A DNA stretch of 64,000 bases from an uncultured Prevotellaceae bacterium (lineage in GTDB: Bacteria > Bacteroidota > Bacteroidia > Bacteroidales > Bacteroidaceae): the NCBI GenBank assembly GCA_947167515.1, contig CAMVIM010000004.1, positions 1-64,000 of the forward strand. Reading direction: 5' to 3'. Both the position numbers and the translations under genes were made by a program. Below are positions 1-64,000 of the stretch, piece by piece. Position 1 is the stretch's first letter. Each line of letters begins with the position of its first letter. The notes beneath the pieces were generated by a model, which made no database searches, was not told the DNA's origin, and was given only the letters and a program-made list of their open reading frames with translations.

Positions 1-155
1 TATTCAATGCGGGAATGCCTGTCTTGCAACTCTACGGCATCGACGGCATCCCCTATATCTTCCTTTTCGCTCCCGACGGTACCATCCTTGCCCGAGGGTT
101 GCGCGGTGAGGACATCGATAGGAAACTCGAAGAGATATTTCCTGATAACAAATAA
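1..155 (+). CDS. Thioredoxin-like protein, C-terminal fragment
   Basis: This is the last 50 codons of a gene cut by the left edge, open in the third frame and ending in TAA. The visible part reads GIDGIPYIFLFAPDGTILAR, the strand with cis-proline followed by a strand and DG turn that closes a thioredoxin or TlpA fold. The Cys pair would lie upstream and cannot be seen. It ends 12 bases before the next thioredoxin-like gene, so the two are probably co-transcribed. The fold assignment rests only on this tail; the N-terminal half is unknown. Confidence 0.75.
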   Translation, partial: FNAGMPVLQLYGIDGIPYIFLFAPDGTILARGLRGEDIDRKLEEIFPDNK

Positions 156-167
156 AACGAAGCGAAT

Positions 168-1460
168 ATGAACAAGAAAAACATCATCACCATACTGTTT
201 GCACTTGCCGCCTTGGTGGGGCAGGCACAAGTGAAATGCCACATTGAAGGCAAGTTCATGAACGACAAATGGGGCGATGAGGTTGTCATCTGCAAGATAG
301 GAACAGACCTGCGCGTCAATGATGCACCAGAATGGCACCACAAGGCCGTGAATGGTCGCTTCGAGTGCGACATTGAAACGGATGTTCCTGAAATGTACGA
401 GGTCATACCCTATAAACAGTATGTAGAGACCGCAAGTTATTATTATGGATGGTTCCTTGTGGAGAACGGAACGGTAAGGATAGAAATCTACGGCGACAAA
501 TCTCCAAAGATAGAGAGCACCGGCGATGAAGGCCGATTGCATCAGGCAATGGATAGCGTTGCAGGTGTTCGTTTTCGTAACGAAATGGAGAGGATAAACC
601 GCGAATTGGAGGAGCACAAAGAAAAATACTTCAAACCCGAATTCCTGTCACTCATGCAGATAGCGAAGAATCTTGATAGAGACAGTCTGTCCAAGGCATA
701 CGTTGACAGCATTGAGCATGTAATGGACTACTATTATGACAACGAACGCGAGAGTTACACAGATGAAGGATGGCAGTTGTTCCAGCGTGCCAATAGTTTA
801 GATAGTCTCACCTATCCGTTCCGGTCAGAATACTATGCCGAACATCCCATGCTGTGGGCTTATTACCACGTGTTGCAGTCTATTGAAATGCTCAAATTTA
901 CAAACGTATACCACAATTTCGATGCCACTCCCCATGAGCAAATGGTGGCTCTCTACGAATCAAAACTACACAATTTGTACAAGGGTCATCCCATTCACGA
1001 GCAGATTACCACAGCCCTAACAGCCCTTCGCTTTCAGCCCGGCAAGCCCTACATTGACTACGATGTTCGCAACACCGATGGCCAAATCGTTCCCATCTCC
1101 TCGCTCATCCGTGGCAAGGTGGCTCTCATCGACCTTTGGGCATCGTGGTGCGGTCCCTGCCGTCGGCACAGCAAGGATATGATTCCCGTTTATGAGAAGT
1201 ACAAAGACAAGGGCTTTACAGTCGTAGCCATCGCCCGTGAACGCAAGCGAGAGGATATGGAAAACGCAGCGAAGAAAGACGGCTATCCTTGGCAGAGTCT
1301 CTTGGAACTAAACGACGAGAACGATGTGTGGCGCAAAAACGGAGCCGGCAATGGCGGAGGTGCCATGTTCCTCATCGACCGTGACGGCACCATTCTCTCC
1401 ACCTCTACGGATGCAGAAGAACTGGAACCCATCATCAAGAAAGCACTGAATATTGAATAA
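168..1460 (+). CDS. Secreted TlpA-type thiol-disulfide oxidoreductase
   Basis: The 430-residue product begins with a Sec signal peptide (MNKKNIITILFALAALVGQA, cleavage near residue 20). A first domain of about 90 residues resembles the DUF4369 beta domain often found before Bacteroidetes TlpA modules. A helical middle region follows (about 115-290). The C-terminal AhpC/TSA-thioredoxin domain (about 295-430) carries WCGPC at 327-331. The protein should act outside the inner membrane, reducing or exchanging disulfides; the substrate is not evident. Its signal peptide is almost identical to that of the next gene, so the two are tandem paralogues that diverged in the middle region. The start is the only ATG ahead of the signal peptide. 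Confidence 0.88.
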   Translation: MNKKNIITILFALAALVGQAQVKCHIEGKFMNDKWGDEVVICKIGTDLRVNDAPEWHHKAVNGRFECDIETDVPEMYEVIPYKQYVETASYYYGWFLVENGTVRIEIYGDKSPKIESTGDEGRLHQAMDSVAGVRFRNEMERINRELEEHKEKYFKPEFLSLMQIAKNLDRDSLSKAYVDSIEHVMDYYYDNERESYTDEGWQLFQRANSLDSLTYPFRSEYYAEHPMLWAYYHVLQSIEMLKFTNVYHNFDATPHEQMVALYESKLHNLYKGHPIHEQITTALTALRFQPGKPYIDYDVRNTDGQIVPISSLIRGKVALIDLWASWCGPCRRHSKDMIPVYEKYKDKGFTVVAIARERKREDMENAAKKDGYPWQSLLELNDENDVWRKNGAGNGGGAMFLIDRDGTILSTSTDAEELEPIIKKALNIE

Positions 1461-1859
1461 ACCCAGATTGGTCATTAGGCCACTTCGTGGCTCTGTCGTA
1501 AAACAAATTTGAATAATTATCATAATTTCACCCACTAATTTCTATAATTAACGTCAGTTCGATGAATTCCAACAAAAATAATTTATGAGAAATTCGTGGC
1601 TAATTCATGAGAATTTATGTCCCAAATAAACACGAATTACCATGAATTAACCACGAATTTGTCATGAATTTAATTATTTGTAGTTTTCGTCGAATTCACG
1701 TTATAATTATGATAATTTGTGGATAAAATTATTTTAATTATGGTAATTTGTTTCTTAATGACCCATTTGGGTTTAACGATATTTAACGCTATCGGCTGTC
1801 ACATTTTCAGCAAAACCTACGTATATATAAATATAGAACAACTAACAAAACAAGGAAAT
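1461..1859. repeat. Intergenic region with ~220-bp AT-rich palindromic element
   Basis: No gene is seen here. The core is an inverted repeat whose arms AAATTCGTGGCTAATTCATG (1590-1609) and its complement (1641-1660) match at 19 of 20 positions around a 31-base loop. Weaker complementarity extends outward to about 1509 and 1722, where ATTATCATAATT meets AATTATGATAAT. The same core occurs at 46542-46610. A small GCCAC/GTGGC hairpin lies near 1481-1493, just after the upstream stop codon. The reading frame is open through the right part, but the signal peptide of the next gene begins only at 1860, so that extension is not counted as coding. Confidence 0.7.
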
Positions 1860-4223
1860 ATGAATAAGAAAACCATCATCACCATCCTGCTCGCCCTCGC
1901 CGCAGTAGTGGGGCAGGCAAAAGAGAAAGCGATTGTGTGGGAACAGCCCACCACGGAGTTTGGAAACAGTTATGGCGACGGGTTCTTTAACCTGTGCCTT
2001 GACGTGACGAAGGTAGAACTGAAGGACAACGAAACCGTGGTGTATATCACCGCACAGCAGCGGTCGGACTATCCAGACTACTGGTTCCAGTTTGCGGGCG
2101 ACACCTACCTGGAAGTGGGTGAGCAACGCTACACCGTCGTTTCTGCCGACGGTATTGAACTCAACAAGCACCTTCAGACGAACAAGGACGGCAAGCGCGA
2201 CATAGCGTTCCATTTCCCACCGCTGCCTAAGGGAACTAAATCATTCGACTTTATCGAGGGCGACGGACAGGGCGCTTTCCAAATCAAGGGCATCAAGTCT
2301 GTGGAGGAGCGCTGGAAACAACTGTTCCCCTCCTACTGGCGCGACAATAACGGCGACTGGAAGATAGCCTTCTTCGACGACTGCGCCATCTACGACTGCA
2401 AGTTCTGGAACTACAAACAGCGCGACGTGAACCAGAAGACTGGCGAGGCTACCATCCTTATGACCAACGGCAACGACGAGTTGAAGGTCATGGTGGGTAA
2501 AGACAAGAAAGGTACGCGCACGATTCAGATTGGCAGCGAGAAGGCCACATACGCCATGATTACCACCCGCTTCTTGCCCGACTATCCCACGAAGGACACG
2601 CGCACCGACTTCGTGGACACAGGCTACAAGAAGGACACCGTGACCGTCGTGGGCTGGATTAAGGATATGCCGGAGCAATTCAAGCAGTTGAAGACCTTCG
2701 ACTTCGGCTATGAGAACATCTATACGGACAAGCAGGTGGATGTCCATGCCGACCTCGACGAGCAGGGACGCTTCACGGTTAAGTTTCCTCTCCTGAATAG
2801 CACGGAGTTTTTCATCGACTGGCGCCGTTGCTTCATCCGCACAATGTTCGAGCCTGGCAAGACCTATTTCATGCTCTACGACTTCAAAGAGGGTCGACGC
2901 TACTTGATGGGCGACGACTGCCGATTGCAGAACGAACTCTTCAAGTACCCGCTCGACTGGAATTCCATACGTATGGAGGATAGCGACAAGGATTTCGACA
3001 AGTACATGGCTTCGGTCGACAGCCTCCTGAAGGCGCAGAGTGCCATCATCAACCAACTCTGCGAGGAGCACCCCACGCTTTCCACCCGCTTCAACACCTT
3101 CTGGAAGGGCAATACGCTGTGGCAGCAGGCACGCGACTTCGGACAGTCACGTTTCAGAGGCCCCAACTTCCAACTCCCTGACAATGCCCGCCGTTATGCC
3201 TACGACAACTTCTGGACAAAGATGGAGAAGCCCTACACTCTGCATCGCGGCCTCAGCGGTTTCCTGCGCGATTACTTAGACGATGCCGCAGATGCACGCA
3301 ACGCCGTATTCTCATATAACATTCGCGACCACTATAAAGACTTTGCCTCAAACGACGAGGAGTTGGCATTGCTCACGCGCTGGAAGAAATGGATAGACGA
3401 ATCTACGGCCATCATCGAGGCAGAACCCACCGCCGAAGCGAAGGAACGCAAATCCCATGAACTCGATTCGCTGAATGCCGACCAAATCAAGGAGGTTGAC
3501 AAGATAGTCCAATCTCCAAGAGCATCCAAAATCATTCATGGCGGGCTGCTCGTGAACACCTTGAAGCAACACCAACTGACACTTGACTCCCTTCGTGCCG
3601 ACCCGTTCATCAAGGATGTCTGGCTCACCCGGCAAGCGCTCAGTCACATAGACCACGATCGCACATCGCTGCTGCCCAACATCGTAGACACGCTGAAGGC
3701 CATGATTAGCAACCCCGACTGCATCGCCATGATTGAGAAGCAGAACAATCATTACCTCGCCATCGAGAACCGCGAGTTCGACAAACTGGTGCTAAAATCA
3801 TCGGACAACCTTGCAGACCTCAGCGAGGGCGAGGCACTGCTGAAGAAACTCCTCGAACCATACAAGGGCAAGTTCGTGCTGCTCGACATCTGGGGAACGT
3901 GGTGCAGCCCCTGCAAGGAAGCCCTCTCGCACTCCACCGAGGAGTACGCCCGCCTGAAGGACTACGACATCCAGTATCTCTATCTGGCCAACAGCAGCCC
4001 GCTGGAATCTTGGGAGAACGTCATCAAGGAGTACAACGTCAGCGGCCCCAACGTTGCCCACTACAACCTGCCCGCCGAGCAGCAATCTGCCATCGAGCGT
4101 CACCTTGGTGTCAATTCCTTCCCCACCTACAAACTCTTCAACCGTGAAGGCCATCTGCTGGACCTGGAAATAGATGCCCGCGACCTTGACCAACTGGTAC
4201 ACCTATTAGAGCAGATGAAATAA
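1860..4223 (+). CDS. Large secreted thioredoxin-domain protein
   Basis: The start at 1860 is chosen because it gives a clean signal peptide (MNKKTIITILLALAAVVGQA) almost the same as that of the upstream paralogue; the upstream ORF extension lies in the palindromic repeat. The 787-residue product has a long N-terminal region of about 650 residues without a motif I can name, rich in charged helices, and a C-terminal thioredoxin domain with WCSPC at 681-685 and a cis-Pro strand (SFPTYKLF) near the end. It is probably periplasmic or surface-exposed. The neighbouring thioredoxin genes suggest a redox or envelope-protein maturation role, but the substrate is unknown. It is much longer than ordinary TlpA proteins. 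Confidence 0.82.
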   Translation: MNKKTIITILLALAAVVGQAKEKAIVWEQPTTEFGNSYGDGFFNLCLDVTKVELKDNETVVYITAQQRSDYPDYWFQFAGDTYLEVGEQRYTVVSADGIELNKHLQTNKDGKRDIAFHFPPLPKGTKSFDFIEGDGQGAFQIKGIKSVEERWKQLFPSYWRDNNGDWKIAFFDDCAIYDCKFWNYKQRDVNQKTGEATILMTNGNDELKVMVGKDKKGTRTIQIGSEKATYAMITTRFLPDYPTKDTRTDFVDTGYKKDTVTVVGWIKDMPEQFKQLKTFDFGYENIYTDKQVDVHADLDEQGRFTVKFPLLNSTEFFIDWRRCFIRTMFEPGKTYFMLYDFKEGRRYLMGDDCRLQNELFKYPLDWNSIRMEDSDKDFDKYMASVDSLLKAQSAIINQLCEEHPTLSTRFNTFWKGNTLWQQARDFGQSRFRGPNFQLPDNARRYAYDNFWTKMEKPYTLHRGLSGFLRDYLDDAADARNAVFSYNIRDHYKDFASNDEELALLTRWKKWIDESTAIIEAEPTAEAKERKSHELDSLNADQIKEVDKIVQSPRASKIIHGGLLVNTLKQHQLTLDSLRADPFIKDVWLTRQALSHIDHDRTSLLPNIVDTLKAMISNPDCIAMIEKQNNHYLAIENREFDKLVLKSSDNLADLSEGEALLKKLLEPYKGKFVLLDIWGTWCSPCKEALSHSTEEYARLKDYDIQYLYLANSSPLESWENVIKEYNVSGPNVAHYNLPAEQQSAIERHLGVNSFPTYKLFNREGHLLDLEIDARDLDQLVHLLEQMK

Positions 4224-4565
4224 ACCCTACTGACATAAAAGAAGGACCACCCGAACGGTTCTTCCACACCTCCCAAACCGACATCGACGACGTCGGTTTG
4301 CCGACATCGACGACATCGGTCAACCGACGTCGTCGATGTCGTTTTTGAGGCTGTGAAAGCACCCTTTCAGAGACTTTGCCACGAAGCCATCGGAGGCAAT
4401 GCCGTAAAACCACAAAGGGCAATGAGTTTATCGATGGAAAATTTTGCTGCTAAAGGGACTCTTCGTACCGTTGAACTGCTTTCGAAGGTACTCACGTTCG
4501 GAAAAACTCAAATAAATTTGGTTTTTCTCTCACTTAATCGTACCTTTGCGACCCAGAAAACGAAA
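4224..4565. repeat. Palindrome array plus promoter-bearing repeat
   Basis: There is no credible gene; the open frame through here lacks a plausible start. Three near-identical units built on CGACATCGACGACGTCGG lie at 4277-4341. The outer two form perfect 20-base inverted arms (4279-4298 and 4322-4341) followed by TTTTTGAGGCTGTG, so the array could end transcription of the thioredoxin gene. Downstream, 4482-4549 is a second repeat type that ends in a complete Bacteroidetes promoter and recurs, inverted, in front of dxs. Both copies have the same order: palindrome, TTTTGAGGCTGTG, then promoter module. Confidence 0.75.
4517..4548 (+). promoter_or_regulatory. Promoter of aldo/keto reductase
   Basis: TTTG (4517-4520), a 20-base spacer, then TACCTTTG (4541-4548) match the Bacteroidetes -33/-7 consensus TTTG and TAnnTTTG. 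Transcription should start near 4551, leaving a leader of about 15 bases. The promoter is embedded in a repeat shared with the dxs promoter. Confidence 0.8.
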
Positions 4566-5543
4566 ATGATTATGATATATAAGTATTGTGGACATTCGGG
4601 GGTGCAACTCCCTGTGCTGAGTCTCGGCTTATGGCACAACTTTGGGAGTGTGGACGACTTCTCGGTAGCTACACAGATGGTGGTGAAGGCGTTCGATGCA
4701 GGCATCTGCCACTTCGACTTGGCAAATAATTATGGGCCTGTGCCAGGGTCGGCGGAGACGAACTTCGGAAGAATCCTCAAGAATCAGCTGGCGAGCCATC
4801 GCGATGAGATGTTCATCGCATCGAAGGCAGGGCACGACATGTGGTCAGGAGTGTATGGCACGGGCAGTAGCAGGAAGAACCTGATTGCGAGTTGCAACCA
4901 GAGTTTGAAGCGGACAGGACTGGAATATTTCGACATCTTCTATAGCCACCGTTACGATGGTGTGACGCCGATTGAGGAGACCATGCAGGCACTTATCGAC
5001 TTGGTGCGACAAGGGAAGGCACTCTATGTGGGCATCTCGAAGTATCCACCCGAGTTGCAGCAGCAGTGCTACGACATCTTGAAGGAGGCGCACGTACCCT
5101 GTCTGCTTTCGCAGTATCGTTGTTCCATGTTCGACCCGAAAGCCAAGAACGCCAACTTCCAGATAGCCACTGACAACGGGAGCGGCATCATCTGTTTCTC
5201 ACCACTTGCACAGGGCTTGCTGACAGGCAAGTACAACAACGGAATTCCTGAAGGCAGCCGTGCAGCGCGGAGCACGGGATTCCTGCAGCAGAATCAAGTC
5301 ACCCCCGAACGGGTGGAGGCTGTGAAGCAGCTCGCTGTCATCGCCCAAGAGCGTGGACAGAGCATCGCACAGATGGCATTGGCATGGGTGCTGGCAGACG
5401 AGCGAGTGACCAGCTGCATCATCGGCACTTCATCAGTCAAGCAGTTGGAGAACAACCTCGAAACGCTCAACAACCTCACCTTCAGCAAGGAAGAGATGGA
5501 ACGCATCAATGCCATCATCGCACCCCACGAGTTGTGGTTCTAA
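4566..5543 (+). CDS. gpr: Aldo/keto reductase, YghZ/Gpr type
   Basis: The 325-residue NADPH-dependent aldo/keto reductase closely follows the E. coli YghZ (L-glyceraldehyde-3-phosphate reductase) pattern: YKYCGHSG.QLP.LSLGLWHN at the start, HFDLANNYGP, SKAGHDMW, FYSHR and ALYVGISKY. The catalytic tetrad is Asp51, Tyr56, Lys87, His128. It is a cytosolic TIM barrel that reduces aldehydes; glyceraldehyde phosphate or methylglyoxal detoxification is likely by family. I place the start at 4566 because the promoter box ends at 4548; an ATG at 4572 is an equally good alternative. The longer frame starting at 4353 would run through the promoter and is rejected. Confidence 0.9.
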   Translation: MIMIYKYCGHSGVQLPVLSLGLWHNFGSVDDFSVATQMVVKAFDAGICHFDLANNYGPVPGSAETNFGRILKNQLASHRDEMFIASKAGHDMWSGVYGTGSSRKNLIASCNQSLKRTGLEYFDIFYSHRYDGVTPIEETMQALIDLVRQGKALYVGISKYPPELQQQCYDILKEAHVPCLLSQYRCSMFDPKAKNANFQIATDNGSGIICFSPLAQGLLTGKYNNGIPEGSRAARSTGFLQQNQVTPERVEAVKQLAVIAQERGQSIAQMALAWVLADERVTSCIIGTSSVKQLENNLETLNNLTFSKEEMERINAIIAPHELWF

Positions 5544-5590
5544 AAATGAGAAAATCCAAAAGCTAAAAAACGCATCACCTTACCCCGCAT

Positions 5591-6136
5591 ATGAAAAAAG
5601 CACTCACCGCCCTGTTCCTCTCGCTTCTCACCTTCACCTCATGCAGCGACGATGTGACCAGCAAGTATTCCAACCGCGCCATTGTGCGAGGTTTTTTCAA
5701 CATCTATGAGTACCCCATACTCTCCAACGTGATGACCCAGCCTGGACAGTATGCCAGCGTTCGAATGATTACGCCTAATATCGTTATCAAAACTTCAAGC
5801 GAGACATTTGAACGTAATGTTGATGCCATCAGCAAAACTTTTGAATTTGGATTAGGAGGATTAATCATAGGAACGAGCAATATGACTGATGAATATGGGA
5901 AATGGATGCACTATTGCTATGACCTCGCCTGCCCCATCTGCGACCCCTCCATTCGTAGGCTTAACATCAAAGACCATTTTGCCACATGCCCCAAATGTGG
6001 CACCAGCTTTGACCTGAACAATGAGGGAGCCATCTACGAGATAGACACGGAAAATCCACCTGCCACAAAACGCGGTCTCTATCAATACCGCATTGACTAT
6101 GACGATAACAGCCCCGTGGTCAATGTCCACAACTGA
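5591..6136 (+). CDS. Cys-rich lipoprotein with zinc-ribbon-like motif
   Basis: The 181-residue product starts with a lipoprotein signal peptide (FTSC, lipid-carrying Cys18). The central part contains a run of hydrophobic strand residues (about 80-95). The C-terminal part holds Cys109, CPIC (114-117) and CPKCG (133-137), spaced like a zinc ribbon or a small iron-binding knuckle. It lacks the CxH/CxxH pairs of a true Rieske protein, although SFDLNNEGAIYE resembles a Rieske-like strand. I do not recognise a named family. It is probably anchored to the envelope, lies 47 bases after the aldo/keto reductase and may share its transcript. Its function is unknown. Confidence 0.75.
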   Translation: MKKALTALFLSLLTFTSCSDDVTSKYSNRAIVRGFFNIYEYPILSNVMTQPGQYASVRMITPNIVIKTSSETFERNVDAISKTFEFGLGGLIIGTSNMTDEYGKWMHYCYDLACPICDPSIRRLNIKDHFATCPKCGTSFDLNNEGAIYEIDTENPPATKRGLYQYRIDYDDNSPVVNVHN

Positions 6137-6162
6137 ACGGTGAGATATACAGAACTGAGAAA

Positions 6163-7788
6163 TTGGAAACAACATCATCGCTGAAAGACAAGACTGCCCG
6201 TGGCTTCTTTTGGGGAGCCTTGAACAACGGAGCCATGCAGGTGCTGAACGCAGTGTTCGGCATCGTGTTGGCGCGTCAACTCGGCCAAGCTGACTATGGT
6301 CTCATCAACATGCTCACCGTTTTCTCATGGATAGCCATCTCCCTGCAAGACAGCGGCTTCGTCACCGCCCTGACCAACAAGCGCAATGCCACCCAGCACG
6401 ACTACAACGCAGTCTTCTGGTTCAACATCACGGTGAGCCTCCTCCTCTACATTCTCCTATTCCTTTGCGCACCACTCATTGCAGAGTTCTACCATGAGCC
6501 TATCCTCACCCCCCTCTCCCGCTACTATTTCCTCAGTTTCTTCATCGCCTCCTTCAGCATTGTGCCACGTGCCATCCTCTTTCGGCAAATCCGGCAGCGT
6601 GAACTGGCCATCATGACCCTTGTCGCCCTGTTTGTGTCTGGCATTGTAGGCATAGCGATGGCATACAACGGCATGGCTTTCTGGGGACTCGCCACCCAAA
6701 CCATCACCTACAACCTCCTTGTCAGCATCCTCAGTTGGGTGTTTGCAGCAAAAGCCCCCCTCTCATCCCCCCAAGGGGGGAAGATGCCATCCGGCGAGGT
6801 TCCCGATGATAAGACTCCCATTGACAAACACTCCGCATGGCTCCTCCCCCCCTGGGGGGACAAGAGGGGGGCTTCAGCCTTCTTCGCGCCTATTAAAGAA
6901 ATGTTCCCCTTCTCCTCCAAGATGCTCATCACCAACATTTTCATCCATATCAACAACAACATTTTCTCGCTCGTATTAGGCAAACTCTACACCAAAGTGG
7001 AAGTGGGCACCTACGCCCAAGCCAACAAGTGGAACATGATGGGCGCCTCCACCATCACAGGCATGGTGCAGGGTGTGGCACAGCCCACCTTCGTCCAGGT
7101 AGGCGATGATCTGAGCCGTCTGCGTAGAGCCTTCTCCAAGATGCTGCGCTTCACCTCCTTCGTCACCTTCCCCATCATGTTTGGCCTCGCCCTCGTCGCC
7201 CCCGAATTTATCACTGTCCTCATCACCGAGAAGTGGCTTTCCTCTGCCCACCTCATGCAACTGCTCTGCATCGGCGGCGCTTTCCTGCCCATCGCCACGC
7301 TCTACTACAACCTCATCATCTCGCGTGGCAAGTCCGATGTCTATATGTGGAATGTCATCGCCCAAGGTTGTGCCATCCTCGGAAGCATCCTCATGATATA
7401 TGCCCTTCCCGGAACACAAGATTCGTCCAGTGTGTGGACAGGCTCACTTCTCACTCTTCATTTTTCACTTCAGAGGATAGACCTCATGGTTATTGCCTAT
7501 GTCCTCGTCATTATCCTTTGGACAGGCATCTGGCATCGTTTCCTTGAGCAGGAAATCCATTACCCCTTCCTTTCAGCCCTGAAAGACATTCTCCCATTCC
7601 TCTTCATCGCAGCTGCCACAATGGGCATCACCTATTTCGTCACCCTGCCATTGGCAGCGAACTACAGCCCCCTCATCCTGCTCATCAGCCGCATCCTCCT
7701 TGCCGCCCTTATCTACCTCGGTACCCTCTGGCTCCTCCGTGCCAAAATCCTGAAAGAAAGCATCGGCTACCTCTTCAAGAAGAAGTAG
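6163..7788 (+). CDS. Polysaccharide flippase (Wzx/MATE-like, PST family)
   Basis: The 541-residue polytopic membrane protein opens with KTARGFFWGALNNGAMQVLN, the hallmark amphipathic start of the PST/WzxC flippase family. Fourteen or so membrane segments follow. It should move lipid-linked saccharide units across the inner membrane. The start codon is TTG; no upstream ATG exists and the N-terminal motif requires it. Two stretches look foreign: residues about 197-238 are encoded by a 123-bp GC-rich inverted repeat (41 codons, in frame), and residues about 427-437 (SLLTLHFSLQR) by a short copy of the TTCACTT-type repeat. Both fall in predicted loops. The flippase is thus lengthened but not broken. 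Confidence 0.87.
   Translation: METTSSLKDKTARGFFWGALNNGAMQVLNAVFGIVLARQLGQADYGLINMLTVFSWIAISLQDSGFVTALTNKRNATQHDYNAVFWFNITVSLLLYILLFLCAPLIAEFYHEPILTPLSRYYFLSFFIASFSIVPRAILFRQIRQRELAIMTLVALFVSGIVGIAMAYNGMAFWGLATQTITYNLLVSILSWVFAAKAPLSSPQGGKMPSGEVPDDKTPIDKHSAWLLPPWGDKRGASAFFAPIKEMFPFSSKMLITNIFIHINNNIFSLVLGKLYTKVEVGTYAQANKWNMMGASTITGMVQGVAQPTFVQVGDDLSRLRRAFSKMLRFTSFVTFPIMFGLALVAPEFITVLITEKWLSSAHLMQLLCIGGAFLPIATLYYNLIISRGKSDVYMWNVIAQGCAILGSILMIYALPGTQDSSSVWTGSLLTLHFSLQRIDLMVIAYVLVIILWTGIWHRFLEQEIHYPFLSALKDILPFLFIAAATMGITYFVTLPLAANYSPLILLISRILLAALIYLGTLWLLRAKILKESIGYLFKKK
6752..6874. repeat. In-frame GC-rich inverted repeat in the flippase gene
   Basis: The left arm AAGCCCCCCTCTCATCCCCC (from 6752) and the right arm ending GAGGGGGGCTT (6874) are inverted copies about 30 bases long with few mismatches. 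Each arm holds a smaller CCCCCC-AAGGGGGG hairpin. The element is 123 bp, a multiple of three, and adds 41 codons rich in Pro, Gly, Ser and Lys. It is related to the elements in rsgA and the HI0933-type gene. Confidence 0.75.
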
Positions 7789-7857
7789 CCGACCCCTATA
7801 ATGCCGTTCCTATTTCAGCACCTTAGATTTTTCAATTTTCACGCTTCACTTCTCACT

Positions 7858-8406
7858 TCAGAAGTTCACCTTTCGTTCTGGTGCAGCGAAAGAGCAGAAA
7901 CGAGCCGTTGCGTTGGTGATATAGAGCACAGCCATATTGTCATCGTCTGCCTTGTACATACCTTTCAAGCCCTCATTGCGATTCAGCAATTCCTCCTTCA
8001 CCGATAAAGTCTCGTCGTTGACCAGCGTTCCGCTCAGACGCATCCATTCGCTGTTCGACTTCTTCAACGCACAGATTTCAAACTTCCCATTGGCAGCCAT
8101 CTGCTTGTACACATCCTTCACCTTGCCTGTCACAATGTACAGACGTCCGTCTATAATCTCTGACACGCCAAAGGGACGCACATGAGGCTGGTCGCCATCG
8201 GCTGTGGCAATGAAGAATGTGCCACACTCCTTCAGATATGCCTGCACCTCCTGCATGTTCTGCTGGCGGGTTTCCTCACTAATGGTGTCGTTGGCAACCA
8301 CTGCCTCACTCTCCCCACTGCTCTCCGTCTGAGCAGCGGCATTTTGTTTGTTGTCACATGCTGCCAAAACCATCAGGGCAGCGAACGCAAATAAAAGCTT
8401 TTTCAT
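7858..8406 (-). CDS. Lipoprotein with pyridoxamine-oxidase-like flavin barrel
   Basis: The 182-residue product has a lipoprotein signal (LAAC, Cys17), a low-complexity linker (about 20-45) and a split-barrel domain of the PNPOx-like FMN-binding superfamily (about 50-180). Supporting motifs are FIATADGDQPHVRPFGVSEI, RLYIVTGKVKDVYKQMAANG and WMRLSGTLVND. By family it binds a flavin and acts as a small oxidoreductase or flavin shuttle; its location should be the periplasmic face of a membrane. It is transcribed alone from a promoter at 8486-8493, divergent from the fumarase gene, with a leader of about 75 bases. Confidence 0.82.
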   Translation of the reverse strand: MKKLLFAFAALMVLAACDNKQNAAAQTESSGESEAVVANDTISEETRQQNMQEVQAYLKECGTFFIATADGDQPHVRPFGVSEIIDGRLYIVTGKVKDVYKQMAANGKFEICALKKSNSEWMRLSGTLVNDETLSVKEELLNRNEGLKGMYKADDDNMAVLYITNATARFCSFAAPERKVNF

Positions 8407-8485
8407 TTCTTTTTAGGTTTCTTGTTAGTACTACATATTATATTTGTTTGTCTCGATAAAATCATCTCATAGGCTTATCCATTTG

Positions 8486-8493
8486 CAAAGGTA
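8486..8493 (-). promoter_or_regulatory. Promoter -7 box of flavin-barrel lipoprotein
   Basis: Read on the minus strand the box is TACCTTTG. It lies 80 bases ahead of the lipoprotein start, in the 207-base divergent region that also holds the fumarase promoter. Confidence 0.7.
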
Positions 8494-8558
8494 CGACTTA
8501 TTTTCATTCCAAACACTTATTTTTTCTCATTAACAACGGAAATATAAGAAATCTTTCG

Positions 8559-8566
8559 TATTTTTG
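8559..8566 (+). promoter_or_regulatory. Promoter -7 box of fumarase
   Basis: TATTTTTG lies 47 bases before the fumarase ATG and fits TAnnTTTG. No clear TTTG was found at the -33 position, so it is a weaker match than the others. Confidence 0.6.
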
Positions 8567-8613
8567 CACTCAATTCAGAAACATTACTAACTCACAAATA
8601 AACTCTAACAATT

Positions 8614-10266
8614 ATGGCTCAAGCAACTGAATTTAAGTATGCTCCTATGTTCCAGATGGGCAAGGACGAGACGGAATATCGATTGCTGACGAAGGAGGGT
8701 GTCTCTGTCGGCGAGTTCGAGGGTAAGGAAATCGTGAAGGTGGCTCCTGAGGCACTGACGCTGCTGGCCCAACAGGCTTTCCACGATGTGGAGTTCATGC
8801 TGCGTCGTGAACATAACCTGCAGGTGGCGAAGATTCTGCGTGACCCCGAGGCTACGGAGAATGACAAGTATGTGGCGCTGCAGTTCCTGCGCAATGCGGA
8901 GGTGGCTGCCAAGGGTATCCTGCCTTTCTGTCAGGACACGGGTACTGCCATCATTCATGGTGAGAAGGGTCAGCAGGTGTGGACTGGCTTTGAGGATGAG
9001 GAGGCACTGAGCAAGGGTGTGTTCAACACGTTCACTCAGGACAACCTCCGCTATTCGCAGAACGCTCCGCTGAACATGTATGACGAGGTGAACACGAAGT
9101 GCAACCTTCCTGCCCAGATTGACATCGAGGCTACGGAGGGGGCGGAGTATCGTTTCGTGATGGTGGCTAAGGGTGGTGGCTCTGCCAACAAGACTTACTT
9201 CTACCCCATGACGAAGGCCACCATCCAGAATGAGGGCACACTGCTCCCCTTCCTGGTGGAGAAGATGAAGAGCCTCGGCACGGCGGCTTGTCCTCCTTAC
9301 CACATCGCGTTCGTGATTGGTGGCACTTCGGCTGAGAAGAACTTGCTGACGGTGAAGTTGGCAAGCATCAAGTACTATGACTCGCTGCCTACGACGGGTG
9401 ATGAGACGGGTCGTGCCTTCCGTGATATGGACCTTGAAGAGAAACTCTTGAAGGAGGCGTACAAGATTGGTCTGGGTGCTCAGTTTGGCGGTAAGTATCT
9501 GGCTCACGACATCCGCGTGATTCGTCTGCCTCGTCATGGTGCAAGTTGTCCGATTGGCATGGGTGTGAGTTGCTCTGCCGACCGCAACATCAAGGCGAAG
9601 ATCAACAAGGACGGTGTATGGCTGGAGGTGATGGACAGCAACCCAACGGAACTGATTCCTGAGGAGTATCGTCGTCCAGGCGAAGGCACGAAGGGCATCG
9701 AGATTGACCTGAACAAGGGCATCGATGCAGTACGTGCCGAATTGACGAAATATCCTGTATCAACCCGTGTGAACCTGAAGGGCACCATCATCGTGGCGCG
9801 TGACATCGCTCATGCGAAACTGAAGGCTCGTCTGGATGCGGGTGAGGGTATGCCTGACTACTTCAAGAAGTACCCAGTGCTGTATGCAGGTCCTGCCAAG
9901 ACTCCGGAGGGTTATCCTTGTGGCTCGATGGGTCCAACAACTGCCAACCGTATGGATCCATACGTGGATGAGTTCCAGGACAACGGTGCAAGCCTCGTGA
10001 TGATTGCGAAGGGTAACCGTTCACAGGTGGTGACTGACGCTTGCCAGAAGCATGGTGGCTTCTACCTCGGCACCATCGGTGGCGTGGCTGCCGTATTGAG
10101 TCAGTCGAGCATCAAGAGCATAGAGTGTGTGGAATATCCAGAACTGGGCATGGAAGCCATCTGGAAGATTGAGGTGGAAGACTTCCCAGCCTTCATCCTC
10201 GTGGACGACAAGGGCAACGACTTCTTCAAACAACTGAAGCCCTGCACGGGATGCACGATCATTTGA
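8614..10266 (+). CDS. fumA: Class I fumarate hydratase (iron-sulfur)
   Basis: The 550-residue enzyme interconverts fumarate and malate in the cytosol, on the reductive branch to succinate that Bacteroidales use. The N-terminal fumA-type alpha region (about 40-330) contains [23 protein letters not shown] and [17 protein letters not shown]; the C-terminal beta swivel domain (about 345-550) contains [13 protein letters not shown] and [19 protein letters not shown]. Cys106, Cys226 and Cys312 have the spacing expected of the three 4Fe-4S ligands. Length matches the family. It heads a likely operon with a small protein, frr and rsgA. The symbol fumA versus fumB cannot be settled from sequence. Confidence 0.93.
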
Positions 10267-10273
10267 TAAGCAA

Positions 10274-10552
10274 ATGCGTTGGTTTGAACCCAATCTACAG
10301 AAGCTGCTGATGGAGGCGGGCAAAGAAGGCCTACGCATCAATCACATCGTTCGCAATATCTGCAACATGGAGCCGCAGCTCTTTGGCGAGCAGCATCCCT
10401 ACGACGGTGCATGGAAAGAGATTTACCAGTTCCTCCGGAGGGAAAGCCGAAAAGACGACTCGCCCTACAAGTACGTAAGCGGCAAGCGTGGGCACTTCTT
10501 CTTCGACCGCACCAAAGTGGCAGAGGACTCGCAGATGACACTGGAATTCTGA
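10274..10552 (+). CDS. Small conserved-looking hypothetical protein
   Basis: This 92-residue, strongly charged protein follows the fumarase stop by seven bases. It begins MRWFEPNLQKLLMEAGKEGL and continues with an Arg/His/Asp-rich helix and an aromatic strand (KRGHFFFDRTKVAE). It has no signal peptide, no Cys pair and no membrane segment. I do not recognise the family. The tight spacing to fumarase and lack of overlap with another gene support it as real; it is probably cytosolic and co-transcribed with fumarase. Confidence 0.65.
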   Translation: MRWFEPNLQKLLMEAGKEGLRINHIVRNICNMEPQLFGEQHPYDGAWKEIYQFLRRESRKDDSPYKYVSGKRGHFFFDRTKVAEDSQMTLEF

Positions 10553-10620
10553 AATCAAGGTGATGGGCTAAAGCCCCAACCCTCAATTGGCTATTATCAA
10601 TTTTCAATTAATAATATAAA

Positions 10621-11181
10621 ATGGAAGAAGTAAAAAAGTATCTGGAAGACGCTGAGGAGAAGATGGAGTTTGCAGCTATGCACCTCGACGAAGCACTCAG
10701 CCGTATCCGTGCAGGACGTGCCAACGTGCACATCCTCGATGAGATTCGTGTGGACTCTTATGGCAGCAAGGTGCCACTGAGCAATGTGGCATCGCTCAAC
10801 ACACCCGATGCTCGCAGCATCGCCATCAAGCCTTGGGACAAGAACATGCTCAAGGTCATCGAGAAAGCCATCATCGACTCATCCGTAGGCATCATGCCTG
10901 AGAACAATGGCGAAATCATTCGTCTCGGCATCCCAGCCCTGACCGAAGAGCGTCGTAAGGAACTGACCAAGCAGTGCTCGAAAGAAGCAGAAACTGCTAA
11001 GGTGAGTGTGCGCAATGCCCGTCGTGATGCCATCGAGAAGTTGAAGAAGTCCATCAAGACCGGTACTCCAGAGGACATGGAGAAGGACTATGAGGACAAG
11101 GTACAGAAGGCACACGACAAGTACATCAAGAAAATTGATGGCATGCTCGAAGCGAAGAACAAAGAGATCATGACAGTTTGA
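10621..11181 (+). CDS. frr: Ribosome recycling factor
   Basis: The 186-residue length and the landmarks RIRAGRANVHILDEIRVDSYG, VPLSNVASLNTPDAR, PWDKNMLKVIEKAI and GEIIRLGIPALTEERRKEL identify ribosome recycling factor. With EF-G it splits the post-termination 70S ribosome. It has the usual three-helix bundle plus a beta-rich second domain (about 30-105). It lies nine bases ahead of rsgA, another ribosome-associated factor. The 68 bases in front hold a GGGCTAAAGCCC hairpin and AT-rich CAATT/AATTG repeats, with no recognisable promoter. Confidence 0.97.
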   Translation: MEEVKKYLEDAEEKMEFAAMHLDEALSRIRAGRANVHILDEIRVDSYGSKVPLSNVASLNTPDARSIAIKPWDKNMLKVIEKAIIDSSVGIMPENNGEIIRLGIPALTEERRKELTKQCSKEAETAKVSVRNARRDAIEKLKKSIKTGTPEDMEKDYEDKVQKAHDKYIKKIDGMLEAKNKEIMTV

Positions 11182-11190
11182 TGTATCCAA

Positions 11191-12168
11191 ATGCACGGAC
11201 TCGTCATACGTAATACAGGGTATAGTTACACTGTCAAATCAGATGCGGGAGAGGTCTTTGACTGCAAGGTCAAGGGCAATTTCCGCATTCGTGGCATCCG
11301 CACCACGAATCCCGTGGCGATTGGCGACAAGGTGACCTTTGTGCCTCAAGATGTGGAGGGTGACATCGAACAGGCCAAGCAGGGACTCATCACGGAGTTG
11401 GATGACCGCAAGAACTACATCATCCGCAAATCAACGAACCTGTCGAAGCAGTCACATATCATCGCTGCCAATGTGGATATGTGTTTTCTGATTGTGACGA
11501 TTCAGCAACCCGAAACACCCCTCCAGTTCATCGACCGCTTCTTGGCAAGTGCTGAGGCATACAGTGTGCCCGTCACCCTCATCTTCAACAAGATTGACAT
11601 TGTTACAGAAGAGTGGCAAGACTATCTGGATGGGGTCATCAACCTCTATGAGACGATAGGCTATCCCTGTCGCAAGATCTCTGCCACTACAGGTGAAGGC
11701 GTGGAAGCCCTGCGTTCCGAACTGCAAGGCAAAATCACCCTCCTTTCGGGCAACAGCGGTGTGGGCAAGTCCACCCTCATCAACACACTCTTCCCCCACC
11801 TCCATCTGCGCACCAGCGACATCAGCGATGCCTACAACACAGGCAAGCACACCACCACCTTTTCGGAGATGTACGAAATTCCCTCCCCCTTGGGGGAGTC
11901 GGAGGGGGCTGTCGGCTACATCATTGACACCCCTGGCATCAAAGGCTTCGGTACCTTCGACATGAAGAAGGAAGAGGTCGGCCACTATTTCAAGGAAATA
12001 TTCCACTTTTCTGCCGACTGCCGTTTCAACAACTGCACCCACACCCACGAGCCTCATTGCGCTGTGCGCGAAGCCGTTGAACGTCACGATATCGCCGAAA
12101 GCCGCTACAACTCCTATCTTTCCATGCTCGAAGATGAAAACGAAGACAAATACCGCCCTGCATACTAA
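11191..12168 (+). CDS. rsgA: Ribosome small-subunit GTPase RsgA
   Basis: The 325-residue circularly permuted GTPase assists late 30S maturation. An N-terminal OB fold (about 1-70) precedes the G4 motif NKID (133-136), the P-loop GNSGVGKS (187-194), G3 DTPG (246-249), and a C-terminal zinc site (Cys277, Cys282, His284, Cys290). Between switch I (KHTTTFSEM) and G3 there is an unusual stretch, about residues 231-241 ([11 protein letters not shown]), encoded by an in-frame GC-rich palindrome; family members normally have a short turn here. Because it borders the GTPase switch it might alter the catalytic cycle, although no conserved motif is lost. Confidence 0.95.
11881..11913. repeat. 33-bp in-frame palindromic element in rsgA
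   Basis: CCTCCCCCTTGGGGGAG begins with a palindrome and continues TCGGAGGGGGCTGTC. It is 33 bp, eleven codons, and is nearly identical to 40957-40985 inside the HI0933-type gene; a related intergenic copy is at 63489-63512. Confidence 0.75.
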
Positions 12169-12279
12169 AGTGAAAAATGAAAAAGTAAAAGCGAAAAATT
12201 TGCTACCGCACTTGTTTGTTCGCTGGTGGTGTGTACTTGCGGTAGCAAATTTTTCACTTTTCACTTTTCCTTTTTCACA
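12169..12279. repeat. TTCAC-type palindromic repeat, copy A
   Basis: Perfect 18-base arms GAAAAATTTGCTACCGCA (12193-12210) and its complement (12238-12255) enclose a 27-base loop and are flanked by AGTGAAAA and TTTTCACTTTT tracts. The copy spans the 5 prime coding end of the TPR gene. Related copies lie at 13053-13170, 29419-29546 and 36627-36748. Confidence 0.8.
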
Positions 12280-13054
12280 TGCTTCCGCTCAGACTTACGA
12301 ATCTCATATTGAGAAGGGACTTGCCTTGGCTCAGGAACAGCACTACGATGAAGCCATCGAACACTTTCGTCAGGCACTCAAACTATCTCCCGACGACATC
12401 CGCAATGCGCTCACCTATGCCAACATCGCCCACATACAGGAACTCAAAGGGGAAAAGACAAAGGCCATCGACACCTACGACCTCGCACTCGGCATCGCAC
12501 CCGAAAATGTGCCCATCCTCAAGGCACAGGCCAGCCTTTGTCTGACTCTCGGCAACCTCTCCAAAGCCCTCCTCCTCTATTCCAAGACACTCGACATCGC
12601 CCCCAACGACACCACCGCCCTGCTCAACCGAGCCTACATCTATCAGCAGCAGCACAACTTCCAGAGTGCAAAGACCGACTATGAACACCTGCTCACCCTC
12701 CACCCCGACCACTACGCCGCCCAGCTCGGCGTGGCCATCCTCTTCCAAAACGCTAACAAACCCCAAGAAGCCATCAGCCGACTTGCCCTCCTTATCGACC
12801 GCCACCCCCACCGTGCTGAGCTCTACTCCATCCGAGCCGAAATCGAAGCCGAGCAGCACCAGCCCGAACTCGCTCTCCTCGACCTCAACAAAGCCATCCA
12901 GCTGGAGCCATCCAACAGAAACATGGTGCTCACACGCGCCTATCTCTACCTGAAAGAGGGCAAGAAACATCTGGCCAAACAGGACTTCCTGCGCGCCATC
13001 CAACTCGGAGTGCCCAGAGGCCAACTAAAGGAGGAACTCAAACAATGCAAGTGA
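12170..13054 (+). CDS. Secreted TPR-repeat protein
   Basis: The product has about seven tetratricopeptide repeats (A..Y..A...L...P pattern from about residue 45 to 285), so it is probably a periplasmic or surface adaptor for protein-protein contacts. The start is uncertain. GTG at 12170, two bases after the rsgA stop, gives a Lys-rich N-terminus followed by a hydrophobic core and an Ala-x-Ala site before QTYES; ATGs at 12134 and 12077 would overlap rsgA, and TTG at 12200 is another option. With any of these the signal peptide is encoded by the TTCACTT/GCTACCGCA palindromic repeat, an unusual origin for a targeting signal. The TPR part itself is clearly coding. Confidence 0.78.
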   Translation: MKNEKVKAKNLLPHLFVRWWCVLAVANFSLFTFPFSHASAQTYESHIEKGLALAQEQHYDEAIEHFRQALKLSPDDIRNALTYANIAHIQELKGEKTKAIDTYDLALGIAPENVPILKAQASLCLTLGNLSKALLLYSKTLDIAPNDTTALLNRAYIYQQQHNFQSAKTDYEHLLTLHPDHYAAQLGVAILFQNANKPQEAISRLALLIDRHPHRAELYSIRAEIEAEQHQPELALLDLNKAIQLEPSNRNMVLTRAYLYLKEGKKHLAKQDFLRAIQLGVPRGQLKEELKQCK

Positions 13055-13170
13055 AGTGAAGAAAGTAAAAATGAAAAGTGAAAAATTTGCTACCGTAATC
13101 GTGTGTCAACAGTTTTTTTTGAATGGTAATGGCATTTTTTCCACTTTTCATTTTTGTGTTTTCACTTTTT
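13053..13170. repeat. TTCAC-type palindromic repeat, copy B (degenerate)
   Basis: The left arm GTGAAAAATTTGCTACCG (13079-13096) matches copy A; the right arm is decayed (ATTTTTTCCACTTTTCATTT). It overlaps the last bases of the TPR gene and runs up to the tRNA-Asn promoter box. Confidence 0.7.
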
Positions 13171-13182
13171 TCCCTACCTTTG
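13153..13182 (+). promoter_or_regulatory. Promoter of tRNA-Asn
   Basis: TACCTTTG (13175-13182) lies 18 bases before the tRNA 5 prime end, with TTTG at 13153-13156 upstream (spacer 18). The upstream element is inside the edge of repeat copy B. Confidence 0.7.
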
Positions 13183-13200
13183 CAACACATTTAAAGCAAC

Positions 13201-13274
13201 GCTTCAGTAGCTCAGTTGGTTAGAGCACATGACTGTTAATCATGGGGTCGTTGGTTCAAGCCCATCCTGAAGCG
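13201..13274 (+). tRNA. tRNA-Asn (GTT)
   Basis: The 74-base sequence folds into a cloverleaf: acceptor GCTTCAG/CTGAAGC, D stem GCTC/GAGC, anticodon stem CATGA/TCATG around CTGTTAA with anticodon GTT, and T loop TTCAAGC. The T stem has one U-U mismatch (GTTGG/CCATC). The discriminator base is G, as expected for Asn. CCA is not encoded. Confidence 0.95.
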
Positions 13275-13280
13275 CAAAAA

Positions 13281-13320
13281 GAGAGTCCTGTAGGTCATGA
13301 CTTACAGGGCTCTCTTTTTT
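13281..13320 (+). terminator. Terminator after tRNA-Asn
   Basis: GAGAGTCCTGTAGGTC pairs with GACTTACAGGGCTCTC (two G-U pairs) and is followed by a run of T residues. It lies seven bases after the tRNA. Confidence 0.85.
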
Positions 13321-13349
13321 TGTACTCATCCGACAAATGCGTCGTATTC

Positions 13350-15089
13350 TCACCTCCCTTCATGAGTTGAAGGAGGTACGAGTATCTGGAAGAGGTTGTT
13401 TTCCCATGCGACGGAATAGTGGTTCTCGCGGATAAACTGCTGGATGGCTCTGATTCGCCCGTTTTTGTGTGCGTAGGTTTCGGGGGCATGAGCGTTGTTC
13501 CAATCTTTGTCGTGCTGTTGCCATGTGGCGACGGATGACTTGTCCCTAACTATCACAGGTAGGCCACCGTCCTTTTCTTTTGCCGCCACGAAGTGCTCTT
13601 CGAGGTTGTCGGGGTCGTAGGTCCACGGCCAAGGGTTGCCCAGATAGGGGCGTGTCTGGGTGAGGAAATGGAGGGTGGCGAGATTTTGGAAAAAGAGGGT
13701 ACGGTCATCCTTTTCGACATAGCGGGGCAGGACTTGCAGCAGCGCGTCGGCAGCTTCCTTGTTCTCCTTGGTGGTGTAGGTGGTGGCCAGCGGAGAGTTG
13801 ATTTTGTAGGTTTTCTCCCACCGCCATCCCTCGTCGAAGTAACATGCCGAAAGGATGGCGTAGCCCCCAGCACAGCAATAGACGAGCCACAAGAGGAAGG
13901 AGACGGGGAGGAGGGCACGAACTTGCATCTTCCGAATGGCTGTACGGGCGAGGTGGATGCTGAGCGGCACACCTATCCAGATGCAGAAAGCCCCCATGTT
14001 CTCGATGCCGAAGTCACTGCCCAATGGCAGGGCATACATGAGAATGAGGGTGATCAGGCACAGATACGTCATCTCCGTCCTGATTCTATAGCACCTGACT
14101 CCATAGGCTACCAGCCAGAACGTAGTGAAGGCATAGACGATATAGACGGTTGCTGAGCGGCTCATCCATGCCACGATAGCCACATAGACCAGCAGGGTGG
14201 GAATGGATACCACGTGTCCCCTCTTCCCCCGAAGGAGTCCCTTCCTTTGTCCGTAATGGAGCAGGGCGGGCAGGAGGAACAGAGCAACGGCATGTCGCGC
14301 CACCTGGTAATAATTCTTCAAGCAGACAGAGAGCAGATGCCCCCAGTTATGTGTACTCCCCGACGAGTGAGCGGCTGAAAAGCCCGACTGGATGGCAGCC
14401 TCGAAGATGGGGAAGTGTCCCAGGGCATACATCGTGGTGAAAATCGAGAGCACACCCACAGCGACTCCCAGCCCCCAGCATAGGAACATCTGCATGCCAG
14501 CCTTCCACGAATGGTGGCAGGCATAGGGTACAAAGACGAGAGACAATGCCAGAAGTGACAGGTTGGGGATGCGAGCGAAGAAGGCCATGCCGACACACAG
14601 TCCGCTGACGATGCCCCACGGCCTGCTCTTCTTCGACAATGCCCGATGGAGGGTCAGGGCAATAAGGACGGTGAGGAACAGGGTGAGGTAGTTGTGGTAG
14701 AAGACCAAAATCATATTGCAGCATGCCGTTGTGGCACAGATGCCCATGAGGAAGTCGGTTCGGCTGATGTGTGGACGAAGTAGCCTGTAGGTCACCCAGA
14801 GCGAAGCCGTGAGGGTAAGGACGGTGAGGAGTCGGAAAGCGTAGATGCCATGGTGTCCCAAGCCCCAGTTCCACACTCCCCCCATGAGCAGTTCGAGGTA
14901 GTAAAGGAAAAGGTACTCGACGGAGCTGGGGTCGTGGAAGATTTGCTGATAGCCTGTCAGCGCCCATCCCTCGTCGCACATGTCGAAGCCTTGCAAAGAA
15001 AGAGCCGCCATCAGCAGTGCATAAACTGTCAAGGTGGTGGTCAAGAAAGCTCTCTCGGAGATGCGGTGAAAAGGTGTGTGCATCGTCAT
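13350..15089 (-). CDS. Polytopic GT-C-like glycosyltransferase
   Basis: The 579-residue protein has about eleven hydrophobic segments and, after the first, a loop with FDMCDEGWA (Asp39-Glu40), the position of the acidic catalytic pair in GT-C enzymes that use polyprenyl-phosphate sugars (ArnT/PMT type). The C-terminal 150 residues form a soluble domain. I start at 15089, eight bases after the upstream stop; an ATG at 15128 would overlap that gene. It is the last gene of the dxs-trkA-trkH-UbiA-HAD run. With the UbiA and HAD genes it may use a polyprenyl-phosphate pentose donor. The family assignment rests on topology and the DE motif only. Confidence 0.7.
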   Translation of the reverse strand: MTMHTPFHRISERAFLTTTLTVYALLMAALSLQGFDMCDEGWALTGYQQIFHDPSSVEYLFLYYLELLMGGVWNWGLGHHGIYAFRLLTVLTLTASLWVTYRLLRPHISRTDFLMGICATTACCNMILVFYHNYLTLFLTVLIALTLHRALSKKSRPWGIVSGLCVGMAFFARIPNLSLLALSLVFVPYACHHSWKAGMQMFLCWGLGVAVGVLSIFTTMYALGHFPIFEAAIQSGFSAAHSSGSTHNWGHLLSVCLKNYYQVARHAVALFLLPALLHYGQRKGLLRGKRGHVVSIPTLLVYVAIVAWMSRSATVYIVYAFTTFWLVAYGVRCYRIRTEMTYLCLITLILMYALPLGSDFGIENMGAFCIWIGVPLSIHLARTAIRKMQVRALLPVSFLLWLVYCCAGGYAILSACYFDEGWRWEKTYKINSPLATTYTTKENKEAADALLQVLPRYVEKDDRTLFFQNLATLHFLTQTRPYLGNPWPWTYDPDNLEEHFVAAKEKDGGLPVIVRDKSSVATWQQHDKDWNNAHAPETYAHKNGRIRAIQQFIRENHYSVAWENNLFQILVPPSTHEGR

Positions 15090-15096
15090 GGGTTCG

Positions 15097-15681
15097 TTAT
15101 ACGTAAGTTCCTTTGTCAGCAAAGGCAATCATCTCTTTATCTCCCCTGCTGTCGCCATACGCTTCCAGCTGATACGCTTTTCGGTCAGGCTCCATGCCGA
15201 GCAGGCGATTGACCTTCTCTTGCCCAAAGCAGTTAGGGGTGGCGAAACGTCCCGTCAGCATCCCAGCCTCGTCCACTTCTGCCTTTGTGCCGATCACCTG
15301 AGTCACCTGCCTTTTCTGGCACCAGGGGCGTATCCATTCCTCCACACTGGCACTGACCACATAGACAGCCGAGCCAGCCTTCACCTCCTTCTGCAGTATC
15401 TCCACGGTGCTTGCTCGCTCAAAGGCTTCCACCTTTTCGGCAAACGCCATCCCCATGTTCTGAAACTCGCGGTATGTCCATCCCTTGAAGAAATAGGAGA
15501 AGACCTTCTCCTTCGCTTTCCCATGAGGATAGAGGTGGCACAGCATCAGAAGGAGCAAGGGGGAGAACAGCAGAAGGCCTCCCACCAAGTGCCAAAAGCC
15601 ACAAGCATACTTGACAAATTCGAGATACGAATCCTTGGTCGTCAACGTGCCGTCAAAGTCGAAAACCACCACCTTTCTCAT
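15097..15681 (-). CDS. HAD-IB family phosphatase
   Basis: The 194-residue HAD hydrolase starts at MRKVVVFDFDGTL with nucleophile Asp8 and acid Asp10. Motif II is the Ser in VVSASVEEW, and motif IV is GDSRGDKEM. The cap includes a hydrophobic stretch (GLLLFSPLLLLML, about 35-47), so it may associate with the membrane, as in other IB members acting on lipid phosphates. The ATG overlaps the UbiA stop by four bases, so the pair is translationally coupled. The longer upstream frame is a shadow of the UbiA gene. By context it could dephosphorylate the polyprenyl-phosphate phosphoribose made by its neighbour; that is inference. Confidence 0.85.
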   Translation of the reverse strand: MRKVVVFDFDGTLTTKDSYLEFVKYACGFWHLVGGLLLFSPLLLLMLCHLYPHGKAKEKVFSYFFKGWTYREFQNMGMAFAEKVEAFERASTVEILQKEVKAGSAVYVVSASVEEWIRPWCQKRQVTQVIGTKAEVDEAGMLTGRFATPNCFGQEKVNRLLGMEPDRKAYQLEAYGDSRGDKEMIAFADKGTYV

Positions 15682-16568
15682 CGCGCATAGAGTATCAGGA
15701 TGAAAGAGAGAATCCACCCCACAATGGCCACCTGCATGAACAAGTCCTTCATCAGCACCTTGGTGGGGCTTCCGCTCCGGGCATCCACGAAGATGACTTG
15801 CAGGTAGCGGATGATGCCCGCCAGCACAAAGACCGACGTGCCATAGAGATAAGGACTTCCAAAGCGTTCCATCACTTCGGGCGAGACACAGTACATGATG
15901 TAGCACACCATCGTGACACTCGCCACAACAGCGATGGCCTGATTCATGAACGCCACATTATATCGGTTCACATTCTCCCGCGCCTTCACGCCTGTCTTTT
16001 CAAACCTCACCACATCGTCCCTCCGTTTAGCCAAGGCCAAGAATAGCGCCAGCAGGAAAGTCATCAGCACAATCCAGTGCGACAGCTCGATGCCCGTAGA
16101 GAAGCCTCCAGCCATCACCCGAAGCACGAAGCCCACCGCAATGAGGAAGACATCCACGATGGCAAGCCGTTTCAGCCCCAAGCTATAAGCCACATTCATG
16201 AAAATGTAGATGCCAACCACACCCAGCAGGGGCATCCTTCCCATGCCCAATGGCCATTCGCAGAGCAGGATGATGCCCAAGGAAACTGCCCAGCACACCA
16301 GCATCAGCAGCAAGGCATGCCATCGGCTGACAGCACCACTCGCCAGAGGCCGTTTGCACTTATCGGGATGCACCCTGTCCACCTCCACGTCGCAAAGGTC
16401 ATTCAGACAATAAATCCCACTCGATGCCAGACAAAAACTCAGCCATATCCACACCGTCGGAACAATATACGCCCCATCAAGCAGATGCCCATCGAAAAAC
16501 AAGGGCAGAAAGATGAAGAAGTTCTTCAGCCATTGGCTCGGACGAAGCAAACGAAGGGAGTTGAGCAT
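15678..16568 (-). CDS. UbiA prenyltransferase, DPPR synthase type
   Basis: The 296-residue membrane enzyme has LRPSQWLKNFFIFLPLFF at the start and NDLCDVEVDR (56-65) followed by HPDKCKRPLASG. This combination marks the decaprenyl-phosphate phosphoribosyltransferase branch of the UbiA family (DPPR synthase, Rv3806c type), rather than quinone or heme enzymes. It transfers phosphoribose from PRPP to polyprenyl phosphate at the inner membrane. A second acidic motif (AKRRDDVVRFE) lies near 190-200. It sits 42 bases after trkH and overlaps the HAD gene. A quinone role cannot be excluded but fits the motifs less well. Confidence 0.85.
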   Translation of the reverse strand: MLNSLRLLRPSQWLKNFFIFLPLFFDGHLLDGAYIVPTVWIWLSFCLASSGIYCLNDLCDVEVDRVHPDKCKRPLASGAVSRWHALLLMLVCWAVSLGIILLCEWPLGMGRMPLLGVVGIYIFMNVAYSLGLKRLAIVDVFLIAVGFVLRVMAGGFSTGIELSHWIVLMTFLLALFLALAKRRDDVVRFEKTGVKARENVNRYNVAFMNQAIAVVASVTMVCYIMYCVSPEVMERFGSPYLYGTSVFVLAGIIRYLQVIFVDARSGSPTKVLMKDLFMQVAIVGWILSFILILYAR

Positions 16569-16610
16569 TGAGATTGAGGAATTAGGAGTTAAGCATGAAG
16601 AGTTGGGCGT

Positions 16611-18092
16611 TCATTTTTGCCAGAAACTGCGGGTGAAGAGAATCATGATGGGGAAGATTTCCAGACGGCCGATGAGCATGAGGAAGGAGCAGACATACTT
16701 GGCCATAGGACTGAGGATAGCCCACGAGTGGGCAGGGCCATAATAGCCCATGCCAGGTCCCACATTGCTGATGCTCGACATGGCGATGCCGAACGCCTCG
16801 TAGTAGTCGAAGTTGGGATGCACATCGTTGGGGTCAACACCGCATAGCGCCAGGATAAAGGCACCCAAGAAGAGGGAGCAGACAAAGAGGGCGACAAAGC
16901 CCAGCAGGGTCTGCACCACGTTGGAAGGCACGATGTTGCCGTTCATCCTGACAGGCGTGACCGCCCTTGGATGCAGGATGTGGGTGAACTCATTCTTCAG
17001 CACCCGATAGATGATGCTGAGACGCACACACTTGAAGCCGCCGCTCGTACTGCCCGAACAGGCACCGGCAAACATGACGAAGAGCAGCACAGGCATCAGC
17101 TGTACAGGCCAGAGCGTATAATCCACCGTCGCCAGCCCTGTAGTGGTCTGCAAGGAGATGACCGTGAAGAGGCTCTGCCGCAGGGCATACTCCACTCCAT
17201 ACTGCGTTTCGCCGAACGCCAGCGTCACGGCACACACCAGCGACGCACCCACCACAATGAGCAGATAAGCCCTGAATTCAGCATCGCCGAAGAACTGCTT
17301 CACCTTCCCCTTCAGTATTGTATAATATATAATGGTATAGTTCACCCCCGAAGCAAACATGAAGAAGATAAGCACATAGTCGATGGCTGGCGAGTGGTAG
17401 AAATCCTCCAGCATATCCGAATGAGTGCCATAACCACCCGTCGCCGTGGTGCAAAGAGAGTAGTTGAGGGAATCGAAAAAAGACATTCCGCAAATCAGCA
17501 GGGAAACAAAGCACAAGACTGTCAGCGCCACATAAATGCCACCAATCCACTTCGCCGTCATCGAGATGCGCGGATGCACCTTGCTGTGCAGCGGTCCTGT
17601 CGATTCCACCGCAAAAAGCTTCACCTCGCCCACCCCAAAGGCAGGCAGAATGGCAATGGTGAAGAACACGATGCCGATACCCCCAATCCACTGCGTCAGA
17701 CTGCGCCAAAAGAGCAAGCCTCTCGGCATGCTGTCGAGGTCATCAATGATGGTGGCACCCGTGCTGGTGAAGCCCGACATGGTTTCAAAGAAAGCACTCG
17801 CCACGTCAGGCACATGCCCATCCAGAATGAAAGGCACCATGCCCAGCAGCGTGAAAATCACCCACACCATCGACACCACGATGTAGCCATCCTTGCGCCC
17901 CATCTTCTTGCCAGCGTTCCAGCCCAGACCCACACCCATGATGCCCAAGACGACGGCCATCACGATGGGAGGGAGAAAGGACTTCACCCCCTCACCATAC
18001 CACCAGCACACCACCTGGCAAAGCATCATCAGCCCCGCTTCGATAAAGAGGAGAAACCCCATGATTCTTGCTATGAGCTTCCAGTTGACCAC
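16611..18092 (-). CDS. trkH: Trk potassium uptake membrane subunit
   Basis: The 493-residue protein follows TrkH/KtrB architecture: four membrane-pore-membrane units with filter-like sequences SGFTSTGATI, TATGGYGTH, TTTGLATVD and SNVGPGMG. It forms the K+ pore of the Trk system and needs TrkA for gating. The start ATG gives the usual N-terminal hydrophobic helix (RIMGFLLFIEAGLMML). It lies 58 bases after trkA in a dxs-trkA-trkH order. Confidence 0.95.
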   Translation of the reverse strand: MVNWKLIARIMGFLLFIEAGLMMLCQVVCWWYGEGVKSFLPPIVMAVVLGIMGVGLGWNAGKKMGRKDGYIVVSMVWVIFTLLGMVPFILDGHVPDVASAFFETMSGFTSTGATIIDDLDSMPRGLLFWRSLTQWIGGIGIVFFTIAILPAFGVGEVKLFAVESTGPLHSKVHPRISMTAKWIGGIYVALTVLCFVSLLICGMSFFDSLNYSLCTTATGGYGTHSDMLEDFYHSPAIDYVLIFFMFASGVNYTIIYYTILKGKVKQFFGDAEFRAYLLIVVGASLVCAVTLAFGETQYGVEYALRQSLFTVISLQTTTGLATVDYTLWPVQLMPVLLFVMFAGACSGSTSGGFKCVRLSIIYRVLKNEFTHILHPRAVTPVRMNGNIVPSNVVQTLLGFVALFVCSLFLGAFILALCGVDPNDVHPNFDYYEAFGIAMSSISNVGPGMGYYGPAHSWAILSPMAKYVCSFLMLIGRLEIFPIMILFTRSFWQK

Positions 18093-18150
18093 TTTTCCTT
18101 TTAGATTATTCTTGTTTTTCTAGTTTATCTAGTCCGGCTAGCCCTTCTAT

Positions 18151-19533
18151 CTACTTAAAGAACTTGTCCAGTTTCCGCAGGGTGTTATTCACACAAAAGA
18201 CCACCACACGGTCGCCAGCCTGCAGTTGAGTGCCGCCACCCACCAGCATGGAACGCCCCTCGCGTGACATGCCACCAATGTTCACACCATTGGGCAAGTG
18301 CAAGTCCATCACCTTCTTCCTCGTCACCTGTGACCCAGGCTTCACCACAAACTCAGCCACATCAGCCTTGCCGATGGCAAGCATCTTCACGTTATCCACA
18401 TCCCCCTTCAGCAACATCCGGTAGATGTGGCTGGCAGCAATCATCTTCTTGTTAATGATGGTGCCGATGTCGAGGTCATCCGCCATGTCGAAATAGTCCA
18501 GATTCTCCACCTGTGCAATCGTCTTTCGGATGCCGCGCCTACGGGCAGCCACACAAGCCAGAATGTTCTCCTGGTCATTATCCGTCAAGGCAATCAGTGC
18601 CTCCATGCTCCCATAGCCCTCATCGTTCAGCAAGTCCACATCATACCCTTCTCCCTCCAGAATCATCGTCTTGGGCGACACAAGCGACTGTAGTTCCTCC
18701 GTGCGCTTGGGGTTCGCCTCCACAATCTTCACCGATTCGTGAATGTCGCCCAACTTCCAGCTGGCGCGCACCGACAACTTGCCGCCACCGATAATCAGGC
18801 TGTTCCTCACGGCAGGATAATCCTCCTTGCCCGTCAGTCGGCGAATCTCGTTCAGGTTCTCCCTCGTCGTCATGAAAAACACCAAATCACGCGGCAGAAT
18901 CTTCTCGTCACCATTCGGACTGACCGTCTCGCCATCGCGCTTAATCGCCACCACATGGAAGTTATGCCCATGCGCCCGACCTATCGCCTTCAGCGTATGC
19001 CCCACCAGCTGATTGTCCTTATTGCTGATTTCCTTCTCAAAGATGGGGTGCGCATCGTGCATCTTCACACTCAGCAGCAGCAGTTCGCCATTGTTAAACT
19101 CCCAGAGCTGCCTCACCCAACTGTAGCGCGCACTTGCAGCAATGTCCTCAGCAGCCAGCAGTTCAGGATAGATGAGCGACTCGATGCCCATGTTCTTGAA
19201 AAGCTGAAGGTTCTCAGGCATCATGTACTCATAGTTGTCCACCCTCGCCACCGTCTTCTTCGCCCCCAACTGCTTGGCGAGCATGGCACACACCAGATTC
19301 TCGCTCTCGTTCGGTGTGACAGCGATGAAGAGGTCAGCCCGATGCACCTCGGCATCCTTCATGGCCTCAATCGAAGTGGGCTGTCTCATCAGCGTCATGA
19401 TGTCCAGTTCGCTGGTGAGTCTCAGGATGTTCTTCTCCTTCGGGTCAATCAGCACCACATCCTGATTGTCGTTCGACAACATACGCGCCAAGTGAGTGCC
19501 CACGGCACCTGCGCCTGCAATCACGATTTTCAT
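18151..19533 (-). CDS. trkA: Trk potassium uptake regulatory subunit
   Basis: The 460-residue cytosolic protein contains two tandem RCK units, each with a Rossmann NAD-binding fold and an RCK-C lobe. The first starts [19 protein letters not shown]; the second has a GxGxL-like variant ([15 protein letters not shown] near 235). It binds nucleotide and gates TrkH. Its ATG overlaps the dxs stop by four bases, so the two are coupled. Confidence 0.95.
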
Positions 19534-21443
19534 ATCAACACCTTTGCTATGCTTTCAGCATCCATGCCACACTGTTTGTGCAGTTCAGCCACTGTGCCAT
19601 GCATGACGAAGTGGTCGGGCATACCGATGCGTTTAACTTCCACCTGATAGCCATTGTCGGCCATAAACTCCAGCACGGCGCTTCCCAGTCCGCCCGAGAT
19701 GACACCGTCCTCCACCGTCACCACCTTCTTGAAATTCTTTCCCACCTCGTGGAGTATCTCCTCGTCCAGCGGTTTGAGGAACCGCATATCATAGTGTGCA
19801 ATGTCCAGCGGAGCCTTCACATTCATGTTGAGCGACTCCAGTTCGGCAATGGCGATGGCTTTCTCAGCCGTCACACCGATGGGGCCGATGCTCAGCACTG
19901 CGATGTCCTTGCCTCCCTTCATCTTCCGCCCCTTGCCTACAGGCACCTCTTCGAGCGGACAACGCCAATCGACCACACTGCCCCTGCCGCGCGGATAGCG
20001 GATGACGAACACCCCCTTGTCGGGCAATTGCGCCGTGTACATCAGGCGTCGCAGTTCCGGCTCATCCATCGGCGAAGCAATGGTCAGGTTTGGTATAGGT
20101 CTCAGGAAGGCCATGTCGAATGCCCCGTGATGGGTGGAGCCATCCTCGCCCACAATGCCTGCACGGTCAAGACACAGCACCATGCCCAGCCGCATCGTGG
20201 CGGCATCGTGGATGATGTTGTCGTAGGCGCGCTGCATGAATGAGGAATAGATATTGCAGAACGGCATCAGCCCGTCCTTTGCCATACCGCCCGAGAACGT
20301 GACCGCATGCCCCTCGGCAATGCCCACATCGAACACACGGTTGGGCAGAGCATTCATCATGATGTTCATCGAACAGCCCGTCGGCATGGCAGGTGTCACA
20401 CCCACAATCTTCGGGTTCTGCTGCGCCAGTTCGAGCAGGGTCTGTCCGAACACATCCTGAAACTTCGGCGGATGCGGCTTCCCATCGTCGGCCTTGATAC
20501 GCTCGCCCGTGTCGGGGTCGAACTTTCCAGGCGCATGCCAAATGGTGGCATCCTCCTCTGCCGGCGCATAGCCATAGCCCTTTGTCGTGTGAATGTGGAG
20601 CAGTTTCGGACCCTTCATTTCCTTGATGACATTCAAGATGCGCACCAGTTCCACCACGTCATTTCCCTCGGCTGGCCCGAAATAGCGGATGTCCATGCCC
20701 TCGAACATATTCTTCTGGCGGGTCAGGAGCGACTTCACGCTGTTGTTGAAGCGAATCAGTCCCTTGCGGCGTTTCTCGTTCAGGATGCCCCATTCAAACA
20801 GCTTGCGCGAAACCTTATACCTTATATTATTATAAGTGGTGTTTGTCGTCAGCTGCAACAGATACTTTCTCATGCCACCCACACTGCGGTCGATGGACAT
20901 ATTGTTGTCGTTGAGCACAATCAGCATATCGTTCGGAGTGCTCGCCGCATTGTTGATGCCTTCGAAAGCCAAGCCACCGCTCATAGCACCGTCGCCAATC
21001 ACCGCCACCACATTCTGGTTCTCGCCTTTCAGCTTGGCTGCCACCGCCATGCCCAATGCCGCCGAGATGGAATTGCTCGCATGACCACAGCAGAACGTGT
21101 CGTACTCGCTCTCGTCGGGATGGGGGAAAGGCTTCAGTCCGCCCAGTTTGCGGTTGGTGCAGAAACGGTCGCGCCGTCCGGTCAGGATTTTGTGACCGTA
21201 GGCCTGATGACCCACATCCCACACCAGACGATCGTAGGGAGTGTTGAACACATAGTGCAACGCCACCGTCAGCTCCACCACCCCGAGGCTCGAAGCCAAA
21301 TGGCCCGGGTTCATCGCCAACTCCTCAATGATGTCATGCCTCAACTCTTCGCACACCGCCGGCAACTCCTCCACCTTCAACTGGCGCAAATCAGCGGGGT
21401 AATCAATCTTCGTCAAGTACTTATATTCGTTACCGTCTCCCAT
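19530..21443 (-). CDS. dxs: 1-deoxy-D-xylulose-5-phosphate synthase
   Basis: The 637-residue thiamine-diphosphate enzyme condenses pyruvate and glyceraldehyde 3-phosphate, the first step of the MEP isoprenoid pathway. The diphosphate site is GDG (150-152) with EGINNA downstream; [11 protein letters not shown] holds the substrate histidines (His79, His84). The central pyrimidine domain has [15 protein letters not shown] and [11 protein letters not shown], and the C-terminal domain has [13 protein letters not shown]. Length is normal. It heads the operon trkA-trkH-UbiA-HAD-GT-C; isoprenoid precursors feed the polyprenyl phosphate that the UbiA enzyme would use. Confidence 0.97.
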
Positions 21444-21464
21444 AAATTAATGTTAAAAACGATG

Positions 21465-21496
21465 CAAAGGTACGATTAAGTGAGTGAAAAACCAAA
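21465..21496 (-). promoter_or_regulatory. Promoter of dxs operon
   Basis: On the minus strand TTTG, a 20-base spacer and TACCTTTG (21465-21472) match the -33/-7 consensus. The leader is about 20 bases. The sequence from CGTTCGGAAAAACTCAAATA to the -7 box is nearly identical to the promoter of the aldo/keto reductase. Confidence 0.8.
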
Positions 21497-21563
21497 TTTT
21501 ATTTGAGTTTTTCCGAACGGAAGTATTTTCGAGCGTATCTCAACACCCCCACCCCTTCCACAG

Positions 21564-21646
21564 CCTCAAAATCGGTCTGAGTCACACCCCTACCATAGGT
21601 GTGAGTCACACCCCCATCATAGGTCTGAGTCACACCGATTTTGAGG
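21564..21646. repeat. CCTCAAAATCGGT palindromic element, copy 2
   Basis: Perfect 13-base arms CCTCAAAATCGGT (21564-21576) and ACCGATTTTGAGG (21634-21646) enclose three copies of TGAGTCACACC. It is related to 33495-33559 (same CCTCA.AATCGGTC start and TGAGTCAC motif) and, by flank TTTTGAGGCTGTG, to 4277-4350. Confidence 0.75.
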
Positions 21647-21897
21647 TACTGAAAGTGCCTATTTTCGGGCACTTCCAGAAAGGCCCTCAAAACGCCTCCG
21701 AAATCGTCCAAAAGCCATCGTCACAACCACCCACTTTTTCCATCAGCCACCCTTTTCGCAGCCTTTCATCTGTTAAAAACACCAAATTTAACAGAAAAGC
21801 GGGGTCAAAACGCTTCAATTTTGTTCATTTTGTTTACATTATTGGTCTATATTGTACTTTTTTGTTAAAAAGTGTTGGTGGTAATAAAAAAACATCA

Positions 21898-21905
21898 TAC
21901 CTTTG
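21898..21905 (+). promoter_or_regulatory. Promoter -7 box of outer-membrane barrel gene
   Basis: TACCTTTG, with TTGG 19 bases upstream (21875-21878). The leader is about 88 bases. Confidence 0.7.
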
Positions 21906-21996
21906 CACCGTCATCCCTTTATGAGGGGAATCCGAAAACCTCAAGATGGCATTATTAAAAAGAGTAGGAAAAACTAATTGTTAAACGAGAAAAATT

Positions 21997-22647
21997 ATGA
22001 AAAAGATTATCCTTACAGCTCTCGTAGCAGTTGCATCTCTCGCAGCAAACGCACAGATTTGGGTCGGCGGTGAAGTTGGTTTCAGCGCAGGCAAGACTAC
22101 TGTCGATGGTGACAAGTATGGTTCAGGTGCCAAGTTCAACCTCATCCCTGAAATCGGTTACACCATCAACGACAAGTTCGACGTGGCTTTGGCTATCGGT
22201 ATCTCTCACGCTAACTACAATGGTGATGCCTATGCAGGAACTAATGGTTTCGAAGCATATCCTTTATATGAAGATGAATTGGGGACTGGAGCTCCATTCG
22301 GTTTGAAGGATGCAGACTACAACAGAAACGCATTCAAGATTAATCCTTATGTTCGTTACAAGTTCGCTAAGGCTGGTGACTTCACTTTCTTCGTAGATGG
22401 CGGTTTCTCTTTCACTATGATTCACTACAGCAACACTCCCAGGGTGGATGGTGAGGACAATGCCAACCAGTGGGGTCTCGGCTTCAAGCCCGGTATCGCT
22501 TACAACCTCAGCGACAAGGTTAGCCTCGTGGCTCACGTAGGTGAACTCAGCTACAACTTCTACAAGCGTGGTGACGTTAAGAACAACGAGTTCAACATGG
22601 GCGTTAGCGGCAACAACATCAGCTTCGGTGCTTATGTAAGCTTCTAA
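21997..22647 (+). CDS. Outer-membrane beta-barrel protein
   Basis: The 216-residue product has a signal peptide (MKKIILTALVAVASLAANAQ) and then alternating amphipathic strands with periodic Gly and aromatics, ending in Phe (GAYVSF), the typical last-strand signature for outer-membrane insertion. It resembles the small OmpW/OmpA-like barrels (outer membrane protein beta-barrel domain) abundant in Bacteroidetes. An eight-stranded barrel fits the length. Strong promoter, long leader, own terminator and frequent GGT/AAC/AAG codons suggest high expression from a single-gene transcript. Ligand unknown. Confidence 0.85.
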   Translation: MKKIILTALVAVASLAANAQIWVGGEVGFSAGKTTVDGDKYGSGAKFNLIPEIGYTINDKFDVALAIGISHANYNGDAYAGTNGFEAYPLYEDELGTGAPFGLKDADYNRNAFKINPYVRYKFAKAGDFTFFVDGGFSFTMIHYSNTPRVDGEDNANQWGLGFKPGIAYNLSDKVSLVAHVGELSYNFYKRGDVKNNEFNMGVSGNNISFGAYVSF

Positions 22648-22678
22648 TCGACACATTGGAATTTACATCCATATAGCA

Positions 22679-22708
22679 AGGTCGGCAGACATCTGCCGAC
22701 CTTTTTTT
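22679..22708 (+). terminator. Terminator after barrel protein gene
   Basis: AGGTCGGCAGA and TCTGCCGACCT form a near-perfect stem followed by seven T residues, 32 bases after the stop codon. Confidence 0.9.
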
Positions 22709-22843
22709 GTTGCAACCCTTCCACCTCCTTTTGCCATCTCTTTTTCACCTCCCGACAAGACACTTTGCCCGCTTTTAGCCTCCCGGAATGGGGGAAGTAG
22801 CAAAAAAAGCATCCTCCTGCACCGCTATCCCAAAATAAATCAG

Positions 22844-22851
22844 TAACTTTG
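22844..22851 (+). promoter_or_regulatory. Promoter -7 box of metG
   Basis: TAACTTTG lies 29 bases before the metG ATG. No T-box or other leader structure was found. Confidence 0.65.
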
Positions 22852-22880
22852 CAGTTCGTATAGAACAATCAGAAGAAAAC

Positions 22881-24947
22881 ATGGACAATAAGAACTACAA
22901 AAGAACAACCGTAACGGCAGCACTGCCTTACGCCAACGGCCCTGTCCACATCGGGCACTTGGCAGGCGTGTATGTGCCAGCAGATATTTATGCGAGATAC
23001 CTGCGTCTGAAGGGACGTGAGGTGCTCTTTGTGTGTGGCAGCGATGAGCACGGCGTACCCGTGACCATCCGTGCGAAGAAGGAGGGATGCACCGTGCAGG
23101 ACGTGGTGGACCGCTATCACGGCATCATCAAGAAGTCGTTTGCTGACTTCGGCATCAGCTTCGACATCTACAGCCGCACCACCAGCAAGACCCACCACCA
23201 GTTTGCCGCCGACTTCTTCAAGAAACTCTACGACGAAGGCAAGTTTGTGGAAATCACCTCCGAACAGTTCTACGACGAAGAGACCAAGCAGTTCCTCACC
23301 GACCGCAACATCAAAGGTGAATGTCCACGATGCCACAGCGAGGGTGCCTACGGCGACCAATGCGAGAAGTGTGGCGCCACGCTCTCGCCCGAAGAACTCA
23401 TCAACCCTGTCAATGCCATCAACGGCAATCCACTGGTGAAGAAAGCTACCAAGCACTGGTATCTGCCCCTCGACCAGTATCAGGGATGGCTGGAAGACTG
23501 GATTCTGAAAGGACATACGGAGTGGAGAAGCAACGTGTATGGTCAGTGCAAGAGCTGGCTGGACAGTGGACTAAAACCCCGTGCCGTGACACGCGACCTC
23601 GATTGGGGAATTCCCGTGCCTGTGGAAGGAGCCGAGGGGAAGGTGCTCTATGTGTGGTTCGATGCCCCCATCGGTTACATCTCCAACACGAAGGAGCTCT
23701 GTGAGAAGGAACCTGAAAAGTGGGGCACTTGGCAGACATGGTGGCAGGACGAGGAGACTCGCCTCGTTCACTTCATCGGCAAGGACAACATCGTCTTCCA
23801 CTGCATCGTGTTCCCAGCCATGCTGAAGGCACACGGCGACTACATCTTGCCCGACAACGTGCCTGCCAACGAGTTCCTCAACCTCGAAGGCAACAAGATT
23901 TCCACCTCGAAGAACTACGCCGTTTGGCTCAACGAATATCTGGAGGAACTGCCTAACCGTCAGGACGAACTGCGCTATGTGCTCACCGCCAATGCGCCCG
24001 AAACGAAGGACAATGACTTCACATGGGCTGACTTCCAGGCTCGTTGCAACAACGAACTGGTGGCTGTGTATGGCAACTTCGTGAACCGCGCCTTGCAACT
24101 CACCCAGAAATACTACGACGGCATCGTGCCCGAATGCGGCGAACTGACGGAGAGCGATAAGGCAACGCTTGCCGAATTTGCCTCTGTCAAAGACAATGTG
24201 GAGAAACTCATCGAGGGCTTCAAGTTCCGTGAGGCTCAAAAGGAGGCGATGAACCTCGCTCGCATCGGCAACAAGTACATTGCCGACGAAGAACCTTGGA
24301 AGGTCATCAAGACTGACCCCGAACGTGTGAAGACCATCATCTACACCTCCCTGCAACTCACAGCCAATCTGGCCATTGCGTTTGAGCCATTCTTGCCCTT
24401 CTCTTCCGCAAAATTGCGCGAGATGATTAATATGGATGAACTCAATTGGGAAGACCTTGGCAAGACCGATTTGTTGCCCGCTGGCAAGCAACTGGGCAAA
24501 CCATCGTTGTTGTTCTCGAAGATTGAGGATGAGATGATTAAGTTCCAGACTGACAAACTCGAAGCGACCATCAAGGCCAACGAAGCCGCCAATGCAGAAG
24601 TGGCCCCCGTGAAGGAGACGGTGGCGTTTGACGACTTCACCAAACTCGACATCCGTGTAGCCACTGTGCTGGAGTGCGAACGTGTGCCGAAGATGAAGAA
24701 GTTGCTCAAATTTAAACTGGATGATGGCACACCCAAGGGAAGAACCATCGTGAGCGGCATCGCTCAGTGGTACGAGCCTGAGCAGCTGGTGGGCAAGCAG
24801 GTGCTTTTCATCGCCAACTTGGCTCCACGCGAGTTCAAGAACGGACTGGTGAGCGAGGGCATGATTCTCTCAGCAGAAAACTACGATGGCAGCATCAGTG
24901 TGACCACGGTGGAGAAGCCTGTGAAGGGTGGCAGTCAGGTTTGCTAA
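22881..24947 (+). CDS. metG: Methionyl-tRNA synthetase
   Basis: The 688-residue class I synthetase charges tRNA-Met. HIGH is HIGH (23-26), the zinc knuckle is CPRC...CEKC (about 147-165), and the KMSKS loop appears as KISTSK (339-344), a known variation. The anticodon-binding helical domain (about 400-545) is followed by a Lys/Glu linker and a C-terminal EMAP-type tRNA-binding domain (about 582-688; [40 protein letters not shown]). It is the long, dimeric E. coli-like form. It stands ahead of the surface-polymer genes but has its own promoter. Confidence 0.97.
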
Positions 24948-24986
24948 TCTGCCCATGCACTGAGTGACTCCTTTGAAGAAAAAGGC

Positions 24987-26402
24987 ATGAAGAAGAAAGC
25001 TGTCGGAACGTGGGTACTTGTGGCGGTGGTGGGTGCGTTGACATACTGGTGCATCGACCGCTGGGACGTATGGTTCCACAACCCCGAAGAAGATCCCTAC
25101 GAAGCATCGGCTGTGCCTACGAGAATCTTGCTTACGTTCGGCGATGAGGACGGCATGCGCAGTCGCAACATCAGCTGGACTTGCGGAGACGAGACCCAGC
25201 CTGCGTATGTGGAACTGGTTGACCAACAGGACAGTTTGCAACGAGAGACCATCACGGCAACTGGCGAAATTTTCGAGTCGCGCAGTGGCAAAGCCGCCTA
25301 CTATGTGGCACGGCTTCGCGGATTGCAGGCAGGTCATGGCTACCGCTATCGTGTCGGTACGGGCGAGGCTGTGTCGGGATGGCATGCGTTTCACCTGCCT
25401 GATGCAGAAGAGAAGGAGACTTCTTTCCTCTACATGGGTGACATCCAGGACTCTATTGGCGGCATTGCCAACCGACTGTTGCGCAGGGCCTTCCGAGCCA
25501 ACCCCGATGCTGAGTTCTTTGTGTGTGGAGGCGACCTGACCGAACGGCCTACCGATGCCTACTGGGGCGAGACCTTTGAAAGCCTCGACTCTGTGGGACA
25601 AGCGGTACCTGTGCTGACCGTGACAGGTAACCATGACTATCTGAAAGGGGTGATTGGCAAACTGGAACGCCGATTCTCGCTCATCCACTCTTATTATCTC
25701 GACTCTATGATAGGTGAGAATCAGGTGTTTACACTACGCTACAAGAATGTGCAGTTCTTCTGTCTGGACAGTAACCGCGAGTTTCCCTATCTGTGGACTC
25801 AACGCCGATGGCTGGAGGAACAACTGGGGGCAAGCACGGCAAAATGGAAGATTGTCGTGCTGCACCATCCGCTCTACTCTATCCGAGGTTCGATGAACAA
25901 CCTGATTCAGCGGTGGATGTTCAACGACCTCATCTGTGAGAATGGGGTGGATTTGGTGTTGCAAGGTCATGAACACGCCTATGCCCGCATGACCACCAGC
26001 CCATGCGCTGGGCGACTTTTTTCTTCTGACGATGATGATGCAGGGGGGGCTTCATGTGGACGCACCACTCCTGTCTATACCGTAAGCCACTGTTCACCGA
26101 AGAGTTACCGCATAGAGTTCGATGCCGACCGCTTCGATAAATATGGTTCGGGCAGCCGCTACTTTCAGAAGGTGCGCACCCACGGCGACACGCTTTTCCT
26201 TGCGGCATACGATGCCAACGACGGGACGCTCTATGATTCCTTATACATCAAAAAAAACAGCCCGTCTGACGCGGTGCGCCTGACGGACTGCGGTAAGGAT
26301 ATTCCTGAACGCATCACCTTCACCCCCGAGCCCAACAACGACAAGGATGCGGCTTTCGCCGAACGCATAGAGGAATATAAAAAGAAAAAGAAAATACAAT
26401 GA
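24987..26402 (+). CDS. Purple-acid-phosphatase-like metallophosphoesterase
   Basis: The 471-residue protein has an N-terminal hydrophobic anchor (WVLVAVVGALTYWCI), a fibronectin-III-like domain typical of purple acid phosphatases (about 40-140) and a calcineurin-like phosphoesterase domain (about 145-425). Metal motifs are GDIQD (151-155), GGDLTE (181-186), GNHDY (214-218), LHHPLY and GHEHAYARM. It is expected to hydrolyse phosphate esters on the outside of the inner membrane. Its stop overlaps the start of the LTA-synthase-like gene by four bases, so it is coupled to that polymer enzyme and may act on its product or by-product. Confidence 0.88.
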   Translation: MKKKAVGTWVLVAVVGALTYWCIDRWDVWFHNPEEDPYEASAVPTRILLTFGDEDGMRSRNISWTCGDETQPAYVELVDQQDSLQRETITATGEIFESRSGKAAYYVARLRGLQAGHGYRYRVGTGEAVSGWHAFHLPDAEEKETSFLYMGDIQDSIGGIANRLLRRAFRANPDAEFFVCGGDLTERPTDAYWGETFESLDSVGQAVPVLTVTGNHDYLKGVIGKLERRFSLIHSYYLDSMIGENQVFTLRYKNVQFFCLDSNREFPYLWTQRRWLEEQLGASTAKWKIVVLHHPLYSIRGSMNNLIQRWMFNDLICENGVDLVLQGHEHAYARMTTSPCAGRLFSSDDDDAGGASCGRTTPVYTVSHCSPKSYRIEFDADRFDKYGSGSRYFQKVRTHGDTLFLAAYDANDGTLYDSLYIKKNSPSDAVRLTDCGKDIPERITFTPEPNNDKDAAFAERIEEYKKKKKIQ

Positions 26403-28375
26403 GACACATACAACTGCGTAAATCCTTCATTTCAAGCCCATTGGCTTTCATCTGCAACCTATTGACAGTCTATCTCGTCTATGGGTTGTGCCGCTTGACC
26501 TACCTCGTCGAGAACTGGGCTGTCATCGCTGAAGGCTTCGACACGCTGAACTTTTGGGAAGCACTGAAGGGATGCTGGATGTTCGACACCTCGGCCATTC
26601 TCTACACCAACGCTCTCTATGCTATCCTGATGCTGATTCCCCTGCACTGGAAGGAGAAAGACTGGTGGCAACAGATGGCCAAGTGGATTTTTGTGGTGGT
26701 GAACGCCTTGTGCATCATCGCCAATCTGGCCGATGCGGTCTATTTCCAATACACGGGTCGCCGCACCACCTCGTCGGTCTTTCAGGAGTTCAGCAACGAG
26801 GGAAACATTGGCGACGTGGTAGGTGTGGAACTGCTGCGCCATTGGTATCTGGTGGTGGTGGGCATCGTGCTCATCGTGGGGCTGATAGTTCTGTATGTGA
26901 AGCCACAAGGCAAGTTCAGAGTGCGGATGCTGAAGGATTTCCTGCTCTACTATACCATCCACATTCTCTGTTTCGGGCTCTACATCCCCATCACCATCGC
27001 CGGTATGCGAGGAGGAGTGACGACTGCTGTGCGACCTATCACCATCAGCAATGCCAACCAATACGTGAACCGTTCCTCTGAGGCGGCACTGATTCTGAAC
27101 ACGCCGTTCTCGATGATTCGCACCCTCAACAAGAACGTGTTTGCTGACCCGAATTTCTTCTCACGTGAGGAACTGGACACTATCTATAGCCCTGTCCATG
27201 AACCTGCCGACAGCGTGGTGATGAACAAGAAGAATGTGGTGGTGATCATCTTGGAGAGTTACGGAAGAGAATACATAGGAGGATATAATGACTATGAGGG
27301 ATACACGCCTTTCACCGACTCGCTCATGAAAAAGTCGCTCACGTTTGACCTGACCATTGCCAACGGCCGCAAGAGCATTGACGGTATGCCGTCCATCCTG
27401 TCAAGCATCCCGCGCTTCATCGAGCCGTTCTTCCTCACACCCTCTTCCATGAATGAGGTGAGCGGACTGGCTGGAGAACTGGGCAAGGTGGGATATGAGT
27501 CTGCCTTCTTCCACGGTGCGGAAAATGGGTCGATGGGCTTTGAGGCTTTTGCCAGAAAGACGGGATATGACGCCTATTTCGGCAGGACGGAATATAATCA
27601 GGACAAACGATTCAACGGCGACAAGGACTTCGACGGCATGTGGGCCATCTGGGACGAGGAATTCCTGCAGTTCTATGCCTTGCAGATGAGCCAGATGAAA
27701 GAGCCTTTCATCACCTCCGTCTTCACCGCCAGTTCGCACCACCCATACGCCGTGCCTGAACGCTACAGGAACATCTACAAGGATGAGCCAGGCGACCCCA
27801 ACATCATGCACAAGTGCATCCGATATGTGGATAACGCCTTGCGCCGCTTCTTCGAGACAGCAGAGAAACAACCGTGGTACAAAAACACCCTCTTCGTGCT
27901 CACCGCTGACCACACGAACCTGACAACGGAACCGATGTATCAGACGGAATTGGGTACCTGCAGTGTGCCCATCATCATCTTCGACCCATCGGGCACCATC
28001 CAGCCAGAACGTCGCCACTGCATTGCCCAGCAGATAGACATCATGCCCACCGTGCTGAGCTATTTGGGCTATGACAAACCCTACGTAGCCTTTGGTCAAG
28101 ACCTGCTCCACACGGCAGACGAAGACACTTGGGCGGTGACGAACAACAACGGTCTCTACCACTATGTGAAGGGGGACCACGTGCTCATCTTCACCGAGAC
28201 AGGAGAAACGAAAGCCCTCTACAACTACAAGAAAGACTGGTATCTGAAAGAGAACCTACTGGGCAAAATGGGAGCCACGGAAAAACAGATGGAGCGCGAA
28301 CTGAAGGGACTCATCCAGTCCTACATGGAACGCATGGTGGAAGACCGCCTCACCACAAAGACCCCCAACCCCTAA
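26399..28375 (+). CDS. LTA-synthase-like sulfatase
   Basis: The 658-residue protein has about five N-terminal membrane helices (1-205) and an extracytoplasmic sulfatase-fold domain (about 280-620). Landmarks are VVVIILESYGREY (metal-site Glu286), NGRKSIDGMPS (322-332, holding the likely nucleophile), FFHGAENGSMGFE, TASSHHPYAVP and LTADHTN. It belongs to the LtaS/OpgB/MdoB-like group that transfers phosphoglycerol or phosphoethanolamine. Gram-negative members decorate glycans or lipid A. The adjacent acyltransferases, LicD and glycosyltransferase suggest a role in decorating a surface glycan; the transferred group cannot be decided. Confidence 0.88.
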   Translation: MRHIQLRKSFISSPLAFICNLLTVYLVYGLCRLTYLVENWAVIAEGFDTLNFWEALKGCWMFDTSAILYTNALYAILMLIPLHWKEKDWWQQMAKWIFVVVNALCIIANLADAVYFQYTGRRTTSSVFQEFSNEGNIGDVVGVELLRHWYLVVVGIVLIVGLIVLYVKPQGKFRVRMLKDFLLYYTIHILCFGLYIPITIAGMRGGVTTAVRPITISNANQYVNRSSEAALILNTPFSMIRTLNKNVFADPNFFSREELDTIYSPVHEPADSVVMNKKNVVVIILESYGREYIGGYNDYEGYTPFTDSLMKKSLTFDLTIANGRKSIDGMPSILSSIPRFIEPFFLTPSSMNEVSGLAGELGKVGYESAFFHGAENGSMGFEAFARKTGYDAYFGRTEYNQDKRFNGDKDFDGMWAIWDEEFLQFYALQMSQMKEPFITSVFTASSHHPYAVPERYRNIYKDEPGDPNIMHKCIRYVDNALRRFFETAEKQPWYKNTLFVLTADHTNLTTEPMYQTELGTCSVPIIIFDPSGTIQPERRHCIAQQIDIMPTVLSYLGYDKPYVAFGQDLLHTADEDTWAVTNNNGLYHYVKGDHVLIFTETGETKALYNYKKDWYLKENLLGKMGATEKQMERELKGLIQSYMERMVEDRLTTKTPNP

Positions 28376-28383
28376 TTATCAAT

Positions 28384-28420
28384 TCTCAACTGTCAACTGT
28401 CAATTCTCAACTGTCAACTT
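28384..28420. repeat. Short tandem CAACTGTCAA repeats
   Basis: The 54-base gap between the sulfatase and first acyltransferase consists of alternating CAATTCTCAACTGT and CAACTGTCAA units. It is low-complexity intergenic filler of a kind common in Bacteroidetes, with no promoter. Confidence 0.6.
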
Positions 28421-28429
28421 CCAACTTCC

Positions 28430-29440
28430 ATGCCCCATCGCAACCATGCCTTCGACTTCCTGTGCGGCATCTGCATCATCCGTATGATTATGCTGCACGT
28501 CATCAGCACTTGCGGTTATCGCAGCGAGTTCTGGTTTGGGAAAGTGATGGCATGGTCGTTCTTTTTCATGTCTTTCTTCTTCTTCAAGGCGGGTTACTTC
28601 AACAAAGGCGTGGCGGGAAAGACGCTTCCCTATCTGAAAGATCGCACGAAGCGCCTGCTGGTGCCCTATGTGGTGTGGGGTGCCATCGGCAGCATCGTCT
28701 TCTTTGGTTTCCTGCTCCTTTTTCCCGACTCCTTTCAGCGTTACTACAAAATCCTGCGATGGGAACACCTGTGGCAAGACAGCCGCTTCTGGGGCAATCC
28801 GCCTGTCTGGTTCCTCTTCTCCTTCTGCGTGTGCTATGTGCTGGTACACTTCATCGGCAAGGTGAAATACCTGAAATGGGTGGCTGTCACCTTCCCCTTC
28901 ATCAGCTACTACCTGTGGACACAGCGCAACCCACTCTGGATGAGCCTCGACAACGTGTTCATGGGCATGTTCTTCTTCTATCTCGGACACGCCTGGCGAT
29001 GGGCGCAGACCCGTGTGCCCAAAGGGTGGCTCATCACCATCAGCCTGCTGCTCATAGCGGTGTTTGTGGTAAACAACAAACTCTGTCATGGCGAGTATGA
29101 CATGAGCCTCAACAAGTTTGTCAACCATCCGTGGGGAGCGGGCATCAACACCATCTGCGCCTTGGTGGGTTTCTCAGGACTGCTGCTCTCACTCCCCATG
29201 AAACGAGTTCCTGTCGTGGGCTACATCGGCGAACACTCCATGGTATATTTTGTCGCACACTATCCCCTCATCTTCCTGTACTCCTTCACCCACTTGGTGT
29301 TCCATCACAGCGTGGCGCACCGTTGGGAGGACTTCATCCTGATGATGCTCTTCATCCTCATCACCTGCACATGGCTGGTGCCCTATGTGGAGAAGGTGCC
29401 TTGGCTGTCGGGACGACTGAAAGTGAAAAAGGACAAGTGA
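28430..29440 (+). CDS. Acyltransferase-3 family membrane protein
   Basis: The 336-residue polytopic protein opens HAFDFLCGICIIRMIMLHVI and has about ten membrane helices, matching the Acyl_transf_3 family (OatA/NolL/WecH type) in its fucose-4-O-acetylase-like branch. Such proteins move acetyl or other acyl groups to extracellular glycans. The next gene is a close paralogue (same N-terminal motif, same C-terminal VPYVEKVPWLSGR), so this is a tandem duplication. The last codons and stop lie in the start of TTCAC-type repeat copy C. Confidence 0.85.
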   Translation: MPHRNHAFDFLCGICIIRMIMLHVISTCGYRSEFWFGKVMAWSFFFMSFFFFKAGYFNKGVAGKTLPYLKDRTKRLLVPYVVWGAIGSIVFFGFLLLFPDSFQRYYKILRWEHLWQDSRFWGNPPVWFLFSFCVCYVLVHFIGKVKYLKWVAVTFPFISYYLWTQRNPLWMSLDNVFMGMFFFYLGHAWRWAQTRVPKGWLITISLLLIAVFVVNNKLCHGEYDMSLNKFVNHPWGAGINTICALVGFSGLLLSLPMKRVPVVGYIGEHSMVYFVAHYPLIFLYSFTHLVFHHSVAHRWEDFILMMLFILITCTWLVPYVEKVPWLSGRLKVKKDK

Positions 29441-29546
29441 ATAGTGAAAAAAGAAAAGTGAAAAATTTGCCACCGCATATACTGTCAACCATTGGCGAAC
29501 TGCTGCGGTAGCAAATTTTTCACTATTCACTATTCACATTTCACTT
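29419..29546. repeat. TTCAC-type palindromic repeat, copy C
   Basis: Arms AAAAATTTGCCACCGCA (29461-29477) and TGCGGTAGCAAATTTTT (29504-29520) differ by one base. Flanks are AGTGAAAA runs and TTCACTATTCAC runs. It sits between two paralogous acyltransferase genes and abuts the promoter box of the second. Confidence 0.8.
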
Positions 29547-29554
29547 AAAATAAC

Positions 29555-29562
29555 TACCTTTG
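29555..29562 (+). promoter_or_regulatory. Promoter -7 box of second acyltransferase
   Basis: TACCTTTG ends five bases before the ATG at 29568, so the transcript would be essentially leaderless. It lies nine bases after repeat copy C. Confidence 0.65.
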
Positions 29563-29567
29563 CACCC

Positions 29568-30605
29568 ATGAAAGAGCGTAATCACACCTTCGACTTCTTG
29601 TGTGGCATCTGCATCATCCGCATGATTACTCTCCACACCATCTCCTTCTGTGGCCACAAAGGCGACGACTGGTGGAAAGAGGTGATGGCATGGTCGTTCT
29701 TCTTCATGTGCTTTTTCTTCTTCAAGGCTGGCTATTTCAACAAAACCGTTTCGGGCAACACAAAGGCCTACATCACCGAAAAAGCCAAACGACTGCTCAT
29801 CCCCTATCTGGTATGGGGCACCATTGGTTTCATTATCTATGCCATCTTTCTTCCCTTTGAAATTGACCGCTACCATCAGCCCATCGAACCGATGGAGTGG
29901 AATCATCTCTGGGAAACCAGTTCTTTCTGGGGTAACGAACCTGTCTGGTTCCTTTTTTCCTTTTTTTCGGCCTATGTACTGGTTCATCTCATCAAGAAAA
30001 TCCATATCGTCAAGCCCATCTCAGTATTCCAGACAGTGGTGATTCTCGCCTGTCCTTTCATCAGTTACTGGATGTGGACACTCGACAATCCGCTGCCCAT
30101 GAGCCTGAGCAACGTGCCGATGGGGGTCTTCTTTTTCAACATGGGACGCACCTGGCGATGGCTGATAGAGCGCATGGGCAGACGCACCACGCTGATCCTC
30201 TCCTCCATTCTCATTCTCGCCTTCATCATCCTCAACATCCTGTGGCACGGCGAGTACGTGATGAGTGCCAACCGCTTCGAGGGCGAAAGTCTGGCAGCAT
30301 TTGTCAACACCGTGATCATCCTGCTGGGACTCTCTGGCCTTTTCCTCAAGTTGCCCCTTAGCAGAATCCCCGTGGTGAACTACATCGGCGAACATTCCAT
30401 GGTCTATTTCGTGGCCCACTACCCCATTCTCCAGTTTTACCGCTTCATCCACATCTCTTTCGGCCACAGCATCTATGGCCATTGGGATGACTTCATCGTC
30501 CTCCTTATCTTTGTCTTCTGCATCTGCACCTGGCTGGTGCCCTACGTGGAGAAGGTGCCGTGGCTGTCGGGACGATGGAAGAAAGCCACCCAACCCAAGA
30601 ACTAA
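29568..30605 (+). CDS. Acyltransferase-3 family membrane protein (paralogue)
   Basis: This 345-residue polytopic protein repeats the plan of the upstream gene: HTFDFLCGICIIRMITLHTI, WSFFFM.FFFFKAGYFNK, WFLFSFF and VPYVEKVPWLSGR. About ten membrane helices are expected. The two probably modify the same or related surface glycan with acyl groups. It appears to have its own promoter, so the two duplicates could be expressed separately, although the spacing also allows read-through. Confidence 0.85.
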   Translation: MKERNHTFDFLCGICIIRMITLHTISFCGHKGDDWWKEVMAWSFFFMCFFFFKAGYFNKTVSGNTKAYITEKAKRLLIPYLVWGTIGFIIYAIFLPFEIDRYHQPIEPMEWNHLWETSSFWGNEPVWFLFSFFSAYVLVHLIKKIHIVKPISVFQTVVILACPFISYWMWTLDNPLPMSLSNVPMGVFFFNMGRTWRWLIERMGRRTTLILSSILILAFIILNILWHGEYVMSANRFEGESLAAFVNTVIILLGLSGLFLKLPLSRIPVVNYIGEHSMVYFVAHYPILQFYRFIHISFGHSIYGHWDDFIVLLIFVFCICTWLVPYVEKVPWLSGRWKKATQPKN

Positions 30606-30614
30606 ATCGTCAAG

Positions 30615-31709
30615 ATGGAAGCTACAAAACAACGGTTAGAATGGCTCGATGCCATGCGAGGCTTCACCATGATACTGGTGGTGGCCTATCATGTGGCAGA
30701 GTTTGGGTTTTTAGAGTCCGAGAAAACCTCCGTTTCCCTTCCCTTCCTGGTGCTCTTCCGCATGCCCCTCTTCTTCTTCGTCAGCGGCTTCTTGGCTTAC
30801 AAAGCATCGTGGGTGTGGACACCGCAAAACTTCGCCGCCCTCACTTGGAAGAAATTCAAGGTGCAGGTACTACCCGCACTGGTGTTCTTATGCGTTTTCA
30901 TCATCCTACGTGCCAAGGCTCCCTTTGGCGAAGCCTTCATGCACCGCATGGAGAGTCCCACCAAGGGAGGTTACTGGTTCACATGGGTGCTCCTCCAGAT
31001 GTTCCTCATCTACTACATCGTGGCGGCACTCTTCCAGCGCATCAGCAAGAAAGCAGAAAACATCGCCATCGTCGTGCTGTGGGTCGTGGCGGTCGGCGCA
31101 TACTTGTCGCTCAACTTGCCCCACACCTGCGGGAATTGGTACAAGACCGACTTCATGATGTACAGTTCCTTCTACGAGACCCTGCTTTTCTTTCACTTCT
31201 TTCTGTTGGGCAATCTCGTCCATCGACACTGGACCACCGTCCAACGGCTCTTCGACACGAAATGGCTCTTCCCCCTCATGGTCATCCTCGCCTTCCTCTG
31301 CTGCGCCGACATCTTCCGATGGCACTTGCTGAGAAAGGAATGGACCAATCTGCCCAAAACAATGGCGATGTACACACTGATGCTGACCGTGGTGATGTTC
31401 TTCCGTCACTATCAGACCCACTTCACCCGGCAGACACGCATCGGTCGGGGACTGCAATACATCGGAGTGCGCACCCTCGACATCTACCTGCTCCACTTCA
31501 TCCTCATGCCCAAAATTCCCGCTGTAGGACAATGGCTTGACGCCCACCAGCCTAACTTCATCATCGACATCACCCTTGCTGTCGGCACGGCACTCCTCGT
31601 CATCGCCTTTTGCCTGCTCGTCAGCAACATTCTGAGAGTCAGTCCGCAGTTGAAAGAATACCTCTTCGGCAGACCAACTCCACCCCTAAAAAACAAAGAT
31701 AATGGATAA
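30615..31709 (+). CDS. Acyltransferase-3 family membrane protein (third)
   Basis: The 364-residue protein begins RLEWLDAMRGFTMILVVAYHV, the classical Acyl_transf_3 opening with the conserved Arg and His, and continues FRMPLFFFVSGFLA. It is more distant from the preceding pair, so it likely has a different acceptor. It lies nine bases after the second paralogue and overlaps the licD start by eight bases, which places all in one transcript. Confidence 0.88.
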   Translation: MEATKQRLEWLDAMRGFTMILVVAYHVAEFGFLESEKTSVSLPFLVLFRMPLFFFVSGFLAYKASWVWTPQNFAALTWKKFKVQVLPALVFLCVFIILRAKAPFGEAFMHRMESPTKGGYWFTWVLLQMFLIYYIVAALFQRISKKAENIAIVVLWVVAVGAYLSLNLPHTCGNWYKTDFMMYSSFYETLLFFHFFLLGNLVHRHWTTVQRLFDTKWLFPLMVILAFLCCADIFRWHLLRKEWTNLPKTMAMYTLMLTVVMFFRHYQTHFTRQTRIGRGLQYIGVRTLDIYLLHFILMPKIPAVGQWLDAHQPNFIIDITLAVGTALLVIAFCLLVSNILRVSPQLKEYLFGRPTPPLKNKDNG

Positions 31710-32502
31710 TCACAAGGACTATATGCAACGACACCTGCGAGCCGTCCAACTTAAGGAACTGGCCATCCTGCAGGAGATACACAAGGTGTGCGTGAAACAC
31801 CATATTGATTACTGGCTCGACGGTGGTACCATCCTGGGAGCCGTGCGCCACGGAGGATTCATCCCATGGGATGACGACATCGACATTGCCATGCGAAAGG
31901 CAGACATTCCCCGCTTCGTCGAGGCAGCCATTGCCGACCTCCCTTCCTGGCTCTATGTGCAGACACCAGAGAAAGACCCCTCACGTCTGCCCATGATCAA
32001 GATACGCGACACAGACTCCTTCCTCATCGAGGCAAGCGATGACTTCCAGCAATCCTATCCCAAAGGCATCTTCGTCGACATCTTCCCGTTCGAACCTTAT
32101 CCACGTGTTTCGCGACAGTTCTGCAAGCACATTCTTGGGGGTTACAGCAAGGCTAACGGCATTCTCCGAGCCAAGCACTACTATTCATGGCGCTCCGTGG
32201 CAGAACTCTTCTGGTTTGGTGCCAAACGCATCTGGTTCCGCGCCGTATGGGGCATTGCTTGCCTCCTTCGTCCCCACGACCAGCACACAGGCAACATCAT
32301 CGACACCAACGGCTATGGCATCATGCACCGCAACGAAGACATCTTCCCCGTGTCCACCATCCAGTTCGAGGGCCACACCTTCATGGCACCAGCCCAACCC
32401 GAACGCTACACCAGCAACATCTATGGCGACTACATGACCCTGCCGCCCATAGACCACCGCACTGGCCACGCCGTCTTCTACGCCGAAACCCTGCAGAATT
32501 AA
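31702..32502 (+). CDS. LicD-family phosphotransferase
   Basis: The 266-residue protein shows the LicD signature: YWLDGGTILGAVRHGGFIPW (37-56) then DDDIDIAM (57-64), a nucleotidyltransferase-like active site. LicD transfers phosphocholine or a similar phospho-alcohol from a CDP-activated donor to a glycan. No choline uptake or activation genes (licA-C type) are in the window, so the transferred group is uncertain; phosphoethanolamine or a polyol phosphate is possible. It is cytosolic or peripheral and coupled to the acyltransferase upstream. Confidence 0.9.
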   Translation: MDNHKDYMQRHLRAVQLKELAILQEIHKVCVKHHIDYWLDGGTILGAVRHGGFIPWDDDIDIAMRKADIPRFVEAAIADLPSWLYVQTPEKDPSRLPMIKIRDTDSFLIEASDDFQQSYPKGIFVDIFPFEPYPRVSRQFCKHILGGYSKANGILRAKHYYSWRSVAELFWFGAKRIWFRAVWGIACLLRPHDQHTGNIIDTNGYGIMHRNEDIFPVSTIQFEGHTFMAPAQPERYTSNIYGDYMTLPPIDHRTGHAVFYAETLQN

Positions 32503-32512
32503 TCCTATCCCC

Positions 32513-33487
32513 ATGAGTTTAGCCCCTGTCGCCCTCTTCGTCTATAACCGAGCAGACAACATGCTCAAGACCCTCGAATGTCTCGTGCGCAACACCCTGG
32601 CATCCGAGACCGAACTCTACGTCTTTTCCGATGGAGGGAAAGACACCCAGTCGTGGCAGGAAGTCAACCATGTGAGGCAGGAACTGCACCGCTTTCAGGC
32701 TCTCGTCGAGAGAGAAGGTGCACTGAAGCGCATGACCATCGTGGAACGTCCTGAAAACATCTACCTCGAACGCAACATCACCGAAGGCATCGCACAAGTG
32801 TTTGGACAATACGACCGCATCATTGTGCTCGAAGACGACATCTGCACTTCCGCCCACTTTCTGGAATACATGAACCAAGCCTTCGACCTCTACCACGACA
32901 TTCCCCAAGTCATGCACGTGGCAGGCTTCACTCATTTGAGTCTGCTCAATCCCCTCTGCCCCACAGAAGGCATCAAGGGTAATCCTCCCGTCCCCTTCTA
33001 TTTCTCCCCCCACATGGCGGGATGGGGATGGGGCACATGGCGTGACCGTTGGCAGAACCACTTCGTCCATTACAAGACACGTGCCGAAGCCCTTGAAGGC
33101 TTGACTGATGCTGACATCAACGCCATCCAGTACGGCGGTGCCTTCACTTGTCTGAAAAGCCTCGACAAACATCCCATCCCGTGGGACATCTGCTGGGAAA
33201 TCGCCATCTACAAGGCACATGGGCTATGCCTCACTCCAGGCCACACCCTCGTGCGAAACATTGGCCTCCGCAGCGGCACCCACTTTCGCTCCTTCGACCT
33301 GCTGCAATACTATCTCTACGACCGCGAGCCGATGGAACTTCCCCTTCCGCTCACACGCACAGAAAATCCGCAAAAAGACCCTCGTATCGAAGCCCTCTTT
33401 GCGGAAGCCATCACCGACTGGGGCATCCGTTACACCCCACTGGGCAAGTTCATCCGCTTCTTCTACAAGCGCTTCAAAAAGCACTAA
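32513..33487 (+). CDS. GNT-I-like glycosyltransferase
   Basis: The 324-residue protein starts APVALFVYNRADNMLKTLEC and contains IIVLEDDICTS with the metal-binding EDD (107-109), as in GNT-I/POMGnT-like GT-A enzymes of bacterial glycan loci. HMAGWGWGTWRDRW near 165 is the typical acceptor-loop motif of this group. It would add a sugar to a cell-surface oligosaccharide. It is the last gene of the metallophosphoesterase-LtaS-acyltransferase-LicD run and is followed by a strong palindrome. Confidence 0.85.
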   Translation: MSLAPVALFVYNRADNMLKTLECLVRNTLASETELYVFSDGGKDTQSWQEVNHVRQELHRFQALVEREGALKRMTIVERPENIYLERNITEGIAQVFGQYDRIIVLEDDICTSAHFLEYMNQAFDLYHDIPQVMHVAGFTHLSLLNPLCPTEGIKGNPPVPFYFSPHMAGWGWGTWRDRWQNHFVHYKTRAEALEGLTDADINAIQYGGAFTCLKSLDKHPIPWDICWEIAIYKAHGLCLTPGHTLVRNIGLRSGTHFRSFDLLQYYLYDREPMELPLPLTRTENPQKDPRIEALFAEAITDWGIRYTPLGKFIRFFYKRFKKH

Positions 33488-33494
33488 AGAACAA

Positions 33495-33559
33495 CCTCAG
33501 AATCGGTCTATAGCATCGGTCTGAGTCACGCCCCATAGACACGTGTGACTCAGACCGAT
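33495..33559. repeat. CCTCAAAATCGGT palindromic element, copy 3 / possible bidirectional terminator
   Basis: ATCGGTCTGAGTCAC (33515-33529) and GTGACTCAGACCGAT (33545-33559) are perfect 15-base arms around a 15-base loop. Preceding CCTCAGAATCGGTC matches the left arm of the element at 21564. Its place between two convergent genes suits a bidirectional terminator, though no long T run follows. Confidence 0.7.
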
Positions 33560-33607
33560 TTCAACGTAACGTACCCCCCTCTTACAGGCTACGCCAGTTT
33601 GCCCTTC

Positions 33608-35371
33608 TCACTTCACGCCTTCCAGGAAATCCCTCAACTGGTCAGGCTCCACATCGCCCATCTGATACTCCTTCTCAGCATCGTCCTTCACCATCTTGAG
33701 CCAGACAGCGTGAGCCTCCTCTGCCTCGGCCATCCAGCGGTCGCGGTCGATGAAGAGATTGCCGCCACATGCCTGCATCACATAGTTGGCGTAGGTTTGT
33801 TCATAAAGTCTGTAGTTCTGATGTATCTGCTGAAGAATACCCTTCAGGTCTTCAGCCGTGCCGATGGTGCCGTTCTCGATGTCGCGCACCACGCTGTCCA
33901 GTTCGCTCTTCGGAGCGAGCATGCCCATCATATCGACCCAACGTCCCCCATTCGCCTCTGTCGTCTCAGCCGTGTTGTTCTGGAAACAACGGTAGAGGAA
34001 GAGTTTGAGCACCAACTCATAATACTGGATGCCTTTCAGCAACGCGGCTCGCTTGATTTTGCAGCCATGGTAGGCATACACTTCCGTGCCGTCGGGATTC
34101 TTCTTCAGCAAATCCTCCAGCACCGACTTACCCTCCAGCACCGACTGCACGATGTATGGATTGGGGAAAGCGAAGTTGATGATGTCGTTGCGCGAGCCGA
34201 GCGGACGCACATCGCGCTTGGGCCACTTGTTGATGTCGCGCCAGGTGCCCACCGTGCGAATGTTGATGCCCGGCACCAGCCATGTCTCACGCCCTTCGGC
34301 AATGACATAACTGAACGGCAACTTCTGCACCTGCGGATGGTTCTGCACCTTGCCCATCACCATCGAGAAACTGCCCACATGGGCTGGCCAGAGAATGTGG
34401 CTGCCCGAGGCCGTCTTGCTGCCACGGTCGAGCGTGCCCCAGTGGATAGGCCCCATCTTGTAGGCATGATTGCTCTGGTTCGTGCCAGAACCAGCATTGT
34501 AGAACGAGAAAGCGCCACCAATGAGCAGCGTACTCTTGTGGTGGCTCGTGGCAAACGGGCCACAGAAGGCAGCACACGACTCGCCATTGTCCATATAACT
34601 GTTGGCAAAAAACACACTTGCCTCAGCCGAGAAACCCTTTCCGACATGGACAGACTCACCCACAAAGCAACTATACACCTTCGCACCATCCATCACACTG
34701 GCACCTGCCGCCACCACACTGTCTTCGATGATGACATCAGAACCAATCAACGTGCCAGCATCTTCGGTGCTCATGATGGTGCAATTGTTCAGTTTGCTGC
34801 TACCCTGCACCTCACAGCCCTCACCCATCCGCACGTTGTTCATCTCCTTCACGCCCACCACTCTGGCACCCGAGCCGATGTGGGGTTCCATGCTCTTCTC
34901 CACCCGTGCCAACTTCTTCGCGCTGCTGAAGTTCACCATCATCCAGGCCAACTGAGCCGTCAGCCCCTCAAAAATGACGATGTTGCCATCGCCACCCTCG
35001 TTCAGCACCGAAATCTCCGTACCATTGCCAAAAGTGGCATCCTCCTGATTCGTGATGACACCCACGTTAGCCACATAGCACCGCTCACCAATCTGCGTGT
35101 TAGAGATATAGCCACGCACATTCTCCACCAGACAGCCATCGCCAATCACCACATTGCGCAGCGTAGCATTCCTCACACAGCAGCGGCGGCGGAAACCCTC
35201 CTCCATCTCCACATAGCCATTCAGATTGCCAATCTCCACATGCCCATAGAGCAGCACATTCTCCATTTGTGAAGGCACAAAAGCCTCATCCACCAAGATG
35301 TCCGACCAGTCGTCGGCCCAACATCCACGCTCTTCCAACTGAGCGATTTCATTTACAGCAAGTTCTCTCAT
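33608..35371 (-). CDS. DUF4954 left-handed beta-helix protein
   Basis: The 587-residue protein contains long runs of hexapeptide-like turns (I..GC.V.NV.GYI.NT.IGERCYV) from about residue 35 to 250, forming a left-handed beta helix as in sugar acyl- and nucleotidyltransferases. The central region has TSHHKSTLLIGGAFSFYNAG and HWGTLDRGSKTASGSHILWP, distinctive of DUF4954, a Bacteroidetes family. The C-terminus is helical. No signal peptide is seen. Its function is unestablished; a sugar-nucleotide-related or cytosolic scaffold role is a guess. Its start overlaps the hflX stop by four bases. Confidence 0.85.
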   Translation of the reverse strand: MRELAVNEIAQLEERGCWADDWSDILVDEAFVPSQMENVLLYGHVEIGNLNGYVEMEEGFRRRCCVRNATLRNVVIGDGCLVENVRGYISNTQIGERCYVANVGVITNQEDATFGNGTEISVLNEGGDGNIVIFEGLTAQLAWMMVNFSSAKKLARVEKSMEPHIGSGARVVGVKEMNNVRMGEGCEVQGSSKLNNCTIMSTEDAGTLIGSDVIIEDSVVAAGASVMDGAKVYSCFVGESVHVGKGFSAEASVFFANSYMDNGESCAAFCGPFATSHHKSTLLIGGAFSFYNAGSGTNQSNHAYKMGPIHWGTLDRGSKTASGSHILWPAHVGSFSMVMGKVQNHPQVQKLPFSYVIAEGRETWLVPGINIRTVGTWRDINKWPKRDVRPLGSRNDIINFAFPNPYIVQSVLEGKSVLEDLLKKNPDGTEVYAYHGCKIKRAALLKGIQYYELVLKLFLYRCFQNNTAETTEANGGRWVDMMGMLAPKSELDSVVRDIENGTIGTAEDLKGILQQIHQNYRLYEQTYANYVMQACGGNLFIDRDRWMAEAEEAHAVWLKMVKDDAEKEYQMGDVEPDQLRDFLEGVK

Positions 35372-36606
35372 TCTATTTCTCCGTTTGTGTTATAGTTATC
35401 ATACAAAAAGTCGTTGTAGGGGTATTTCTGCACGTGCAGTTCGCGCACCCGTTTGTAGAGCAGTTCCCTGAACTCATCCATGTTCTCCCGTTCTTTTGCC
35501 GAAATGAAGAAGCAGTTATCATTCAGTTTCGCCATCCATGTCTTCATCAGTTCATCCAATGGGATATTTTCCTTTGTGCGGGGAGTCAGGTCATCCGCCT
35601 CCTTCTCCACCCAGGTGTAAGCATCAATCTTGTTGAAGACAATCATCTGTGGTTTATCAGCACATCCGAGGTCGCCCAAAGTCTTGTCCACCACCTGTAT
35701 CTGCTCTTCAAAATCTGGGTGACTGATATCCACCACGTGCAGCAGGAGGTCAGCCTCGCGCACTTCGTCGAGGGTGCTCTTGAAGGACTCGACCAGGTCG
35801 GTAGGGAGTTTGCGGATAAATCCGACGGTGTCGGAGAGGAGGAAAGGGAGGTTGTCAATGATGACCTTGCGCACAGTGGTGTCGAGGGTGGCAAAGAGTT
35901 TGTTTTCGGCAAAGATGTCGCTCTTGGAGAGGAGGTTCATCAGGGTGGACTTGCCCACATTGGTATAACCCACCAATGCGACGCGGATGAGCCGTCCTCG
36001 GTTCTTCCGCTGGGTGGTCTTCTGCTGGTCAATCTCGACGAGACGCTGCTTGAGCAGGGAGATGCGGTGACGGATGATACGTTGGTCCATCTCCAGCTGG
36101 GTCTCGCCAGGGCCTCGAAGTCCTACGCTGCCGCCTCGCTGCCGTTCGAGGTGGGTCCAAAGTCGGGTGAGTCGGGGCAGCATGTAGCGGTACTGCGCCA
36201 ACTCCACCTGCGTCTTGGCTGCCGCGGTTTGGGCGCGCATGGCGAAGATGTCGAGGATGAGGCTCGTGCGGTCGAGAATCTTCACTTGAAGAGCTTTCTC
36301 AATGTTACGGATTTGCTTGGCAGAGAGTTCATCGTCGAAGATGACCATACCCACAGGGTCTTCCTCGTCCTCTTTCTGACGGATGAAGGCGGCTATCTCG
36401 TCCAGTTTCCCACTACCGATGTAGGTCACGCTGCTTGGGCCGTTCACTCGCTGTGTGAACCGCTTGATCACCTTGGCACCAGCCGTGTCAGCCAGAAACT
36501 CCAGTTCGTTCAGATATTCCGCTGTCTTCCGCTCGTTCTGCTGAGGCGTAATCAGACCCACAATCACTGCGGTCTCCACCTTTGCCTCTGTAATAAACTC
36601 TTTCAT
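35368..36606 (-). CDS. hflX: Ribosome-associated GTPase HflX
   Basis: The 412-residue protein starts at MKEFITEAKVETAVIVGLI, a start typical of Bacteroidetes HflX. The N-terminal domain (about 10-160) is followed by a coiled-coil (RGPGETQLEMD.R.I..RI..L) and a G domain with GYTNVGKST, DTVGFI and NKID. HflX splits or rescues stalled ribosomes under stress. The longer frame to 36705 runs through the repeat and the promoter and is rejected. The promoter box ends only five bases before this ATG, implying a leaderless mRNA. Confidence 0.95.
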   Translation of the reverse strand: MKEFITEAKVETAVIVGLITPQQNERKTAEYLNELEFLADTAGAKVIKRFTQRVNGPSSVTYIGSGKLDEIAAFIRQKEDEEDPVGMVIFDDELSAKQIRNIEKALQVKILDRTSLILDIFAMRAQTAAAKTQVELAQYRYMLPRLTRLWTHLERQRGGSVGLRGPGETQLEMDQRIIRHRISLLKQRLVEIDQQKTTQRKNRGRLIRVALVGYTNVGKSTLMNLLSKSDIFAENKLFATLDTTVRKVIIDNLPFLLSDTVGFIRKLPTDLVESFKSTLDEVREADLLLHVVDISHPDFEEQIQVVDKTLGDLGCADKPQMIVFNKIDAYTWVEKEADDLTPRTKENIPLDELMKTWMAKLNDNCFFISAKERENMDEFRELLYKRVRELHVQKYPYNDFLYDNYNTNGEIE

Positions 36607-36611
36607 GGATG

Positions 36612-36619
36612 CAAAGATA
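36612..36619 (-). promoter_or_regulatory. Promoter -7 box of hflX
   Basis: TATCTTTG on the minus strand ends five bases ahead of the hflX ATG and decides the start at 36606. Confidence 0.7.
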
Positions 36620-36626
36620 GTAACTT

Positions 36627-36748
36627 TAAGTGAAAAGTGAAGAGTGAAAAGTGAAAAATTTAAGTTACTGTACTCTTTAAAAGTCTGTTTGATTACATGC
36701 CGCATGTGGGTAACTCAATTTTTTCACTTTTCACTCTTACTTTTTGCC
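36627..36748. repeat. TTCAC-type palindromic repeat, copy D
   Basis: AAGTGAAAAATTTAAGTTAC and its near-complement GTAACTCAATTTTTTCACTT are the arms, with GTGAAAAGTGAAGAGTG and TTCACTTTTCACTC flanks. The GCTACCGCA core of other copies is replaced. It fills the whole space between the divergent hflX and glycosyltransferase promoters. Confidence 0.7.
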
Positions 36749-36758
36749 TTAAAATCCG

Positions 36759-36766
36759 TACCTTTG
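36759..36766 (+). promoter_or_regulatory. Promoter -7 box of glycosyltransferase pair
   Basis: TACCTTTG lies 15 bases before the ATG at 36782, and so excludes the longer frame from 36644. Confidence 0.7.
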
Positions 36767-36781
36767 CACCCGATTTTTAAC

Positions 36782-38023
36782 ATGAGAGTACTAATCATCA
36801 ACACATCCGAGCGAATCGGCGGTGCCGCCATTGCAGCCAACCGACTGATGGAAGCCTTGAAAAAGAATGGAGTCAAGGCCAAAATGCTGGTGCGCGACAA
36901 GCAGACCGACCACCTCACGGTTGTGCCTGTGGGACACAACTGGATGCAACCCGTTAAGTTCGTGTGGGAACGGCTTTGCATCCTGCTAACCAACCGCTTT
37001 GACCGCAAGAAGCTTTTCTACGTCGATATTGCCAACACTGGCACCGATGTGACACATCGCCACGAGTTTGAGGAGGCCGACATCATCCATCTGCACTGGG
37101 TGAATCAGGGTTTTCTCTCGCTGTCCGACCTCAACAAGATTTTCCATTCGGGCAAGCCCGTGGTCATCACGATGCACGACCAGTGGTACTTCACGGGAGT
37201 GTGCCATCATGCCGATGACTGTACGAAGTACCGCGAAGTGTGCCACCACTGCCCCGTGATGAACGGAGGCTCTCTCGTGGACATGGCAAAGCAGGTGTTC
37301 CGGAAGAAACAGCGCATCTACCAAGATGCCCGCATCACCTTTGTGGGGTGCAGCCAGTGGATTGCCAATCTGGCGCGCACTTCCCGACTCACCCAGGGAC
37401 ACACGGTCATCAACATTCCTAACCCCATCAACACCGACTTTTTCCAGCACAGCGACCAACAGCAGGCACGGCAGCACTTCGGACTGCCGTCCGACAAGCA
37501 CCTGCTGCTCTTCAGTTGCCTGCGCATCACCGACGAGCGCAAGGGATTCCACTATCTGGCCGAGGCCATCAACCTCATCAACCAGCAGCACCCCGACATC
37601 GCTCGCCAGTTAGGCATCGTCGTGGTGGGTGGCGAGGCGGAGAAGGTGCAGTCGATGCTCAACACCGACATCTTCCCCATCCGCTACGTGAGCGACCCAC
37701 AGAAGATGGTGCAGCTGTACAACGCCGTCGATATGTTCGTCACCCCCTCCCTACAAGAGAATCTGCCCAACACCATCATGGAATCGATGGCCTGCGGCAC
37801 TCCCTGTGTGGGTTTCAACGTGGGTGGCATTCCCGAAATGATTGACCACAAGGAGAACGGCTATGTGGTGGACTACAAGAATGCCCAAGACCTTGCCGAT
37901 GGCATCATCTGGACACTCCGTGCCGACCACGACACCCTCAGCCGTCTGGCGCGCAACAAGGTGATGACCACCTACAGCGAGAATGCCGTTGCCAGAAAAT
38001 ACATGGAGGTCTATGAAGGTTAG
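36782..38023 (+). CDS. Glycosyltransferase family 4
   Basis: The 413-residue GT-B protein opens MRVLIINTSERIGGAAIAAN (donor-independent N-lobe) and has the C-lobe motif SLQENLPNTIMESMACGTPC with GFNVGGIPE. A Cys/His cluster in the middle (MHDQWYFTGVCHHADDC, then CHHCP, about 129-157) is typical of a subgroup acting in exopolysaccharide synthesis (WcaC-like) and may bind metal. It is cytosolic or peripheral at the inner membrane. The start is fixed by the promoter box. It overlaps the next glycosyltransferase by eleven bases. Confidence 0.9.
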   Translation: MRVLIINTSERIGGAAIAANRLMEALKKNGVKAKMLVRDKQTDHLTVVPVGHNWMQPVKFVWERLCILLTNRFDRKKLFYVDIANTGTDVTHRHEFEEADIIHLHWVNQGFLSLSDLNKIFHSGKPVVITMHDQWYFTGVCHHADDCTKYREVCHHCPVMNGGSLVDMAKQVFRKKQRIYQDARITFVGCSQWIANLARTSRLTQGHTVINIPNPINTDFFQHSDQQQARQHFGLPSDKHLLLFSCLRITDERKGFHYLAEAINLINQQHPDIARQLGIVVVGGEAEKVQSMLNTDIFPIRYVSDPQKMVQLYNAVDMFVTPSLQENLPNTIMESMACGTPCVGFNVGGIPEMIDHKENGYVVDYKNAQDLADGIIWTLRADHDTLSRLARNKVMTTYSENAVARKYMEVYEG

Positions 38024-38744
38024 CATCATCACCGTCACCTACAATGCCGAAGCCACCCTTGAGCGAACCCTCCAGAGCGTGGCAGCACAGACGTACCCCG
38101 ACATTGAGCATCTGGTCATTGACGGAGCATCTTCCGACCGCACGGTGGAAATGGCACGTCAATACCCCCATGCCATCGTATATAGCGAGCCAGACAAGGG
38201 ACTATATGATGCGATGAACAAGGGGATGCAACGCGCCACGGGCGACTTTCTCTGTTTCCTGAATGCGGGCGACAAGCTGCATGACAGGGAAACCGTGGAA
38301 CACATTGTGAAGGAGATGGAGCGCGGGGAGACAGGAGTGGTGTATGGCGACACCCACATCGTGGACGAGGAAGGGCATTTCTTGCGGAAGCGTCGGCTTT
38401 GTCCTCCCGAACAGCTGACATGGCACTCTTTCAAGGAAGGCATGCTAGTGTGTCATCAGGCCTTCTATGTGAACAGGAAGATTGCGCAGCCCTACGACTT
38501 GAGTTACCGCTTCTCCGCCGACTTCGACTGGTGCATCCGCTGCATGAAAGAGGGGGAAAAGCAGGGCATGAAGAACCGCTATGTCCATGAACCGCTGGCA
38601 GACTACCTCAACGAAGGCATGACCACCGCCAACCACAAGGCATCCCTCAAGGAACGATTCAGGATTATGGCAAAGCATTATGGGCTTTTGCCGACCATTA
38701 TACAACACATTTGGTTTATATTCAGAGTATTAGTTAAAAAGTAA
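38013..38744 (+). CDS. Glycosyltransferase family 2 (WcaA-like)
   Basis: The 243-residue GT-A protein begins MKVSIITVTYNAEATLERTL and contains IDGASSDRTVE, SEPDKGLYDAMNKGM and FLCFLNAGDKL, where NAGD replaces the usual DxD. This set defines a well-known GT2 subgroup of colanic-acid-like and capsule loci. The start overlapping the previous gene fits the family N-terminus better than the earlier in-frame ATG. Together the two genes would add successive sugars to one repeat unit. Confidence 0.9.
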   Translation: MKVSIITVTYNAEATLERTLQSVAAQTYPDIEHLVIDGASSDRTVEMARQYPHAIVYSEPDKGLYDAMNKGMQRATGDFLCFLNAGDKLHDRETVEHIVKEMERGETGVVYGDTHIVDEEGHFLRKRRLCPPEQLTWHSFKEGMLVCHQAFYVNRKIAQPYDLSYRFSADFDWCIRCMKEGEKQGMKNRYVHEPLADYLNEGMTTANHKASLKERFRIMAKHYGLLPTIIQHIWFIFRVLVKK

Positions 38745-38763
38745 AAAGAAAAGAAAAGAAAGC

Positions 38764-40449
38764 ATGAAGAGATTTCGTCCTTCCAGACCTGAGCTGTTCT
38801 ACACGCTCAAGGATTACAACAAGCAGAAATTCACAGCCGATCTCATGGCAGGCATCATCGTGGGCATCGTGGCCCTGCCACTCGCCATCGCCTTCGGCAT
38901 CGCATCGGGTGTGTCACCTGAGAAAGGCATCCTCACAGCCATCATTGCCGGTTTCGCCATCAGCGCCTTCGGAGGTAGCCGCGTACAGATAGGCGGCCCC
39001 ACGGGAGCCTTCATCATCATCATCTACGGCATCATCCAGCAGTACGGACTCACGGGCCTCGCCATTGCCACCGTCATGGCAGGACTTTTCCTCATCCTGC
39101 TCGGTGTGCTGCGTCTCGGCACCATCATCCGCTACATTCCCTACCCCATCATCGTGGGTTTCACCAGCGGTATCGCCCTGACCATCTTCTCCACCCAAGT
39201 GAAAGACCTCCTCGGACTCCACATCGAAGGCTCCGTGCCAGCCGACTTCATCGAGAAATGGATATGCTACATCCAGAACTTCGACACCGTTGACCTCGCC
39301 ACCGCCATTGTAGGCGTTCTCTCCGTGGTCATTATTGCCTGCACCCCCCTCATCAGCAAGAAAGTGCCAGGTTCCTTGGTCGCCCTCATCGTCATGACCG
39401 TGGCAGGCATCATCATGACCGAGTATTTCGGCATCCACGTTGATACCATCGGCGACCGCTTCGACATCAACCCCGCTGTGCCCGAGGCCGACATCCCCGC
39501 ACTCTCATGGGATAACATCAAGGGACTCCTCTCCCCTGCCATCACCATCGCCGTGCTCGGTGCCATCGAGAGCTTGCTCTCTGCCACGGTGGCTGACGGT
39601 ATCATCGGCCACAAGCACAACTCCAACCAGGAACTCATCGGTCAAGGCATCGCCAATGTGCTCAGCCCCATCTTCGGAGGCATCCCTGCCACAGGCGCCA
39701 TTGCCCGCACCATGACCAACATCAACAACGGAGGCCGCACCCCCATCGCAGGCATCATCCATGCCGTTGTCCTCCTCCTCATCTACTTCTTCCTCATGCC
39801 CTACGCCAAGTACATCCCCATGGCCTGCCTGGCCGGTGTGCTGGTGGTGGTGAGTTACAACATGAGCGGCTGGCGCACCATCCGCGAACTCATGCACAAC
39901 CCCAAGAGCGACATCTTCGTGCTCTGGCTCACCTTCGGCCTCACCGTCATCTTCGACCTCACCATCGCCATCGAAGTGGGCCTCATGCTGGCCTGCCTGC
40001 TCTGCATGCGCCGCATGGCCGAAACCACCCAAGTCAGTGTGCTGACCGACGACGATGACATCGACCCCACCGCCGAGACCGACCTGGCCGAGAACCCCAA
40101 CATCGAGCATCTCACCATCCCCGAGCATGTGGAGGTGTATGAAATCAACGGCCCCTACTTCTTCGGCATCGCCAACAAGTTTGAAGAAGTGATGGTGCGC
40201 ATGAAAGAACGTCCCATGGTGCGCATCATCCGCATGCGCAAAGTACCCTTCATCGACTCCACCGGCATGCACAACCTGCAGAGCCTCATCGGCATGTCGA
40301 AGAAAGAAGGCATCCAGGTCATCCTCTCCGGCGTGAACGACTACGTACACGGCATCCTCACCAAGAACGGCTTCAACGAACTCATCGGCGAGAACAACAT
40401 CTGCCCCAACATCAACGTAGCACTCGAAAAAGCAAAGACATTCATCTGA
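38764..40449 (+). CDS. SulP-family anion transporter with STAS domain
   Basis: The 561-residue protein has a SulP membrane domain (about 20-420; GIIVGIVALPLAIAFGIASG, GGSRVQIGGPTGAF, FGGIPATGAIARTMTNINNG) and a C-terminal cytosolic STAS domain (about 455-560) with the IDSTGMHNL motif. It transports sulfate, bicarbonate or another anion by proton or sodium symport; the substrate cannot be assigned. Twelve to fourteen helices are expected. Its stop overlaps the next start (TGATG), coupling it to the flavoprotein. Confidence 0.93.
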   Translation: MKRFRPSRPELFYTLKDYNKQKFTADLMAGIIVGIVALPLAIAFGIASGVSPEKGILTAIIAGFAISAFGGSRVQIGGPTGAFIIIIYGIIQQYGLTGLAIATVMAGLFLILLGVLRLGTIIRYIPYPIIVGFTSGIALTIFSTQVKDLLGLHIEGSVPADFIEKWICYIQNFDTVDLATAIVGVLSVVIIACTPLISKKVPGSLVALIVMTVAGIIMTEYFGIHVDTIGDRFDINPAVPEADIPALSWDNIKGLLSPAITIAVLGAIESLLSATVADGIIGHKHNSNQELIGQGIANVLSPIFGGIPATGAIARTMTNINNGGRTPIAGIIHAVVLLLIYFFLMPYAKYIPMACLAGVLVVVSYNMSGWRTIRELMHNPKSDIFVLWLTFGLTVIFDLTIAIEVGLMLACLLCMRRMAETTQVSVLTDDDDIDPTAETDLAENPNIEHLTIPEHVEVYEINGPYFFGIANKFEEVMVRMKERPMVRIIRMRKVPFIDSTGMHNLQSLIGMSKKEGIQVILSGVNDYVHGILTKNGFNELIGENNICPNINVALEKAKTFI

Positions 40450-41651
40450 TGGCAACCAATCATCCGTGTTCCCTCGCCATCGTGGGCGGCGGTGCGGCAG
40501 GCTTCTTCCTGGCCATCAGCGCCAAGGAACTGATGCCCGAACTGGAAGTCACCATCCTGGAGCAGCAACGGAAAGTGCTGGCCAAGGTGGAGATTTCGGG
40601 CGGCGGACGATGCAACTGCACCAACACCTTTGCCGAGGTGAGCGACCTCCGGCAAGTCTATCCCCGTGGAGCCACCCTGCTGAAACGGCTGTTCAAGCAG
40701 TTTGGTCCTGCCGATGCCTACCGATGGTTCGAGGCGCATGGAGTGCCGCTCACCGTACAGGCCGACCAGTGCGTCTTTCCACAGGCACAAGACAGCCATG
40801 CCATCATCGACTGCTTCCTCCGCGAAGCCCGGAAACACGATGTCCGCATCCAGTTAGGCACCAAGGTGGAAGACCCCCAAGCCCTGCTGAGCAAGTTTGA
40901 CTTCGTGGCTGTCACCACAGGTGGCATGACACCCCACCAACACGCCGCATGGTCATCTCTCCCTCTTGGGGGAGTCGGAGAGGGCTGTGTGCCCAGCCTC
41001 TTCACCTTCACCATCCAGGATGCTGCCCTGACAGCCCTGCAAGGCATCGTGGTGGAGCATTCCATTGTTCACATTCCCTCCACCCCCTTCCGCTCCGAAG
41101 GACCTCTGCTCATCACCCATTGGGGCATGAGCGGTCCCGCCATCCTCAAACTGTCCAGCCACGCAGCGCGCCACTTGGCAGAACAGCACTACCAGTCGCC
41201 TCTGCTCATCAACTGGACAGGCGAAAGCAACACCGAGGAGGTGAGACAACACATTATTTATAACATAGAGACCAACGCCCAGAAACTGATTGACAACCTC
41301 CACCCCTACGGACTGCAAGCCCGCCTTTGGGCTTACCTGCTGAACAAGGCACAGCTGCAAGGTCGCCGATGCAACGAACTGGGCAAACGAGGCATCAACC
41401 GCCTGGTCGAGTTGCTGACCAACGACACCTACACCCTCGCTGGCCGCAGTCCCTACAAGGACGAGTTCGTCACCTGTGGCGGCATCCCGTTAGACAGCGT
41501 CGATAAGACCACCCTCGAATCAAAAACCACCCCACACCTCTTCTATGCCGGCGAAGTGCTCGACATCGACGGTGTGACTGGTGGCTTCAACTTTCAGGCC
41601 GCCTGGACCACGGCATACGCAGTGGCAAAGGGGATAGAGAAAAAAAATTAG
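40449..41651 (+). CDS. HI0933/BaiN-type FAD-dependent oxidoreductase
   Basis: The 400-residue flavoprotein starts with a dinucleotide-binding fold (LAIVGGGAAGFFLAI), carries the family motif SGGGRCNCTNT (50-60) and ends with TCGGIPLDSVD and FYAGEVLDIDGVTGGFNFQAA. Members include HI0933 and BaiN; their substrates are mostly unknown and annotation as bile-acid reductase would be premature. Residues about 170-180 ([11 protein letters not shown]) derive from the same GC-rich palindrome found in rsgA and occupy the place where relatives have a short Leu-rich segment before PSLFTF. The rest appears intact. Confidence 0.88.
   Translation: MATNHPCSLAIVGGGAAGFFLAISAKELMPELEVTILEQQRKVLAKVEISGGGRCNCTNTFAEVSDLRQVYPRGATLLKRLFKQFGPADAYRWFEAHGVPLTVQADQCVFPQAQDSHAIIDCFLREARKHDVRIQLGTKVEDPQALLSKFDFVAVTTGGMTPHQHAAWSSLPLGGVGEGCVPSLFTFTIQDAALTALQGIVVEHSIVHIPSTPFRSEGPLLITHWGMSGPAILKLSSHAARHLAEQHYQSPLLINWTGESNTEEVRQHIIYNIETNAQKLIDNLHPYGLQARLWAYLLNKAQLQGRRCNELGKRGINRLVELLTNDTYTLAGRSPYKDEFVTCGGIPLDSVDKTTLESKTTPHLFYAGEVLDIDGVTGGFNFQAAWTTAYAVAKGIEKKN
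40957..40985. repeat. In-frame palindromic element in the flavoprotein gene
   Basis: TCTCCCTCTTGGGGGAGTCG followed by GAGAGGGCT matches the rsgA element with a few changes. It is translated in frame. Confidence 0.7.
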
Positions 41652-41902
41652 GAGATAAAACCTTCGTGCAACTGTTCTATGGGGAAATACAAGTCGCGAT
41701 TCTTTCCCCATGCAATGTTTCCCATATCATCCAAAAAGAATTTCTTGAATTTCTTTTCATTTAAGTATCGTTCGTACTGTGGATGAGGGTTTTTCCTTAT
41801 CCACGACCCTACGTCAAGCAACACCTCTGCACCATCATTGAACTTCAGCAAGACCTTTAGGTCACCTGCATAGGTTGCTTCATTGATTCTCAAATACTTC
41901 AT
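41648..41902 (-). CDS. DUF2442 family protein
   Basis: The 84-residue acidic/basic small protein (MKYLRINEATYAGDLKVLLK, then LDVGSWI and FPIEQLHE) matches DUF2442, short beta-rich proteins of unknown role. The start at 41902 overlaps the DUF4160 stop by four bases, a tightly coupled pair. DUF4160 and DUF2442 genes often occur side by side, which has a toxin-antitoxin-like look, but no activity can be claimed. The pair is AT-richer than the surrounding core genes. The gene ends with only four bases of overlap with the flavoprotein stop, convergent to it. Confidence 0.82.
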   Translation of the reverse strand: MKYLRINEATYAGDLKVLLKFNDGAEVLLDVGSWIRKNPHPQYERYLNEKKFKKFFLDDMGNIAWGKNRDLYFPIEQLHEGFIS

Positions 41903-42204
41903 TTCATTCTTTTTTTGATGGTTGTACACACTACCCTCTTCTTTTTGATGAAGAAGTTCACCCATTTTGCCACAATATTATCAGCATATTCTCTGACAAA
42001 TGCCTCTGCCTGTCTTTTTTCCTTGGAAGAAAGAGGTGGGACACCTTTCTTGTCTCTCACATTGATATTTGAGACCGCTCCATTTTCCATAAGAATCTCA
42101 AAAACAGACTCATGATGGTCATGCTGAACATGAACGTGTATAGGATCATGCTCATTAGAATGGAAGAAAAACACAAATCCAAAATATCTGTATATATCGG
42201 GCAT
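41899..42204 (-). CDS. DUF4160 family protein
   Basis: The 101-residue protein has the DUF4160 core MPDIYRYFGFVFFFHSNEHD with HVHVQHDH, the PIHVHV histidine strand that defines the family, and a Lys-rich tail (IKKKRVVCTTIKKRMK). The start at 42204 is chosen because the promoter box TATATTTG at 42232-42239 overlaps the earlier start at 42234. Function is unknown; the conserved His/Asp cluster suggests metal or nucleotide binding. It is co-transcribed with DUF2442. Confidence 0.82.
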   Translation of the reverse strand: MPDIYRYFGFVFFFHSNEHDPIHVHVQHDHHESVFEILMENGAVSNINVRDKKGVPPLSSKEKRQAEAFVREYADNIVAKWVNFFIKKKRVVCTTIKKRMK

Positions 42205-42231
42205 ATCTTCTTCTATTTCTATAATTCGCTG

Positions 42232-42239
42232 CAAATATA
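42232..42239 (-). promoter_or_regulatory. Promoter -7 box of DUF4160/DUF2442 pair
   Basis: TATATTTG on the minus strand, 27 bases before the chosen DUF4160 start. Confidence 0.65.
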
Positions 42240-42331
42240 CAACATTTTTTCATTCGATGCAAGAGGTGGAAGACTGCCTTTTGCATTTTCTTCTGGAAAT
42301 CAGGCTAAAAAATATGCGAAGCATACAAAAC

Positions 42332-42363
42332 GGGCGGACACCCCAGAGTGGGATGTCCGCCTT
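42332..42363 (-). terminator. Terminator of the large secreted protein gene
   Basis: GGCGGACATCCC and GGGGTGTCCGCC form a stem, followed on the minus strand by CGTTTTG. A smaller TATGC/GCATA hairpin follows. The stem resembles the terminator after the other large secreted gene (51680-51717). Confidence 0.75.
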
Positions 42364-42394
42364 TTCGTTGCTGTATGTTGGTACAGGAGCAGGC

Positions 42395-45300
42395 TTACTT
42401 GATAGCCTGACCTGCCACGTTGTACTTCTGACCGTTCTTGTAGATGACGATGCGGCCATTCTCGAACACCTTGCGGTTTCTCAGGCTGGTAGCCTCAGTC
42501 TGCAGGCCAGCGATGGCTGTTGGCCAATCATTGCCATAGGTCGAGAGCTTGAGGTTGTCCATCGAAACCCAGTTGGCGTTCGTGTTTTCAGTTCTGAAGC
42601 CAAACTTCACCGAAGTGTCATCGCTTTCCTTCTTGAAGCGAACAACATAGTGCTCAGGCTTTTCGTTGGCAGTAAAGAGAGACGCCTTGAATTCTTGGTC
42701 ACCAATCTGAACGAAGAAGTAAGCACCTTCCACTGCTACTGAAGCGTCACTCTGCCAAGAGGCGATGAAATCACCCTCCAGTGCGTAAGCACCTGCAGGC
42801 AGTGCGCCCGTTGCCTGAGAGATTTCACCATCACCCAGCTTGAAGCCATTACCCCAAGCATTCACAAACTGTGAAATCTTCACGTCATCCTCCGTATCGT
42901 CCGTAGTGCCCATATCATTCGTGTAAGAAGCTGTTTCACGTTGGAGGTTCGAGTAAGTGCCAGAAGCGTAGTTGAGGTTCCAGCCCTCTGTGTCAGTGTC
43001 GAAGCTTGGGTTCACAATAATCATGCTGGTCATATCAACAGGTTCGCCCGTCGATGTGGCCTCATCCACCAGCTGCTTTGCCAACACCTGTATTTCGGCA
43101 TCTTGAATCGCCTTGATGGCAGCCTGCAGTTCCTCAGTCATGGCCTTCACCTCTTCAGTGAGGCTCTTCACGCCTTCAGTGTCCAGTGCGGCAATCGCAT
43201 CCTCATCCGTCTTAGGCTGCACTTCATCAGCATACTTCTTATATGCATCAGTATCTGCACCACCGTCAATGCTGATGATGTCAACAGCAGCAATATTCAT
43301 ATCATCGATAGCAGGTGTGAGTGCCTCCAAAGCTGTTTTGTTCGCCTGTGCGTCATTGAGGGCATTGATAACAGCATTCAATGCATCCCACATCTCATCC
43401 TCATGAGCCTCTAATGCCTGGGCGTAAGCAGCCTCACAAGCAGTACGGCAAGCCTTTGTAATCACATTCTCGTCGTTATCAAGGAATGCTCTCAATTCCT
43501 CCTGCTTCACATTCAGCACAGAATTGACAGCCTCAGGATCCTTACCCATATAGGTGAGTTTGAAGCCAGAGAAGAGGAACCAACTATTCTCCGCATCAGC
43601 CACTTTCTTACCATCAGAAGTGATACCAATCTTCATGTCCTCACCTTCATCTACCATGCCATAGGTTACAACCGAATAGCGTCCTGCCTTGAAAGCGATA
43701 GCAGCACCCACCATACAGTTTGGAATATATCCCCAATCGTAGCCACCATCAGCACCATTGTAGTCAAAACCATCAAACCATGTGTTAGATGGCCAATATG
43801 TGCCAGATGCAACGGCTGGACCAGGATAGCAGTTCACTTGATTGACAGCACTTTCATTCACAGGAAGTGCGTCACTCACAATATTCTCCACTTGAGTACG
43901 GAACTTATTCATGTAAAGATAGGTGTTCGTCTTCTCTGAACCATTGAATGATCCATTATTACCAGGACGTACAAAAGCATGAGTCTCAATCTTATAGAGG
44001 CCAGAAGGAGCATTCTTCACTGTCTGATAGAAATCAATAGTCGTGTTGAAACGCTCGGCTGTCATGTATTCGTTCAGACCACCCAGAGTTGCACTACCTG
44101 TCCAGCCATTGGTATTGTAAGTACCAGCCTTATAAGTACCATCTCCTTGTGGCACTGCCGTAGAACTACCAAAGTCTGGGTTCACCAGCAAACTTGTCAT
44201 ATCGGCACCTTCTACAGCACTGTTGGTGAGCGCCTCTTGCCAAAGTTCATCCACTTTCAATATATAGGCATCAGCCTCTTCCTTGGTCAGGAAAGGATAT
44301 TGTTGAGCCTTTGTGGCCATGGTGCTGACGATCATTCCAACAGATGGAGTTGGATAGCCTTCCACCTCATCCTCGTTTTGGATGAATTCACCAAAAGCAT
44401 CCATCTCATCACCTGCCATACCATTGTCAGTCGCTTCCGTATAGGCTTGCTCCCAAGCGCTTATCTTCTGATAGAAAGCCGCATGTATGGACACATTCTC
44501 TGTCAGCGTAGTCCAGGCAGCATCAGCGTTGGCAGCGGCCTCCTTGATGCCCTCCTTTGTCGAAGCAGCATTAAAGGCATCGACCGCGTCATTGTAAGCC
44601 TTGATGACTGTTGGGTTAGCCAAGGTTTCCTCCTCGTCTGCCTTCTCATAAGTGTAAGCAGCCTTATAGAGCTTCAGTGCGTTTTCCTCTACATTCTCAT
44701 TGCCATAGTACTTCAGACTTACATTCTTCCATGAAATCCAGTTGAAGTTAGCGTCCTTAATTTCGAAGCCGAAGTCGATGTCACCACCTTCTTTCACAAT
44801 GGCAATGATGGTGAAATAGTTCTTAGACCAAAGCACACTCTTGTTACCAGAGTAATAGATGGCAACCTGCTCCTGCATGTCAACCTTCTCATCGCCGAAA
44901 TAGAGGTAAGCACCCTCGAAGGCATCCAACTTTCCAGCCTCGCTATAGACACGAGCATCCACCGTAAACTGATAGAGACCAGGGGCTGCACCAGCCAATG
45001 TCTGATGAATCTTCTGGTCGGAAAGTTTACCACCAGAGCCAACCCACACCTGACGGAATGGAGTCAGCATGTCGGTACCATCACCGCCATTGTTCGCTTC
45101 TGTTGACCATGTGTTCCAGGCGGAGCCGCCAGTAGTGCCAGAGCCAGTAAAGGTCTGTACCCAAGGTTCGAAGCCTGAAACAGTGCTTCCGATAGACTCG
45201 CTAAAATCGTATGGATCATCGAATGATGCAATGGAAGAGAAGTAGTTGTTGACGATGACCGTCACTTCAGATTCAGCAGCGTTCAGTGCCTCTGTCGTAG

Positions 45301-46186
45301 CGTCGATATTGTTATATACACTTTCAGGGCTTGAGAAGTCAAGCTCTGGGTATTTTTCTTTGGCTGCATCAAGTGCTTTCTTCAACGAAAGTACCGCAGC
45401 TAACTTGGTCTGAGCTGCTTGCAGTTCCTCTTTAGTGGAAGCGGTATTCTTGTAAACAGCCTCGATGACACTATAGTTGTAAGTTGGATTCTCCACCTTA
45501 GCATTTTCAATAGCAGCATTCAGCGACTGAGCAGCCATATACAGTTCTACCTGTGGCACAAGAGCTTCTCGCTCTTCAGGTGTGACGAACACCCACTCGT
45601 CCCAAAAATCGCCGTCAAAGGATGCAGCCTCAAATTCCTCGTTGTCCTCAGTGTAGGTGTACTTAGCATCAGGATTGTAGAAGTAAGTACGGGTATTTCC
45701 CTTCTTGCCTTCATAAATCTCTGCCACACCCAGAAAGGTTTCACCTATTGCCCAGTTCGCAAACTTGTAGGTGCCGTTCTCTTGCTTTTCAACAACCCAC
45801 ATGTCTGTGCCTGGATAAGCGTCGTTGCCAACAGCATTGCCCGCATCTACCCACTGGGCATCAAAAGCATTAGCTGAAACGTAGAGCCACGTCCCTTTCA
45901 CAGATGGGTAGCAGCCAAAGTTCCAAGTACCCGAAGGCACGGTTTTCTCATCATCCTCATAGAGTTTAATCATGCGGATGGGATCACCTGTCGCATTGAT
46001 GGAAGCGCGAGTGGTCCAATCGTTGCCTCCTGCAAAGAAGCCAACAGCTCCCTTATTGTAGAGATATTGCTCTGCCGAGCCGCTATCGTCCATGTCAACA
46101 GTGCTTAATGGCACGGGCTTAACCCACTGAGCAGATGCAACTGAACTCACAACAAGTGAAGCAAGAAAAAGTAAACTTTTCTTCAT
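42395..46186 (-). CDS. Very large secreted multi-domain protein
   Basis: The 1263-residue product has a signal peptide (MKKSLLFLASLVVSSVASAQ), then repeated units each made of a helical FIVAR-like linker (A...Y..A...L..A) and a jelly-roll module resembling carbohydrate-binding or galactose-binding domains. At least three such modules can be seen: near 300-500 (FTGSGTTGGSAWNTW, GLYQFTVDARVYS), near 700-900 (LLVNPDFGSSTAVP, GLYKIETHAFVRPG) and near 1090-1230 (VNPSFDTDTEGWN, AGAYALEGDF). The C-terminus RIVIYKNGQKYNVAGQAIK is shared with the other large protein and probably directs secretion or surface attachment. No catalytic domain was recognised. Confidence 0.82.
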   Translation of the reverse strand: MKKSLLFLASLVVSSVASAQWVKPVPLSTVDMDDSGSAEQYLYNKGAVGFFAGGNDWTTRASINATGDPIRMIKLYEDDEKTVPSGTWNFGCYPSVKGTWLYVSANAFDAQWVDAGNAVGNDAYPGTDMWVVEKQENGTYKFANWAIGETFLGVAEIYEGKKGNTRTYFYNPDAKYTYTEDNEEFEAASFDGDFWDEWVFVTPEEREALVPQVELYMAAQSLNAAIENAKVENPTYNYSVIEAVYKNTASTKEELQAAQTKLAAVLSLKKALDAAKEKYPELDFSSPESVYNNIDATTEALNAAESEVTVIVNNYFSSIASFDDPYDFSESIGSTVSGFEPWVQTFTGSGTTGGSAWNTWSTEANNGGDGTDMLTPFRQVWVGSGGKLSDQKIHQTLAGAAPGLYQFTVDARVYSEAGKLDAFEGAYLYFGDEKVDMQEQVAIYYSGNKSVLWSKNYFTIIAIVKEGGDIDFGFEIKDANFNWISWKNVSLKYYGNENVEENALKLYKAAYTYEKADEEETLANPTVIKAYNDAVDAFNAASTKEGIKEAAANADAAWTTLTENVSIHAAFYQKISAWEQAYTEATDNGMAGDEMDAFGEFIQNEDEVEGYPTPSVGMIVSTMATKAQQYPFLTKEEADAYILKVDELWQEALTNSAVEGADMTSLLVNPDFGSSTAVPQGDGTYKAGTYNTNGWTGSATLGGLNEYMTAERFNTTIDFYQTVKNAPSGLYKIETHAFVRPGNNGSFNGSEKTNTYLYMNKFRTQVENIVSDALPVNESAVNQVNCYPGPAVASGTYWPSNTWFDGFDYNGADGGYDWGYIPNCMVGAAIAFKAGRYSVVTYGMVDEGEDMKIGITSDGKKVADAENSWFLFSGFKLTYMGKDPEAVNSVLNVKQEELRAFLDNDENVITKACRTACEAAYAQALEAHEDEMWDALNAVINALNDAQANKTALEALTPAIDDMNIAAVDIISIDGGADTDAYKKYADEVQPKTDEDAIAALDTEGVKSLTEEVKAMTEELQAAIKAIQDAEIQVLAKQLVDEATSTGEPVDMTSMIIVNPSFDTDTEGWNLNYASGTYSNLQRETASYTNDMGTTDDTEDDVKISQFVNAWGNGFKLGDGEISQATGALPAGAYALEGDFIASWQSDASVAVEGAYFFVQIGDQEFKASLFTANEKPEHYVVRFKKESDDTSVKFGFRTENTNANWVSMDNLKLSTYGNDWPTAIAGLQTEATSLRNRKVFENGRIVIYKNGQKYNVAGQAIK

Positions 46187-46737
46187 AATGAGTTTGTAAT
46201 TAAAGAGTTAGTAAAAATAAAAAATTATAAAAAATTATATTCTTTCTCTGTCAAGGTAGTTTAGAGGCAGTTGAGCCTTTAATATCTTTAAGTAGTTTGG
46301 CAATTTGGGGGCAAAGTTACGGAGTAAGAAAGAAACAAACAAATTTTTTTTAAGTTTTTTTTTAGTTTTTTCCAAAATTCTTCAACAAAAAGAGTTTATA
46401 TGTTTTTGCTCATCTACTTGAAATGCTTTTTTCTTGCTCCTTCGCCGCCAAGGCGGCTTGGAAAAACAATAATTACCAATAATTGACAATAATTTTATCC
46501 AATAATTTATTGGAACCAATCATTTTTTTATATTCATGAATAATTCGTGGTTAATTCATGGGAATTTATGTTAAAATAAGACATGAATTATCACAAATTA
46601 GCCACGAATTATCATAAATTATTGGAACCAATTATTGGGAATTGTTGGGAATTATTGTTTTTCGAGACACCGCAAGGTGTTGAGAGCCAAAAACATTCTT
46701 GCTCCTTCGCCGCCAAGGCGGCTTGCCGCAATCAAAG
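46187..46737. repeat. Intergenic region with nested palindrome flanked by direct repeats
   Basis: No gene is seen. The promoter of the large secreted gene is at 46312-46319. Two identical 30-base direct repeats TTCTTGCTCCTTCGCCGCCA plus AGGCGGCTTG lie at 46431-46460 and 46696-46725. Between them is a palindrome with arms of about 60 bases (46462-46520 and 46605-46663, both based on AAAAACAATAATT) around a core, AATTCGTGGTTAATTCATG (46542-46560), that matches the core at 1590-1660. A small ACACCGCAAGGTGT hairpin follows. The arrangement looks like a non-coding mobile element. Confidence 0.7.
46312..46319 (-). promoter_or_regulatory. Promoter -7 box of the 1263-residue secreted protein
   Basis: TAACTTTG on the minus strand, about 125 bases ahead of the start codon. 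The long AT-rich leader shows no clear riboswitch. Confidence 0.6.
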
Positions 46738-48168
46738 TTATTTCTTTTGCATCACCTTTACTTCACCTTTGTAAGTCACCCACACAGCATCGAAATTCTG
46801 GGCGTAGGCACTGTCGGCGAGGGAGGCAATCCTGCCAGTGTCAGCTTCTGCCAACTTGACACACTCGATTTGCTGGGGCCACTCATACCCTGTGGCATAG
46901 CGGACGGCCTCTCCCCATCCAAATGCCTCGTGCGGAATCACACAGAACATGGAATAGCGCGGATAGCCGTCATCCACCATCAGGAGCTTGACTTTTCGGG
47001 CAGGGTGCGTCGTCTTGTTGATGACCTGCTGTGCCATCTCATGCCCCATCCTCCCCGACTCATAGGCCTTCACGAGGTGGTGGGCATCGATGATGGTGGC
47101 AGACAGAAGCCAGAGAGCCACAGTGACCTTCAGACTTTTCGAGGAGGAAACATGATGGGCAAGATAGCCTATCGACAAGGCGGTAAAGGCTAAGCCTGCA
47201 TACGTGTGCATGACCGTGAAGATGGTCAGCAGATGCATCGATGCGGCACAGAAGGCACAGAGCTGGAGTGCCCAGAACGGCAGGGAGGCGAGGTGCTTAC
47301 GCTGACGAAGGAACAGTTGCACATAGAGGGGAACTCCAAGCACCAGCGTGAGACCGACCATCACCCCATTGCGGCTGGGCGCATGGAGCAGGCTGATGAA
47401 ATCGACGGGAATCCATGTGAATGCAAGATACATGCCGAGGTTGCGGAGGCGTTGCATCATTCCCCCTTCGACATAGACTCCCCCTAATTCTGCCTGGTCT
47501 TGGGGCAGGCTGAAACGAAGCGTCAGGTAGCCCACACCGATGGCTGACAGGAAGAGCAGTTCTCTCCACGCCTGATGCGGGCTTTGTTGCTGGAAAACAT
47601 AGAGAAAAAGGGGGATGATGACGAGAAAGCAGAGTGTGTTTTCCTTGCAGAGAATCGCCACAAAGAGAGTCAGCCCCATCCACATACGGCGATGGGCACG
47701 GTGGCTCATGGCGATGCGAAGGGTGAGCAGTCCCCACAATAAGGCATAGGCCTGGTTCACAGAGTCTATGTCCAGCACCGTGCCGAGCATGGCAGGAGAG
47801 AAATAGAAAAAAAGAAGGGTGATATTGGTGGCTTGGTGGCTCAAGCGTATCTTCTTCGCTATTCCCATGAGGATGAACGTGTTGAGCAAATGAGCCAGAA
47901 GGATGACGATGTGATTGAAGGTGGGGAAAAGCGCGAGGTCATGCCCGACAAGAAACCCCATCAGCCCATCGAAGGGACGCCAGTAGTTTTTGTAGGGTAA
48001 AATGAGGGAGGGGTCGAAATCCCCCACTTGTGGTTTGGTCAGATAGGTCCAGTCGTCAAACGTAGGCAGCAGGGGGATGACGACCGAGAAGATGAGGGGT
48101 TGGAGCAGGAGAATCCAGACGAGGGGATGCGTCCAAGGGAAACGCTGGGGTAATATCTTCAATCGCAT
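46738..48168 (-). CDS. Polytopic membrane protein, GT-C-like
   Basis: The 476-residue protein has about ten hydrophobic segments. After the first comes a loop with PTFDDWTYLTKP, an acidic pair (DD) at the place of the GT-C catalytic aspartates, followed by NYWRPFDGLMGFLVGHD and HLLNTFILMGI, as in the PMT/TMTC-like glycosyltransferases of Bacteroidetes. A soluble C-terminal region (about 390-476) follows. The start at 48168 is chosen from the promoter box at 48204-48211; the longer frame would include it. The substrate is unknown; membrane glycan transfer is an inference from topology. Confidence 0.72.
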   Translation of the reverse strand: MRLKILPQRFPWTHPLVWILLLQPLIFSVVIPLLPTFDDWTYLTKPQVGDFDPSLILPYKNYWRPFDGLMGFLVGHDLALFPTFNHIVILLAHLLNTFILMGIAKKIRLSHQATNITLLFFYFSPAMLGTVLDIDSVNQAYALLWGLLTLRIAMSHRAHRRMWMGLTLFVAILCKENTLCFLVIIPLFLYVFQQQSPHQAWRELLFLSAIGVGYLTLRFSLPQDQAELGGVYVEGGMMQRLRNLGMYLAFTWIPVDFISLLHAPSRNGVMVGLTLVLGVPLYVQLFLRQRKHLASLPFWALQLCAFCAASMHLLTIFTVMHTYAGLAFTALSIGYLAHHVSSSKSLKVTVALWLLSATIIDAHHLVKAYESGRMGHEMAQQVINKTTHPARKVKLLMVDDGYPRYSMFCVIPHEAFGWGEAVRYATGYEWPQQIECVKLAEADTGRIASLADSAYAQNFDAVWVTYKGEVKVMQKK

Positions 48169-48466
48169 AGGGGCTTGCAGACTTTGAATGATGAAAGATG
48201 ATGCAAAGGTAATGAAAAAAAACGAATCACACACTCTCGCACTGGAATTCTTTCTCAAAACACAACGCCGTGCAAATTGCAATAGGAACGGCGTTCCATT
48301 TATAATTGAAATGGCGTACAATTTAAATATGTAACGGCGTTGCACGTAGGAGAAGCATTTTGTTCCACTTTTGTTTGGAATGGAAGCGATTTTTTTCGTA
48401 TCTTTGCAGTGCAATAACGGACTATATTAACAAGTTTTTCTCACTAACTATTTTTATTAATCATCT
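48169..48466. promoter_or_regulatory. Divergent promoter region with GGCGT inverted iterons
   Basis: Two promoters face away from each other: TACCTTTG on the minus strand (48204-48211) for the membrane protein, and TTTG-N21-TATCTTTG (48374-48406) for the large secreted protein. Between them, 48270-48352 contains four ACGGCGT/ACGCCGT-like sites, including the palindrome GGAACGGCGTTCC (48285-48297), plus CCATTTATAATTGAAATGG (48296-48314). They could be operators or another dispersed repeat. No gene is present. Confidence 0.6.
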
Positions 48467-51400
48467 ATGAAGAAATCTTTACTTTTGGCAGTAGGAGGAG
48501 CCATCATGGGTCTTTCGCTGCATGCACAGAGCACTTTGCCAGTGCCCGTGTATCTGCTGGACTTTGAAGGTGCCACTCAGGTGGGCGACTTCGGCGGCAT
48601 TCAGCATGGCGACGGTGCCATCGTGCAGTCGGAAGACACGTATTTCGGCACGTATTATCAGAACAACCCGAACTGGACGGTCTCCAGTGTGCGCGTGAAC
48701 TTTCTGGAAGTGCCCACCACGGCGTGGAGCACCATCTACAACAAGGGAACAGCAGCACTGACGGTAGGCTTCTGGGTGAACGCCACGGTGGGCAACGAGA
48801 AGGGGTTCGGCAACTACTGGGGCCCTCTCTTCAATGGCTACAACGAGGGTGGATGTGCAGGTGCCACCTGGCCCTGCTCTTTCGAGGTGCGCTATGGCGG
48901 TCAGATTCACGGCAACAACAACGGCTCGTGGTATGACAACAACCACGATGACATCATGGCAGAGGTGATGAAATGGTCGATACAAAATGAGGTGAAGCCA
49001 GATTTTGCCGATAACTGGCACTACTTCACGACGGTGTACACCCAAGTGGACCAGGCCTCGATGAACTACAAACTGTATGTGGACGGTCAGTTGAAAATTG
49101 ACCAAGACGAGACGGTGAGCGGCGGCGGGAACATGTGGGCACAAATGCCGAAGCTGGATCGTTTCTGCATCGGTGGCAACTCGTTCAACTGGCCAGACCC
49201 TGACAACGTCTATGCCTACGACGATGTGGCATTCTATGCCGAAGCGCTGAGCGAAGACCAGATTCAGCTGATTATCAATCTGAAACTGGATCAGCTGACG
49301 CCAGACGAGAAGGTGATTGTGGCACAATCGCAGGTGGAGAGCAGCAAGGTGGAGTTTGAGAACTATCTGACTGAACTTGACATGACCACATTCGCAACAT
49401 TGACAGAAAACATGAACAACTGGTCGGGCGACATTGACCCGATGAGTTACGAAACAGTGGAGGCTTGCAACGAAATCATCAAGGAAATCCAGGCCAAGCG
49501 AGATGAAACGGAGGCTGTGGTGAAGGCATACGAAGAGGCTATGGCCTTGATTAGCCTCTACGACGTTTACCGTAACAATACGCTCTATGCTGGTACAACG
49601 GCATTTGCTGATGCCATCAGCACGGCTGAGGATGCCATTGCCGACCCCACTTCCACCGCAACGATTGCCGCAGCTGTGGAGACTCTGAAGGCGGAAAGGG
49701 TGACCTATGTGTTCACCCAGACGGGCGATGTGATTGACGTGACACGCGTCATTAGCTACCCGTGGTTCATCGAAGAGGCTTACGAGCCTACGGTGGACGG
49801 CGAAGGCCATGTGACGTATGCGGAAGGAGCTGCCAACCACCTGACGAAAGAGGGCTGGACCCTCAGCGCCTCTGACGCACTGAAGGGGGCTACCGACCTG
49901 GCAATCTATTTCACCAACGGACGTTCGACGGCGAACCTGTTCCACTCTTCGACGGTGGCGGGTGGCGTACTCGATGTACAGCAGACGGTGACGGGCCTGA
50001 AGGCTGGCTACTATGAACTGTCGGCCGACATGTCATCGACTTCGGCTCCCACCAACAACCATGTGTATGCTACGGCTGGCAGTGTAACCAAGGTGTCGGC
50101 AGTGCCCTCCAGCACGGCATACACTCCTTGGACAGATGATCACACTTGGGAAACCGTGACGACCGACAAGGTGCAAGTGGGCGAGGATGGCGTACTGACC
50201 ATCGGCGCCACTGCCACCACAGACGGCACACAGTATAAGGGATGGTTCTGCGTGACGAACTTCCAACTGAAATACTACGGCACAGAGTATGACATGTCGG
50301 AGGATGTAACGGAGAAGAAGTCCGATGCTGAGTCGGCTATCGCACAGTTGATTCTGAAGGGCGACAAGACAAACGAACAGACTGAATATGAAGGAATTGT
50401 GAGGGATGCATCCTCTGATTATGAGTTGGTGTCGCAACTCACCGCTTTCATCGAGAAGGTGAACGGCATCTATGCCCAAGAGGAAGCCTTCAAGCGTGCT
50501 GACGACCTCACTGGCATGCAGGAGAAGGAGAGCGATGTCATTGTGGCTGGACTCTATGAGGCTGGTGCCACGGCTATCAAGAATGCGCTGGCTGCCGAGA
50601 CTACTACGGTGAATGACCTGCCAGAACTGGAGAAGTACTATGCCGCAGTGGTTTACTATGCTCCCACCGTGAAGGCTGCCGAGACTTGGCCTTCAACGAC
50701 GGTGACTGACGCGCTGCCATCTTACACGAGCATCGGCACAACCGCAGAGGCTATCCAGACAAAACAGGGTGAGCTGGTGGCGCTGATGAAGAGCACCATC
50801 CCGACCATGGAGGCTTCGGAGAGCGAACCGAAGGACATCACGGCACTGATTGGCAACGCTTCGTTTGACGGTGACCAGAGCACGGCTTGGACGACCACAA
50901 TCGATGGCGGCACGACCAATGTGGCGCAGGCCGAAGTGGAATTCTACGACAACAACACGTTTGACCTCGCACAGGTGATTACCGACATGCCTAAGGGCAC
51001 GTACAAGTTGATGGCTTCGGCCTTCTATCGCGACGGCAATGACTATGCCACCGTGGTGTCGAACTACACGACGAAGGCTACTGACGACTCTGGCGACGAG
51101 CCTGTGGAACTGGAGGAAACCATCTACGACCAGCATGCGAACGTGAAACTCTATGCGAAGTCTGCCACCTTCGAGAAGAAAAGCCCTGTGGTATCCATCG
51201 CCAGTGCTTCGCTGTCTGTGGGTTCTGAGGATAATTACAGTTATACGGACTACTACGGCAACGTGAACGAAGTGATGGACGGAAAGGACTTCTACAGAAC
51301 GCTGGATTCCGAGGCTGACCCTGTGGTGTATTACCCCTACTGGATGTGGGATGCCTACGATATGGTGACGAACCGTGGCGCCTATGCCGACAACGAGGTG

Positions 51401-51655
51401 GTGTTTGTCATCGAGGAGGAGAAGCAGGACATTACGATCGGTGGCAAGAAGACGGCCCGCATCGCTGGCGACTGGACTATCATGGACAATTTCCGCCTGT
51501 TCTACCTCGGCCAGGAGATTCCTGTAGGCATTGAGGCGGTGAAGGAAGCCGCTGGCACCAAGGCTCAACGCAACGGCAAGTTCTTCGAGAACGGTCGCAT
51601 CGTCATCTACAAGGCTGGCCAGAAATTTAATGTGGCTGGGCAGGTCATCAAGTAA
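48467..51655 (+). CDS. Large secreted multi-domain protein (paralogous plan)
   Basis: The 1062-residue product has a signal peptide (MKKSLLLAVGGAIMGLSLHAQ) and an N-terminal LamG/concanavalin-like module (about 30-280; YLDFEGATQ-like start, WHYFTTVY.QV, YKLYVDGQLKIDQDE, DRFCIGGNSFNWPDPDN, AFYAEALSEDQI). Helical linkers and galactose-binding-like modules follow (TGLKAGYYELSADMSST; ALIGNASFDGDQSTAW). The C-terminus RIVIYKAGQKFNVAGQVIK equals that of the 1263-residue protein. A polysaccharide- or host-glycan-binding surface role fits the domains; no enzyme active site was recognised. It has its own promoter and terminator. Confidence 0.82.
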   Translation: MKKSLLLAVGGAIMGLSLHAQSTLPVPVYLLDFEGATQVGDFGGIQHGDGAIVQSEDTYFGTYYQNNPNWTVSSVRVNFLEVPTTAWSTIYNKGTAALTVGFWVNATVGNEKGFGNYWGPLFNGYNEGGCAGATWPCSFEVRYGGQIHGNNNGSWYDNNHDDIMAEVMKWSIQNEVKPDFADNWHYFTTVYTQVDQASMNYKLYVDGQLKIDQDETVSGGGNMWAQMPKLDRFCIGGNSFNWPDPDNVYAYDDVAFYAEALSEDQIQLIINLKLDQLTPDEKVIVAQSQVESSKVEFENYLTELDMTTFATLTENMNNWSGDIDPMSYETVEACNEIIKEIQAKRDETEAVVKAYEEAMALISLYDVYRNNTLYAGTTAFADAISTAEDAIADPTSTATIAAAVETLKAERVTYVFTQTGDVIDVTRVISYPWFIEEAYEPTVDGEGHVTYAEGAANHLTKEGWTLSASDALKGATDLAIYFTNGRSTANLFHSSTVAGGVLDVQQTVTGLKAGYYELSADMSSTSAPTNNHVYATAGSVTKVSAVPSSTAYTPWTDDHTWETVTTDKVQVGEDGVLTIGATATTDGTQYKGWFCVTNFQLKYYGTEYDMSEDVTEKKSDAESAIAQLILKGDKTNEQTEYEGIVRDASSDYELVSQLTAFIEKVNGIYAQEEAFKRADDLTGMQEKESDVIVAGLYEAGATAIKNALAAETTTVNDLPELEKYYAAVVYYAPTVKAAETWPSTTVTDALPSYTSIGTTAEAIQTKQGELVALMKSTIPTMEASESEPKDITALIGNASFDGDQSTAWTTTIDGGTTNVAQAEVEFYDNNTFDLAQVITDMPKGTYKLMASAFYRDGNDYATVVSNYTTKATDDSGDEPVELEETIYDQHANVKLYAKSATFEKKSPVVSIASASLSVGSEDNYSYTDYYGNVNEVMDGKDFYRTLDSEADPVVYYPYWMWDAYDMVTNRGAYADNEVVFVIEEEKQDITIGGKKTARIAGDWTIMDNFRLFYLGQEIPVGIEAVKEAAGTKAQRNGKFFENGRIVIYKAGQKFNVAGQVIK

Positions 51656-51679
51656 GCAACAGACTGAAAGAGAGAAAGA

Positions 51680-51717
51680 AGTGGCGGATGTCCCATGAGG
51701 GTGTCCGTCACTTTTTT
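51680..51717 (+). terminator. Terminator after the 1062-residue secreted protein
   Basis: AGTGGCGGATGTCCC pairs with GGGTGTCCGTCACT, followed by TTTTTTG, 25 bases after the stop. Its stem resembles the terminator at 42332-42363. Confidence 0.85.
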
Positions 51718-51726
51718 GTCTGTTTG

Positions 51727-51758
51727 TTTGGCAGGGAAATGGAAAAGGCGTACTTTTG
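51727..51758 (+). promoter_or_regulatory. Promoter of prmC-porZ region
   Basis: TTTG (51727-51730), 20-base spacer, TACTTTTG (51751-51758). The ATG follows after four bases, so the mRNA should be leaderless. Confidence 0.7.
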
Positions 51759-51762
51759 CAGC

Positions 51763-52698
51763 ATGAATGAATTGTACAGAAAGATGAAGCAGCTGCTCGT
51801 GGAGGGCGGCATGGAGGCAGGCGAGGCACAGGCTGTCGCCCTGCTGATGCTGGAGAAGAAATGGGGGTTGACGGTGACGGAAGTGCTGAGTGGAGGAGGA
51901 AGAAGAGGAAGAGGAGAAGGAAAGGGGGCTGCGATGACATCGCAGCAAACAGAACAGGAGGAAGAGGAGGAGATGCTGGCCTTGGTGAGGCGGGTGGCTG
52001 GGGGTGAGCCTGTTCAGTATGTGCTTGGGGAAGCTGAGTTTTGTGGCATGGAACTGAAGGTGAGGCCGGGTGTGCTGATTCCAAGGCCAGAAACAGAGGA
52101 GTTGGTGGCATGGGCTGTGGAGGAAGGAAAGCGGTTCGCTGACAATTTGACTGAAGGGAAGAACTGGAACAGGCAGCGCGTGCTGGACATAGGGACGGGC
52201 AGCGGCTGCATCGCCCTCGCATTGGCTCGGCAGTTGGCCGGGGCAGATGTGGAAGCCTGGGATGTGAGCGAGAAGGCCCTGGAAGTGGCAAGAGAGAACG
52301 GAGAGAAAGTGGGAGTGCAAGTGAGATGGAAACGGATGGATGTGCTGGATAAATTAGAGGCACCCTCACCGTTCTCCCTCATCGTGAGCAACCCACCTTA
52401 TATCTGCGAGGAGGAGAAGGGGGAGATGGAGGCTCATGTGCTGGAGCATGAGCCTGAGTTGGCACTTTTTGTGCCGAATGAGGATCCGCTGCGGTTCTAC
52501 CGAAGGATTGCGGAGCTGGGAATGGAGGGGCTGCTCGTGGAGGGAGGGGCGATGCTCTTCGAGGTGAATCGCCGGTTCGGACAACAGGTGGTGACGATGC
52601 TGGAGGGGATGGGATATGAGGAGGTGGAACTGCGAAAGGACTTTTTCGGTAATGACCGCATGGTGAAAGCAATAAAAAGAGGCTATTTTTCGTTATAA
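51763..52698 (+). CDS. prmC: Release factor glutamine methyltransferase
   Basis: The 311-residue SAM-dependent enzyme methylates the Gln of the GGQ motif in release factors. The helical N-terminus precedes GEPVQYVLGEAEFCGMEL and PGVLIPRPETEELV; the SAM motif is DIGTGSGC (142-149) and the catalytic motif NPPY (210-213). The start is fixed by the promoter box. Residues about 43-70 are a low-complexity insertion (GGGRRGRGEGKG, then EQEEEEE) from a purine-rich GGA/GAA stretch that most relatives lack; it lies in a linker and should not harm activity. Confidence 0.94.
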   Translation: MNELYRKMKQLLVEGGMEAGEAQAVALLMLEKKWGLTVTEVLSGGGRRGRGEGKGAAMTSQQTEQEEEEEMLALVRRVAGGEPVQYVLGEAEFCGMELKVRPGVLIPRPETEELVAWAVEEGKRFADNLTEGKNWNRQRVLDIGTGSGCIALALARQLAGADVEAWDVSEKALEVARENGEKVGVQVRWKRMDVLDKLEAPSPFSLIVSNPPYICEEEKGEMEAHVLEHEPELALFVPNEDPLRFYRRIAELGMEGLLVEGGAMLFEVNRRFGQQVVTMLEGMGYEEVELRKDFFGNDRMVKAIKRGYFSL

Positions 52699-52717
52699 AA
52701 AAGAAAAAAAAGAAAAA

Positions 52718-54772
52718 ATGGGAAGGATGAGACTGAGGGGGTGGCTGGTTGCCCTCTGCTTGTGGGCTTGCATCGCACCGATGCAGGCGAATGACGGATG
52801 GACGATTTATGCGTCTTACCATAACGCCACGAAGGCGGTGAAGGCTGATTCGCGTATCTTTGTGATGGCGAACGGCAACTTGTTCAGCTATGACACCGAT
52901 GATAAGGTGGTGGAGCTGTATGACAAGGCGCACGGACTGGGCGACTTTGGCTTGTATGACATCGCCTACTCTTCGGCGGCGAAGGCGATGGTGTTGCTGT
53001 ATGAGAACGGCAACATCGACCTGCTGAGCCTGAACGGCCACACTTGGAACATGTCGGACCTGAAGCGGAAGAATCTGAGCGACAGGACGCTTAACGAGTT
53101 GACGGTGGTGGGGAGCGAGGCCTTGATCAGCACAAATTCGGGTGTGGCGCTGATTGACCTGAATGAGGGTTACTTTGTGGATTTCTACTCATTTGAGAGC
53201 AAGGTAACCAATGCCACAATCCAAAACGAGAAAATCTATGTCAAGACGGAGAAGGAGGTGATGGAGGGCGACCGAAAGCTGAACCTGCTGGATGCCAGCA
53301 ACTGGAGAGCGGTGCCTGCCAACACGGTGACGTTCGGCCCGACAGCAGAGGAGAAGGCTGAAGGAGAGACACTGCTGGAGCAGATGAAGAACATTGTGCC
53401 CAACTCACCTGTCAGGAACTATTCGTACCACCTCTACACTCACGGAAACCGCTTGCTGGTGGCGGGTGGAAACTTCTACTACCCAGGTGTGGACTATACG
53501 GGTACGGCGATGAAATATGAGAATGGCAAATGGACGGCGTTTGACGAACAGGAGGCCATCGCATTGGTAGGCGAAAGGGGGTATCTGAATGTGACGGACG
53601 TGGTGCAGGACCCGAACGACTCGGAGCACCACTGGTTGGGCACGATACGTACAGGCATGTATGAGTTTCAGGACTATAAACTAAAAAAGCACTATACCTA
53701 CGACAATTCTCCCCTCACAAGCATTCTGCCGGAGAATGCCCATGCAGACTGGTATGTGCGTGTGACGGGACTTGCCTATGACCCTGATGGCAACTTGTGG
53801 ATGATGAACAATAGTTGCGACACCATTGCACGAGTGCTAAAAAAGGATGGTACATGGACATCACTCTATTTTGAAGATATAAAAAGAAACACCACTTTCG
53901 ACAAAGTCTTTTTTGACCGACGCGGGTGGATGTGGTCAAACAGCAGACGCGATGCCAACGAGGGGCGCACGGCTGGTATTCTGGTGATGAACTACAACAG
54001 CACCCTTTCGACCAACAAGGATGACAAGTATAAGTTCATCAAAACTTTTCATAATCAGGATGGTGTGAGTTATGACCCTACGTATGTGTATTGCATCACG
54101 GAGACATTGGACGGAAGTATCTGGATTGGCACAAACTTGGGACTTTTTGTGAGTGAAGAGCCGGGCAAAGTGTTTGACAACGACTTCTACCTGAGTCAGT
54201 TGAAGGTGTCCCGCAACGACGGCAGCAATCTGGCGGACTATCTGCTGAATGCGGTGAGCGTGAAGTGCATCACCATTGACGGAGGTAACCGCAAGTGGAT
54301 TGGCACGGTGGATGATGGGGTGTATCTCATCAGTGCTGACGGCATGAAGACTATCGAACGGTTCACGACAGAGAACAGTCCGCTTATCAGCAATGAAATC
54401 AACGACATAGCCATCAATGGCGAGACGGGCGAGGTGTTCATCGCCACCACGAAGGGACTGTGCTCCTATCGCGGCAATGCGACCGACCCGGCCTCTTCCA
54501 TGAACAGCGACAACCTGAAGGTGTTCCCTAACCCTGTGCGCGAAGACTATCAGGGAGATGTACACATCACGGGACTAATGTACAACTCGGACGTAAAGAT
54601 TGTGAGTGCGGCTGGAAAACTGGTGGCTGAAGGCACAAGTGTGGGTGGCGAATTTTCGTGGGACTGCTGCCACCAGAATGGAAGAAAGGTCAACTCTGGT
54701 ATCTACTATGCCCTGTGTACGGATGAGAACGGAAGCAAGGGGGCTGTGGCGAAAATTTTGATTGTCAGATAA
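52718..54772 (+). CDS. porZ: T9SS-associated PorZ-like beta-propeller protein
   Basis: The 684-residue product has a signal peptide (WLVALCLWACIAPMQA), then propeller blades starting NDGWTIYASYHNATKAVKAD, with YDIAYSSAAKAMVLLYENGN and DGSIWIGTNLGLFV, the two-component-regulator-propeller pattern. The C-terminal about 85 residues are a type A T9SS sorting domain (VFPNPVREDYQGDVHITGL, SGIYYAL, KILIVR). In Porphyromonas gingivalis PorZ is a surface part of the T9SS attachment complex that delivers anionic LPS to cargo. The domain order agrees; it is somewhat shorter than the P. gingivalis protein. The following genes are likely cargo. Confidence 0.85.
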   Translation: MGRMRLRGWLVALCLWACIAPMQANDGWTIYASYHNATKAVKADSRIFVMANGNLFSYDTDDKVVELYDKAHGLGDFGLYDIAYSSAAKAMVLLYENGNIDLLSLNGHTWNMSDLKRKNLSDRTLNELTVVGSEALISTNSGVALIDLNEGYFVDFYSFESKVTNATIQNEKIYVKTEKEVMEGDRKLNLLDASNWRAVPANTVTFGPTAEEKAEGETLLEQMKNIVPNSPVRNYSYHLYTHGNRLLVAGGNFYYPGVDYTGTAMKYENGKWTAFDEQEAIALVGERGYLNVTDVVQDPNDSEHHWLGTIRTGMYEFQDYKLKKHYTYDNSPLTSILPENAHADWYVRVTGLAYDPDGNLWMMNNSCDTIARVLKKDGTWTSLYFEDIKRNTTFDKVFFDRRGWMWSNSRRDANEGRTAGILVMNYNSTLSTNKDDKYKFIKTFHNQDGVSYDPTYVYCITETLDGSIWIGTNLGLFVSEEPGKVFDNDFYLSQLKVSRNDGSNLADYLLNAVSVKCITIDGGNRKWIGTVDDGVYLISADGMKTIERFTTENSPLISNEINDIAINGETGEVFIATTKGLCSYRGNATDPASSMNSDNLKVFPNPVREDYQGDVHITGLMYNSDVKIVSAAGKLVAEGTSVGGEFSWDCCHQNGRKVNSGIYYALCTDENGSKGAVAKILIVR

Positions 54773-54784
54773 AAACTCTCTAAA

Positions 54785-56188
54785 ATGAAGACTCTTTTCC
54801 TTCAACTTTTCTTCTGCCTTGTTTCTTTTTCCTCTGTACTGGCCCAAACCACCAACTATCGTCAGCAAGTGGAACAATTGGCATTGCCAATCCTAAATAT
54901 ACATACGGTAAATAACGAAGAACCCACTTGCGAATATGTAGCACCTCCCGAAGGTAGTATGGGTGCCAGCATACGCAATGCGACTAAAGTTCCTGCACAA
55001 ATAGTAACCACACTGCATCAGGACACTTTATATGATAGCGGGCCTTATAAAAAAAGAGAAAGTGGCACGACCATCAAGATACGGGGAAACACCAGTGCTT
55101 ATGCCGACAAAAAACCATACAAGTTGAAGTTGCAAACTTACACAGACTTCCTCTACACAGACCATAAACATGCAGACCGAGATTGGCTTCTCCTCCCGTT
55201 CAGCCTCAAGAAAGTGATTGGATTCAAGGTGAATGAACTAATAGGCATGCCGTACACTCCTAATTATCAGATTGTCAATGTCTTCATTAACAACGACTAT
55301 CGAGGTCTTTACATGCTGACAGAATCTGTCAGCAGGAATCCAGAATGTCGCATCAATATAGAAGAAGAGGAAGGCTTTATTACAGAATTAGACCCATATT
55401 GGTGGAACGAGAACTGCAATATCTCAACAATTCTCCACCAAGATAAGCGATACAGATATACATTAAAATATCCTGATACTGATGACATAAGTCTTCAGCA
55501 ACTGGACTATATCCAGAACAGTCTTAACCAAATGGAAACAGCCATAGCAGAAGGCACTTATTCCACTCTCATTGATGTAGAAACTTTTGCCAAATGGCTA
55601 TTGGGGCAGGATATTCTTGGAATTTGGGACTCAGGAGGTTCTAATCGTTTTTTTGCAAAATATAATTCTTCGCCATCCTCTCCCATTTTCATCCCCTGCA
55701 TGTGGGATTTTGACACAATGGCAAAGACACCTGAGAAATGGGCTCGAATACATGGGGAAGATATTTATTATTCTGTCCTCATGAATTCGTCCAACACGAC
55801 TTTCAGCCAAACATATCAAACTCTCTGGAATCAACAAAAATCTACAATCTTCACACAAATCTCCACGTACCTCACCCAACTACCCACAACATCAACTTGG
55901 GCTTCCCTAAGCACATCTTGGCTGATTGACCAACAACGTTGGGAAAATGCCAACAATTCAACATTAGAGGAAGAAAAACAAATCATTAAAGAATGGTTTG
56001 ACAGCCGCTATAGTTGGCTTGATAATGCCATTCAACAACTACCAACCAGTATCAATACACCTAAACAAGCACAAGTACCCACACGTTTCTACACCATTTA
56101 TGGCATACCTATCAACACCCCAAAATCTTCACAAAGCCTCCCTCGCGGACTATACATTTACAACAATAAAAAAGTCCTTATTCATTAA
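54785..56188 (+). CDS. CotH-like protein kinase family secreted protein
   Basis: The 467-residue product has a signal peptide (MKTLFLQLFFCLVSFSSVLA) and a CotH domain (about 75-370): GTTIKIRGNTS, KKPYKLKLQT, DRDWLLLPFSLKK.IGFKVNEL, NDYRGLYMLTE and the later FIPCMWDFDTMA with metal Asp. CotH kinases phosphorylate secreted proteins. The end (YTIYGIPIN, then LPRGLYIYNNKKVLI) resembles a short T9SS-type tail. The gene is clearly AT-richer than porZ and the protease around it and uses more AAA/AAT/ATA codons, so recent acquisition is possible. It starts 12 bases after porZ. Confidence 0.85.
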   Translation: MKTLFLQLFFCLVSFSSVLAQTTNYRQQVEQLALPILNIHTVNNEEPTCEYVAPPEGSMGASIRNATKVPAQIVTTLHQDTLYDSGPYKKRESGTTIKIRGNTSAYADKKPYKLKLQTYTDFLYTDHKHADRDWLLLPFSLKKVIGFKVNELIGMPYTPNYQIVNVFINNDYRGLYMLTESVSRNPECRINIEEEEGFITELDPYWWNENCNISTILHQDKRYRYTLKYPDTDDISLQQLDYIQNSLNQMETAIAEGTYSTLIDVETFAKWLLGQDILGIWDSGGSNRFFAKYNSSPSSPIFIPCMWDFDTMAKTPEKWARIHGEDIYYSVLMNSSNTTFSQTYQTLWNQQKSTIFTQISTYLTQLPTTSTWASLSTSWLIDQQRWENANNSTLEEEKQIIKEWFDSRYSWLDNAIQQLPTSINTPKQAQVPTRFYTIYGIPINTPKSSQSLPRGLYIYNNKKVLIH

Positions 56189-56209
56189 AGTTACGACAAA
56201 TATTTACAT

Positions 56210-58465
56210 ATGAAGATAAAGAATGCCTTTCTCTATGCCATACTGATGACCGTCTGCACAACACTTCAGGCTCAATCTTCTCGCGAATACAGGAAGATGT
56301 CGAGCATGGTGCGTATGGCGGCACGCACGACCAGCCACACAAGAAGGGCAATGGGCACTGAAAGGGGGAAGAGTCCACACATCTGCGCCTTGGTGCGCAT
56401 CAACGGAAAGACCCGCGATGCCCATGCTGTGCTGGCTGAGCATGATAGCCGTGCCTTGGCACAATGGGATGACATCTATGCTGCCGAAATCCCTGTAGAT
56501 AGGCTTTCTGAGTTGGCTACCTGTGCCAGCGTGGAACGCATCGAAGCCAATGAGCCTTGTTCCATCCTGGTCGATACGACCGCCGTAAAGGTGGGGGTGA
56601 AGACGGTGCGAGAAGGAACAACGGACATTCCTGCCTATGACGGAACAGGCGTGGTGATAGGCATCGAGGACATCGGTTTCGACTTGACGCATCCCAATTT
56701 CTACAGCAGAGACTTCAGCCGCTACCGCATCAAACGCCTGTGGGACCAAATATCGACTGACACGCTGAACAGCACGTTGTGTGTGGGGAGGGACTATGTG
56801 GACGAGGCTTCGCTGCTGGCATTGCAGCACAGCAGGGACGGACAGTTCCTGACACACGGCACCCACACGGCGGGCATTGCGGCGGGCGGCGGTGCCGAAG
56901 GTCCTGACGCCACCTCTGACTATATCGGCATGGCGCCCGAGGCAGACCTTTGTCTGGTGGCGAATGCGACTTCCAACAATGCGGACCTCATTAACAAAGA
57001 CCTCAAATACAAATACACGAGTGCGGTGGATTTGCTGGGTTTCCAGTACATCTTCGATTATGCCGAATCGGTGGGAAAGCCCTGTGTCATCTCGTTCAGC
57101 GAGGGTCATCATGCGTCGATGTATGACGAAGACCAACTGTATTATGAGGTGCTGGACAAAATGGTGGGACCTGGACGCATCATCGTGTCTGCCGCTGGCA
57201 ACGAAGGGAGGGAAAAAACCTATCTGCACAAAGAGGCTTCGGCTGAGAAGGTGGGGACATTCATCTATGCGCCCAAATACTTTCTTTCCCTCCTTCGGTC
57301 GTATGACCCCCAGAAGAATATGTGTGTCCGCATGAAGTTCTATCTCACAGGAAACGATTCGCCCTTGACTTACACGATGACGAGCCAAACCGTGTATGAC
57401 ACCCCTGACAGCCTGTATCGTGACACCCTCATGGTGGATGGAAAAGCGCTTTATGCGGTGGCAATGGGGGCTTACCCCAACTACTATGATCCGGAGCAAA
57501 CGGCTTTTGAACTGATGATAGAGGACTTGGTGAACAAGGCGAACGTAGGGAGAAACCAAGCCCCTGTGTCCATCGAGTTGTTAGGAGAGGGCACGGAGAT
57601 TGAGATGTTCAAATATATAGGTAGCATGGTGACCAACAACCTCGATCCGACCCTGAATGATGCCACCAACGGGTACAGCATCCTGGCACCCTCTTGTGCC
57701 GAGAGTGTCATCAGCGTGGGTGTCAGTATCTACCGGACAGGTGTGACCAACTATCTGGGCAAATGGATGCATGTGGAAGAAGGGACGGACGGGGTGCGCT
57801 GCACGATGAGCAGCATAGGCCCGACACTGGACGAACGCATCAAGCCCGACGTAATGGCTCCCGGATGCAATGTCATCTCTTCCTACAGCACTTGGTATCT
57901 GGAAGATCATCCCAATGCCTATGACATCACGTGGGATGTGCGCCATTTTGAGTATGCAGGACGCACCTATCCCTGGAACTCGAACAGCGGCACTTCCATG
58001 TCCTCCCCTGTGGTGGGAGGCATCATCGCCCTGTGGCTACAGGCCAAACCCACGTTGACACCACAAGAAGTGATGGAGGTGATTGCAGCCACCAGCAGAC
58101 ATCATGACCCTTCGCTCACCTACCCCAACAACCTGTATGGATATGGGGAAATCGATGCCTACAAAGGACTGTTATATGTGCTGGAACTGGACAAGACGGG
58201 CATCATCAGCACCGAAAATCCTCATTCGGCACGAATTAGCCTGAAGGGGAACAGCCTCTTTGTGCATCTGGAACGGCCTGCCCCATTCCCCGCACAGCTC
58301 TCGGTCTATAGCTTGACAGGCCAGAAAGTGCATGAAGCCCGTCTTGCCGCTGGAGAAAGCACTTGCTCCGTACCGCTGCCCGCACTGGCAAGTGGGGTGT
58401 ATGCCGTTCAACTGAACACGGGATGTCCTGACACCACGGGTTCTTCTCTCATTAGGATTAGATAA
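56210..58465 (+). CDS. Secreted subtilisin-like (S8) protease
   Basis: The 751-residue product has a signal peptide (about 1-22), a prodomain-like region (about 55-118) and an S8 peptidase domain (about 140-660) with triad Asp154 (GIEDIGFD), His216 (HGTHTAGIA) and Ser596 (GTSMSSPVVGG); SAAGNEG supplies the oxyanion Asn. A long insertion between His and Ser (about 360-530) is a beta domain seen in other Bacteroidetes S8 proteins. The C-terminus (LSVYSLTGQKVHEA, ASGVYAVQL) is a type A T9SS sorting domain. It should be exported to the surface. It is 21 bases after the CotH-like gene. Confidence 0.9.
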   Translation: MKIKNAFLYAILMTVCTTLQAQSSREYRKMSSMVRMAARTTSHTRRAMGTERGKSPHICALVRINGKTRDAHAVLAEHDSRALAQWDDIYAAEIPVDRLSELATCASVERIEANEPCSILVDTTAVKVGVKTVREGTTDIPAYDGTGVVIGIEDIGFDLTHPNFYSRDFSRYRIKRLWDQISTDTLNSTLCVGRDYVDEASLLALQHSRDGQFLTHGTHTAGIAAGGGAEGPDATSDYIGMAPEADLCLVANATSNNADLINKDLKYKYTSAVDLLGFQYIFDYAESVGKPCVISFSEGHHASMYDEDQLYYEVLDKMVGPGRIIVSAAGNEGREKTYLHKEASAEKVGTFIYAPKYFLSLLRSYDPQKNMCVRMKFYLTGNDSPLTYTMTSQTVYDTPDSLYRDTLMVDGKALYAVAMGAYPNYYDPEQTAFELMIEDLVNKANVGRNQAPVSIELLGEGTEIEMFKYIGSMVTNNLDPTLNDATNGYSILAPSCAESVISVGVSIYRTGVTNYLGKWMHVEEGTDGVRCTMSSIGPTLDERIKPDVMAPGCNVISSYSTWYLEDHPNAYDITWDVRHFEYAGRTYPWNSNSGTSMSSPVVGGIIALWLQAKPTLTPQEVMEVIAATSRHHDPSLTYPNNLYGYGEIDAYKGLLYVLELDKTGIISTENPHSARISLKGNSLFVHLERPAPFPAQLSVYSLTGQKVHEARLAAGESTCSVPLPALASGVYAVQLNTGCPDTTGSSLIRIR

Positions 58466-58470
58466 GAAAG

Positions 58471-59490
58471 ATGGAAAAGAAGAATCTCATCTCGGTCATC
58501 GTATGCACATACAATCAGGAAGATACCATCGGACGAACGCTTGACGGTATCTTACGGCAGGAATGTCATGTACCCATCGAGATTCTTGTAGGAGAAGACT
58601 GCTCCACCGACCGCACCCTGGAGGTGTGTCAGCAATATGCGGAGAAGTATCCCGAAGTGGTGCGCCTGTTTGCCAACCGCCCCAACAAGGGTATCGTCGA
58701 TAACTATTTCGATTGTCTGCTGGCAGCCCAAGGACGATACATCGCGGATTGTGCAGGGGATGACGAATGGAGCGACCCGAAGAAACTGGAGAAGGAAGTG
58801 ACGCTGCTGGAAGAGCACCCAGAGCTGACCCTTGTGCATACCGACTACCTGCACAGAGATGCTGAAACGGGGAAAATTTTTTCACCACACCCCCACCCTT
58901 GCCATCACATAGCCAAAGGCGAAACAGAAGTGGTGGACGGGCAGGAACTGGTTGTTCCCATCCTGACACAGCTGGCACGTCCCATCATTCACCTCTGTAC
59001 AGCCATGTACCGCACGGAAGTGATACTCAAGGCCTACAACCAGCACCCTCAAGTGATACGGAACAAGAACTATGATTGTGAGGATGTGCAGGTGTGCTTG
59101 TTGCTGGCAATGGCTGGGAAAGTGGCTTACATCAACGAACCCACCCTCTATTACTCCATCGGTGGAAAAAGCATCTCTTTCACGCACAATGAAGAAAAGC
59201 AGTTCCGTTTCGTCATGCACACCACCCAACTGGACTTCGACCTCTCCCAGACCTTCCACATCAAGGACGAACGATTGCGACGTTATTTCGAGTACCGCAC
59301 CTATGCGCTGCTCATGCATGCTTTCCGCGCCCACAACAAGACTTTACGTGCCGAGGCACTCAGGAGCCAGAAAGCATGGGGGATAAACCTCAACAGACAA
59401 GCACGAGTGGTGAAATGCGTCACGGGAGTACCTTTACTATGGTCGATTGCCCTCTGGGTCAGAAGACTTTTTGTTTCCAACACCCATTGA
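58471..59490 (+). CDS. Glycosyltransferase family 2
   Basis: The 339-residue GT-A protein starts LISVIVCTYNQEDTIGRTLD and contains ILVGEDCSTDRT and CAGDDEWSDPKKLEKEV, the metal and nucleotide motifs of a GT2 subgroup common in O-antigen loci. It starts five bases after the protease stop and lies head-to-tail with the fucosyltransferase. A role in surface glycan, perhaps in the A-LPS that anchors T9SS cargo, is plausible from context only. Confidence 0.9.
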   Translation: MEKKNLISVIVCTYNQEDTIGRTLDGILRQECHVPIEILVGEDCSTDRTLEVCQQYAEKYPEVVRLFANRPNKGIVDNYFDCLLAAQGRYIADCAGDDEWSDPKKLEKEVTLLEEHPELTLVHTDYLHRDAETGKIFSPHPHPCHHIAKGETEVVDGQELVVPILTQLARPIIHLCTAMYRTEVILKAYNQHPQVIRNKNYDCEDVQVCLLLAMAGKVAYINEPTLYYSIGGKSISFTHNEEKQFRFVMHTTQLDFDLSQTFHIKDERLRRYFEYRTYALLMHAFRAHNKTLRAEALRSQKAWGINLNRQARVVKCVTGVPLLWSIALWVRRLFVSNTH

Positions 59491-59495
59491 CCGCC

Positions 59496-60386
59496 ATGAA
59501 AGAGAAACCCGACATCGTAATTCGCCTACATTCAGGGTTAGCCAACCGAATGTTTCAATATGCTTTCTATCTTTATCTCCAGAAGAAAGGCTATCGGGTG
59601 TGGGTAGATGACCGAAATTTCCGAAAAATTCATGCGCACGAACAAGTGGATTGGCAGCGCATCTTTCCCCAAGCCACGATGATGGAAGCCCCCAAAAGAA
59701 TCATCTTCCATTATGGCGGCGGCGGCGATGTCTTCTCCAAAGTCAGAAGAAACATCCCCCATGCCAGCCGAGTGTGGTGGCGCATCAAAGACCCCACATT
59801 CCGCATTCCCAACAAAGACGAACTCAAAGAGCGTCCCTACTTGATTGGCTACTTCCAACGAGCCAGCATGGTGGAGGAGGTGGAAGAACAGCTGCGGCAG
59901 GACTTTCGGTTTGCCCCTTTCACCCCCAACACCAAGAATGAAGAATGGGCAACCCTGATGGCTCAGGAGGAATCAGTGGGCATCCACATTCGCAAAGCCC
60001 ACGACTACATGTCCCTGCCGTGGTTTGAAAACACCTGCACAGCTGAATACTATGCCCATGCCATCGACTACATGAAACAACACTTGAAGAACCCTCGTTT
60101 CTTCCTTTTTGCCGATGACCTCACATGGGCGAAGAAACACCTGCCTGAAGGCTGCGAATGGGTGGAAGGGAACCCTACGGCTGGTTGGGGAAGTCACTTT
60201 GACCTGCAACTCATGAGCTGCTGCAAGCATAACATCATTGCCAACAGCACCTACAGCTGGTGGGCAGCCTTCCTGAATCAGAACCCCAACAAACAGGTGG
60301 TCATGCCTGCCCATTGGTTCAATCCGAAGCTCTATCCCCAACCCGACAATGCCCTGCAAGCTAAGGGATGGGTCATGCTCGACTGA
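59496..60386 (+). CDS. GT11 alpha-1,2-fucosyltransferase family
   Basis: The 296-residue protein has the GT11 motifs LHSGLANRMFQYAFYLYLQK near the start, GIHIRKAHDYM (162-172, in place of HxRxGDY) and NSTYSWWAAFLN. It transfers fucose (or a similar deoxysugar) from GDP-fucose to a glycan. The ATG at 59496, five bases after the previous stop, is chosen; the longer frame overlaps the GT2 gene. It ends with a 14-base convergent overlap with the GT4 gene on the other strand. Confidence 0.88.
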   Translation: MKEKPDIVIRLHSGLANRMFQYAFYLYLQKKGYRVWVDDRNFRKIHAHEQVDWQRIFPQATMMEAPKRIIFHYGGGGDVFSKVRRNIPHASRVWWRIKDPTFRIPNKDELKERPYLIGYFQRASMVEEVEEQLRQDFRFAPFTPNTKNEEWATLMAQEESVGIHIRKAHDYMSLPWFENTCTAEYYAHAIDYMKQHLKNPRFFLFADDLTWAKKHLPEGCEWVEGNPTAGWGSHFDLQLMSCCKHNIIANSTYSWWAAFLNQNPNKQVVMPAHWFNPKLYPQPDNALQAKGWVMLD

Positions 60387-61527
60387 ACACCTCCAAGATT
60401 TGCCGTGCAATCATGTCGGGTGCCACTCTTTTCCGCAAGGCTTCACACCATTGAGGATTGAAATCGAGGTTCATGACCTCTTGCATGCGCTGAGACAACG
60501 AATGTGCATCACCCTTTTCGGCAATCAGGCAAGCCCCATCCGTCAGGGCATTCTGCGGTATCGCATCGGTTGTAACTACAGGAATGCCCGTACTTACCGC
60601 CTCCATAATGACCAACCCCTGTGCTTCACTCCGCGAGGCCAGCACAAGCGCATCCGACTCGTAAAGCAAGTTGCGCACACCCTTCTTGTCCAGTTCACCA
60701 TGAAAAATCACATTCTCCATCCCAGCAAAGAGTTGCCTCATCGCGGTGCTTGTCGTTTTTTTCCCTGCAATGTGCAGTTCCACGTCCACACCTTCCTCTC
60801 CATTTTTCTTCATGCCCCTCATGGCTTCAGCCAAAACGTCATACCCTTTCCTTTCCACATCGCCGATGGCCAGACAGCAAAAACGGAACGGACGATGTGC
60901 GTGGTCTTTTCTGGGCTTATAAGCAAAGAAATCCACATCTATAATATTGGAAACAGGAGTGAAGGGGTATCCCTTGCCGAAGAAGGGAGCCAAATCATCC
61001 ACCAGTTCGGCTGACACAGGAATGACCTGACGGGCATGCTCGTAGGTTTCTTTTAGCAATCGTTTAGCCCACTCTGCCTTGTACCATCCCTTTCCATAAT
61101 TCGCCTCGAAAATGCCAGACGGAAGATGTTCGGTGATGAAAAAAGGGATTCCCTCCTTTTCAGCTATCATCCTTGCTGCCACTCCCGCCCACTGGCAGCA
61201 ATGGGCATGCAGCACATCTGGACAGCCATACCGCAACCTGTACTCCTCATACATCTCCTCCACGATGCGGCACCACCGCTGCTGATTCCTGCGAATCACA
61301 CGAGGTGTCGCCTTCATGTAACAACGATACACCTCCACACCATTCATCAGCTCCCACCAGCGGTCATGACGTGCCGTGAAGTAGAAAGACTTATCGACGG
61401 ATGCACCCAGTTGCACACAAGCCAGCATGCGCACCTCGTTGCCTTGGGCTTGCAGGGCACGAGCCTGTTCGAGGGCAAAGAGACCGCCATGAGGAGGGAA
61501 GAAGGAGGGGATTTCGAGGATATGCAT
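60373..61527 (-). CDS. Glycosyltransferase family 4
   Basis: The 384-residue GT-B protein starts MHILEIPSFFPPHGGLFALE and ends with a GT4 C-lobe (CLAIGDVERKGYDVLAEAM, LHIAGKK, SRSEAQGLVIMEAVSTGIPV). HCCQWAGVAARMIAEKEGIP is the N-lobe donor of the acceptor site. Its specificity cannot be deduced. It is the promoter-distal gene of a minus-strand set of three glycosyltransferases with gaps of about 50 bases. Confidence 0.88.
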   Translation of the reverse strand: MHILEIPSFFPPHGGLFALEQARALQAQGNEVRMLACVQLGASVDKSFYFTARHDRWWELMNGVEVYRCYMKATPRVIRRNQQRWCRIVEEMYEEYRLRYGCPDVLHAHCCQWAGVAARMIAEKEGIPFFITEHLPSGIFEANYGKGWYKAEWAKRLLKETYEHARQVIPVSAELVDDLAPFFGKGYPFTPVSNIIDVDFFAYKPRKDHAHRPFRFCCLAIGDVERKGYDVLAEAMRGMKKNGEEGVDVELHIAGKKTTSTAMRQLFAGMENVIFHGELDKKGVRNLLYESDALVLASRSEAQGLVIMEAVSTGIPVVTTDAIPQNALTDGACLIAEKGDAHSLSQRMQEVMNLDFNPQWCEALRKRVAPDMIARQILEVFSRA

Positions 61528-61575
61528 GAGAGTTAGGAGTTATTTAATAGAGAATTGAAAAGTGTGAATTGAGAG

Positions 61576-62511
61576 TCAGGAGAGTATCAAACGGGTATAG
61601 AGATTGAAAAATGCGTATTTCCATTCATTGTGCCAATGGAGAGGGAAGTAACCCAACTGCCTCAGAGCGGCTGTGATTTCACGTCTGAAGGGGCGGGGAT
61701 GCCGTTGGCGAAGCAACACTCGCAGGGTATCGACAGCGAGGTAGTCGAGTTTGTACTGCATGCTGGTGCGGATTTTGGAATCTTTCTGTGCCAACGCCTC
61801 CAGATGCTGTAGGGCTTTGACCATATCGCGAAGCCTTTTCTGCTGCTTTTCTCTGTCAGCGGTGGTGGTGATGCTCTCACGGCGAAGAATGCGTTCGTAC
61901 CAATCTATGTTCAAGGCGACGAACGTGTCAGCGAGGGCAAAGGCATGAGGGGTGAACTCCTCATCCTCGTGCAACATTCCCTCCACAAACCCAAGGTGAT
62001 GCTCCCGAAGAAATGTCGTGCGCCACAGATACCCCCATGCACAAGGTTGAAGGTTACGTCCCTGCATGAAAGCACGGGCACTCATCACCTTTTCATAGTC
62101 AGGCACATACCGCCTATATGGATTTCGCTTTCCTGAGAAGTCCGTCTGATAGAGGTTGACCCCATAAATGTCGGCTTGATACTTCTCCATCATCTCCACA
62201 GGCACCTTGGCGGCAAACAAACGGTCATCTGCATCGACAAAACACAAATACTCGCCCTGCGCCCTTTTCATGCCCACATTGCGAGCCGCTCCCAACCCTC
62301 GGTTCTCTTGAATCGTCACCTGCAAATGGGCATGTCCCTGCTGATAATTCGCCAACAAGTTCGCTGTCCCGTCGGTGGAACCATCGTTCACCACGATGAC
62401 CTCAAAGGCTCTGCCATGCGTGTCGAGGCGGTAGATGCTGTCGAGACATTCCTTCAGGTAAGGCTCGGCATTGTAGGCAGGAATGATGAAAGAAATGAAG
62501 ATGTTGTTCAA
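61576..62511 (-). CDS. Glycosyltransferase family 2
   Basis: The 311-residue GT-A enzyme begins IFISFIIPAYNAEPYLKECL with VVNDGSTDGT and the metal motif DAD (93-95, in LCFVDADDR). ENRGLGAARNVGM is the usual acceptor-side loop. It would extend a surface polysaccharide. It sits between the GT4 and another GT2 on the same strand; the 54-base gap ahead holds AT-rich GAGAGAATTAAAAAG repeats and no clear promoter. Confidence 0.9.
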   Translation of the reverse strand: MNNIFISFIIPAYNAEPYLKECLDSIYRLDTHGRAFEVIVVNDGSTDGTANLLANYQQGHAHLQVTIQENRGLGAARNVGMKRAQGEYLCFVDADDRLFAAKVPVEMMEKYQADIYGVNLYQTDFSGKRNPYRRYVPDYEKVMSARAFMQGRNLQPCAWGYLWRTTFLREHHLGFVEGMLHEDEEFTPHAFALADTFVALNIDWYERILRRESITTTADREKQQKRLRDMVKALQHLEALAQKDSKIRTSMQYKLDYLAVDTLRVLLRQRHPRPFRREITAALRQLGYFPLHWHNEWKYAFFNLYTRLILS

Positions 62512-62565
62512 AAGAATGAGAGAATTAAAAAGTTAAAGAATGAGAGAACTAAAAGCCTCAGGGGG

Positions 62566-63489
62566 TTAGGAGGTAATTCTTTTTCGGCGATAAGCCCTTT
62601 TTCGGAGTGCCCATTGAATGAGCCACAGCGGATAGAGCCACACGTTCAGCACCACAGAGAGGGCACTCTCGCCTGATCGACGCAATTCTTGCCAACAAGT
62701 TCGAGCATCTTGCCACTCGCCTTTCATGAAACTGAACACCAATGGGCGGTAAACCCGCTTGTAGCGATAGGGAAGACCTTGCTCGGCAAAGAAGCGGTTC
62801 GCTTCTGCCATCACCCTCGTATAGTCTTTTTTCCGTTCTGAGGATATCCGCTTGCCCACACTCCTCTGGCGGTCACACACACAATAGCACACCCGTTCGT
62901 CCACCATCACCTTCGTGGCATGATGCCCCACGCAGTAGGAGAACCGCACGTCGTTCAGGATGAGGGATTCATCGAAGGCAAGACCATTCCTCTCTATCAA
63001 GTCCCTTCTCACCAACTTGCACCACGGTTCGCTATGCTGATAGCGCAACAGCTGTTCACGAACCTTCCCTTCTTGTGCCATCATCCAATTCAGACGGTCA
63101 GCTCTCCAGGAGGGCATCCCCGTATCGTCATCCACCGACTTGGCACCAAAGAAGACGAGGTCAGCCGTTTTCCAGTGTTCCTGTTGGTCGAGCAACCCAT
63201 CCAGCGCATCGGTCAGGAAGCAGTCATCAGCATCGGCGAAGAACACCCACTCCCCCTTTGCCCTCTTCAATCCCTCATTGCGGGCAAATCCTCCACCCCG
63301 ATTGCAGGGCAGCATCACGAACTCCACCGCAGGAAACGCTCCTTTGAGGTCATCCAACTGAGTCGCACATTCCGTTCCGCTCGCATCATCAACGACCACT
63401 ACCTGCAGGTCATTGCGTACAGGCAGCGACCGCAGTAACCGCTCTAACAGTTGCGGCTGGTTTTGATGGGGGATGATGAGGGTGAACAT
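62566..63489 (-). CDS. Glycosyltransferase family 2
   Basis: The 307-residue GT-A enzyme starts MFTLIIPHQNQPQLLERLL with VVVDDASGTE and DAD (86-88, in VFFADADDC). GGGFARNEGLKRAKGEWVFF is characteristic of GT2. The C-terminal basic and aromatic tail (YPLWLIQWALRKRAYRRKR) suggests membrane association. It is the first gene of the minus-strand set after the alanine racemase fragment, separated by a copy of the GGGGGAG palindrome family. Confidence 0.9.
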   Translation of the reverse strand: MFTLIIPHQNQPQLLERLLRSLPVRNDLQVVVVDDASGTECATQLDDLKGAFPAVEFVMLPCNRGGGFARNEGLKRAKGEWVFFADADDCFLTDALDGLLDQQEHWKTADLVFFGAKSVDDDTGMPSWRADRLNWMMAQEGKVREQLLRYQHSEPWCKLVRRDLIERNGLAFDESLILNDVRFSYCVGHHATKVMVDERVCYCVCDRQRSVGKRISSERKKDYTRVMAEANRFFAEQGLPYRYKRVYRPLVFSFMKGEWQDARTCWQELRRSGESALSVVLNVWLYPLWLIQWALRKRAYRRKRITS

Positions 63490-63512
63490 TTTGGGGGGAG
63501 TTGGAGGGGGCT
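63489..63512. repeat. GC-rich palindrome family, intergenic copy
   Basis: GGGGGGAGTTGGAGGGGGCT lies directly upstream of the GT2 start and matches the right half of the in-frame elements in rsgA and the HI0933-type gene. The left half of the palindrome is missing here. Confidence 0.6.
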
Positions 63513-63534
63513 TTATTCTTGTTAGGAAGAGGAT

Positions 63535-64000
63535 TTATTCTTGTATATAAATGCGTTGAACTCTGTTGCTGATGCCTGTCAGCACCTCGTATGGAATGGT
63601 GCCAAGGGCATCGCTGAGCACAGTGACAGGCAGATGGTCGCCAAATATTTCCACTTGGTCACCCTCCTTGCAGTCGATGTCGGTCACGTCAATCATGCAG
63701 ACATCCATGCAGATGTTGCCCACATAGTCGGCTTTCTGCCCATTCACCAGACAATAGCAACCCCGATTGCCGAGATGACGGTTGAGACCATCGGCATAGC
63801 CAATTGGAATGGCTGCAATGCGGCTGTCACGTTCCAAGACGGTGCGACGCGAATAACCGATGCTGTCCCCCTTCGGCACATCACGAATCTGTAGGATGGT
63901 GGTCTTCAGTGTCGCTACATTATTCAATATATGGTTGTTGCGTGCATTGATGCCATAAAGTCCCAAACCCAGACGCACCATGTCCAAATGATATTCGGGG
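63535..64000 (-). CDS. alr: Alanine racemase domain, cut by right edge
   Basis: The visible 155 or so codons are the C-terminal part of a PLP alanine racemase: DMVRLGLGLYGIN, IGYSRRTVLE with the catalytic-base Tyr, IAAIPIGYADGLNR and GNICMDVCMIDVTDI. It makes D-alanine for peptidoglycan. The frame is open to the edge, so the start lies outside. In many Bacteroidetes this domain is fused to MurF; the missing part prevents a decision. The stop is 45 bases before the GT2 start on the same strand. Confidence 0.92.
   Translation of the reverse strand, partial: PEYHLDMVRLGLGLYGINARNNHILNNVATLKTTILQIRDVPKGDSIGYSRRTVLERDSRIAAIPIGYADGLNRHLGNRGCYCLVNGQKADYVGNICMDVCMIDVTDIDCKEGDQVEIFGDHLPVTVLSDALGTIPYEVLTGISNRVQRIYIQE

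Follow-up and report, generated by a model that had tools for sequence, protein, structure and literature searches.

A palindrome translated in frame in rsgA of an uncultured Prevotellaceae bacterium is probably a one-end remnant of a mobile DUF559 nuclease element

The rsgA gene of an uncultured Prevotellaceae bacterium carries a short palindrome that is read as part of the protein. This raises the question of where such a sequence comes from and how it came to lie inside a housekeeping GTPase. The locus was studied in a window, the whole stretch of 64,000 nucleotides analyzed here, which belongs to a genome of 3.68 Mb that is 98.85% complete (G000). Two features are concerned:

11191..12168, plus strand: rsgA, ribosome biogenesis GTPase, ORF of 325 aa (RsgA_GTPase, PF03193, at 7.4e-52)
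11881..11910, no strand assigned: half-element in rsgA, a DUF559-type left end in reverse orientation, in frame, giving a 10-residue peptide

The insert (CCCTCCCCCTTGGGGGAGTCGGAGGGGGCT, window 11881-11910, with the core CTCCCCCTTGGGGGAG at 11883-11898) is located between switch I and the DTPG motif of RsgA. An earlier note on this DNA had described a palindromic element that is translated, in frame, within an essential-type GTPase, and the ORF 11191-12168 with its match to PF03193 agrees with that description. The palindrome of 33 bp that it placed at 11881..11913 is indeed there and in frame, but the element ends at GGGGGCT, at 11910, and the rest is host sequence. The insert was also said to add eleven codons. 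However, the net gain is 7-8 codons when compared with the closest relatives (317-318 aa), because these have a few loop residues of their own at this place.

RsgA was sought in 61 genomes, including G000, and matched in 56. The alignment comprises 44 loci from 42 genomes, and a further locus (L067) gave no ORF by script. Close relatives were suspected to lack the inserted residues, and this is what the alignment displays, since 40 of the 42 genomes are without an element at this loop. Between switch I and DTPG, G000 and G002 are the only genomes with a palindromic insert, and that of G002 is a two-ended element. The loops between the two motifs are longer in G030 and G031 and are not palindromic, and palindromic inserts of other kinds are present in a loop of the OB domain in G003, G007, G014 and G035. 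In the solved relative 1u0l, a short stretch is aligned with the site of the insert, presumably a turn between strands.

The core recurs in the window. Allowing two mismatches, there are three matches at two places, the palindrome being matched on both strands at one of them, against 0.07 expected, and none of 100 shuffles reaches three. Recurrence inside another gene and between genes had been reported in the earlier note; copies inside genes were found (6753-6873 and 40945-40986), but the window scans gave no intergenic copy. These copies and their hosts are:

6163..7788, plus strand: polysaccharide flippase-type ORF carrying a two-ended element (PF13440, 1.6e-66)
6753..6873, no strand assigned: two-ended element of 121 bp with two right-type ends and the centre CCATCCGG...CCGCATGG, in frame
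40449..41651, plus strand: HI0933-like flavoprotein gene carrying a half-element (PF03486, 1.1e-54)
40945..40986, no strand assigned: half-element in the LPLGG frame, including part of the centre (CCGCATGG)

Other kinds of repeats are present in the same window. A second dispersed inverted-repeat unit, which is like AGTGAAAAGTGAAAAATTTG...CAAATTTTTCACTTTTCACTT and corresponds to the repeat families D2, D3, D4 and D6, was detected at 12168-12278, 29421-29567 and 36628-36771, and near 13055-13165. There is an exact repeat of 30 bases (TTCTTGCTCCTTCGCCGCCAAGGCGGCTTG) at 46431-46460 and 46696-46725, 265 bases apart, with a palindromic part (GCCGCC..GGCGGC). Repeats like CGGTCTGAGTCACACC are in tandem at 21571-21636, with a diverged copy at 33515-33556, and three diverging tandem units of 23 bases (CCGACATCGACGACGTCGGTTTG) occupy 4278-4346.

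When the search was extended to the complete genome, cores with up to one mismatch were found at 19 places in G000, compared with none for a reversed control pattern, so this DNA is far from single-copy. With up to two mismatches there were 46 strand matches, compared with 2 for the control. Seventeen of the 19 cores lie in ORFs, distributed over 15 genes, and thus display the dispersed in-frame occurrence that is a trait of the Rickettsia palindromic elements; the remaining two (L013 and L019) have no ORF of at least 80 aa across them. Hosts named by profile search are TopB, TrpA, CTP synthase, phosphoglycerate mutase and LeuS. Further hosts are a GHL10 glycosidase, a nucleotidyltransferase, DPP-IV and GH95, in addition to RsgA and the HI0933 flavoprotein of the window. 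SUF-associated and beta-glucosidase-like proteins also carry the core, with profile matches that are both below the curated cut-offs, while in a CobJ-precorrin-8X methylmutase fusion it lies in the linker. In one host (L007), an N-terminal CarbopepD_reg_2 domain alone was found, away from the element. RNase HII (L022) contains a further copy with two mismatches. If this copy is counted with the other 17, 16 of the 18 in-gene cores are read in one frame, TCC CCC AAG/TTG GGG GAG or near variants, which gives SPKGE or SPLGE, the exceptions being L015 and L016. At a chance of one in three for each core, such agreement would be expected about 2 times in a million, by a calculation by hand that treats as independent copies that are not. 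The peptide is hydrophilic in most cases and probably lies in a surface turn.

Peptides like that of the element occur beside DUF559 proteins, and for this reason DUF559 was examined. There was no match in G000, the genome of the window itself. Among 45 genomes of the genus, 25 have a DUF559 match, which is full-length in 22. From 42 matches in the genus, 30 were taken as loci, and three that are long or partial (L092-L094) were left out; at all 27 that remain, the DUF559 ORF is located between two palindromic ends. A formal inverted-repeat test, which compares fixed windows of 330 bases, was passed by 22 of the 27, and the five below its threshold (L081, L082, L084, L086 and L099) have two unlike palindromic ends by eye. 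Family 1 is below the threshold because its ends are unlike.

For the rsgA copy, the corresponding sequence is the left end of the DUF559 element located at argG|argC. Compared with the left ends of the DUF559 elements L081 and L099, 29 of 30 aligned bases are identical, with one gap of 2 nt (score 25, against a maximum of 15 in 200 shuffles each). Both ends of the flippase element match the right end of L081, with scores of 27 and 30 (shuffled maxima 13). The match of the flavoprotein copy to the left end is weaker than that of the rsgA copy, with a score of 20 against a shuffled maximum of 16 for L099, and 19 against 15 for L081.

A full DUF559 element has about 0.5-0.7 kb, with the endonuclease ORF between the two ends. 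The ends are mostly of the form AG(A/C)CC...GG(T/G)CT and in some cases GGACTC...GAGTCC (by eye), and there is a hairpin inside each end. Next to the ends, CCATNCGG and CCGNATGG are found in family 1 and in several other families. In short copies of about 80-120 bp the two ends are joined by internal deletion, and half copies of about 30 bp retain one end; copies also differ in spacing. From the flanks of the G000 copies, a form of some 80 bp can be read, AGCCCCC..-hairpin-..CCATCCGGATGG..-hairpin-..GGAGGGGGCT. G000 harbors a second family, with the ends CAGACCCTCCCCTCACCCTCCCTACAGGGAGGG, of which one copy folds as one long hairpin (z -11.3). Since the family-1 element folds little better than shuffled sequences (z -1.7, with 12 of 200 shuffles as good), our argument is based on the shared ends and not on energy. 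No match to Rfam at the gathering score was obtained at the elements.

The same arrangement was found far beyond the genus. A scan of species-genome contigs (84,980 species) gave at least 570 DUF559 relatives, of which the best 80 were used. Of these, 76 are titled as groups of Bacteroidota and four as Candidatus Colicola or Minthosoma, which belong to Bacteroidales; most are from rumen and gut Prevotellaceae/Bacteroidaceae. Nested-palindrome inverted repeats surround 72 of these best 80 Bacteroidota loci, compared with 1 of 185 control windows (median scores 30 and 9). DUF559 relatives were also detected in 37 of 72,556 plasmid records, 16 of which were analyzed, and DUF559 genes with annotated surroundings lie in operons, for example at sufB|sufC and paaD|paaZ, and in the hpa cluster. 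Outside Bacteroidota, 9 of 16 loci pass the inverted-repeat test, against 3 of 64 controls, and the passing loci belong to Sphingomonadales, Deinococcus and cyanobacteria. Of the others, two are weak (L180 and L194) and five have no inverted repeat (L182, L183, L187, L188 and L189). Phages were considered as carriers and set aside, as just 3 of 50,697 phage records contain a DUF559 relative.

Family-1 cores were found in 22 of the 45 genus genomes, in 1 to 50 copies, with 50 cores in G017. The 22 genomes with a full-length DUF559 hold more of them than the 23 without (one-sided p 2.8e-4, kinship uncorrected). Besides G000, four genomes have family-1 cores (1, 2, 6 and 12) and no full-length DUF559, and five genomes with a full-length DUF559 have no family-1 cores.

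A palindromic remnant is present at a gene start in G000 (L020, G000:C1:188885-191179, about 1501-1516), and in G013 (L077), apparently at the corresponding position, there is a DUF559 element. At the leuA|leuC junction (L087, L089, L095 and L139), the downstream gene appears to take its start codon and an N-terminal peptide from the right end of the DUF559 element, and the same appears to hold for a mnmA-like gene (L073, L074 and L079), these gene names being taken from sequence reading. Translation of the element at gene starts is therefore conceivable as well.

Nine genes that carry an element were examined in eight close relatives (50 loci), and empty alleles were read in eight of the nine. 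The exception is the SUF gene, where the script placed none, although 6 of 8 genomes have contiguous matches there. In the window, the flippase loop is empty in L239-L241 and occupied by a different subfamily in L238, and empty alleles of the flavoprotein gene are found in L243 and L244. In six of the nine genes, another genome has a different subfamily in the same loop. This is a clear element in CTP synthase (G026), CobJ (G020) and the flippase (G016), and, by eye, a half-element or fragment in the flavoprotein (G020), TrpA (G023) and phosphoglycerate mutase (G023). At some G000 sites the same element is also present in G017 or G026. Some 5-13 loop residues appear to be replaced by the elements, which blurs the insertion point, and no clean point was seen. 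Targeting need not be the reason why sites are re-used; loops may be permissive, or elements may exchange with one another.

The type of end follows the lineage of the nuclease. On the DUF559 tree (69 rows) it requires 24 changes, compared with a mean of 41.9 and a minimum of 36 in 300 shuffles, on a tree that is weakly resolved (119 columns, 37 of 77 inner branches open). With sites classed together when their downstream frames are similar, 13 were seen more than once, several of them with only two members, and 10 of the 13 need at least two arrivals on this tree. Examples are leuC, argC and a mannonate-dehydratase-like gene (names from sequence reading). Such re-used sites would lend indirect support to site-specific cleavage of the empty allele. 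A general target duplication was not found in the 70 elements, of 72, whose ends could be placed: direct repeats of at least 4 nt near the ends occur in 10 of the 70, compared with 8.9 expected from re-paired flanks, those of at least 5 nt in 4 (2.7 expected) and those of at least 6 nt in 2 (0.5 expected).

Whole elements were also found in frame. At seven loci, six among the best 80 (L128, L167, L169, L170, L173 and L174) and one of the genus (L082), the DUF559 domain lies within one long open frame together with the host domains. The hosts are six genes in all: GH31 alpha-glucosidase (L128 and L173), UvrA, RecG, an ABC-F-type ATPase, an aldehyde dehydrogenase-MaoC protein and a NAD epimerase. 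These frames are open throughout, in draft or metagenome assemblies. One locus (L168) was omitted from the list as its upstream frame looks spurious, and another (L139), in which DUF559 reads through into LeuC, was counted apart. In the seven long proteins, Pfam (E ≤0.001) lists the host domains and DUF559, with the related MTES_1575, and no splicing domain.

Structure prediction and profile comparison point to DUF559 as a putative nuclease of the Vsr/homing type. The model built from alignment A4 has a pLDDT of 87.1, and an alignment-free fold (pLDDT 66) was set aside. Foldseek matched the model to 3hrl (E 1e-6) and I-Bth0305I (3r3p, 1.5e-4), and weaker matches were obtained with an R2 retrotransposon chain, PvuRts1I and Vsr (1vsr, 0.015). 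The DUF559 profile matched the catalytic domain of I-Bth0305I (3r3p) at 3e-8. Fourteen positions are invariant in 47 aligned proteins, rows with stops being left out, and include E30, D58, E69, D71, H75 and D84; these conserved acidic residues and the histidine presumably fit a catalytic site.

Taken together, the comparisons make it likely that the rsgA palindrome is a non-autonomous one-end remnant of a two-ended DUF559 nuclease element, whose mobility we infer from comparison. The DUF559 protein, as a nuclease of the Vsr/I-Bth0305I type, would make a break or a nick, either in the target or in the hairpin ends, and repair would copy the element into the break in a homing-like manner. Small copies could be moved in trans, and those found in frame would be the survivors of selection; the in-frame position of the surviving in-gene copies can be explained by selection for open frames and for hydrophilic loops. 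As G000 has no DUF559 gene, the window copies must be non-autonomous derivatives, and its 19 copies are either orphans or were moved before a loss of the gene.

It is also conceivable, though we regard it as unlikely, that the palindromes came first and were spread by host replication and repair (template switching at hairpins), with DUF559 as a later settler in a safe haven. The many copies in G000, which has no DUF559, fit this order of events, as do four loci of other phyla with a palindrome on one side only, by eye (L182, L183, L187 and L188), and the REP and Rickettsia repeats inside genes that section 15 of PMC3733652 describes without such a gene. Against it, the type of end agrees with the DUF559 tree, with 24 changes compared with at least 36 in 300 shuffles, and the ORF is located between two ends at all 27 genus loci counted.

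A MITE moved by a DDE transposase encoded elsewhere would have the same anatomy of terminal inverted repeats and internally deleted copies. It is nevertheless very improbable, because the lack of a general target-site duplication in the 70 elements speaks against a DDE transposase, and around the DUF559 genes and solo copies examined DUF559 is the only gene found between such ends. We give still less credence to a REP sequence moved by a RAYT (Y1, HUH) transposase. The size, the hairpins and the paired inverted copies are REP-like, but the RAYT profile PF01797 has no match in G000 (98.85% complete), which speaks against this engine, whereas 5 of 14 control genomes match, and no GTAG or CGTC foot was seen by eye at the ends. 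RAYT was therefore rejected as the engine. A conserved protein loop or a recurring functional RNA hairpin, with no mobile DNA at all, hardly deserves belief. In its favor, the family-2 element folds far better than shuffles (z -11.3), and family 1 slightly better (z -1.7). Against it, relatives have an empty allele for eight of the nine genes examined, a different subfamily occupies the same loop for six of the nine, unrelated proteins contain the same DNA, and the elements gave no Rfam match at the gathering score.

The DUF559 element thus favored can be compared with known systems. The Rickettsia palindromic elements are short palindromic repeats found in frame in unrelated protein genes. 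A DUF559-type endonuclease is not known from them. The likeness to them proposed in the earlier note, which is one of behavior, holds for a repeated palindrome in frame in a housekeeping GTPase; it is incomplete in that the present repeat is one end of a larger two-ended element, has full-length relatives with a DUF559 nuclease between the same ends, and belongs to another phylum. REP hairpin repeats are tied to one DNA-cutting enzyme (RAYT). The present elements share such a tie, but their enzyme is a putative Vsr-type PD-(D/E)XK nuclease and not a HUH Y1 enzyme, G000 being without PF01797. I-Bth0305I, which belongs to the Vsr-like EDxHD family of homing endonucleases, has a homologous catalytic domain. 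Another common feature is that the DUF559 elements occupy the same gene sites in different lineages. I-Bth0305I differs from the elements described here, which have palindromic ends and small non-autonomous copies, show no splicing partner in the seven long proteins, and leave the DUF559 domain in the host protein or at a gene junction.

In the literature, PMC3733652 mentions the Rickettsia repeats RPE-1, -4 and -6 and other repeats inside ORFs, a location that REP-type repeats share with the present copies. The Caulobacter protein VsrA has a DUF559 domain and is treated, in PMC12907096, as an enzyme of mismatch repair that is linked to a cytosine methyltransferase; in contrast to the present case, the term "palindrom" is absent from the text of that paper. 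The MITEs of Porphyromonas gingivalis are similar by description, as non-autonomous inverted-repeat elements in Bacteroidales (PMC4596501). The earlier note knew of no Prevotella counterpart, and none was found in the openly licensed (CC) PMC literature. In this same literature, DUF559 is mentioned in 14 papers but in no title or abstract among them, and no title or abstract opening tied DUF559 to palindromic elements.

These comparisons point to what may be an unrecognized class of bacterial mobile DNA that would insert in frame into housekeeping proteins. With slightly more confidence than doubt, we suggest that DUF559, in at least four phyla, drives a class of elements that would home without an intron or intein, in which a nuclease gene lies between nested palindromic ends and the targets are gene junctions and, in frame, conserved proteins. 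Many GC-rich palindromes dispersed in bacterial genomes, and many SPxGE-like peptides in bacterial proteomes, may go back to its tiny derivatives. We know of no engine so far for palindromic elements that insert in frame into proteins. If the link to DUF559 is right, it would provide one for a bacterial set of such elements, with a testable enzyme, ends and empty sites. A widespread domain of unknown function, at times interpreted as a repair enzyme, would thereby gain a role, and there would be a way for selfish DNA to extend essential proteins by peptides, or even by an entire nuclease domain, with no need of splicing.
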